Assembly: GCA_902779865.1 (NCBI GenBank)
Contig: CACZDG010000021.1
Coordinates: forward strand, 1 to 34,933
Direction of reading: 5' to 3'
Length of the DNA: 34,933 nucleotides
Origin: an uncultured bacterium
Lineage (GTDB): Bacteria > Verrucomicrobiota > Kiritimatiellia > RFP12 > UBA1067
Below are positions 1 to 34,933 of the stretch, piece by piece (the stretch's first letter is position 1; each line of letters starts with the position of its first letter). The notes beneath the pieces were generated by a model, which saw only the letters and a program-made list of their open reading frames with translations, did no database searches and was not told the DNA's origin. Made by a program: the position numbers and the translations under genes.

Positions 1-1164
1 TTCTCTTGTTGCAGTTTTCATGTTCTTTAGTATACTAAAGAATACGCGCAAAGTCAAGGGGCCAGATGAATTTTTTACAGAAAAAACTCGTTGCACCCGG
101 ATGACGACGCCTTCCACGGTGTTTGTTTGTGTCACTATACAGTACCCTTTACGGCCCGAAACAGGATTCTCATACGGTACATACTTCTTTTCGATGCTGA
201 CAACCAGTTCGCGTGAGCGAATCAGCCACCACTTCAAGCCTTCGCCCCCATATCGCCTATACAGCATAACAACGATGACCACCGACATTCCCGCCAGAAG
301 AAGTGTGGTCAGCCCCATTGTCAATTGCCGGGACAGGTTTCGACTCTTAATGGCCTTGACGAGGGCGGCAACGGACTGATAACGGCGATTGGTGATGGAT
401 GACGTCGCGCGTTCAATGATGCGTGCCCATACCTGCGGCGGCTTGCCACTGAAGCAACGATCTGCCAATACGCCGAGAGCGTGGATGTCGGACGCGACGG
501 ACACTTCGCCGCGCTCCATCTGCTCAGGTGCGCCGTAACCTGGGGTGCCGACGCAGCCAAGAGTAATGTCCGATGTCGGATTTCCGTTTTTCGATGTCGC
601 GATGTCCTTGACGAGGCCAAGGTCGGCGAGAACGGGAACCGGCGGTCGCGGGGCGACCGCCCTACCGGTGCGGCGCGCTCGGTGATCGCGCCCTACCGCC
701 GTTCGCCACAGGATGTTGGAAGGTTTTATATCGCGGTGGACGATTCCACGGGCATGAAGTTCGGCTACGGCGTCGCAAACCTGTCGAAGAAAGCGCGCGA
801 TTTCCCTGTCGCCAGACGGCAGTTCGCCCGGCTCAAGTAGTTCCATCACAAGGTATAAGAATCCATTAGCTTCCCCGTATTCCAGAAATTGAGGGAAAGA
901 TGCCGACTTCAACTCCGAAAGCAGCCTTGCCTCGCGCACGAAGCGTTCCCTTGCGCGCGGTTCATCGCGGACAAGCACCTTTACGGCGGCGGAGGTTCCA
1001 AGAGAAACATGCACCGCACGGTACACTTCGCCACTCCCACCCTTGCCGATAAACGCCGTAACGCACCAGTTGCCGAACATCACGCCGTCCTGAAACGACG
1101 CGCCCGTCGGCATACGCTCGTGGGCGGAAAGGATTCCTTCTATCTCGTCCACACCGAGACTCAT
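1..1164 (-). CDS. Membrane Ser/Thr protein kinase (Hanks type), 3' end outside window
   Basis: The frame stays open from the ATG at 1164 to the window edge (388 codons, no stop), so the gene is partial. The kinase domain reads in order: glycine loop GKGGSGEVY (residues 40-48), likely ATP lysine K62 (AAVKVL), catalytic HRDIKPSN (143-150), DLG in place of DFG (181-183) and GAPEQ (211-215). A hydrophobic segment near 280-302 would anchor it in the membrane, with an extracytoplasmic part following. Its ATG overlaps the sigma-factor stop by 4 nt (ATGA), so the two are translationally coupled; a shared signalling role is inference. Between the catalytic loop and DLG, about 22 residues (153-174) come from an inserted GC-rich palindromic repeat. 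The key kinase residues remain, so it may be active. Kinase identity is certain; substrate unknown. Confidence 0.88.
   Translation of the reverse strand, partial: MSLGVDEIEGILSAHERMPTGASFQDGVMFGNWCVTAFIGKGGSGEVYRAVHVSLGTSAAVKVLVRDEPRARERFVREARLLSELKSASFPQFLEYGEANGFLYLVMELLEPGELPSGDREIARFLRQVCDAVAELHARGIVHRDIKPSNILWRTAVGRDHRARRTGRAVAPRPPVPVLADLGLVKDIATSKNGNPTSDITLGCVGTPGYGAPEQMERGEVSVASDIHALGVLADRCFSGKPPQVWARIIERATSSITNRRYQSVAALVKAIKSRNLSRQLTMGLTTLLLAGMSVVIVVMLYRRYGGEGLKWWLIRSRELVVSIEKKYVPYENPVSGRKGYCIVTQTNTVEGVVIRVQRVFSVKNSSGPLTLRVFFSILKNMKTATRE
641..705. repeat. GC-rich palindromic repeat element inside the kinase gene (two modules)
   Basis: Module 1 (641-661) is an 8-bp inverted repeat, GGCGGTCG/CGACCGCC, with a 5-nt loop. 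Module 2 (about 672-693) has arms GGCGCG/CGCGCC and is followed by CCTACCG. Positions 673-705 match 1424-1456 in the sigma-factor gene at 31 of 33 bases. Module 1 matches 24882-24902 in the macrodomain gene at 20 of 21. The element keeps the kinase frame open and encodes an Arg/Pro-rich insert. Confidence 0.8.
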
Positions 1165-1805
1165 ATATTTCCCGCCTTTTCAAGAGCAGCCACAATCTTC
1201 TGAAGGCGCGGCATCATTCGTTTTTTGATCTGGTCAACGGCGTTGCGCTCGATTCCGAACGCGGCGGCGACGTCGTCCGGCTTCTCGCCGTTCACCGCCA
1301 CGCGCAGGAACACCTGCCGCGTGCGGGATTGGATCGACTCGTCGTTCATCAGTTGCTGGAGCGCGATTTCAACGAGCGTTTCGCGCCAGGATTGTTCGTC
1401 GTCACTTTGGATTACGCTTTGCAGCGCGCTCGGTGATCGCACCCTACCGTCGTTCGTCATGCATTGCGGCGCATCGTCCAGCGAGCGCCGCATTTCTTCG
1501 GCGATTTCCGCCCGCCGACGATCCTTGTGGAGTTGCCGGAGCGCCTTGTTGCGGAGGATGCCAGTCAGGTAGTTGTGAAAATATCCTTTCTCTTCCGGCT
1601 CATAGCGGTAGGACGGCAACGCCGCACAGACGGCGATCAGCGTTTCTTGTATTACGTCATCGGCATCAAGCGACGGGAACCGCTCTCGCATGTACGCCTC
1701 CATCATGGGACGATATCGCGCAACGAACTCGCCCCAGCGCACGTGCTGTGAATCACTTGCGATGTCGCGCAAAAGGGTCGTTGATGTCGCCGGGAGGTCC
1801 GCCAT
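1161..1805 (-). CDS. ECF-type RNA polymerase sigma-70 family factor
   Basis: A 214-aa protein. The sigma-2-like region holds FVARYRPMMEAYMRERFPS followed by LDADDVIQETLIAV (residues about 24-60). The sigma-4-like region is C-terminal, with a helix-turn-helix around GEKPDDVAAAFGIERNAVDQ (about 173-192). The linker between the two regions carries about 11 residues derived from a repeat shared with the kinase gene. Such a factor directs RNA polymerase to a dedicated promoter set. The 4-nt overlap with the downstream kinase argues that its activity is tied to that kinase, which is inference. No anti-sigma factor is visible. The ATG at 1805 is 17 nt after the stop of the small upstream ORF, with a GACGGA ribosome-binding-like sequence. 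Confidence 0.87.
   Translation of the reverse strand: MADLPATSTTLLRDIASDSQHVRWGEFVARYRPMMEAYMRERFPSLDADDVIQETLIAVCAALPSYRYEPEEKGYFHNYLTGILRNKALRQLHKDRRRAEIAEEMRRSLDDAPQCMTNDGRVRSPSALQSVIQSDDEQSWRETLVEIALQQLMNDESIQSRTRQVFLRVAVNGEKPDDVAAAFGIERNAVDQIKKRMMPRLQKIVAALEKAGNI
1424..1456. repeat. 33-nt copy of the GC-rich palindromic element in the sigma-factor gene
   Basis: Bases 1424-1456 match 673-705 at 31 of 33 positions in the same orientation, although the host genes have unrelated sequences. This copy has only the second module (core GCGCGCTCGGTGATCGC, then CCCTACCG). It sits in frame in the linker between the two sigma domains (residues about 117-127). Confidence 0.8.
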
Positions 1806-1822
1806 TCCGTCTTAGCCCATCT

Positions 1823-1957
1823 TCACAGTGATATTTTCGCCTCTGCCTCCCATGCAAGCAATTGCTTGCGATGGATGCTTAGCTTTTCAGCATCCTCGAC
1901 TGTAACAAGTCCATACCGATCTACGGCGGCCTCATAGACTTTCTCAAAATTGCTCAT
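1823..1957 (-). CDS. 44-aa small protein resembling an antitoxin N-terminal winged helix (possible remnant)
   Basis: The frame runs from ATG at 1957 to TGA at 1823. The product begins MSNFEKVYEAAVDRYGLVTV and continues with EDAEKLSIHRKQLLAWE. The pattern 'YGLVTVEDAEKL..HRKQLLAW' resembles the N-terminal winged-helix segment of AbiEi-type antitoxins, which are normally followed by a much longer C-terminal domain that is absent here. It lies 17 nt upstream of the sigma factor in the same direction. TATCAT ends 6 bp before its ATG, which would make it the leaderless first gene of the sigma-kinase unit. It may be a real small regulator or a truncated leftover; the family assignment is weak. Confidence 0.4.
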   Translation of the reverse strand: MSNFEKVYEAAVDRYGLVTVEDAEKLSIHRKQLLAWEAEAKISL

Positions 1958-1969
1958 GTCAATATGATA
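1958..1969 (-). promoter_or_regulatory. Candidate -10 box for a leaderless transcript (small protein-sigma-kinase)
   Basis: On the minus strand TATCAT (1969-1964) is followed by 6 nt and then the ATG at 1957, which puts the expected transcription start at or next to the start codon. No Shine-Dalgarno is present. No convincing -35 box is seen. Confidence 0.4.
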
Positions 1970-2058
1970 TCATTTCCTGGGGCATTTTGTCAAGCGTGGA
2001 GGAGGGGACGTCTTGACGCAAGGGAGTATCTCACAACTACCCATGGAGTATAACAGAA

Positions 2059-2205
2059 TAATGTGGCATATTAATAAATATAATGTGGCACATTATTCAT
2101 AATATTATGGCACAATATATATCTTAATATGGCACATTAAAGTATATATTGTGCCACAATATATAATATAATGTCCTACATTAATATGAATAATGTGCTA
2201 CATTA
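2059..2205. repeat. Seven 15-bp dyads at exact 22-bp spacing, AT-rich iteron-like array
   Basis: Seven copies of a 15-bp palindromic motif, consensus TAATGTG-S-CACATTA, start at 2059, 2081, 2103, 2125, 2147, 2169 and 2191, so every step is exactly 22 bp. Copies at 2081 (TAATGTGGCACATTA) and 2147 (TATTGTGCCACAATA) are perfect 7+1+7 dyads; the others carry one to three changes. The 7-bp spacers are AT-rich and differ from each other. The first four copies have G at the centre and the last three C. Copy 2 plus its spacer (2081-2101) matches the reverse complement of 2185-2205 at 20 of 21. The geometry, about two helical turns, fits a dimeric DNA-binding protein occupying one DNA face. Possible roles are an operator array, replication iterons or a partition site; none is shown. 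Confidence 0.85.
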
Positions 2206-2419
2206 ACTTGTCTCCCTCCCACTGGCGCATTGACTCCTTCCCTTACCAGGAAACGCCATCACACGCCACGTGACATTGGGGATGTTGTGCCACTGTATGA
2301 TCTGTCTTAGGCTGCGGCGGTTGTGAGCCGCCGTATCGGTCGCCACTTGGCGAGAGTTTCATGTGCCCTTACTACCGTACACCCAGATACCGCAAGATGA
2401 AGGCAGACGTCTTTTCGCG

Positions 2420-2809
2420 TTAACATGTCTCTGCTGCGGCGCGGACGGCGTTGCGGACGCAGTTCTCGCAGCTGCAGATGACTTTGCCTGTATCGATTCC
2501 CTTAAGCTCGCGGCAGATGGTCGCGCCGCCGCAGAGTTCCTTGAAGCGTGGCATGATCGCGCGAGAGTTCTTCATAGCTGCGCCGTCGGGCGAGACGATG
2601 GACGAGACCATGATCGCGCCCACGAGTGCGCCGCACGTTCCCTCCATCGTCCCCATGCCCGCACCGAAGCCGGAGCCGAGGCGCAACAGTTCGGCCTCGT
2701 CCCTCCCAAGCCTGTCGGCAAACGCCACAAGCACCGCCTGGCAGCAGTTCATCTCGCTCTTGCGCCTCGCGGCGTAGTCCATGCGCTCTTCCAATGTCAT
2801 TTCTTTCAT
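2420..2809 (-). CDS. C_GCAxxG_C_C family protein (putative redox-active Cys protein)
   Basis: A 129-aa protein with the family pattern: NCCQAVL (Cys 22-23), GSGFGAGMG then EGTCGALVGA, and a C-terminal SCENCVRNA. Conserved cysteines in this family (C_GCAxxG_C_C) are thought to bind metal or act in redox chemistry; the exact function is not established. It has no signal peptide and is probably cytoplasmic. It is the last gene before the gene-free stretch and lies 42 bp after epmA in the same direction. The upstream GGAAAAG may serve as a weak ribosome-binding site. Confidence 0.8.
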   Translation of the reverse strand: MKEMTLEERMDYAARRKSEMNCCQAVLVAFADRLGRDEAELLRLGSGFGAGMGTMEGTCGALVGAIMVSSIVSPDGAAMKNSRAIMPRFKELCGGATICRELKGIDTGKVICSCENCVRNAVRAAAETC

Positions 2810-2851
2810 GTTGTTCTTTTCCGACCTTTCGGCGTATTTCGTTACGCCTTG

Positions 2852-3691
2852 TCAACAATGGCACTGCACTTCCGCAATGGAGGATGCACCACAGGCAAGC
2901 ATCACAAGCCGGTCCACGCCTAATGCAACGCCACCAGAAGGTGGCATCTGCACGAGCGCGTTGAGGAACTCCTCGTCAAGGGGATAGTCAGCTTCGCCGA
3001 GCGCACGACGTTCCTCGCGAGCGAGCTCAAAGCGCCGACGCTGCTCAACGGGATCGATCAGCTCCGTGAAGGCGTTCGCAAGTTCAATGCCGTCCACATA
3101 AAGCTCCCACCGCTCCGCCACGCGAGGGTCGTCCGACTTGAGCCGCGCAAGCGACGCGGCGGGAGCGGGGTAGTCCGTCAGGAACAACGGCTCCTTCGGC
3201 AGGTTCGGCTCGATCTTCGTAGCCATGTCGAAATCGAAGCGGTCCTGATCCCACGTCTCCACGGGGTCCCATCCGGCCCAACGCACATACGCCTCCCGCA
3301 CGGTGAGGCGCTGGACATCTGCATGATCGCGCTTCAACACCTCCGCCAGCAACTCCTCCGCATCGCGCGCGATGTCCGAATAGTCCGCGTTGGCGCGATA
3401 CCATTCAAGCATCGTGAACTCCGGGCTGTGCCGACTCCCCTTCTCGCCTGCGCGAAAGCACGGACCAATCTGGTAGATGCGTTCCATTCCCGCCGCGAGA
3501 AGTTTCTTCATCTGCAGCTCAGGCGAAGCGCGCAGGAACCAGTCGTCGCTTGGCGGACAGTCGATGTGCGGCTCCGGCGCGGGCGCGGGGATGCGTACGG
3601 GCGTCTCCACCTCCGTGAAGCCTCGCACGTCGAAGAATGCGCGGATTTCGCGCAACACGCGCGCACGCTCGGAGAGGCAGTCGAGGTTCAT
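2852..3691 (-). CDS. epmA: EF-P lysine ligase-like protein (EpmA/GenX family, LysRS-related)
   Basis: A 279-aa class II synthetase catalytic domain without the N-terminal anticodon-binding domain of LysRS. Motifs: GFTEVETPVRIPAPAPEPHI (N-terminal), ERIYQIGPCFRAGE and HSPEFTMLEWYRANADY (motif 2 region), and the C-terminal ALGVDRLVMLACG (motif 3). The known role of EpmA is to activate beta-lysine and attach it to a lysine of elongation factor P. Start: the ATG at 3691 lies 1 nt after the guaA stop, so it is probably translated from the guaA mRNA; an upstream in-frame start would reach into guaA. Neither efp nor epmB is in the window. At 279 aa it is shorter than E. coli EpmA (about 325 aa). Confidence 0.82.
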   Translation of the reverse strand: MNLDCLSERARVLREIRAFFDVRGFTEVETPVRIPAPAPEPHIDCPPSDDWFLRASPELQMKKLLAAGMERIYQIGPCFRAGEKGSRHSPEFTMLEWYRANADYSDIARDAEELLAEVLKRDHADVQRLTVREAYVRWAGWDPVETWDQDRFDFDMATKIEPNLPKEPLFLTDYPAPAASLARLKSDDPRVAERWELYVDGIELANAFTELIDPVEQRRRFELAREERRALGEADYPLDEEFLNALVQMPPSGGVALGVDRLVMLACGASSIAEVQCHC

Positions 3692-3692
3692 C

Positions 3693-5255
3693 TCACTCCC
3701 ACTCGATGGTGGCGGGCGGTTTCGAGGAGATGTCGTACACGACGCGGTTGATGCCGCGCACCTCGTTGATGATGCGGTTCGACATCCGCGCGAGGACATC
3801 GTACGGGATGCGCGTCCAGTCCGCCGTCATTGCGTCGATGGAATTGACGCTGCGGATCGCGCACGTGTACTCGTAGGTGCGTTGGTCGCCCATCACGCCC
3901 ACCGAACGACACGGCAGCAGCACCGCGAACGTCTGCCAGATCGTCTTGTAGTCGGGCAGCTTGCGGATTTCCTCCTGCACGCGCACGTCGGCCTGCTGGA
4001 GCAGTTCCACTTTCTCGCGCGTCACCTCGCCAAGAATGCGCACGCCGAGTCCGGGGCCGGGGAACGGCTGGCGGTCGAGCAGCTCGTCCGCCATGCCCAT
4101 CACGCGCCCGACGGCGCGCACCTCGTCCTTGAAGAGCTCGCGCAGTGGTTCGACGAGCTCGAACTTGAGGTCGTCGGGGAGCCCTCCCACGTTGTGGTGG
4201 CTCTTGATCGTCTGGCTCGGACCCTTCCGCGGACTACGGCTCTCGATCACGTCTGGGTAGATCGTGCCCTGTCCGAGGTAGCGGCAGTGTCGGAAACGCC
4301 GCGCCTCCTCGGCGAACACGTCGATGAAGTTTTTGCCAATCGCCTTGCGTTTCGCCTCGGGTTCGTCGAGTCCCTTCAGCGCATCGTAGAAACGCTGTTC
4401 GGCGTGAACCACCGTGAGGTCGAGGCCGAGGTTCTTCTTGAACATCTCCTCCACCTGTTCCGCCTCGCGGTAGCGCAGGAGGCCGTTATCGACGAAGATG
4501 CAGTGGAGACGCCGCCCGATCGCCTTGTTGAGGAGCACGGCCACGACGGAGGAATCGACGCCGCCGGAGAGGCCGAGCACCACCTCGTCCTCGCCGATCT
4601 GCTCGCGCAGGCGCGCCACCGTGTCCTCCACCCACGTCGTGAGCTTCCAGCTCCGCGTGCAGCCGCATACCTTGAAGACGAAGTTCGCGAGGATGTCCGT
4701 ACCGTACTGCGTGTGCACGACCTCGGGATGGAACTGGAGGGCGTAGAGGCGCTTCGCGTTGTCGAACATCGCGGCGAACGGGCACGTGGCGGAAACGGCG
4801 CCACGCTCGAAGTTCCCTGGAATGGCCTCCACGCGGTCGCCGTGGCTCATCCACGCCGTGATCGTGGAGGGGACGCCGTCAAAGAGAGGGTTACCAGGCA
4901 TCACCTCAATCGGCATCTTGCCGTACTCGCGCTCCGCTCCTGGCACGACCTTACCGCCGAGCGTCTGGCTCATGAGCTGCATGCCGTAGCAGATGCCGAG
5001 CACGGGCACGCCCATCTCGAAGATCGCGGGATCGACCGTGGGCGCGCCATCCTCGAACACGCTGTTGGGTCCGCCGGAGAGAATCACGCCCGCAGGAGGA
5101 TGCGAGGCGAGGTCGGCGGCGGTCGTGTCGCACCGGATGATCTCGGAATACACCTCCCGCTCGCGGATGCGGCGGGCGATGAGCTGGGTATATTGCGATC
5201 CGTAGTCTAGGATCGCAATCCACTGTTTCTGTACTGGTAGCGTTTGGTCTTCCAT
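3693..5255 (-). CDS. guaA: GMP synthase, glutamine-hydrolysing (two-domain)
   Basis: A full-length 520-aa enzyme that converts XMP, ATP and glutamine to GMP in purine synthesis. The N-terminal class I glutamine amidotransferase has GICYGMQ with nucleophile C89 and the pair H176/E178 (QFHPEVV). The ATP pyrophosphatase P-loop is SGGVDS (231-236). The dimerisation domain has RQPFPGPGLGVRI and the C-terminal PPATIEWE. It is followed 1 nt later by epmA. TATAAT ends 5 bp before the ATG, so the mRNA may be leaderless; no Shine-Dalgarno is seen. A second, glutaminase-less paralogue lies at 13869-14864. Confidence 0.97.
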   Translation of the reverse strand: MEDQTLPVQKQWIAILDYGSQYTQLIARRIREREVYSEIIRCDTTAADLASHPPAGVILSGGPNSVFEDGAPTVDPAIFEMGVPVLGICYGMQLMSQTLGGKVVPGAEREYGKMPIEVMPGNPLFDGVPSTITAWMSHGDRVEAIPGNFERGAVSATCPFAAMFDNAKRLYALQFHPEVVHTQYGTDILANFVFKVCGCTRSWKLTTWVEDTVARLREQIGEDEVVLGLSGGVDSSVVAVLLNKAIGRRLHCIFVDNGLLRYREAEQVEEMFKKNLGLDLTVVHAEQRFYDALKGLDEPEAKRKAIGKNFIDVFAEEARRFRHCRYLGQGTIYPDVIESRSPRKGPSQTIKSHHNVGGLPDDLKFELVEPLRELFKDEVRAVGRVMGMADELLDRQPFPGPGLGVRILGEVTREKVELLQQADVRVQEEIRKLPDYKTIWQTFAVLLPCRSVGVMGDQRTYEYTCAIRSVNSIDAMTADWTRIPYDVLARMSNRIINEVRGINRVVYDISSKPPATIEWE

Positions 5256-5266
5256 GCGGTATTATA
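5256..5266 (-). promoter_or_regulatory. Candidate leaderless -10 box for guaA-epmA
   Basis: A perfect TATAAT on the minus strand (5266-5261) is separated from the guaA ATG by 5 nt (ACCGC). Transcription would start at about the A of the ATG. No clear -35 hexamer is visible at 17 bp. Confidence 0.5.
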
Positions 5267-5278
5267 CCTCAATCAAAT

Positions 5279-6130
5279 TCACGGCAGCACGTAAACGGTC
5301 ATCATGCTGCGGTCGGGAGCGGCGTAGCTCCACACGATTTTCTTGTCGCGCGTGATTTCGAAAGCCGTTGTGCGCGAACGGTCGGGACGTCCGTTTGCGT
5401 AAGTTCCGATTACGAGGTTGCCGTTCGGGAACTCCTGCAAGCCGCAGAGATTGGAAAGCTTCAACTCCGGGAAATCGGAGCACTTGATCGACCACACGGC
5501 CTTTTTGTCAGGCGTGAACTCCGTCACTCCGTCGAGGTGCGACACGAGCGTGTTCCCGTTCTCGCGGCGCAGCACGTCGAACGTGAAATTCGGCGCGACA
5601 AGCTCCCACACGAGCTTCCCCTTTGCGTCGTACTCGCGCACGATTCCCGCCTTTGCGCAGCACACGAGGTAAGTGCCCGCAGCAGTCTTGCGGATCATGC
5701 GGTAGCGCACGTGCAGACCGGGCATCTTCCCGTTCACGTCGCGAGCATCTCCTTTGAAGCGGACGATTGCGTTCGTCGTGCCTGCGGCAAGTTCCGTGAT
5801 GTATCCCGTGCCGTTTTCAGCAACGACGATGTTTCCGTTCTTCAGAATCTCGAAACCGTAGAGGCCGTCCTTCGCACACGGCTTGTACACAAGTTCCCTC
5901 TTGCCCGTCGCGATCTCCGTGCGCCACAAGTCGCCGTTGGAATAATAGACCCATCCATCCTTCGGCCAGATGCGCGTGATGTTGCCGCATCCCTTTTTCT
6001 GCCATGTGACGTTCGCGTCCGGGCCGATTATCGCGGCTCGGCCGCTTCCAGCCACAAGGGTACGCTGCGGCATCGCCGCGAACGCGGAAATCCCCGCAGA
6101 CACAACCGCTGCAAAAAACAACCTCTTCAT
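5279..6130 (-). CDS. Secreted PQQ/WD-like beta-propeller protein, unknown function
   Basis: About 283 aa from the ATG at 6130, which lies 1 nt after the ispF stop. It begins with a signal peptide (MKRLFFAAVVSAGISAFA, then AMP). The rest consists of repeated blade-like motifs of the kind NGNIVVAENGTGYI, AKGKLVWELVAP and NGNLVIGTYANG, ending DKKIVWSYAAPD, which is typical of PQQ- or arylsulfotransferase-like propellers. No catalytic residues are identifiable. It is probably exported to the periplasm or surface. Its coupling to ispF looks like genome packing rather than a shared pathway. A longer start at 6151 would overlap ispF and bury the signal peptide, so I prefer 6130. Confidence 0.7.
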   Translation of the reverse strand: MKRLFFAAVVSAGISAFAAMPQRTLVAGSGRAAIIGPDANVTWQKKGCGNITRIWPKDGWVYYSNGDLWRTEIATGKRELVYKPCAKDGLYGFEILKNGNIVVAENGTGYITELAAGTTNAIVRFKGDARDVNGKMPGLHVRYRMIRKTAAGTYLVCCAKAGIVREYDAKGKLVWELVAPNFTFDVLRRENGNTLVSHLDGVTEFTPDKKAVWSIKCSDFPELKLSNLCGLQEFPNGNLVIGTYANGRPDRSRTTAFEITRDKKIVWSYAAPDRSMMTVYVLP

Positions 6131-6131
6131 T

Positions 6132-6611
6132 TTAATTTCCTTTCTCCACAAGGAGCGCTACACAGTGAACGACGATGCCTTTGCCCGCGCCGACGTCGTC
6201 CATTTTTTCGTTTGTCTTGCCCTTTACCGAAACGGACGCCACGGGTACGTCCATAAGCTCCGCGAGGCGCGTGCGGATAGATTCCACATGCGGACGCAAC
6301 TTGGGCCGTTCGCAAATCACGGTGGCGTCCACGTTCCCGACGGCAAACCCCGCCGCATGGACGTCCGCCACCGCCGCACGCAGGAGTTCCGCAGAGTCCG
6401 CGCCCTTCCACTTGGGATCGGTGTCGGGAAAGTGCGAACCGATGTCCCCCAGCGCCGCCGCGCCGTAGATTGCATCGATTACTGCATGTATGAGGGCATC
6501 CGCGTCGGAATGCCCCTTGAGCCCTGGCGCGTCGGGAATGAGGACGCCGCCCAGTTTGAGCGGACGTGCCTCGTCGAACACGTGCGAATCGTATCCGAAC
6601 CCTATGCGCAT
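6132..6611 (-). CDS. ispF: 2-C-methyl-D-erythritol 2,4-cyclodiphosphate synthase
   Basis: A 159-aa protein of normal family length. IspF makes MEcPP in the MEP isoprenoid pathway as a cytoplasmic homotrimer with active-site zinc. Zinc ligands are D8 and H10 (GYDSH) and H42 (LIHA). Other signatures are LKGHSDADAL (residues 31-40), GDIGSHFPDTDPKWKGADS and the C-terminal VKGKTNEKMDDVGAGKGI. It starts 10 nt after the infC stop. No ispD is in the window. Confidence 0.96.
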   Translation of the reverse strand: MRIGFGYDSHVFDEARPLKLGGVLIPDAPGLKGHSDADALIHAVIDAIYGAAALGDIGSHFPDTDPKWKGADSAELLRAAVADVHAAGFAVGNVDATVICERPKLRPHVESIRTRLAELMDVPVASVSVKGKTNEKMDDVGAGKGIVVHCVALLVEKGN

Positions 6612-6621
6612 CGAGTGATCC

Positions 6622-7263
6622 TCAGCCGATGGAAATGCTTATCCCGCCGGCGGCGTTTTCCTGCGGCGGTGATTCCTGCGGTTGCTCGGGCTTTTTCTGC
6701 TCGGCACTGGCACCGACAGAAATCTGCGGCTTGCCGCCACCGCCGCCCTTCTTCGCGCGGGGCGGGCCGATGAGGCAACCGTGGACGCGTCCGAGCGTCT
6801 TAGGCGCCTGCTCCACGAAGCACTCGTCCTTCAGCATGTCTAGAACGCGGGCGATCATGTCCTCGCCAAGTTCGCGGTGCTGGTTCTCGCGGCCGCGGAA
6901 CTGCAGAGTGAGCTTGACCTTGTTGCCCTCCGAGATGAACTGGCGTATCTGCCGGAGCTTGTGCTCCAAGTCGCCGGTGTCCGTTCCCGGATGGAACTTG
7001 ATTTCCTTGACCTGCGTGGTCTTCTGAGCCTTGCGCTGCTGCTTGGCCTTGATGGACTCCTCGTATCGGAACTTTCCGTAGTCCATGATTTTGCAGACCG
7101 GCGGGTTTGCCGTCGGCGTGATCTCGACGAGATCAAGGCCTCGCTGGTCCGCCATGCGCTGTGCCTGCGGTGTCGGCATGATGCCGATCATCTGGCCGTT
7201 GGAGTCGATCACGCGCACCTGCGGAACGCGGATCTTGTAGTTTACGCGGGTAAAGGAAGCGAT
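6622..7263 (-). CDS. infC: Translation initiation factor IF-3, predicted ATC start
   Basis: 213 aa from the proposed ATC codon at 7263. IF-3 binds the 30S subunit and enforces start-codon fidelity. Both domains are present: the N-terminal region (VNYKIRVPQVRVIDSNGQ, then DLVEITPTANPPVCKIMDYG) and the C-terminal domain (QFRGRENQHRELGEDMI). The next GTG, at 7218, would delete the conserved NYKIR segment, and an in-frame TGA lies two codons before the ATC. ATC is therefore the only start that gives a complete N-terminus. It is preceded by AGGTGAGGTG. Rare start codons in infC are known to allow IF-3 to repress its own synthesis. The C-terminus carries a Gly/Gln/Pro-rich tail of about 45 residues. 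rpmI and rplT, usual downstream partners, are absent; ispF follows. Confidence 0.93.
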   Translation of the reverse strand: MASFTRVNYKIRVPQVRVIDSNGQMIGIMPTPQAQRMADQRGLDLVEITPTANPPVCKIMDYGKFRYEESIKAKQQRKAQKTTQVKEIKFHPGTDTGDLEHKLRQIRQFISEGNKVKLTLQFRGRENQHRELGEDMIARVLDMLKDECFVEQAPKTLGRVHGCLIGPPRAKKGGGGGKPQISVGASAEQKKPEQPQESPPQENAAGGISISIG

Positions 7264-7277
7264 AAGTCACCTCACCT
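7264..7277 (-). promoter_or_regulatory. Ribosome-binding site and rare ATC start of infC
   Basis: AGGTGAGGTG (minus strand, 7277-7268) lies just upstream of the ATC at 7263. A strong Shine-Dalgarno paired with a weak start codon is the arrangement expected for IF-3 autoregulation. Confidence 0.6.
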
Positions 7278-7300
7278 TTTTAGTTGTTTTTGTTTGTTGT

Positions 7301-9022
7301 TTACTGTTTGTTTCTCAGGTCTTCATCGAGCTTCGCGATGAATTCCTCAAGCTTCATTGCGCCAAGGTCGCCTTCTCCGCGCTTGCGCACTGATACGACA
7401 CCGGCTGCCTCGTCGCGGCCGCCTGCTACAAGCAGGTACGGTACCTTCTCGACCGTACCCGCGCGGATCTTCGCGCCGAGCTTGTCGGCGGAGGCGTCGA
7501 TTCCCACGCGGCAGCCCTTCGCCGCGAGCGCGTCGCGGATGGACTCCGCATACGGAATCTGCTTGTCAGTTATTGGCAGCACGCGCACCTGCTCGGGCGC
7601 AAGCCAAAGCGGGAATGCGCCCGCGTAGTGCTCGATCAGGATGCCGATGAAACGTTCAAGCGAACCGAGCACCGCGCGGTGGAGCATCACGGGATGGTGC
7701 TTCTGGCTGTCGGGGCCGATGTACTCGGCGTTCAGACGCTCCGCGCTCGGCAGCTGGTAGTCGAGCTGGATCGTGCCGCACTGCCACGGACGCCCCAGCG
7801 CGTCGATGAGCGTGAACTCCAGCTTCGGGCCGTAGAACGCGCCCTCGCCGGGCTGGATTTCGTAGTCCATGCCGGACGCCTTGCACGCGGCAGCGAGTGC
7901 GCTTTCGGCGTGCTGCCACGTGGCCTCGTCGCCGACGTGGTCTTCGGGCATAGTGGAGAGCTTCACGAGCAGGTTCTTGTCGAAGCCGAAGTCCTTGTAA
8001 ACGTCCTTCAGCAGACGGCAGAACTTCGCGACCTCCTCCTCGATCTGCTCCTCGGTGCAGATGATGTGCGCATCGTCCTGAACGAACCCGCGCACACGCA
8101 TGATGCCGTGCAACGTTCCGCTAGGCTCGTTGCGCGCGCAGTGTCCGAACTCGGCGAGGCGCAGCGGCAGATCCTTATAGGAGCGCATGCGGCTCTTGAA
8201 GATTTCAAGCGCACCGGGACAGTTCATCGGCTTCACCGCGAAGACGCGCTTCTCGCTCTCCGTTACGAACATGTTCGCCTTGTAGTGGTCCCAGTGTCCG
8301 CTACGCTCCCACAGGCTGCGCGGCATAATGGCCGGCGTGTTGACTTCCTGATAGCCGTCCTTAACGAGCTTCTCGCGCATGTAGTCCTGAAGCGCCACGT
8401 AAATCGCCCAGCCCTTCGGGTGCCAGAATATCTGGCCTGGGTCCTCGGGGTCGAGGTGGAAGAGATCGAGCTCCACGCCAAGACGGCGGTGGTCGCGCTT
8501 CTTCGCCTCCTCAAGGCGCGCAATGTACGCATCGAGATCAGCCTGGTCCTTGCCGACGATTCCGTAGATGCGCTGGAGCATCTTGTTGTTCTCGTCGCCG
8601 CGGTAGTAGCTACCCGCCACCTTCATCAGCTTGACGGCGCCGATCTGCGCGGAGTGTTCCACGTGCGGTCCACGGCACATCTCAAAATAGTCGCCCACAG
8701 TGTAGGTGCTAATTGTCTCGCCTTCGGGGATGTCCGCGAGGCGCTCGATTTTGTACTTCTGCCCGGCAAGACGCGCAGCCACGTCGGCGCGCGACATCTC
8801 GGAGCGCACGAACGGCTCGTCGAGCGCAATCAGGCGCGCGATTTCCTTCTCAATCGCCGGGAAGTCCTCTGGCGCGATGCGATGCTCAAGGTCGAAATCG
8901 TAGTAGAATCCGTCGTCCGTCGCGGGGCCGATATCCGTCTGCGTTCCAGGGAAAAGATTGCAGACCGCCCTCGCGGTCAGGTGCGCGGCAGAATGCCGCC
9001 GCATTTCTTCAGTTATGTCCAT
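7301..9022 (-). CDS. thrS: Threonyl-tRNA synthetase lacking the TGS domain
   Basis: 573 aa from MDITEEM. The enzyme charges tRNA-Thr. It starts directly with the editing domain: HSAAH (H10, H14) is the HxxxH motif, followed by [13 protein letters not shown] and CRGPHVEHS. The class II core shows [20 protein letters not shown] (motif 2) and [18 protein letters not shown] (motif 3), and the anticodon domain starts near [11 protein letters not shown]. The usual N-terminal TGS domain of about 60 residues is missing; the upstream in-frame codons (to 9103) do not resemble it. The start at 9022 gives the natural domain edge. The gene precedes infC by 37 nt, the familiar thrS-infC order. Confidence 0.95.
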
Positions 9023-9161
9023 TTCTTCTATTTTGCTCCTTGCAATCCGCTTATGATAGCGCATTTTTTCGGTTAATACAAGCAGAATGTGGATAAAAAA
9101 CAAAAAAACTGCACAGACCCTATCCTTATGGCTTGCGATAAAGTCGGTGATCTAACGACGG

Positions 9162-10877
9162 TCAGTTTTCAAAGCGATGATGGCCGACGGGTACATCGTG
9201 TATCTTGCCCTTCCACTCAACACGCGCTGGCGCGGGGACGTCCAGCGTGAGGACACCACCCTCAATACTTACTTTGACAGGCCCCTTGGCCGTCGGCACC
9301 GTGCCATCTACGCGCTTGAGCGAGCCTGGCTGCGGACGCACTCTGATCTTCTCGAATCCAGGCTCCATCGGCGTGACGCCAAGTACAAAGCGCGAGATGA
9401 CGTTGATCGGTGCCGTGCCCCATGCATGGCACAGGTCGAGGTTTGGCTTGTACTTCACCGCCCACGCCTCCATGGTGGTGGTCGAGCCATACTCCATCAT
9501 CCCAAGCCAGCTGCGGTCTCCGGACGACGTCATCAGAGCGATGGCGGCGTCCGCCTCGCCCGACCTGAAAAGTCCCTCAAGCAGATACTGGGCGAAATAG
9601 ACGCTGCACGCCATTCCCTTTGAAATGCAGTACTTGGCAACGCGCTTCTCATCCCCCCTATGCACAAGCCCAAACGCGAGAGCAGCCGCGTTCGCGTGCA
9701 GCGAGGCGTGGTCCGTGCCTATGCCGTCGCGGTAAACTCCGCGCTTCGAGTCGAAGAATGCGTCGTTGAACGCCTTGCGCACGTCGCGTGCGCGATGTCC
9801 GTAGAACCCAGCGTCATCTGGTTTGTGAAGCGCCAACGCGAACTCAGAGATTTGCAGGAGGTTCCGGTAGTAGAATGCGTTGACGACGGAGTTCACCTCC
9901 GTGAAGACGAATCCGTCTCGCTCGCCTACCGGCCAATCAACGATGTCAGCCGCACCATTCGCGCGCACGGCCTTGCCACGCGGACGCTCCCCGCCTGTCA
10001 CGAGAAGGCCATCGGACGCACGGCGATACTTCTCCAACAACTTGATGTTACGCAGAGGGTCGTAGAACTCGGCAAGGGCGTCCGTCTTGCCGGACCACAT
10101 CCAATCAGCCCACGCCATGAAGATCGAGTGCTGCTTCCACTCCGTCGGCCACGTGGGATGCTTCATAAGGTAGGCGTGGCTCGCACGGGCTAGGGAATAG
10201 TCGGAATGTACCGAGTAATCGCTCAGCTGGTTGATGTAGGCGTCGGCCTCATAGGGAATGCGTTCGCGGTCGCCATCAACGTAGAGCCCCGCGAAGGACG
10301 ACACGATAATCGTATGCTTGCAGAGGTCGTAGATGCGGTTGAGGCGCTCGTCGCTGCATGAGAACGAGGATTCGGACGCGTCGATCGGGTAGTTGACGGC
10401 GACCATGCGGATCGTTTCTTTAGTGACTACGAACGGCGCATGGAACACCTCGGCATAGCGAAACGGCATAATCACGCCGTGCTCCGGCGCAATCAGGATC
10501 GCGCTGCCCTCGCGTCCGCCATTCGTGTTGCGCCTGTCAGCGACGAGTGGTACGCGCACCACGCCGTCCGCCTCAATCCTGCCCCTCACCTTGGCTGCAC
10601 GGATCGTCGCCCCCGGCTTCATGTTCACGCTACCATCCGGCTTTACGAGCTCGCCGAGGCGCACCTCGTACTCGCCCCGTGCTCTGGGCGGCGGCAAGAA
10701 CTCCAGAAAGCCGAACGCCATCTTCCCGAAATCGACAAGCGTGCGCCCCTCTATGGGATGCGTCACCGCAACGGGAGCAACGTGCCGCTGGACGGTCTTC
10801 AGTGGAATGGAATCAATGCCCGACGCCAGACAACAGACCGACGCGAGCGACATAACAACGCAGACATTCTTTCGCAT
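9162..10877 (-). CDS. Secreted six-hairpin glycosidase, alpha-L-rhamnosidase (GH78) type
   Basis: 571 aa from the ATG at 10877. A signal peptide is followed by a beta-sandwich region (FGKMAFGFLEFLPPPRARGE). The alpha/alpha six-hairpin domain contains FAGLYVDGDRERIPYEADAY, the position of the DGxRxR-type acidic motif in rhamnosidases. The C-terminal beta domain reads LGVTPMEPGFEKIRVRPQPG. Expected role: removal of terminal rhamnose or related sugars from plant or microbial glycans outside the cytoplasm. Exact substrate cannot be read from sequence. TACAAT ends 6 bp before the ATG and no Shine-Dalgarno is present. It stands alone, with divergent tilS upstream. Confidence 0.85.
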   Translation of the reverse strand: MRKNVCVVMSLASVCCLASGIDSIPLKTVQRHVAPVAVTHPIEGRTLVDFGKMAFGFLEFLPPPRARGEYEVRLGELVKPDGSVNMKPGATIRAAKVRGRIEADGVVRVPLVADRRNTNGGREGSAILIAPEHGVIMPFRYAEVFHAPFVVTKETIRMVAVNYPIDASESSFSCSDERLNRIYDLCKHTIIVSSFAGLYVDGDRERIPYEADAYINQLSDYSVHSDYSLARASHAYLMKHPTWPTEWKQHSIFMAWADWMWSGKTDALAEFYDPLRNIKLLEKYRRASDGLLVTGGERPRGKAVRANGAADIVDWPVGERDGFVFTEVNSVVNAFYYRNLLQISEFALALHKPDDAGFYGHRARDVRKAFNDAFFDSKRGVYRDGIGTDHASLHANAAALAFGLVHRGDEKRVAKYCISKGMACSVYFAQYLLEGLFRSGEADAAIALMTSSGDRSWLGMMEYGSTTTMEAWAVKYKPNLDLCHAWGTAPINVISRFVLGVTPMEPGFEKIRVRPQPGSLKRVDGTVPTAKGPVKVSIEGGVLTLDVPAPARVEWKGKIHDVPVGHHRFEN

Positions 10878-10889
10878 GGGTGAATTGTA
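10878..10889 (-). promoter_or_regulatory. Candidate leaderless -10 box for the GH78 gene
   Basis: TACAAT (minus strand, 10889-10884) is followed by 6 nt (TCACCC) and the ATG at 10877. A second TACAAT lies 10 bp further upstream. Confidence 0.45.
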
Positions 10890-10983
10890 CCATATTGTAC
10901 CCACCCACGCAACAGTAAACAAATTATCTCACGGGATTCGACACGGCTGTTCGCTTTTGCTTTCACCGCAACAACGGAAATGA

Positions 10984-10995
10984 TATAATGTGCGC
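10984..10995 (+). promoter_or_regulatory. Candidate leaderless -10 box for tilS
   Basis: TATAAT at 10984-10989 is followed by 6 nt (GTGCGC) and the ATG at 10996. TTTCAC at 10961-10966, 17 bp upstream, is a weak -35 candidate. Confidence 0.5.
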
Positions 10996-12075
10996 ATGGC
11001 AATAAGTCAAAATATTCAGGCGAAATGGAAAATCGGACTTGCAGTGTCCGGCGGGGCCGACTCCACCGCGCTCCTCGTGGCGCTTGCTGAACTCCGCGCC
11101 GCGCTTGGCTTCGAGGCCGTGGTGCTGCACGTGGACCACGGCCTGCGCCCCGATTCGCTTGACGACGCCCGCTTCGTCGAATCAATTGCGGCGCGGTTCG
11201 GAATGCCATGTAGAATCCTCCGCGCCCGCATACGGAAACGCCCACGCGAATCCATTGAAATGGCCGCACGTCGCACGCGCCTCGCCTTCTTTGCGCGAAT
11301 GACGCGTGAGCTGCACCTAGACGCCATCGCAACAGGGCACCACGCGGACGACGTAGCCGAAACCTTCATCATGCGCATGGCGCGCGGCGCAGGGCCGGAG
11401 GGACTCGCCGGGCTAAAACCCATATCACACGTGGACGGAATAACTTTCATACGTCCCCTTCTCGACCTGCGCGACTCCGACTTGCGCGAATTCCTCCGCC
11501 GACGCGGTATCGCATGGCACGAGGATTCCACAAATGCCGATACTTCCATTCTGCGCAACAAAGTGCGCCACGTCATCCTTCCCTTCCTGCGCGATAATCT
11601 CGATACCCACATCACCGAGCACCTTTGCAAAAGCGCCGCCATCTTGCGCGGCGAACTCGTTGGCCACGTTCGCCCTGGGACAACGGACGCCTCGCCCGCT
11701 GCAACACGCATACCCAACTACTGCCTCACCATCGCTCCAGCCACCGGCTACGAGCCACGTCCAGAAGCCATCGGCACGCTCCCCGCCACATGCGAAATGA
11801 GCCGCGCCGCACTTGCGGGGCGTACGCTCGAGGTACGCCCGTGGCACCCAGGCGACCGCATCGCTCCAACGGGCCTCAACGGACACAACCGCAAGTTGCA
11901 AGACGTTTTCGTAACGGCAAAGGTCCCACCATCAGTGCGTACCTCGCTTCCACTAGTATGCGATGCATCAACAGGAGAGGTCTTGTGGGTGCCTGGCTAC
12001 CGCATCGCACAGTCTATCGCCGTTGAATCGCGATCCGCCCCCAGCTGGCGTTTCACGTTTACCGTAAAAAAATAG
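10996..12075 (+). CDS. tilS: tRNA(Ile)-lysidine synthase
   Basis: 359 aa from the ATG. TilS converts C34 of the CAT-anticodon tRNA-Ile to lysidine so that it reads AUA. The N-terminal PP-loop is SGGADS (residues 18-23). It is followed by VVLHVDHGLRPDS, the TGHHADDVAETFIMRMARGA segment and ILRNKVRHVILPFL, all typical of the catalytic domain. The C-terminal domain is short but recognisable (LEVRPWHPGDRIAPTGLNG, KLQDVFVTAKVP). A GTG two codons earlier (10990) is possible, but it overlaps the likely promoter spacer. tilS converges on the EamA gene with 17 bp between them, and no terminator hairpin is visible there. Confidence 0.93.
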   Translation: MAISQNIQAKWKIGLAVSGGADSTALLVALAELRAALGFEAVVLHVDHGLRPDSLDDARFVESIAARFGMPCRILRARIRKRPRESIEMAARRTRLAFFARMTRELHLDAIATGHHADDVAETFIMRMARGAGPEGLAGLKPISHVDGITFIRPLLDLRDSDLREFLRRRGIAWHEDSTNADTSILRNKVRHVILPFLRDNLDTHITEHLCKSAAILRGELVGHVRPGTTDASPAATRIPNYCLTIAPATGYEPRPEAIGTLPATCEMSRAALAGRTLEVRPWHPGDRIAPTGLNGHNRKLQDVFVTAKVPPSVRTSLPLVCDASTGEVLWVPGYRIAQSIAVESRSAPSWRFTFTVKK

Positions 12076-12092
12076 CATTGCCCGCCACCGTT

Positions 12093-12905
12093 TCATTCAT
12101 GGCGTTTTACACGGTGCATTATTACCCCCATCGCCACGATGATGGCTATGCCTAGCCAACTGAAGGCATCGGGGACCTGCCCGAACACAAGAAAGCCAAA
12201 CATGGCGGCGAACGCGACGTTCGAGTAGTCGTAAACCGCAAGCTCGCGCGGACGCGCCAGTCTGTACGCCGCAGTAATGCCAAACTGCCCCACAGTGGCC
12301 GCAACGCCAGCCCCCAGCAGAATCAGCAACTGCGCGGACGTCATCGGCTGGTAGTTGAACAACATGAAAGGCAGAGAGGCGAAGGTGGAGAACGCCGAGA
12401 AGAAAAGCACTATGAAGCTTGGCTCCACCTTGAGTATGCCGAGCCTCCGCACACACGTGTAGGCGAGTCCGGCGGAGACCCCGCCGACGAATCCCGCAAA
12501 CGCAGCGACGGCCTCGCCCGCAAGCGCGAATCCAGGCTTCACCACGAACATCGCGCCGACGAATGCCCCAACCACCGCCATGCCCTGCCACGCCGTGACG
12601 CGTTCGCCAAGCAGCGCCCAGCTCGCGAGCACGGCCGCGAACGGCGAAAGCTTGTTCAACATGCAGGCGTCGCCGAGCGGTATGTGGCTGAGCGCGTAGA
12701 AGTTGCCGAAGATGCCAATCGTGCCGAAAATGGAACGCCACACGAGCGGCCCCCACCCCCCTTTGCACTTTACACTTTCCCCTTTGCACTTTCGGCAGAA
12801 AAGCGCTCCGGCCACGAACACTGCGACGAGATTTCGGAAGAAACTCTTCTGGAAAGGCGACACCGCCCCGCCGAAATCGTCGGCGAGGCGGACGAACATC
12901 CCCAT
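12093..12905 (-). CDS. EamA/DMT-family membrane transporter, start uncertain
   Basis: 270 aa from the ATG at 12905, with hydrophobic helices throughout (for example NLVAVFVAGALF, LGIAIIVAMGVIM) and two EamA halves. Substrate unknown; such proteins export metabolites or amino acids. With the ATG start the first helix is cut short. The 20 codons upstream, in the same frame, read GILCLLASALAFAT, which completes it. That stretch has no ATG, GTG or TTG; an ACG at 12965, just after the tpiA stop, sits where a start is expected. A 14-nt direct repeat with 21-nt period (12758-12792) lies in frame and encodes an unusual FCRKCKGESVKCKGG loop. Confidence 0.75.
   Translation of the reverse strand: MGMFVRLADDFGGAVSPFQKSFFRNLVAVFVAGALFCRKCKGESVKCKGGWGPLVWRSIFGTIGIFGNFYALSHIPLGDACMLNKLSPFAAVLASWALLGERVTAWQGMAVVGAFVGAMFVVKPGFALAGEAVAAFAGFVGGVSAGLAYTCVRRLGILKVEPSFIVLFFSAFSTFASLPFMLFNYQPMTSAQLLILLGAGVAATVGQFGITAAYRLARPRELAVYDYSNVAFAAMFGFLVFGQVPDAFSWLGIAIIVAMGVIMHRVKRHE
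12758..12792. repeat. 14-nt direct repeat, 21-nt period, in frame in the EamA gene
   Basis: CCCCTTTGCACTTT occurs at 12758-12771 and again at 12779-12792, 21 nt apart, with a related TACACTTTC between. The period equals seven codons, so the frame is kept. It encodes a Lys/Cys/Gly-rich segment (residues about 38-49) not expected in this transporter family. Confidence 0.7.
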
Positions 12906-12971
12906 CGTAGCGAAGGCAAGCGCCGACGCCAGCAGACAGAGAATGCCTTTGGATTTGGCTGTCGTAGGCCC

Positions 12972-13736
12972 TTACTTCGCAGCAGCTGCGGCGGCGATGA
13001 TCGCCGCGAAGCTATCCGCCTTGAGCGCGGCACCGCCGATGAGACCGCCGTCGATGTCCTTCTGCGCAAGCAGCTCGGCCGCGTTGTTCGGCTTCATCGA
13101 GCCGCCGTACTGGATGCGCACCGCATCAGCGGCATCAACGCCCACGAGTTCGCCAAGCGTCTTGCGGATGAGGGCATGTACTTCCTGCGCCTGCTCCGGC
13201 GTGGCCGTACGGCCGGTGCCGATCGCCCACACGGGCTCGTACGCGATCACGAGGTTCGCGGCGTCAGCGGCAGAAAGGCCCTTGAGCCCCTCCTTCATCT
13301 GGCGCACGATCACTTCCTCGACCTTGCCAGCGTCACGCTCGGCGAGCGTCTCGCCAACGCACACTATCGCCGTGAGGCCTGCCTTGATGACTGCGGTCGC
13401 GCGTTTGTTGACTGTCTCGTCCGTCTCCGCGAAGTACTGACGGCGCTCGGAGTGGCCGATGATGACGTACTTCACGCCCGCGTCAACGAGCATTCCCGTG
13501 GAGATTTCGCCCGTGTAGGCTCCCGACGGTTCCCAGTGGGCGTTCTCGGCGCCCGGCTGGACCGCAGTGCCCGCGCACGCGGCGACGGTGGCGGGAATGT
13601 CGATAGCCGGCGTGCAGCACACGATGTCCACGTTCGCGAAGTCCTTCGTCGCCTCGGCGATGCCCTTGACGAGGGCAGCCGTCTCGGACGGCGTGACGTT
13701 CATCTTCCAGTTGCCCGCAATGATTTTCTTGCGCAT
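12972..13736 (-). CDS. tpiA: Triosephosphate isomerase
   Basis: 254 aa, normal length. It interconverts dihydroxyacetone phosphate and glyceraldehyde 3-phosphate in glycolysis as a cytoplasmic dimer. Signatures: N-terminal AGNWKMN, catalytic His in VIIGHSERR, catalytic Glu in AYEPVWAIGTG, and the phosphate-binding YGGSMKPNNA. The start at 13736 is preceded by AAAGGAC and begins at the canonical MRKKIIAGNWK; the longer frame up to 13811 adds unrelated sequence. The C-terminus ends in an alanine run. It precedes the EamA gene in what looks like one operon. Confidence 0.97.
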   Translation of the reverse strand: MRKKIIAGNWKMNVTPSETAALVKGIAEATKDFANVDIVCCTPAIDIPATVAACAGTAVQPGAENAHWEPSGAYTGEISTGMLVDAGVKYVIIGHSERRQYFAETDETVNKRATAVIKAGLTAIVCVGETLAERDAGKVEEVIVRQMKEGLKGLSAADAANLVIAYEPVWAIGTGRTATPEQAQEVHALIRKTLGELVGVDAADAVRIQYGGSMKPNNAAELLAQKDIDGGLIGGAALKADSFAAIIAAAAAAK

Positions 13737-13868
13737 TTCTTTTTGTCCTTTCAATTGAATCCTTTGGGAAAAAACGGCGAATAGTTTATCATTTTCCGCC
13801 TCGGCATACAATTGGAATTTCCAGCAATCAGATTTTTGCCGTTTTACCTGATAACGAATGAGAATCGC

Positions 13869-14864
13869 TTATTCCCATTCAATCGTAGCCGGGGGCTTCG
13901 GCGTGATGTCCCACACCACGCGGTTGGCACCCTTGACCTTAGTGGCGATCTTCTCTGCCACCTTGGTGACGAACGCGAACGGCAGCGGGACGACGCCGGC
14001 CTTCACGAACTGGCTCGTGGAGATCGCGCGGATGGCGATAACGTAGCCAAACGTGCGTGCGCCGTTCTTCACGCCGACGCTCTTCACGTTCGTGTTGATC
14101 GCAAAGAACTGCTGGGCCTTCTTGTCGAGGCCGGCCTTGTGCATCTCGTCGCGGAAGATGAAGTCCGCCTGGCGCAGGATGTCGAGCTTCTCCTTCGTGA
14201 GTTCGCCAAGGCAGCGCACCGCGAGGCCCGGGCCCGGGAACGGCTGGCGCTGGACCATAAAGTCTGGAATGCCCAGAGCCGTGCCCACTTTGCGCACTTC
14301 GTCCTTGTAGAGGTACTTGACTGGCTCCACGAGACCCTCAAAACCGATGTCCTTGGGCAGACCACCCACGTTGTGGTGCGCCTTCACGGCCTTGTGTCCA
14401 CCAACGCCGGACTCGATGATGTCGGGGTAGATCGTACCCTGGCCGAGGAACTCGATGCGACCGAGCTTCTTCGCCTCCTCCTCGAACACGCGGATGAACT
14501 CGCCGCCGATGCACTTGCGCTTCAGTTCCGGGTCGGTGATGCCCTTCGCCTTGTCGAGGAAGCGCTTCTCGGCGTCGATCTGGATGAGGTTGATGCCGAA
14601 CTTGCCCTTGAAGACCTTCTTGACCTCCTTCGCCTCGTTGAGGCGCATGCAGCCGTGATCCACGAACACGCACGTGAGGTTCTTGCCGATGGCCTTGTGG
14701 AGCAGCACCGCGCACACGGAGCTGTCAACGCCGCCGGACATCGCCAACAGCACCTTCTTGTCGCCCACCTGGGCGCGTATGGCCTCAATCTCGGCCTTGA
14801 TGTAGGCCTTGACGTTCAGCTTCTTGCCGACTTTCGCGGCGCGTTCCTTTTCTGCCTGGTTCAT
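13869..14864 (-). CDS. guaA: GMP synthase ATP-pyrophosphatase subunit without glutaminase domain
   Basis: 331 aa homologous to the C-terminal two-thirds of GuaA. It has the P-loop SGGVDS (43-48), FLGQGTIYPDIIESG, AHHNVGGLPKD, RQPFPGPGLAVRCLG and the C-terminal PPATIEWE, but nothing of the amidotransferase domain. The start has a good ribosome-binding site (AAAGGAAA), so it is not a 5' truncation by chance. Archaea often use such a separate subunit paired with a stand-alone glutaminase; no partner is in the window. It may use free ammonia or borrow a glutaminase. It differs considerably from the two-domain guaA 9 kb away, so this is not a recent duplication. Its role beside the complete enzyme is unknown. 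Confidence 0.93.
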   Translation of the reverse strand: MNQAEKERAAKVGKKLNVKAYIKAEIEAIRAQVGDKKVLLAMSGGVDSSVCAVLLHKAIGKNLTCVFVDHGCMRLNEAKEVKKVFKGKFGINLIQIDAEKRFLDKAKGITDPELKRKCIGGEFIRVFEEEAKKLGRIEFLGQGTIYPDIIESGVGGHKAVKAHHNVGGLPKDIGFEGLVEPVKYLYKDEVRKVGTALGIPDFMVQRQPFPGPGLAVRCLGELTKEKLDILRQADFIFRDEMHKAGLDKKAQQFFAINTNVKSVGVKNGARTFGYVIAIRAISTSQFVKAGVVPLPFAFVTKVAEKIATKVKGANRVVWDITPKPPATIEWE

Positions 14865-14901
14865 CTGTTTTTCCTTTTTGGATTTTTAGGTTTGGTTGAA
14901 A

Positions 14902-16485
14902 TCACCTGTCAAAGTTCATGGTCTTCATTTTCCTCTTGAGCGCCACGCCGTCTCGCACGCGACCGCATCCGATGTAAACCTCCGCGAGCCCCAGCACGTA
15001 TGCACGAGTGCGCCACCCCGTGATGTTCACCGCCTCTTCGGCGAGTTTCACGGCCCTCTCCGGGTCGTATGCCTTGTTCTTCTTCATGCACAGGAGTTTC
15101 GCGGCTCGCAGGCGTAGGTCTGGGTCTTCCGGCTTGCGCTTCATCAGCACGTCGAGCTGGCGGCAGGCGATGTCCTCGTGTCCGCTTGCGGCGCAGGTTT
15201 CAATCAGCTCGTAGCGATGGTCGTCCGTGAGCGGATCAAGCTCCAATGCGCGCGCAAACACCTTCGCTGCGAGTTCCGGATGTCCGCCCCGCTTCAGGCA
15301 TATCCCGTAGTTGTGTATGAGAGCTGCATCCTTGGGACATATCAGCACGAGGTTCTCGTAGCACTTGACGGCGTCTCCGACGTTGCCGATCCGCAGGAAC
15401 TGGCGTCCCTTTAGGTCAATTACGTCAACTAGCCCCCGCAGAATGGGATCGCGCGGACTCACCTTCGCCGCGACCGACCACCGTTCAATCGCGTTGGTCG
15501 AAATCCCCTTTCCGATGTCGTCAAACCCTACAAGGAACTCTCGCCGCGCCGCCTGTTTCGACATTATTGCGTTCGTAGTGCTTGCATACACGCAAGGTTC
15601 AGCCACACCGCGCATGAACCACGGCATAGGCGGAATGTAGTACGGCATAAGCGAGGCGGCGCGCACGGCGGCGATGCCACCGGAGACAGGATCTGCGAGC
15701 GAACGCTTCGCTTCCTGCCACGTCATCTCGGCACGGCCGGACGCCGTATCGCCCTGAAAGCCCGGCTCAATTTCCACGTCACGACCCACGTAGCACGAAA
15801 ACACCTCCGCAGGCGTGTAGATGCCCGTCGCCGCAAACGCCTCCGCCGCCTTCGCGTCCGCGAACAGGGCAAACACCTCGTCCGCCAGCACGTTGCCGTT
15901 CGCCGTCACAACGTAGTCCGTCGGCCCGATGCACCAGAGCATGTATTGTCCGAAGACGGAGCGGAAGTCGGCTAGTACGCTCTTCATGCGTCCACGCGTA
16001 AGTTGGCGCGCGTCAACGTGCAGCGCCGCCACGCCGCCCTTCGCGAGACGGTCGCGGAAACGCGAGAGCGCGTCCACGTCCGGAAAGTCAGTTCCCTTGA
16101 GCCAGTCCGGTTTCGGTGCTAGAAGCACGATGTCCACCGGCGCACCGTCAACTCCATCCAAAACCTTGATACCCGCCGTCTCGAACGGCTTGCGGTAGAA
16201 AACGGATTCGTCGCCCGCCACGAACGCGCTCTTCGCCGTCGGCATGAGGAACAACGCAATGCACGCGGGGAACTGCCGGATGTACCGAAAGCGGTAGCCG
16301 GTATCTACCGGACGCCCGTCCATCGTCGTCACGCCACCTTCCGGGAAATCCGCGTCGTCCCTGTGCGCCAACCCCTTCTCCTCCTTCTCCGCGCCGGACG
16401 GCACGGACTGCGTGCGGACGCACCACCACGCCATAAGGGCTACGGCCGCAACCACAAGAGCGAATATGCCGATTTTGCCCTTCAT
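14902..16485 (-). CDS. Membrane-anchored spermidine-synthase-like domain plus TPR protein
   Basis: 527 aa. An N-terminal hydrophobic anchor or signal (IGIFALVVAAVALMAWW, about residues 5-21) is followed by a Rossmann-like region (VDIVLLAPKPDWL, then LAKGGVAALHVDARQLTRGR and SVFGQYMLWCIGPTDYVV) that resembles the late half of spermidine-synthase-like membrane proteins. Acidic residues of an active aminopropyltransferase are not evident, so enzymatic activity is doubtful. The C-terminal third is made of TPRs (for example HNYGICLKRGGHPELAAKVF and RALELDP). The ATG overlaps the waaA stop by 4 nt (ATGA), so the two are translationally coupled; a role in envelope biogenesis is an inference from that. 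Confidence 0.6.
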   Translation of the reverse strand: MKGKIGIFALVVAAVALMAWWCVRTQSVPSGAEKEEKGLAHRDDADFPEGGVTTMDGRPVDTGYRFRYIRQFPACIALFLMPTAKSAFVAGDESVFYRKPFETAGIKVLDGVDGAPVDIVLLAPKPDWLKGTDFPDVDALSRFRDRLAKGGVAALHVDARQLTRGRMKSVLADFRSVFGQYMLWCIGPTDYVVTANGNVLADEVFALFADAKAAEAFAATGIYTPAEVFSCYVGRDVEIEPGFQGDTASGRAEMTWQEAKRSLADPVSGGIAAVRAASLMPYYIPPMPWFMRGVAEPCVYASTTNAIMSKQAARREFLVGFDDIGKGISTNAIERWSVAAKVSPRDPILRGLVDVIDLKGRQFLRIGNVGDAVKCYENLVLICPKDAALIHNYGICLKRGGHPELAAKVFARALELDPLTDDHRYELIETCAASGHEDIACRQLDVLMKRKPEDPDLRLRAAKLLCMKKNKAYDPERAVKLAEEAVNITGWRTRAYVLGLAEVYIGCGRVRDGVALKRKMKTMNFDR

Positions 16486-17804
16486 CCAAGCGCCTCCAGC
16501 AATTCGTCAGCACACCTTCCCACAACGCCGCACCTGCGCGCCACCGCCGCCCGAGCACGTTCGCCATACGCGGCGCAACGCACTGGATCGTCGAAAAATC
16601 CCTGCAACTCCGCAACCACGCTCGCCTTTCGGACTTCCGCCGTCGGCGCGTCGGGCGTCTGCATGAGCGCATCCGCTGCAAGCAAGTCGCTCATCACCGG
16701 ACGGAAGTTTTCCGTATAAGGCCCAACCACAGTCGCCACTCCGCATAGACACGGCTCGATCATGTTCTGCGAACCGTGCTCGCAAAGGCTCTTGCCGACG
16801 AACGCGACGGAGGCTATGCCGAAAAGCCCCATCAACTCACCTGTCGTATCCGCAAGGTAAACGGCGTTACGGGAGGGACGCGCTTCAGCGCGTCCACCGC
16901 GCGACCGCCGCACGCATTCGAAGCCTGCCGCCTTGATATTGGCCTCCACGGCATCCGCCTTCTCGAAATGGCGCGGCGCGATTACCAGCTTCACGCCCGG
17001 ATGCTTTTCCAGAATCTTGCCGTAAGCCTCAAGCATCACCACGTCCTCGCCAGGCCACGTACTGCCACCGAGCAGAATCTCGCCCTCGCCAATCCAGTCA
17101 CGCAGCTCCCGCTCCTTCGCCTCGTTGCGGTGCGCCACGTCAAACTTGAAGCTGCCAGTCACGCTCACCGACGCCGGATCAGCTCCGGCATCCGTCAGCC
17201 GCCGTGCATCCAGATCGCTCTGCGCGTAGATTTTCGTGAAACAGCGGAACACCTCGCCGAAGAACCAACGTAGCGCCTTGTAACGAGGTGCGCTACGGTC
17301 GGAAATGCGGGCGTTCACGAGATATATTGGCACTCCGCGCTTTTTGAGCGCACGGATGAAGTTTGGCCATATCTCCGTTTCCGTGAGGATTACGGCACAC
17401 GGGTTCACCGCATCGAGCGCGCGCTTCACGCACCCGCCGAAGTCGAGCGGGTTGTAGATCAAGACGTCCGCCGGCGTCACCTCGCGCTCAGCCGTCTTCC
17501 ACCCTGTCGAGGACGTAGTGGAGAACACGAAGCGCAGATTCGGGTTCTTCTCGCGCATCGCCCGCATCAGCTGCCCAGCCACCTGCACCTCGCCCACGCT
17601 CACGGCGTGGATCCAGATTCGTGGTTCGCGGTTCGTGGTTTGCGGTTCGTGCGAGAGGACGTCGATGATTTCCTTCGGATAGCGGCCGAAACGGTCTGCG
17701 AAACGCGCGCGGTAGCCGCCGCGCCGCTTCATGCGAAGCAGAAAGGACGGCAGCATCACCGTGTATGCCACGGCGAACAGCGCGTTATACAGAAGCCATT
17801 TCAT
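16482..17804 (-). CDS. waaA: 3-deoxy-D-manno-octulosonic acid (Kdo) transferase
   Basis: 440 aa, GT30 family, transferring Kdo from CMP-Kdo to lipid A precursor at the inner membrane. An N-terminal hydrophobic helix is followed by IWIHAVSVGEVQVAGQL with the catalytic Glu at E72. The CMP-Kdo side shows LLGGSTWPGED, LVIAPRHFEKAD and GSQNMIEPCLCG. Its presence implies LPS, hence a Gram-negative. Two separate repeat-derived insertions occur. A heptamer tandem encodes HEPQTTNREPR just before the catalytic strand (about residues 52-62). A palindromic element encodes GGRAEARPS (about 303-311). Core motifs are intact, so it is probably functional. No Shine-Dalgarno precedes the ATG; the leader is one arm of the 17802/19891 inverted repeat. 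Confidence 0.93.
   Translation of the reverse strand: MKWLLYNALFAVAYTVMLPSFLLRMKRRGGYRARFADRFGRYPKEIIDVLSHEPQTTNREPRIWIHAVSVGEVQVAGQLMRAMREKNPNLRFVFSTTSSTGWKTAEREVTPADVLIYNPLDFGGCVKRALDAVNPCAVILTETEIWPNFIRALKKRGVPIYLVNARISDRSAPRYKALRWFFGEVFRCFTKIYAQSDLDARRLTDAGADPASVSVTGSFKFDVAHRNEAKERELRDWIGEGEILLGGSTWPGEDVVMLEAYGKILEKHPGVKLVIAPRHFEKADAVEANIKAAGFECVRRSRGGRAEARPSRNAVYLADTTGELMGLFGIASVAFVGKSLCEHGSQNMIEPCLCGVATVVGPYTENFRPVMSDLLAADALMQTPDAPTAEVRKASVVAELQGFFDDPVRCAAYGERARAAVARRCGVVGRCADELLEALG
16871..16895. repeat. 25-bp palindromic element in waaA
   Basis: GGGA followed by GGACGCGCT-TC-AGCGCGTCC forms a 9-bp inverted repeat. On the minus strand it ends CGCGTCCCTCCC, matching the ending CGCGCCCTCCC of the third module in the macrodomain gene. 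It is in frame and encodes Gly/Arg/Ala-rich residues. Confidence 0.7.
17618..17652. repeat. Five tandem heptamers in waaA
   Basis: Five consecutive 7-nt units read TTCGTGG, TTCGCGG, TTCGTGG, TTTGCGG and TTCGTGC. The tract stays in frame and encodes a polar loop immediately before the catalytic HAVSVGE segment. Confidence 0.75.
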
Positions 17805-17920
17805 CTATTTGCGACACCACTCTTTCGCGCCATTCTGCGAGGCAAGTCACACGGCTTGACGGAACTCGCAGAAACAACCATGCGCGTCTGAAAGGTTCAA
17901 GGCGATTAGTATGCCAAATC
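17802..17920 (-). repeat. Left arm of ~120-bp inverted repeat; leader of waaA
   Basis: This arm aligns with the reverse complement of 19891-20016 at about 90% over 100 bp (roughly nine substitutions and one gap), with a longer gap near the start codon. Both arms run from GATTTGGCATACTAA to the ATG of the gene they precede. Read toward waaA, the arm can form a 9-bp stem TTCTGCGAG/CTCGCAGAA (17841-17833 with 17873-17865 in plus coordinates) enclosing CAAG/CTTG. It could be a structured leader RNA, a duplicated promoter or a terminal inverted repeat. Confidence 0.7.
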
Positions 17921-18151
17921 CATGCCCATAGCGCAAGGGAAAATCGTTATCTACATCGCGCCTAATTTGCCACTAGTCCCAATTGTCTTGGTGCGGCGAA
18001 ATCTGCCGCATCTTGACGGCAAATGTCTTTGGGGTTCAGCGCAAGCGCCTTGATCGGCGGTATTGCCTCGACGTAATTCAACACGCGGCACTGGTCAACA
18101 GCAATCAGAATATCTTGCCACAGATGTCAAGCGTTTCGCCCTCTTCAACCG
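17921..18151. other. Gene-free remainder between the waaA leader and the ceramidase gene
   Basis: The only protein-like signal is a minus-strand frame open from 18126 to the stop at 17962 (about 54 codons) with no ATG. It includes PPIKALALNPKDICRQDAA, which looks like real coding sequence and may be a decayed gene end. The rest shows nothing I can assign. Confidence 0.35.
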
Positions 18152-19711
18152 TCACGGTTTCTTGTGAAAGGCACCCTTCAGCACCGTCAACTGGTCGAGC
18201 TGCGCCTTGACGAGACGGTCGCCCGTGGGCGCGGCGAAGCGCGAGGAAAGCGCCTCGTAGCCGCCCTCGGCGTGGGCCTTGGTCGAAGCGATGTAGCCTT
18301 CGCTTCCGTTAGTGAGGCACGTGAAGACCGTCATGCGGAACGGCGAACGCTCCTTCACCGCGCGGCCAATATCAACAAAGGGCTCGCACGGCAGGCCCGC
18401 AAAGGCCAAGTCGTCGCCAATGGCGAGGGAAGTGACAAGGATGTCAAAGTGGTCCGGCCCGTTCTTCATCCGACGAACACGCGACCAGGGGCTTGTGAGT
18501 GTCTTGATCTCCATGTTGCCAAGCGGAATCTCGTCTTTGCGGCCGGCGTCGAACATCTCCACCCACTTGATCTCGTCGGCGGTCGGCCTGTTCACGGGCA
18601 TGGGATACTTGGCGACGATGCCGCGGACGGGGCCGGACGGAATCTCCTCGCACACGTCCCACACCGCCAGCGCCGCGCCGGCCACCGCCCTTCCCATGTG
18701 GAGGGCGAACGCCTTGGGACGCGTCTTGCGCTCGGCATAGAGCGCGGCGTAGCCCGGCGGCGGGAAGCGGCAGTTGTGGTTCACGTCGCCTTGCGCGCCA
18801 TTGAGGAAGAGGCACTTCACGCCATCGCCGACGGCCGCCTCGAACGTACAGCGGACGACGCCCGGCCAGTCGGCGGAGTATTTCGTCCCGCCGATGGTGT
18901 CGGGATGGACGCCGAAGTTGACGATGGCGATGTCGGGCGCGCCCGTGCGGCGGAAGCGGACGAGCTGCAGCGTCTCGTCGGGCGTGCCAAGGGGTTCCTT
19001 GACGGCGTGATTCGTGATTCCGGGGTTGGTGCGCACGGAACCATCCTTCATGCGGAAGCGGCGAATGAAGGAGACACCGCGGCAGTCGGTCTTGGCGATG
19101 CCGATCCGCGCGGGCGCCAAATCGGCGAGCGCAAGTCGGCCGACTTCCGCCATCTTGGCGATCCGCACGTCCGCGTGGAGCTTCACAAGACGCTTTTCTT
19201 CTTCAGAGAAACTTCCCCACGGCCAGCTGGCGGGTCCAGTATGAATGTGCGTTGAGTGTACGTAGATGCGTTCGCGCGGAACGCCTGTCGCCTTGATGAT
19301 TTCCGGAACGGCTTTCGCAAGGAAGGCGTTGCTCAGCTGCAGGTCGTCAACGCAGTAGATGAGCGCACTGTTCGTGCTGTCCGAGATGGCCACGCAGTCG
19401 ATGTAGAGCGGATCCAGCACTCCATCGGCGATGCGTTTGGTGAAGTACCCGACGAGCGGCAGGCCAGGAGGCGGGGTGGCGTCAACACGGGCAAACCCGG
19501 CCCGGAAGCTTGAGGTCTCGTCTCCGTTTTCAACCACGCACTGGACATGGTTCACCGACTCGCCGTCAACCGTCGCGTGCACCTTCTCGGCCACCGCTGG
19601 CAGTGCCGCAGCAAGCAAGATGGCGAGCGTCCCCGCGAGCCGAGTAACAACACGGGCGAAACGAGAAGTTTTCGCACCTTCCTTACGGGAGCTGCAGATA
19701 AGTTTTTCCAT
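18152..19711 (-). CDS. Secreted neutral/alkaline ceramidase-like hydrolase
   Basis: 519 aa. After a hydrophilic start, a hydrophobic signal segment (about residues 20-41, LAGTLAILLAAALPAVA) predicts export. The ceramidase N-terminal domain begins FRAGFARVDATPPPGLPLVG. Zinc-site histidines lie in HSTHIHTGP (H152, H155, H157), with a further candidate in NFGVHPDTIGG and the NGAQGDVNHN segment. Family members hydrolyse ceramide amide bonds; many bacterial relatives act on unknown substrates, so ceramide is not certain. At about 520 residues it lacks the extra C-terminal domain of larger enzymes. GGAG stands 9 nt before the ATG. The gene lies between the arms of an inverted repeat, which hints at insertion, but its composition is like its neighbours. 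Confidence 0.8.
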   Translation of the reverse strand: MEKLICSSRKEGAKTSRFARVVTRLAGTLAILLAAALPAVAEKVHATVDGESVNHVQCVVENGDETSSFRAGFARVDATPPPGLPLVGYFTKRIADGVLDPLYIDCVAISDSTNSALIYCVDDLQLSNAFLAKAVPEIIKATGVPRERIYVHSTHIHTGPASWPWGSFSEEEKRLVKLHADVRIAKMAEVGRLALADLAPARIGIAKTDCRGVSFIRRFRMKDGSVRTNPGITNHAVKEPLGTPDETLQLVRFRRTGAPDIAIVNFGVHPDTIGGTKYSADWPGVVRCTFEAAVGDGVKCLFLNGAQGDVNHNCRFPPPGYAALYAERKTRPKAFALHMGRAVAGAALAVWDVCEEIPSGPVRGIVAKYPMPVNRPTADEIKWVEMFDAGRKDEIPLGNMEIKTLTSPWSRVRRMKNGPDHFDILVTSLAIGDDLAFAGLPCEPFVDIGRAVKERSPFRMTVFTCLTNGSEGYIASTKAHAEGGYEALSSRFAAPTGDRLVKAQLDQLTVLKGAFHKKP

Positions 19712-20013
19712 CGTTTGTATCTCCGTTGAAACTTGAAAGGTTACTCTTCTTCCAAATGAGTGGTGCGAATGTTATCATAATAATCCGCCGCCCGCAAGCC
19801 GAAAATCTCGGCTCGGCGGGATGCCACTACCATTTCGCCGCAAAGATGGCGGCTGAATAAATTTCTGTAGGGGCTTGCTCTGTGGACGCAGATTTGGCAT
19901 ACTAACCGCGTTGAACCTTTCAGACGCGCAGTGTCGTTTCAGCGAGTTCCTTCAGGCCGTGTGACTTGTCTCGCGAATGGCGCGAAAGATTGGTGTTGCA
20001 AGTGCCGCAATAG
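19712..20013. other. Intergenic region between divergent ceramidase and MtaB-like genes
   Basis: It is about 300 bp with no coding signal. A TATTATGATAAC-like AT-rich patch near 19772-19783 (minus strand) may be the ceramidase promoter. A short dyad, CGAAAATCTCGG with GC-rich flanks, lies near 19800. From 19891 the sequence is the right arm of the inverted repeat. Confidence 0.5.
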
Positions 20014-20016
20014 ATG
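19891..20016 (+). repeat. Right arm of ~120-bp inverted repeat; leader of the MtaB-like gene
   Basis: Mirror copy of 17802-17920. The stem is kept: TTC-A-GCGAG (19938-19946) pairs with CTCGCGAA (19970-19977), leaving one bulged A where the left arm has a T-A pair. The inner stem is CAGG/CTTG with one G-U pair in place of CAAG/CTTG. No Shine-Dalgarno precedes either ATG. Confidence 0.7.
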
Positions 20017-21204
20017 AAAGTCGCATTCGTCACATTTGGCTGCCGCCTCAACCGTGCCGAGTCCCTCGACCTTGAAGCCCGCTACCGTGCCGCCGGACAC
20101 GAAATCGTCGATCTGGATATGGCTTCACCCGCCACGGGATCGCCACGCCCCGTCGCAGACAACATCCCCGACCTCATCCTCGTTCGCGGGTGCAGCGTGA
20201 CGGCTAAGGCCCAACGCGACTGCGAAAAAGCCATAGCCCACATCCGCGCCCGTTTTCCCACTACCGAAATACGCCCCATCGGCTGCCTCCCCAATGCCCA
20301 ACCGTTGCCAACTACCATCTGCCAATCACCAACTACCATCTACCAATCGCCAACTACCTCACGCGCCTACCTGAAGATCCAAGATGGCTGTAGCAGAAAA
20401 TGCACGTTCTGCATCGTCCCGCATTTTCGCGGGTCGCCGGTGAGCGTACACATCGGCGATATTACGGCGCGGACCAAAGCATTCATTGCGACTGGATATC
20501 GCGAGATTGTCCTCACTGGATGCAACCTCTCCCTCTACAAGTCAGATGGGCACAACCTCGCCTCGCTGCTTAACATCCTTTCAGAACAGGGAGCCGCCCA
20601 CGCACGAATACGGATTGGGTCATTGGAGCCTGGGAGGGTGTGTGAGAACGTGCTGGACGTGATGGAGAAGAATCCAAACATTTGCAGATTTCTGCACTTA
20701 TCGCTCCAAAGTGGTAGCAACCGGATATTGAAGCGTATGAACCGCCCGTACGATATTACGTGGGCGGAACGGTTTTGTACGGCTGCACGGGAACGCTTGG
20801 GCCCCGACCTCACGTTGGGAGCGGACATCATCACCGGCTTTCCGGGTGAGACAGATGAGGATTTTGAAGCCACGCGCGCGTTTCTCGTGCGCCATGCTTT
20901 CTCGAACCTCCATGTGTTCCCCTACTCGGAACGTCCCGGCACACCCGCCGCCACTATGAACGGTACCCTTCCCCGCGCCGTACGTCTGTTCCGCGCCCGT
21001 AATCTCACCGCCCTCGGACGCGCCCAACGCACCGCCTTCGCCCAGACCTTTCTCGGACGCGAGGTCGAGGTGTGCGTGGAGCGCGGCGGCGAACATGGTT
21101 GGACCGACACCTACCTTCCTTGCAAATGGAAAGGCCCCGCCGAACGGCGGAGCCTCGTGCGCAAGCGCATCATCGCCATCAATGGCGACACGCTTCTCGC
21201 CTGA
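20014..21204 (+). CDS. mtaB: tRNA methylthiotransferase, MtaB/MiaB family
   Basis: 396 aa radical-SAM enzyme, probably adding the methylthio group to t6A37 of tRNA. The N-terminal MTTase domain supplies C10 (TFGCRLNRAES), C60 (VRGCSVT) and C91 (IGCLPNA) for the auxiliary cluster. The radical-SAM motif CSRKCTFC gives C126, C130 and C133. TGFPGETDEDF and a C-terminal TRAM-like end follow. The linker between the two cluster domains, normally tens of residues, is replaced by a tandem repeat giving TTICQSPTTIYQSPTT, and the protein is about 30-40 residues shorter than usual. All catalytic cysteines remain. MtaB rather than MiaB is favoured by TFGCRLN; confidence in subfamily is moderate. Confidence 0.87.
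   Translation: MKVAFVTFGCRLNRAESLDLEARYRAAGHEIVDLDMASPATGSPRPVADNIPDLILVRGCSVTAKAQRDCEKAIAHIRARFPTTEIRPIGCLPNAQPLPTTICQSPTTIYQSPTTSRAYLKIQDGCSRKCTFCIVPHFRGSPVSVHIGDITARTKAFIATGYREIVLTGCNLSLYKSDGHNLASLLNILSEQGAAHARIRIGSLEPGRVCENVLDVMEKNPNICRFLHLSLQSGSNRILKRMNRPYDITWAERFCTAARERLGPDLTLGADIITGFPGETDEDFEATRAFLVRHAFSNLHVFPYSERPGTPAATMNGTLPRAVRLFRARNLTALGRAQRTAFAQTFLGREVEVCVERGGEHGWTDTYLPCKWKGPAERRSLVRKRIIAINGDTLLA
20308..20358. repeat. 21-bp tandem repeat in the MtaB-like gene
   Basis: Units start at 20308, 20329 and 20350. The first two are full length and differ at three positions; the third is partial. The 21-bp period equals seven codons, so the frame is retained. The repeat occupies the linker between the MTTase and radical-SAM domains. 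Confidence 0.8.
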
Positions 21205-21269
21205 CAAACCACTAGCCACTAAGACTAAGTCGTTGCTCAAAAAGTCGCAGGATCAGTCGCTTTTGGCCG

Positions 21270-22913
21270 TCAAGCCTTTTTGGAGAAGTCGCCGCAGCAG
21301 TGCTTGAACTTCTTGCCAGACCCGCATGGGCACGGATCGTTACGTCCAATTTTGGGTACACTCGGCTGCTGGACCGCTTGGGCGCGAAGTTCACTCACCG
21401 TGTTGCCGTTGAGAAGCGGCATCCTGATGACTTCACTCCAACTTTCCATAGCGGACAGCAATTCGCTCTTCGACTTATCAGAAAGCTTCGGCAGAATTTC
21501 GTTTTTCAGCAACAAGTCGTATGCCATGTCAGGACGTAGCGATTGCTTCAGCATGTGGTAGATTCCCAGCAGCGCATCGCCGTAATCGTAATCCGGCTTA
21601 TTCTTGCAGATTGCCTTCAGCAGGTGTTCTACCGTGTCTGATTCGGGGGCACTGTCGAAACCGTTCAGGTCTTCATATTCGAAAAGCTCAGCACGCGTCT
21701 GCGGATACCAGCGGGGGAATTCGGACTGTTCATCGTGGTACTTATCGACTTTCGCATCAATGTCCTCGATGTCCGACGGGAAGAGGTCCTCGGACACTAT
21801 GAGTTCATTGACGATGCGATATGGCATGTTGCGACAATGAATGGCGCGCGCCTCCAGGACTCTCGAAACTTCAGTCACGCCAAAAGTGCATCCTGGATCG
21901 TAACGCAAGATTATGTCGTGCAGCTCGGCAAGCGAAACCGCTCCGTACAGACGCACGGCGGAAGAAGCGTACGATTCCAGGATGTCAAACTGGTCGTGCA
22001 GCTGGCGCCACGCCTTACCATGTTTCTTGTACATCTCGACCCACTGGGGCAACACGGTCAACTGGCTTGGTTCCGTGCTGAACAACGAACTTCGCCCATC
22101 CTTGACCTTCAGTCCCTCAAACATGGTGAGGAAGAACGCGCCGATGTCCTTGTTCGGATCATCAAATTCGCACGTCCCGCCGTTGCTCATGGCCTCGTCA
22201 AGTATCTGCCATAACTGCGCGTTCACGAGCCTTGCGAATATCATGCCAAGCACATTCGCCTTTTCCTCTTCCGTCATCGGCTTCTCCTGCGTTGCCGCGA
22301 CCTGTACGGGAGGCTTGACGTGCGACAACGCATCGCGCAGCTTCTCGGTTTTTTGGCCGAGAGACTCCCCGTCAAGATACTTCTTAAGGTCTTCATCCGT
22401 ATCCAGACCGGCCCATTCGCGCATTTCGGCGTATTCCTCGTTTTCCGGATCGGACTGCATCGCCTCAATGAAGGCAGCCAAGCGCCACGGTCCGCCGAAA
22501 TCCTCGATTCCGTCCGGGCCATTCGACTTCACGCATGCGATCTCGGGCGTCTTGGGATCGGTCTGACGCGTGATGACGTGTTGCCAGCCGTCGCCGAAAT
22601 CGTATTTGTAGTAGAGCTTCGCACCACGATTAGGCAACACCTTGCGGAGCGTCATCTCCGATGCGTCGATGGTCAACCTCTTCGAGAAAGACGGGTATCC
22701 GTCATCCTCGTGCGGCAGCTCGTAGATGATGCCGTCGCGCCGCTTGTCCGAGAATTGCCACATGTGCGCATTGTCCCATCCCATCACCGCCTGTATGGCG
22801 TCATGCAGGTCCTCGAGCGTCATGTACTCCGGGACGACGATGGTCCGCATGATCTTCGCCGCCGTGAGCTCCACTTTTAGCGTCATGTATCCGCTATGAA
22901 CAATCTTTGCCAT
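21270..22913 (-). CDS. pRiA4b ORF-3-like domain protein with C-terminal SEC-C zinc motif
   Basis: 547 aa. The N-terminal plasmid pRiA4b ORF-3-like domain (about residues 1-190) is recognised by [25 protein letters not shown] and [13 protein letters not shown] long middle region has no family I recognise. The last 26 residues form a SEC-C motif ([17 protein letters not shown]), which binds zinc and often mediates protein or nucleic-acid contact. The function of this architecture is not established. The start at 22913 follows AGGAG at 6 nt. It is the last of five tightly spaced genes, 19 nt after the exonuclease stop. Confidence 0.82.
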
Positions 22914-22932
22914 AATTCTCCTTGTCATTTAA

Positions 22933-23514
22933 CTAGTTGTTTATAAACCTCTGGCCATAACCAAAAAGCAGCTTGAAAAACAGGCCGGCGCAGGCGAGCG
23001 TATCGTCAAGGGCGTCGTGGCTGTTGGTGCCGTCGATGTTGAGCGCTTCAATCAGGTTTGCGAGCGAGTAGCTGCCCAATCCAGGGCGCAGGTGACGGGC
23101 GAGCGCGATTGTATCGCACGTCTCGATGCCTTCTGGCGCGAAGCTGATGTCGAACTTTCTGCACTCTTGGTTGAGCATCCGCATATCGAACTTGTTGTTG
23201 TGCGCGACGAGGAGCGCATCGTTTCCCATAAACTCGAAGAACTGACGCATCGCCTCTTCCGGCGCAAGGCCATGCTCCGCGAGGAAATCCAGCGACAACC
23301 CATGCACTCCCTCCGCCCACGGGTTCATTTCGCACGTGGGGCGCACGTACACGCTGAACGTGCGCGCACGCACGCCGTCCACATACTCGACGGCGGCGAT
23401 CTGACAGATTTCGTCCCAACGCGAGCAGCCGGTCGTCTCCGTGTCGAAAACGACAACACGTCCGCTCCGGGCGTATTCCGCAATCTGCGGCAATGTGTTG
23501 GCGCTTATTCGCAT
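22933..23514 (-). CDS. DEDDh 3'-5' exonuclease (DnaQ/epsilon-like)
   Basis: 193 aa. Exo I is VVFDTETTG (D24, E26), Exo II is AHNNKFDMRML, and Exo III is the HDALDDT segment, so all catalytic acids and the general-base His are present. It is a stand-alone nuclease domain without polymerase or helicase fusion. Likely activity: 3'-5' removal of nucleotides from DNA or RNA; the substrate is unknown. The ATG at 23514 lies 19 nt after the PLD stop. A longer frame to 23742 is a shadow of the PLD gene. Membership in the nuclease-rich cluster is the main hint about its job. Confidence 0.85.
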   Translation of the reverse strand: MRISANTLPQIAEYARSGRVVVFDTETTGCSRWDEICQIAAVEYVDGVRARTFSVYVRPTCEMNPWAEGVHGLSLDFLAEHGLAPEEAMRQFFEFMGNDALLVAHNNKFDMRMLNQECRKFDISFAPEGIETCDTIALARHLRPGLGSYSLANLIEALNIDGTNSHDALDDTLACAGLFFKLLFGYGQRFINN

Positions 23515-23533
23515 TGGGTTCGATCCTGATGTT

Positions 23534-24118
23534 TTATACCGCCGGGTCCCCGCAGAAGTCGCGGCGACCGCAGTCGCGGCAGAAATCGCCGCGCCAGACG
23601 GAATCGAACTGTTCGATGAGCGGCACGACGAGCGCGGGATCGTCAGTGAGCACGCCGTTCTCGAAGTTGCGTTTTCTCTCGCTCTTCGCGCCCATCCCCG
23701 CACCGGTGAGGTTGGCCGAACCGAAATACGCCCTCGCGCCATCGACGATTACGCACTTGAAATGGACGCGCGGACACAACATCCGCTCCATCCCCTCCCA
23801 CAAGCCGGGATAGCGATCGAAGTCCTCGCGCCAGTTCGGCCCCGGCTCCTTCGCGTGGATGAGCCGCACCCCGATCCCGCGTTTCACCATTCCCGCCAAC
23901 ACCTCCAAGAACGGCACCATCTCCCGCCCGCTCGGCACTCGGCTTGCGCCTCGGCTATCCCCTCGCTTCGCTCGGCCCTCACTACGTTCGGCGGCTATCG
24001 CATCGACATACATGTCCTTGATGTCCGCGGTCGCGACCCACAATCTCTCCCTCGCATGCGGCACAATCCCGCAGACGACGGAGGTGTAGATCTCGCGGTT
24101 GAAGAGAAAGTGCGTCAT
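23534..24118 (-). CDS. Single-HKD phospholipase D-like nuclease
   Basis: 194 aa with one HKD motif, HFKCVIVDGARAYFGSANLT. Single-HKD proteins usually dimerise to build the active site and act as nucleases. The C-terminus has clustered cysteines (DFCRDCGRRDFCGD) that might bind metal. A stretch rich in Arg, Ser and Gly (about residues 40-62) corresponds to a repeat at 23931-23999 and is not expected in the fold. It follows the unknown AT-rich gene by 3 nt and precedes the exonuclease by 19 nt. Lipid hydrolysis is possible but less likely given the small size and neighbours. Confidence 0.78.
   Translation of the reverse strand: MTHFLFNREIYTSVVCGIVPHARERLWVATADIKDMYVDAIAAERSEGRAKRGDSRGASRVPSGREMVPFLEVLAGMVKRGIGVRLIHAKEPGPNWREDFDRYPGLWEGMERMLCPRVHFKCVIVDGARAYFGSANLTGAGMGAKSERKRNFENGVLTDDPALVVPLIEQFDSVWRGDFCRDCGRRDFCGDPAV
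23960..23991. repeat. Two tandem 16-bp units in the PLD gene
   Basis: CCCTCGCTTCGCTCGG (23960-23975) is followed directly by CCCTCACTACGTTCGG (23976-23991), 12 of 16 identical. CGGCTATC flanks the pair on both sides (23952 and 23992). The larger tract (23931-23999) is in frame. Confidence 0.65.
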
Positions 24119-24121
24119 GTG

Positions 24122-24790
24122 TCACACAGAACAAAGCGTCCTGATTTTCTTGAACTCGTTTATCAAAGTCGAACTAGACTTGCGGCAATTTGGATGGTTG
24201 AATGCAACAAAATATATCTTTCGATCCGAGTATGGCTTAATGTACAATGTTGAATCAACTCTGTTGAAATCAAGGTTATCATAATCCGAAAACAGCGGCA
24301 GCACGCTGTTCTTCAGCATCGAAAGCAACCATGTTCCACAGCAAACAAACACAACAGGAGTATGCTCAATATAAATTCCAAGTTGCCGTTTTAGGAATTC
24401 TTTATCTCTTTCTACCCGCTCACGCAACGCATTCATATCTGTTTTATTGCGACCATCCTCTTTTTTCAAGTTAACGACAGCTATTGACTTGAGAATATCT
24501 TTTCTCTCTGCTTGAGAAAAGACCTTGTCTGTCCCAGTCAGCCACTTGCAAACCGGATTCCAGGTATGCCCACCATTGCCTGGCGCCCCGTCTTTCACAA
24601 ATCTCGCCAATGAACCATCATACGCATTGCCAAACTGATTGGCTTCTTTAAGCACAAAAACAAACCGACATGGAAGACTCGCAAATGCCTGTTCGTCAAC
24701 AACACCATCGCGGACAAACGCATTTTTAGATGGTCTAGCATCTTCCCATTCTGCAAAAAGGTCGCTTTCTTGGTTTCGAATGTTATCCAT
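24122..24790 (-). CDS. Unknown protein, possibly uracil-DNA-glycosylase-fold
   Basis: 222 aa, clearly AT-richer than its neighbours, suggesting acquisition by transfer. No family is certain. The segments FVFVLKEANQFG (early), SIAVVNLKKEDG (middle), VVFVCCGTWLL and FVAFNHPN (late) are arranged like the strand ends of UDG-superfamily proteins, where a late His-containing loop is functional; this is a weak resemblance. The start has AAAGGAC upstream. It is 21 nt after the macrodomain gene and 3 nt before the PLD gene, so it is very likely co-transcribed with both. It contains none of the in-frame repeats found around it. Confidence 0.6.
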   Translation of the reverse strand: MDNIRNQESDLFAEWEDARPSKNAFVRDGVVDEQAFASLPCRFVFVLKEANQFGNAYDGSLARFVKDGAPGNGGHTWNPVCKWLTGTDKVFSQAERKDILKSIAVVNLKKEDGRNKTDMNALRERVERDKEFLKRQLGIYIEHTPVVFVCCGTWLLSMLKNSVLPLFSDYDNLDFNRVDSTLYIKPYSDRKIYFVAFNHPNCRKSSSTLINEFKKIRTLCSV

Positions 24791-24811
24791 TACATTGTCC
24801 TTTCTGTTAGA

Positions 24812-25429
24812 TTAGAGCATTAACTGTCTGTACACCTTTGCATCTCGCTCAGAGAAGCAGCAGAAAACGACTTCCATCTCAGGCGGTCGCGGAGCGACCG
24901 CCCCCCTGTCTTGCGGCGCGGCCGGAGTCCGCGCCCTACCATTCGGCGCGTGAGGACACGCGCCCTCCCACTCTGCGTCGCTTGCGTTCTTTGCGGCTAA
25001 AAACTCCCCCACCTCCCGCACTGCGATCTTCGCCGCCTCTTCAATCGGGTAGCCGTAGATGCCTGTCGAAATGCAGGGGAAGGCAATCGACTTGCAGCCG
25101 TTCTCCGCCGCGAGGGCGAGCGAGTTGCGGTAGCAGGCCGCGAGCTTCTCCGGCTCTCCGTGTTGTCCGTCGCGATAGACCGGGCCGACGGTGTGGATCA
25201 CGTACTTCGCGGGCAGTTTGAACCCCGGCGTGATGCGCGCCTCGCCCGTTGGACAGCGAACGCCCGGCCTCACCTCCGGCACCTTGAGACACGCCTCGTA
25301 TAGTTCGCGCCCCGCCACGCGATGAATCGCGCCATCAACGCCGCCACCACCCAACATCACCTGGTTCGCCGCGTTGACGATGGCATCCACAGCCAGCGTC
25401 GTAATATCGCCTTGGATAATCTTAATCAT
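24812..25429 (-). CDS. Macrodomain protein, O-acetyl-ADP-ribose deacetylase (YmdB-like)
   Basis: 205 aa. Macrodomain motifs: GDIT (D8), [20 protein letters not shown] (N22, D32), KYVIHTVGP and [13 protein letters not shown]. Members hydrolyse O-acetyl-ADP-ribose or remove ADP-ribose from proteins or nucleic acids. A segment of about 30 residues (154-182) near the C-terminus is encoded by a three-module palindromic repeat. The domain's ligand-binding loops precede it and are intact. It heads a five-gene minus-strand cluster and has its own leaderless-type promoter. Start at 25429 is preceded by CATAAT and 6 nt rather than a Shine-Dalgarno. Confidence 0.9.
24882..24968. repeat. Compound GC-rich palindromic element (three modules) in the macrodomain gene
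   Basis: Module 1 (24882-24902) matches 641-661 at 20 of 21. Module 2 has arms GGCGCGG/CCGCGCC (24915-24921 and 24929-24935) followed by CTACC. Module 3 has arms GGCGCGTG/CACGCGCC (24945-24952 and 24957-24964) followed by CTCCC. Each module is a GC hairpin with a CTACC/CTCCC-type tail. The whole tract is in frame. Confidence 0.8.
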
Positions 25430-25441
25430 ATCATCATTATG
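25430..25441 (-). promoter_or_regulatory. Candidate leaderless -10 box for the macrodomain-nuclease cluster
   Basis: CATAAT (minus strand, 25441-25436) followed by 6 nt (GATGAT) and the ATG at 25429. This would begin a transcript covering 25429 to 21270. Confidence 0.4.
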
Positions 25442-25474
25442 TGGAAGGTTTACGTAGAGAGCACGACCAATGAC

Positions 25475-25879
25475 TTATCGCTGGAGCTTGAAGCCGGTTC
25501 CGACGAACTGTGCTACGTCACGCCCAACGTCATCGGTCACATCGACATTCACCACGCACGAGCTACGTCCGTTCTTGCGGTAAGACGCCCTAGCGACAAG
25601 CCTCGTGCCTTTTGACGCCGACAGGTAGTTTATGCTCACCTGCTGGGCAACAGTCACGTTCTCTATGTCGTTGGAAAGAGCGGCAAAGGCGAAATCCGCA
25701 AGGGTGAATATCGCGCCGCCCATAACACCGCCGTAGGCGTTGCGGTGCCTGTCGGACAGCTCCAGGCTGCAAACGGCGTGGTTTTCGTCCAGTTCCTCAA
25801 GAACCATTCCGTTCTCTGTGGCAAACCGGTCTTTGGAGAAATACTCCCTTGCTTCTTCGATTGTCTTGAACTTTCCCAT
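25475..25879 (-). CDS. PaaI-family hotdog thioesterase
   Basis: 134 aa, normal for a single hotdog domain. It has the helix/loop HRNAYGGVMGGAIFTLADFA, where the Gly-Gly turn contacts the CoA thioester, and the strand VAQQVSINYLSASKG. The likely reaction is hydrolysis of an acyl-CoA or aryl-CoA; the substrate is unknown. A ribosome-binding site (AAAGGC) precedes the ATG. It lies 21 nt downstream of uvrB and 45 nt upstream of the macrodomain start, in the same direction, so it may share the uvrB transcript. Confidence 0.83.
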   Translation of the reverse strand: MGKFKTIEEAREYFSKDRFATENGMVLEELDENHAVCSLELSDRHRNAYGGVMGGAIFTLADFAFAALSNDIENVTVAQQVSINYLSASKGTRLVARASYRKNGRSSCVVNVDVTDDVGRDVAQFVGTGFKLQR

Positions 25880-25900
25880 TTTTCTGCCTTTCTCGTTACT

Positions 25901-27886
25901 TTAAACCTTTGACTTCTTGTTGCGCAATGTCTTTATCTGGTCGCGGATGTATGCTGCGCGTTCGAACTCCAGCGCCTCCGCCGCCTGTAGCATCTCCTCC
26001 TGGAGCGCCGCTATCGTCTCTTCAACGTCGAACTTCTCCGGCGTAGCGTTTACGACCGCACGCTCCGTCTTCTTCGCCTCGGAGTAAACATACACCGCCT
26101 CGTTGATCGCGCGCTTCACGCTCTTCGGCGTTATGTGATGCGCCTTGTTGTAGGCAATCTGCTTTTTGCGGTGGTTCCCCGTGATACGCAGGAGGTCGCG
26201 GATGGCGTCAGTCTGATGGTCGGCGTAGAGGATCACGCGTCCGTTGACGTGGCGCGCGCAACGGCCAGCGGTCTGTACGAGCGACGTGGTGGAGCGGAGG
26301 AAACCCTCCTTGTCCGCGTCGAGAATCGCAACGAGCGCCACCTCTGGAAAGTCGAGTCCCTCGCGGAGAAGGTTGATGCCGATGAGACAGTCGAACTCGC
26401 CCTTGCGCAAGCGTCCGAGAATCTCCACGCGCTCAAGCGCGTCAATGCCGCTGTGCAGATATTCGACACGTAGCCCAGTTTCGTGCAGGTAGGCGGTGAG
26501 GTCTTCGGCGGAGCGCTTCGTGAGCGTCGTCACAAGCACGCGGTCGCCCTTTTCAGCCACCTTACGGATTTCGGCCATGAGGTCGTCGATCTGGCCCTTG
26601 AGCGGACGTATCTCGATCTCAGGGTCGAGAAGTCCCGTGGGGCGTATCACCTGCTCGGCAACAACGGAAGATACATCATACTCGTAGTCGCCCGGCGTCG
26701 CGCTAGTGAAGACGATCTGGTGGATCTTGCGCTCGAACTCCTCGAAGCGGAGCGGACGGTTGTCCTTTGCACTCGGTAGGCGGAAACCGTAATCGACTAG
26801 TTTCTGCTTGCGGGCCTGGTCGCCGTTGAACATCGCGCGGAGCTGCGGCACGGCCACGTGGGACTCGTCGATGATCGTGAGGAAATCGTCGGGGAAGTAG
26901 TCGAGCAGACATTCGGGAGGTTCGCCTGGGGCGCGTCCGGTGAGCGGACGCGAGTAGTTTTCGATGCCGTTGCAGTAACCGAGCTGACGCATCATCTCGA
27001 TGTCGTACTCCGTGCGCTCGCGGATACGCTGCGCCTCGATGTACTTCTTGCGCTCCTCGAAGAAAAGTAGCCGTTCCTTCAGTTCTTCCGTGATCCGCTG
27101 GTATGCAGCCTCCATCTTCTCCTTCGGCATCACGAACTGCTTGGCGGGCGTGACGACGGCAGCGGGCATGGAGACGCCAGGCTTGAAGTCGGGCACGGAG
27201 AGCTGGCGGATGGAGTCGATCTCGTCGCCGAAGAACTCCACGCGGATGCCATCCGTCGCGTAGGCGGGGAAGATGTCCACCACGTCTCCGCGCACGCGGA
27301 ACGTGCCAGGAGAGTAGTCGAAGTCGTTGCGAACGTACTGCGCCGCGATGAGTCGGTCAACGAGGCTGCCGCGTCCACAGTTCTCGCCCTGCTTGAAGCC
27401 AACGGCGAGGTTGCGGTACTCGGTCGATTCGCCGAGGCCGTAAATGCAGCTCACGGAGGCGACCACTATCACGTCGCGGCGGGCGATGAGCGCGTTCGTG
27501 GCGGCGAGGCGGTAGCGTTCGATCTCCTCGTTGATCGAGGCGTCCTTTTCGATATAGGTGTCGGTCTGCGGGATGTACGCCTCGGGTTGGTAGTAGTCGT
27601 AGTAGGAGATGAAGTACTCGACGGCGTTCTCGGGGAAAAACTGGCGCAGTTCGGCGAAGAGCTGGGCGGCGAGCGTCTTGTTGTGTGAGAGAATGAGCGT
27701 GGGACGGTTCCAGCGTGCAATGACGTTTGCCATCGTGAAGGTCTTGCCACTACCGGTCACGCCCTGGAGCACAAGTCGGTCAGTGCCCTTCTCAAGCCCC
27801 TTCACGATCGCGTCGATAGCCTCCGGCTGGTCGCCGGTGGGCTTGAAGTCCGAAACGAGTTTGAAAAGTCGCTCCACAGTATCCAT
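25901..27886 (-). CDS. uvrB: Excinuclease ABC subunit B
   Basis: 661 aa, normal length. UvrB is the helicase-like damage-verification subunit of nucleotide excision repair and works with UvrA and UvrC, which are not in the window. Motifs: Walker A GVTGSGKTFTMANVI, beta-hairpin YYDYYQPEAYIPQTDTYIEK, helicase motif near LTIIDESHVAVPQ, motif VI region LVQTAGRCARHVNG, and the C-terminal UVR domain (AAEALEFERAAYIRDQIKTL) that binds UvrC. The start at MDTVERLF (27886) has GAGGGA upstream. A longer frame to 28015 would translate an inverted repeat and is rejected. Confidence 0.97.
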   Translation of the reverse strand: MDTVERLFKLVSDFKPTGDQPEAIDAIVKGLEKGTDRLVLQGVTGSGKTFTMANVIARWNRPTLILSHNKTLAAQLFAELRQFFPENAVEYFISYYDYYQPEAYIPQTDTYIEKDASINEEIERYRLAATNALIARRDVIVVASVSCIYGLGESTEYRNLAVGFKQGENCGRGSLVDRLIAAQYVRNDFDYSPGTFRVRGDVVDIFPAYATDGIRVEFFGDEIDSIRQLSVPDFKPGVSMPAAVVTPAKQFVMPKEKMEAAYQRITEELKERLLFFEERKKYIEAQRIRERTEYDIEMMRQLGYCNGIENYSRPLTGRAPGEPPECLLDYFPDDFLTIIDESHVAVPQLRAMFNGDQARKQKLVDYGFRLPSAKDNRPLRFEEFERKIHQIVFTSATPGDYEYDVSSVVAEQVIRPTGLLDPEIEIRPLKGQIDDLMAEIRKVAEKGDRVLVTTLTKRSAEDLTAYLHETGLRVEYLHSGIDALERVEILGRLRKGEFDCLIGINLLREGLDFPEVALVAILDADKEGFLRSTTSLVQTAGRCARHVNGRVILYADHQTDAIRDLLRITGNHRKKQIAYNKAHHITPKSVKRAINEAVYVYSEAKKTERAVVNATPEKFDVEETIAALQEEMLQAAEALEFERAAYIRDQIKTLRNKKSKV

Positions 27887-27912
27887 TCCCTCACTCACGT
27901 GCCTCTTTATTA

Positions 27913-27988
27913 ATTGTCCATGTAGAACATGCAGAACATATAAATCATCTGGATGTTTTGCATGTTCTACCTGTTCTACATGGATAAT
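27913..27988. repeat. 27-bp imperfect inverted repeat upstream of uvrB
   Basis: 27913-27939 and 27962-27988 are complementary at 24 of 27 positions, with a 22-nt loop. Each arm also contains two copies of AGAACA (for example TGTAGAACATGCAGAACAT). It lies between the ribBA stop (28020) and the uvrB start. No T-run follows on the minus strand, so it does not look like an intrinsic terminator. It may be an operator, an RNA hairpin or repeat DNA. Confidence 0.7.
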
Positions 27989-28019
27989 TTTCTCATCAGA
28001 TAGTGTCGAAAGCAATCAT

Positions 28020-29210
28020 CTATATCAAATGGCCCATTTTTTCACGCTTGGTATCGAGGTAGCGCTTGTCGAAGGCGGTTGGACTGATTACGATCGGCAC
28101 GCGCTCCGTGATCTCGATGCCGTAACCAGCGAGACCCTTGATTTTGCAGGGGTTGTTAGTCATAAGACGCACCTGACTTACGCCAAGGTCAGCGAGAATC
28201 TGCGCTCCCTCGCCGTACTCACGCAAGTCAGGTGCAAAACCAAGTTTCACGTTGGCCTCAACGGTGTCGAGTCCGTTTTCCTGGAGGTGGTAGGCGTGCA
28301 GCTTGTTCGCGAGTCCGATACCGCGCCCTTCCTGGCGCATGTAGAGCACGGCGCCACGTCCTTCGCGGTCGATCATTCGCATGGCCTCGTGGAGCTGGTG
28401 TCCGCAGTCGCAACGCTCGCTGCCGAACACGTCGCCGGTGAAGCATTCAGAGTGCACGCGAACGAGCGCGGGGCCGCCGTGCACGAGGTCGCCCTTGAAG
28501 AGCGCGAGATGCTCGAGACCCGTCACGCGCGAACGGTACATGCGCAGGCGGAAGCGTCCGAAGTCCGTGGGCAGATCGACCTCCTCCACCATCTCCACGA
28601 GTTTTTCGCGCGTGCGGCGATACTCGATGAGCGAGGCAATCGTCATGAAACGGAGGTTGTGCGCGCGCACGAACTCGGTGAGGTCGGGGAGACGCGCCAT
28701 CGTGCCGTCGTCCTTCATGATCTCGCAGCAAAGCCCCACCTCGCGCAGTCCAGCAAGGCGACAGAGGTCCACCGTCGCCTCCGTGTGGCCAGCGCGCTTC
28801 AGCACGCCGCCAGCACGCGCCTCAAGCGGGAACATGTGGCCTGGGCGGCGGAAGTCAGACGGCTTCGCGCCGTCACGCACGCACGCAAGGGCGGTCATGG
28901 ATCGCTCGGCAGCGGAGATGCCGGTCGTCGTCTCCGCCGCGTCGATGGACACGGTGAACGCGGTCTGGTGGTTGTCCGTGTTCGCGGCGACCATCTGCGG
29001 CAGGTCGAGCTTCTCGCAGTACGCGCGGCTCATCGGCATGCAGATGAGACCCTTCGCGTGCGAGGCCATGAAGTTCACGTTCGCGGTGGTGGCGAACTCG
29101 GCGGCGCAGATGCAGTCACCTTCGTTTTCGCGGTCCTCGTCGTCCGTGACCACGATGATCTCGCCGCGACGCAGCGCAGCAAGGCAATCCTCTACCGTAT
29201 CGAAGTTCAT
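28020..29210 (-). CDS. ribBA: Bifunctional DHBP synthase / GTP cyclohydrolase II
   Basis: 396 aa, typical for the fusion. The RibB half makes 3,4-dihydroxy-2-butanone 4-phosphate from ribulose 5-phosphate and shows [23 protein letters not shown] and [14 protein letters not shown]. The RibA half opens GTP and has the zinc cysteines in [18 protein letters not shown] and [10 protein letters not shown]. Together they feed both branches of riboflavin synthesis. The start at 29210 overlaps the stop of the vWA gene by 4 nt (ATGA). The longer frame to 29468 is a shadow of that gene. No FMN riboswitch is possible directly upstream, because the upstream sequence is coding. Confidence 0.97.
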
Positions 29211-31240
29211 CTTTTCATTTCGCTTTCGTACGGGACCTTCACGCCGTATGTGGCGGCGAAGCTCTTGATGTCCGCAAGCAACTTCTTGTCTGGCTTGTTG
29301 GTATATGCGGCCACCATTGCGTAGAGGCGTCGCGTGGCCCACTCGGTGCGCAAGCTGGCGTCGAGCTTCTTGGCAGACGCGAACGGCAGCGTGAACATGC
29401 TTTCGCAGGCCGTGACTGCGTTCAGGCCACGCATCTGGAACACGATTTCCTTCTGGTCTGCGGGGCACTGCCCGTAAATCTCTATCGGCTCGTCCTCGCA
29501 GAGGTTCGTCACGAGCTTCGGATAAGTCTCGCTGCGCGACGAGCTGCTGAAGATAACGCTGACGTCGGAGAGCACCGGCTTCTCGAACTTCTTTGAGAGT
29601 TCAGGCACTCCTGCGGCGGCGAGCCAGCGGAAACCCTTGTGGCACGACCACCCGCCGCGGTTGCAGCGCGTGAGCATGTCCATAAGGTAGGCATTCGCCT
29701 CTGGCTTCACGCCGTACATGAATATCGAGACGAGTCCGCCGTTAAGCTCTGAGAAGCGAGAGATGATCTCGGCGGAACGCGTCATGCCGCTCGTCGCATC
29801 ACCATCCGTGGCGATGAAGGCGACGATTGGACGCGCTGGGTCGCGCGGCATCGTAAGAACGCTGCGGAGCGTGCGGAACACGTCTGTGTTGCCGTGCGCC
29901 TTGAGTACTGAAAGCCACTTGCGCGCCTGCTCGACGGAATTGACGTCAACGTCCTTCCACGCCGTATCCGGGAAGGCGTACGAGAACTTGTCGCGGAACG
30001 CAACCACGTTGAAACGGTCGCCAGTGTTTAGGCGGTCAAGTGCCTCAAGAACGGCATTGCGGCAGGATTTAAGCCGGTCGTTTCCAATTGAGCCTGAGGC
30101 GTCGAGCATGAATACAATGTCCTTTGATACGATCGGGAGCGGTGCGGACGGATTAGACGCCACCCTAACGCGGAAGTACTTATCCTTTGGACGGACAGGG
30201 TCGATCCAGTATCCGAGATCTACGTTCACATTGCCATCGAACGGACGCCCAACGGGCGTCTTCTCGTCGCGGAGCTTGCGCACTGCCGCCTTTTCCTGCG
30301 CGACGATCGCCTCGTCCACGTGCGCCATCGCCGGAGGAGGAGCCGGTGGCTTAGCGGCCTTAGCAGCCTCCTCGGCTAACTTGTCCGCACGGAGCTGCGC
30401 AACCGTCTTGCCCTTGGCCTTCGCCTCGGCCGCCTCCGCTTCGTCGCGGCGCTTCTGCGCCTCCTCCGCCTCGGAAAGGATCGCAGGTGCCACGATAGGG
30501 ACTCCGCCGCCGGACGCGAACGCGCCAAGTCCGCCGCCTGGCGCTCGTGGCGCGAGTCGCGGCGGAATCGGGCCTGCGGATTGCGCTGCGGCACCTCCGT
30601 CCGCCGCAGATGGCAGAGCGAGCGACGGCGCGGATGCGCCGTTCTTGACGGCGGCGGCAGCGACGGAATCGACGCTTTCAATCAGGTCAAACGCCGGCAC
30701 GATATCCGCAGCGTTGCTTACGCGCGGCACCTTGGGGATCGTCACTCGCGGAAGAGCCTCGCGTACGTCTGGCACTTCCGGCTCGGGGACGGTGAAGATT
30801 TCCTGCCGCGGCTGCCACGTGGCCGCGTCAACGGCGCGAGGCGCGAGGTCGGCTTCGACGGTCGGGCGAGCCGAATCGGGCGACTGCGGCATATCCGGCG
30901 CAAGCGTGCTTTCAAGGTCGCCCGCAAGGCGCTCCACGCGCTCCGTCTGTTTTTCCTGGTCGGGCGCTGGCGCGGGACGAGGCATCTCGCGGATCACCTC
31001 CGCAAGCGGGTCGCCCTCGTAGGTCTGGACGTTCATCTTCTTCGGCGGCTGCTGCTTGAGGCTCTTCGCGGCGAACGTCTCCGCACTCGTGTTGCCCAGA
31101 AGCGGCGCCACGGCGAGGTCGGAGACTGAGAGCATGAACGCGATGTGTACCGCCACTGACACCACGAAAAGCACGGAAATCAGCATCAAGCTGCGTTCAC
31201 GCGTATCTTCGGAGGTCTTTTCTTCGAAATCGGTTTCCAT
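29207..31240 (-). CDS. Membrane-anchored von Willebrand factor A domain protein
   Basis: 677 aa from the ATG at 31240, which has GGAGAGG just upstream; an ATG at 31267 (686 aa) overlapping the TPR gene by 17 nt is the alternative. Numbers below use the longer form. One transmembrane helix (about 28-48) is followed by a long Pro/Ala/Glu-rich periplasmic stretch including a charged coiled-coil-like segment (about 262-335). The vWA domain has the MIDAS motif DASGS (389-393) and TDGDAT (487-492). The layout, one N-terminal helix then a proline-rich spacer, resembles TonB-type anchors. It probably assembles with the preceding TPR protein at the envelope; function unknown. It is translationally coupled to ribBA. 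Confidence 0.8.
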
Positions 31241-31250
31241 GGCCTCTCCG

Positions 31251-33554
31251 TCAGTTTTTGCTTTCATGCGCCTCAGGCGCGTTCGGGAAACGCCTACGGA
31301 GTTCGGCCCTGATCTTTGCCGCCTCTTTCTTACGTCCCATTTCCGTCAGGATTTCCGCCGCGCGAGAGAGCGCGTGTGGCACGAGTTTGCCATCGTTGAA
31401 AAGAGAACCCACGAGCATGTGGTAGCCGAGAGCCTTTTCCATTTTCCCGCGCGCTTCCTCGTTCTCGGCGAGCGCGGCGTAGGCCCTGACGCGCAACGGT
31501 AGCTGGTCCTGCGACTGCGCACGCGCAACGGCGTCCTCAAGATGCGCGCAAGCCTCGTCGAACTGTCCGCCGTCCGTCTCAAGGCGCCCCAGCGCAAGCG
31601 CTGCCTGTGCGCCGGATTCAGTCTCCGCGCCCGTCGCGAGCGCACGTGCGTAGGCATCCTTCGCCGCGTCGCGCTCGCCAAGGTGCTCGTGTGCCTGCCC
31701 CACGAGCGTTGCCGCTGTCTGGGTCCACGCCTTCGTCACGTTCCTGCGTTCTAGCACGGCGGCGGCAACACACGCCTCGGACCACTTCTGCGCGTCCATG
31801 AGCGTCTTAGCCGTCCACTCCAATATCTCCGGGGTCAGTCTGCCGACGGCCTTGGTGTCGAGAAGCGACGCAAAGAGCATTGCCGACTCCTTGTCCGAAC
31901 CACGCTTCTTCAGCACGGACGCCAGCTCCAGCTTGATCTCGCGCTCAAACACGGCCGGCGGCTTCTCCGCAAGTGCGGCGCGCAGGTGCTTTTCCGCCTC
32001 AGGCTCGTCGCCTGCACCGTACGCCGCTACGCCCCACCAGTAGTAGTTCTCCATGCGGCGGTCGGAATTGGGAAAGCGCGTCAAGCGCTCGCCTAGCAAC
32101 TGCTCTGCGGCGCGGTAGTCCTGGGCGGTCTTGTCCGAACGGCGCAATATCGTCACGGCGCGGGCGTAGAGCGCGTCGGGCGCGTAGGGAGCGTCGGGAT
32201 ACCGCACGAGAAGCGTCTTCCAGTCGTTGCACGCCTGTTCGAGGCGCCCGTGTTTCACTTCGCAGGCGCCGGCCATGTACAGGGCCTGCGCGGCAACGGG
32301 GTTCTTCGGCCAGGACTCTGCCAGCTCGCGGTACGTGGCGGCCGCATGCGCCCAGTCGCCAGTGCGTTCGTAAAGCCACGCCAAGCGATGTACTGCGTTC
32401 GGGGCGAGGGGGCTATCCTTGTGCTTTGAAATCAGGAGGGCGTACTCCATGGCGGCATTGTAGTTGGTGACGGCTATCGCGCTCTCGCAGGCGAGAGACC
32501 ATGCGCGATCGGCATACTTCGCCGGAGGCTCGGGGCTCGCCTTGACCTGGGCTAGGACGCCAGAGTTGTCGCCCTGCGCCGCAGTGACGGAGAGACGGTC
32601 GAACCACGCCTCGCCTGCGTAGTGCCCCGACGGAAACGCCTTGAGCTGCGCCGCGTATGCGTCGAGTGCGTCCGCCCTCCGCTCCAGCATCCGCAGCGAC
32701 GAGGCGGTGATATAGTAGGCGTCCTCGTTCGTAGGGGACCTTAGCGGCGAGGCTAGTTCAAGCGCCTCGGTGTAGCGTCCGCACAGATAGCACGCCCACG
32801 CGAAGTATATGCGCGACTCCTTCGCCCGCACCCCGTTGGGGAACTCTGCGGAAAGGCGACGGAAAAGCGGCATCGCCTTCTCGTACTGCGCGTCCTGGTA
32901 GGCAAGCATTGCGACAGCAAAGAGCGACTCCTCCACAAGATGCACATCGTCGGAATACGTCAGGTCGAGGTAGATCACCATCGCGTTGCGCCTGTCGGCG
33001 GGATCGCTTGACGACGCTAGAAGCGAGGCCTCCTTTACGCGCGCGAGGCGCGATATCTCGTTAGTGGGCGAGACCGCAGCAGCTCGCCTGTAGTAGGCCA
33101 CGGCACCCTTCGCGTCCTTGGCTTCCCCCGCGAGATCGCCAAGGTAGCAGAGCGCTGTAGCACGGATTGTCTCCGGCGCGTTCGGGTGGTCGAGTTCCTT
33201 CAGCTCCTTCACGCGCTCGCCTCCCTCGCGCAGCATCGCCCGGTTCAGGCGGGCAACGTCTGCATACCGCGATTCTGGTGTGGAGCGGATGAGCTCGCCA
33301 TAGCAGTCAAGAGCCTCCTGCGGACGCTTTAGCAACCTGTACGTATCGCCGAGGCGGAAAAGCACCTCGTCGTGCGGAACGGATTTAGCGCTCCGTATGG
33401 CTTCGTATTCACGCAGCGCCTCCACGTGCATCCCTCGCTTGGAAAGCTGGATTGCAAGCTGAAGGCGGTCCTGCGGCGGCACCGACACGAACTGCGCGGC
33501 AAGCGGCAGAACCACGAAAGTACAGAAAAAAATGCTAAAACGCCTGAACATCAT
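31251..33554 (-). CDS. Secreted TPR-repeat protein
   Basis: 767 aa. An N-terminal signal peptide (FSIFFCTFVVLPLAA) is followed by TPR-like helical pairs along almost the whole length, for example MHVEALREYEAI, RPQEALDCYGEL, YEKAMPLFRRL, DWAHAAATYRELAE and RLEQACNDWKTL. The repeats resemble YbgF/BamD-like periplasmic scaffolds. No catalytic domain is seen. It lies immediately before the vWA gene (10-nt gap, or overlapping it if the earlier vWA start is used), so the two products may form an envelope complex. A second Met directly follows the first, so the start could be 33551. Confidence 0.8.
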   Translation of the reverse strand: MMFRRFSIFFCTFVVLPLAAQFVSVPPQDRLQLAIQLSKRGMHVEALREYEAIRSAKSVPHDEVLFRLGDTYRLLKRPQEALDCYGELIRSTPESRYADVARLNRAMLREGGERVKELKELDHPNAPETIRATALCYLGDLAGEAKDAKGAVAYYRRAAAVSPTNEISRLARVKEASLLASSSDPADRRNAMVIYLDLTYSDDVHLVEESLFAVAMLAYQDAQYEKAMPLFRRLSAEFPNGVRAKESRIYFAWACYLCGRYTEALELASPLRSPTNEDAYYITASSLRMLERRADALDAYAAQLKAFPSGHYAGEAWFDRLSVTAAQGDNSGVLAQVKASPEPPAKYADRAWSLACESAIAVTNYNAAMEYALLISKHKDSPLAPNAVHRLAWLYERTGDWAHAAATYRELAESWPKNPVAAQALYMAGACEVKHGRLEQACNDWKTLLVRYPDAPYAPDALYARAVTILRRSDKTAQDYRAAEQLLGERLTRFPNSDRRMENYYWWGVAAYGAGDEPEAEKHLRAALAEKPPAVFEREIKLELASVLKKRGSDKESAMLFASLLDTKAVGRLTPEILEWTAKTLMDAQKWSEACVAAAVLERRNVTKAWTQTAATLVGQAHEHLGERDAAKDAYARALATGAETESGAQAALALGRLETDGGQFDEACAHLEDAVARAQSQDQLPLRVRAYAALAENEEARGKMEKALGYHMLVGSLFNDGKLVPHALSRAAEILTEMGRKKEAAKIRAELRRRFPNAPEAHESKN

Positions 33555-33578
33555 CCGTGATTATTCCATAGTTCCACA

Positions 33579-34540
33579 CTAAGCCCTGACGATTGCCTCG
33601 TACTCGTCGGCCTGTTCCTCCATCGACTGCACCATCTTGAACTGAGTGCGTGCGCGCACGAGGTTGTGGTCGTCGCACGTCGTGTGGAAATAGACGTCGC
33701 CCGCGAGGTAGTCCGTTAGGAAGCGGATGCCGATCGTGAGGGTGATTAGGCGTCCGGAGAACGCGAGGTTCGCGAGCTCCGCCTCGTTGAGGAACTTCGC
33801 CTTGCCGAGGTAGCCCCTGACGAGCTGCTCGAAGTACTCCTTGCGCGAGAACACCTTCGTGAGGTCGCGCTCGTCCTCGGCGGCGTTCGCCGTGGAGGTG
33901 CGCACCATGTCGCCGAAATCGTAGAGGGCGCAGCCGGGCATCGTGGTGTCGAGGTCGATTACGTGCGTGCCGAGTCCGGTCACGTCGTCGAGCATCACGT
34001 TGTTGATCTTCGTGTCGTTGTGCGTGATGCGCTCCGGGATGTCGCCGCGCGCCATGAGGTCAACGATCCGTGAAGCCTCGGCGCGGCGGGCGTCCACGAA
34101 ACCGAGCTCCGCAGCGCACGACGCGGCGCGGCCCTTCACGTCCGCCGCGCGCGCGGCGTCGAGCTGCGCGATGCGCGAGACGGTGTTGTGGAAGTTGGGG
34201 ATGATGTCGATCCCGCCTCGGTGATCACGTCCACCGTGTGCGCGCCCTTGATGAAGGCGTAGAGACGCCACGGGCGCGCGTAGGCGACGACTTCCAGCGT
34301 GCCACCGCCCTTCGCGCGGATGTGCTCCGTCACGCGGCGGATGTTCGACATCACGGCGTCGGGGTCGAAGATGTCCGTGTTGATGCGCTGGAGAATGTAC
34401 GACGTCCCGGACGCGCAATCAACCTTGAACGTGTCGTTGATATGCCCGCTGCCGTAACGCGCCGCCGAGACAACGTCCTTGACGCCCATCCCGGACAGCA
34501 CCTCGCGCAGCTCGTCGGCAGAGTATTCGCGGCTTGACAT
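33579..34540 (-). pseudogene. nahK: N-acetylhexosamine 1-kinase-like protein, frameshifted and internally deleted
   Basis: Two frames together encode one kinase of the aminoglycoside-phosphotransferase fold. The N-terminal part runs from the ATG at 34540 (MSSREYSADELREVL, then GSGHINDTFKV and ARPWRLYAFIKGAHTVDVI). Near 34215 the reading shifts, and the C-terminal frame continues IDIIPNFHNTVSRIAQ, ITHNDTKINNVMLDD (catalytic loop), VIDLDTTMPGCALYDFGDMV and YLAGDVYFHTT, ending at 33579. The family segment normally between 'VDVI..EAG' and 'IPNFHNT' (about 20-25 codons) is also absent, so this is a deletion with a frame change. Family role: phosphorylation of GlcNAc or GalNAc at C1. A good ribosome-binding site (TTAGGAG) remains at the start. 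It may be a true pseudogene or an assembly fault. Confidence 0.75.
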
Positions 34541-34559
34541 CTCCTAACCCCTCGCTGTG

Positions 34560-34933
34560 TTACTTTGCGACGATCTGGCCCGACTTCGCGAGCATCTTCG
34601 CCTCGACGGACTGGATTTCCGCGAAGCCCTGCGAGCTGTGCGGGTTGAGTCCGTTGGAGGCCTCCATCGAGCTGTCGGCCTCGTTGTAGATCGTGGCCTT
34701 GAGCCGTCGCCTTGTCCGCCCACACCTGGATCGCGGCGCGAGCTGCCTGGGTGGCGGGGTCGAACCAGCGTCCGTCGTAGATCTGGTCGGCGACGAGCTT
34801 GGAGAGCTGCTGGAAGAGGAGCGTCGAGCGACGGTCCATCACGCCCTCGTAGATGTACTTGAGACCCCAGCTCAGCACCTCCATGCCGGGTGCCTCATAG
34901 ACACCACGGCTCTTCGTGCCGATGATGCGGTTC
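34560..34933 (-). CDS. argG: Argininosuccinate synthase, 3' end, frameshifted
   Basis: The 5' part lies outside the window. The visible part begins NRIIGTKSRGVYEAPGMEVL, the conserved segment of argininosuccinate synthase, followed by YDGRWFDPATQAARAAIQVW. Near 34700-34712 the frame changes. After that the true C-terminus continues as KATIYNEADSSMEASNGLNP and ends KSGQIVAK at the TAA (34560-34562). The shift fits loss of 5 nt or gain of 1 nt in a GGCGACGGCTC context. The enzyme joins citrulline and aspartate in arginine synthesis. The nahK-like gene starts 19 nt later. Confidence 0.8.

Follow-up and report, generated by a model that had tools for sequence, protein, structure and literature searches.

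Comparison of sequences within and between genomes indicates that the array of seven dyads in the window (the whole 34,933-nucleotide stretch of DNA analyzed) is probably an orphan: a copy of the array of sites belonging to an HU-like DNA-binding protein whose gene lies on contig C57 of the same genome. The constant neighbor of this array type is an HU-like gene, which the window lacks, and no piece of such a gene was found beside the window copy. The simplest account of these arrays would be that they are cognate multi-dimer sites to which the HU-like protein putatively binds.

The window array and its copies in the genome

The seven 15-bp units (Table 1) start at an exact 22-bp step, at 2059, 2081, 2103, 2125, 2147, 2169, and 2191, each matching TAATGTGNCACATTA with at most three mismatches; 0.35 such matches are expected by chance in the whole window, and seven were reached in 0 of 100 shuffles. 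Inside the AT-rich island of the window, the array has a lag score of 51 at 22 bp, where 2000 dinucleotide shuffles give at most 18, and the seven dyads observed there compare with at most 2 in such shuffles. Tandem Repeats Finder reports period 22 at 2058-2174 and period 44 at 2056-2202. Five units pair at 6 of 7 positions and the other two (2081 and 2147) are perfect 7+1+7 dyads, and the center base changes from G (units 1-4) to C (units 5-7). A sequence-only reading of this DNA had described the seven 15-bp dyads starting every 22 bp between 2059 and 2191, the two perfect dyads, and the change from G to C after the fourth copy, and each is borne out, the array itself lying far above chance. 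The change of the center base is a trait of the window's family and some others and no general rule, because whole-array mirror symmetry attains the best possible rank (0.1) in 9 of the 25 seven-unit masters (the arrays at HU-like genes), where 2.5 would be expected, and the window copy ranks 0.4; the C57 array is among the best (0.1), and a separate earlier test of whole-array mirror symmetry was weak.

Table 1. Features of the array and its surroundings, in window coordinates
Feature	Position	Strand	Basis
Window orphan array, consensus TAATGTG-S-CACATTA	2059..2205		Motif matches, Tandem Repeats Finder, shuffles
Unit 2, perfect 7+1+7 dyad	2081..2095		Sequence
Unit 5, perfect 7+1+7 dyad	2147..2161		Sequence
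Whole copied segment, array plus flanks; 84% identity to C34:39078-39425	1999..2346		Sequence comparison
Segment with AbiEi-like fragment and array, versus 44 bp in relative G012	1790..2428		Genome comparison
44-codon ORF resembling AbiEi antitoxin N-terminus	1826..1957	-	E 0.0016, 18.9 bits; Pfam cut-off 25
Promoter-like TTGACA-18-TATCAT, directly before AbiEi-like ORF	1964..1993	-	Consensus match by eye
ECF-type sigma-70 factor gene, left neighbor; G012 has it too	1161..1805	-	
C_GCAxxG_C_C protein gene, right neighbor; G012 has it too	2420..2809	-	

The array had been described as occurring nowhere else in the window, which is correct, but a search of its own assembly (4.3 Mb in 272 contigs) found four further arrays of the same type, at C16:238-384, C34:39138-39284, C57:16584-16730, and C191:2628-2774, every one with exactly seven units at a step of exactly 22 bp. 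The center pattern GGGG/CCC is present in four of the five copies, and the C57 copy reads GGGGTCC in that orientation. The flanks are shared as well, with 84-93% pairwise identity over 240-415 bp including the array. Among these five copies, the arms differ at 10.3% of positions, the spacers at 14.8%, and the flanks at 10.8-13.3%; the contrast is weak, and selection on the window copy itself appears weakly supported. Beyond this genome, no window-dyad array was found in 59 relatives at one mismatch or fewer per dyad, and no exact window-type dyad pair was found in viral contigs.

At the window site, the gap between the sigma factor gene and the C_GCAxxG gene is 639 bp, compared with 44 bp in G012, and neither a clean target-site duplication nor a clean junction was seen in the comparison with that genome; the segment carrying the array may have been either gained in this genome or lost in G012. 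The promoter-like sequence that the sequence-only reading placed near the array is indeed there (1993-1964, minus strand, a consensus match), falling just outside the copied segment. Other repeats occur in and around these regions. A piece of about 34 bp at 1419-1452 and 669-708 of the window recurs in dozens of places in this and congeneric genomes and represents a family of short dispersed repeats. Short segments where the copied unit ends on the right (2315-2380), with a GGCGG...CCGCC palindrome, have matches in several congeneric genomes, perhaps as a separate REP-like repeat. On contig C140 of this genome, TAATGTGACAAAAT-like motifs form a looser cluster at 24- to 30-bp steps (L010, 4926-5019), and the C191 copy adjoins a 381-codon ORF (L008, 3320-4465) that has no NCBIfam match and that we take to resemble a phage-type adenine methylase.

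The HU-like partner gene and its upstream arrays

On C57, TTGCAC-17-TATACT comes after the array, and the start codon of an intact 263-codon HU-like gene lies beyond it, 94 bp past the last dyad. The gene is assigned by Pfam to HU-DNA_bdg (PF14848, HU/IHF superfamily), and pieces of it persist beside the arrays of C34 and C16 as separate matches. Homology between C57 and C34 extends from about 80 bp past the array to near the gene's stop codon, and the copied unit therefore appears to be the array plus the gene. The genome contains eight PF14848 matches, or 12 matches with the family profile, and several of its other HU-like genes have other dyads upstream, at 22 bp (C137, C48, and C135) or at 23-24 bp (C103). 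A profile of 54 array-linked proteins, a set that omits four of 58 arrays, matched PDB entries 4fmr (6.7e-17), HU 5eka (3.8e-5), TF1 (2.5e-4), and IHF (0.0041). PF14848 was matched by 42 of the 54 at E 0.01, and the only other Pfam families found at that threshold were DUF4469 and HU-HIG; by these profile matches, the partner protein belongs to the HU/IHF superfamily. None of the 54 matched PHROGs, and two peptide patterns found no relatives of the protein in viral contigs. A structure predicted from three sequences had a mean pLDDT of 50.5, too poor for use. Among close relatives of the protein, three named records are from an uncultured bacterium (RUG12612), an uncultured Verrucomicrobia assembly (SRR873601), and a Kiritimatiellae assembly (yak reticulum). 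Within the class, 65 of 346 genomes have matches to the protein, and PF14848 matches occur in 18 of 387 sampled genomes of the phylum.

In addition, 115 genomes of the bacterial family, all of the surveyed genomes being draft assemblies, were searched with a profile of the proteins of 13 array-bearing genes, and 49 had matches. Weaker matches to the family profile were left out of the upstream survey, and of the 109 genes wanted, one lay outside the retrieved regions and one had too little upstream sequence, leaving 107. A periodic array, defined as a lag score of at least 15 at periods 20-25 within 600 bp upstream, was present at 72 of these 107 genes, a rate that is biased upward because array-bearing proteins were the source of the search profile; when the model from Pfam was used, in the genus only, 12 of 30 genes have an array (table count). 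The lag score never exceeded 13 in 2140 shuffles. Control regions downstream of the genes had an array in 1 of 56 cases, and those far upstream in 6 of 96, at least two of which (L145 and L170) are the array of an HU-like gene in front, while 110 non-HU ORFs from the same neighborhoods gave four upstream matches, all of them HU arrays of a divergent neighbor. Some of the 72 arrays are unconvincing, having two or three units or lying several hundred bases away from the gene. At least four units are present in 58, most often seven (26 arrays) and next most often four (12), and 32 of these 58 have a number other than seven, the unit number varying from 2 to 10 between clades. The pitch of the 66 arrays scoring at least 20 is 22 in 50, 23 in 8, 21 in 6, 24 in 1, and 20 in 1, so that 64 of the 66 fall at 21-23 bp. 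Among 17 regions with HU-like genes from a sister family, 15 were below threshold, one was weak, and one was too short, and an HU-like gene from another class (G455) had no array; as far as tested, the feature is therefore confined to this family. In other genomes, the HU-like genes of L145, L149, L165, and L170 occur as tandem pairs, the first gene with a GC-rich dyad array and the second mostly of the 'MARHEV' type.

A comparison of 21 neighborhoods found the HU-like gene to be the only widely recurring family, using a rough ORF caller that missed the HU-like gene itself in five loci. One family of large proteins is common to three loci of a single HU clade (L173, L179, and L191), and the remaining relations are two-locus links or ORFs antisense to the HU-like gene.

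A strict -10 box follows the array in 20 of the 58 cases (22 boxes, as consensus matches), and 19 of the 22 boxes sit 13-16.5 bp from a dyad center modulo the pitch (Rayleigh R 0.73), in slots about 14-15, 36-38, and 57-59 bp from the center of the last dyad. The nominal p for this phase, 7e-6, is too small, because the 22 boxes come from 20 arrays and two clades give five each. The distance between the centers of the -35 and -10 boxes, 23 bp, is about that of the pitch, and both boxes would therefore fall between dyads. For 13 of the 58 arrays, the distance to the start codon is at most 40 bp, and one of these also belongs to the -10-box group. At the master loci, with some arrays directly adjoining promoter-like sequence at a fixed phase, the cooperative operator that the sequence-only reading listed among its candidates is plausible. 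Among orphans, 26 of 30 lack a strict -10 box.

The dyad sequence differs between protein clades and follows protein identity. Dyad similarity is about 0.3 where the HU parts are less than 30% identical and 0.79 where they are more than 80% identical (8 pairs), and across all 58 arrays it is correlated with identity over the first 150 residues of the protein (Mantel r 0.37, 0 of 2000 permutations). This correlation is no proof of recognition because protein and array descend together, and common descent could be the source of much of it; moreover, automatic centering failed for some arrays (L047 and L122), which adds noise to both the dyad consensus and the similarity figures. An inner GTC-N-GAC is common to L046, L085, L086, and L088, whose outer bases differ between arrays and between units, and L117 and L122 (G135), which align with each other, have the common arms CAA(A/G)TAG...CTA(C/T)TTG. 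L122 has about one more central dyad base than L117 and a pitch of 23 instead of 22, and it seems that pitch follows dyad width. We do not claim joint change of both arms because the consensus sequences were symmetrized and units within an array differ.

Orphan arrays and alternative explanations

Searches with array regions as queries found orphan arrays for three of the four further arrays of this genome, or four of five with the window's type included, and in four of five other genomes, with 0 to about 12 copies per array type. Of 30 orphans examined, 24 have seven units, and all steps equal those of the master exactly, at 22 or 23. When 27 of them (all but L308, L318, and L227) were compared with their master arrays, mismatches amounted to 10.8% in the dyad core (211/1953), 13.9% in the outer dyad, and 25.5% in the spacer (237/930), in agreement with the earlier impression that the dyads rather than the spacers look selected; the Fisher p for core against spacer (8e-23) is too small, as orphans within a family are not independent of each other. 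Families differ in this contrast, which is strong in L054, L077, L129, L085, and L046, moderate in L082, and lacking in L091 and L119, whose orphan cores are no better kept than the spacers. Outside both the 30 and the 27 stand 12 C103-type orphans, which are part of a longer repeat with flanks of its own and a variable number of units: by a strict pattern, four have seven units and eight have one to six, some clearly shortened. An apparent tendency of orphans to avoid divergent promoters, obtained with a rough ORF table, was discarded, as a better caller shows no orientation bias (21 tandem, 6 divergent, and 5 convergent, n = 32, against a background of 98, 34, and 22), in a count where 7 of 39 orphans lie at contig edges and the caller misjudges the window, both of whose neighbors are on the minus strand.

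The dispersal of these orphans also fits a mobile palindromic repeat with a REP/RAYT-like layout, in which the array would be the spreading cis part, the HU-like gene the autonomous or helper part, and the window copy an insertion, a reading that we consider possible, if rather unlikely. In the L054, L091, and L129 families, homology is practically limited to the array, and identity of the flanks drops to about 0.3 over roughly 20 bp, as would be expected of such an element; the left flank is kept in L301. The added length of the window site relative to G012 and the absence of the window dyad from the 59 relatives point in the same direction, as do the inverted repeats in the 20 bp outside the dyads of some orphans (1.0 in L315 and 0.8 in L320, where only 0.2% of cross-family pairs reach 0.65). 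However, such repeats of at least 0.65 occur in just 4 of 27 orphans and 0 of 24 masters, the window site has no clean target-site duplication, no transposase or HuH nuclease family was found among the 54 array-linked proteins (Pfam, E 0.01), and a piece of the HU-like gene still lies beside 5 of 30 orphans, which fits plain duplication and decay. Mobility and use as an HU site are compatible, and both may hold.

It is very unlikely that the array is an operator of the adjoining antitoxin/sigma/kinase unit bound by an unlinked helix-turn-helix regulator: the array does lie before the promoter-like sequence of that unit on the minus strand, but the orthologous G012 unit has no array, four other copies are found elsewhere, and the constant partner is the HU-like gene, and the link to this unit proposed in the sequence-only reading is not supported for what is one of five dispersed copies. 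Hairpins in the RNA of a transcribed leader, a still fainter prospect, would explain why arm mismatches of the G-T kind exceed those of the A-C kind on the gene-sense strand (275 to 167), but this excess is not significant per array (29 to 16, p 0.07) or for arrays near the start codon (8 to 4, p 0.39), and neither the window nor four array loci had an Rfam match. The innermost pair of even-width dyads, moreover, which would be free in an RNA loop, is complementary in 62% of 241 units compared with 48-76% further out, a figure favored by the picking of centers for symmetry. We find it scarcely credible that the array represents plasmid iterons or a partition centromere, as had also been proposed; the even spacing and the AT-rich island are what such elements would have, yet the array occurs in five places of one assembly, none of the 10 window ORFs scanned has a Rep or Par family, and the adjoining genes encode a sigma factor and a C_GCAxxG protein, with no replication initiator. 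Equally hard to credit is a neutral minisatellite, despite the tandem units and a unit number that ranges from 2 to 10 between clades and varies among C103-type orphans, as seven units are kept in 5 of 5 window-family copies and 24 of 30 orphans, the step is exact, and spacers diverge more than dyads overall. The sequence-only reading had named copies scattered at random like an expanding minisatellite, with no conserved neighbor and no bound protein, as the outcome that would count against it. This is half borne out: the copies are indeed scattered, yet most keep seven units and the array type keeps its gene partner.

Proposed binding and comparison with known systems

If the arrays are sites of the HU-like protein, each dyad would be bound by one homodimer, and seven dimers about two helical turns apart may assemble into a single compact complex, bent or wrapped. 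Such a complex would control, at the master locus, the promoter of the HU-like gene itself, amounting to autoregulation, and the same protein would occupy the orphan arrays in trans, where candidate roles include architecture, local regulation, or simply the persistence of a mobile repeat. The sequence preference for which HU proteins are best known is a weak one. A more far-reaching version, which we regard as doubtful, would have mutually independent sets of sequence-coded, nucleosome-like particles, with each HU-like paralogue recognizing only its own dyad, seven dimers wrapping the array of about 147-154 bp, the dispersed arrays being marked or gathered by that protein, and the pair diversifying and spreading as a unit.

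The pairing of an HU-like gene with an array would be novel, provided that the protein does bind the array. As HU proteins serve as textbook cases of DNA packaging with weak specificity, a large HU-like group in which many members have palindrome arrays of their own, with one pitch in common and frequently seven units, would show sequence specificity evolving on the HU fold and would offer dozens of natural protein-site pairs for decoding recognition, while the orphan arrays pose the question of whether they serve chromosome organization or represent a new mode of palindrome spread. A 2017 study has reportedly dealt with new HU/IHF clades. Clusters of sites at near-helical spacing, each bound by one protein, are familiar from ParB-parS, ArgR boxes, and plasmid iterons; the arrays share this arrangement with them, but the proteins are of other families, and we know of none of these systems in which different dyads recur at a single pitch in the same genome. 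In the open-licence literature, as far as titles and the beginnings of abstracts tell, there is no report of arrays beside HU-like genes, and although the parts (an HU-like protein, palindromes, and dispersed repeats) are of known kinds, no description of their combination was found there.

Among HU/IHF-superfamily proteins, TDE_2259 of Treponema denticola is named as one PF14848/PF14734 protein (PMC12724145); such proteins have the same domains by profile, and the difference here is the upstream dyad arrays. The HU protein PG0121 of P. gingivalis has been studied with a 77-bp inverted repeat at the capsule locus, under a heading that calls the binding non-discriminatory (PMC3969353). As far as the accessible text of that report goes, the likeness lies in an HU-family protein and an inverted repeat near a gene cluster, and the difference in there being one large inverted repeat with no periodic array. 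The nearest known layout, by analogy, would be that of REP palindromes and their TnpA-REP/RAYT proteins (REPtrons), for which the abstract describes a gene linked to palindromes, dispersed cognate palindromes in high copy number, and co-evolution of protein and palindrome (PMC8266576). The array type likewise has a linked gene and cognate palindromes dispersed in the genome; it departs from REPtrons in that the protein is HU-like and not an HuH (Y1) TnpA-REP, the feature by which membership is recognized, and in that the palindromes form fixed-pitch dyad arrays with 0 to about 12 copies per type, compared with the high copy number given in that source.
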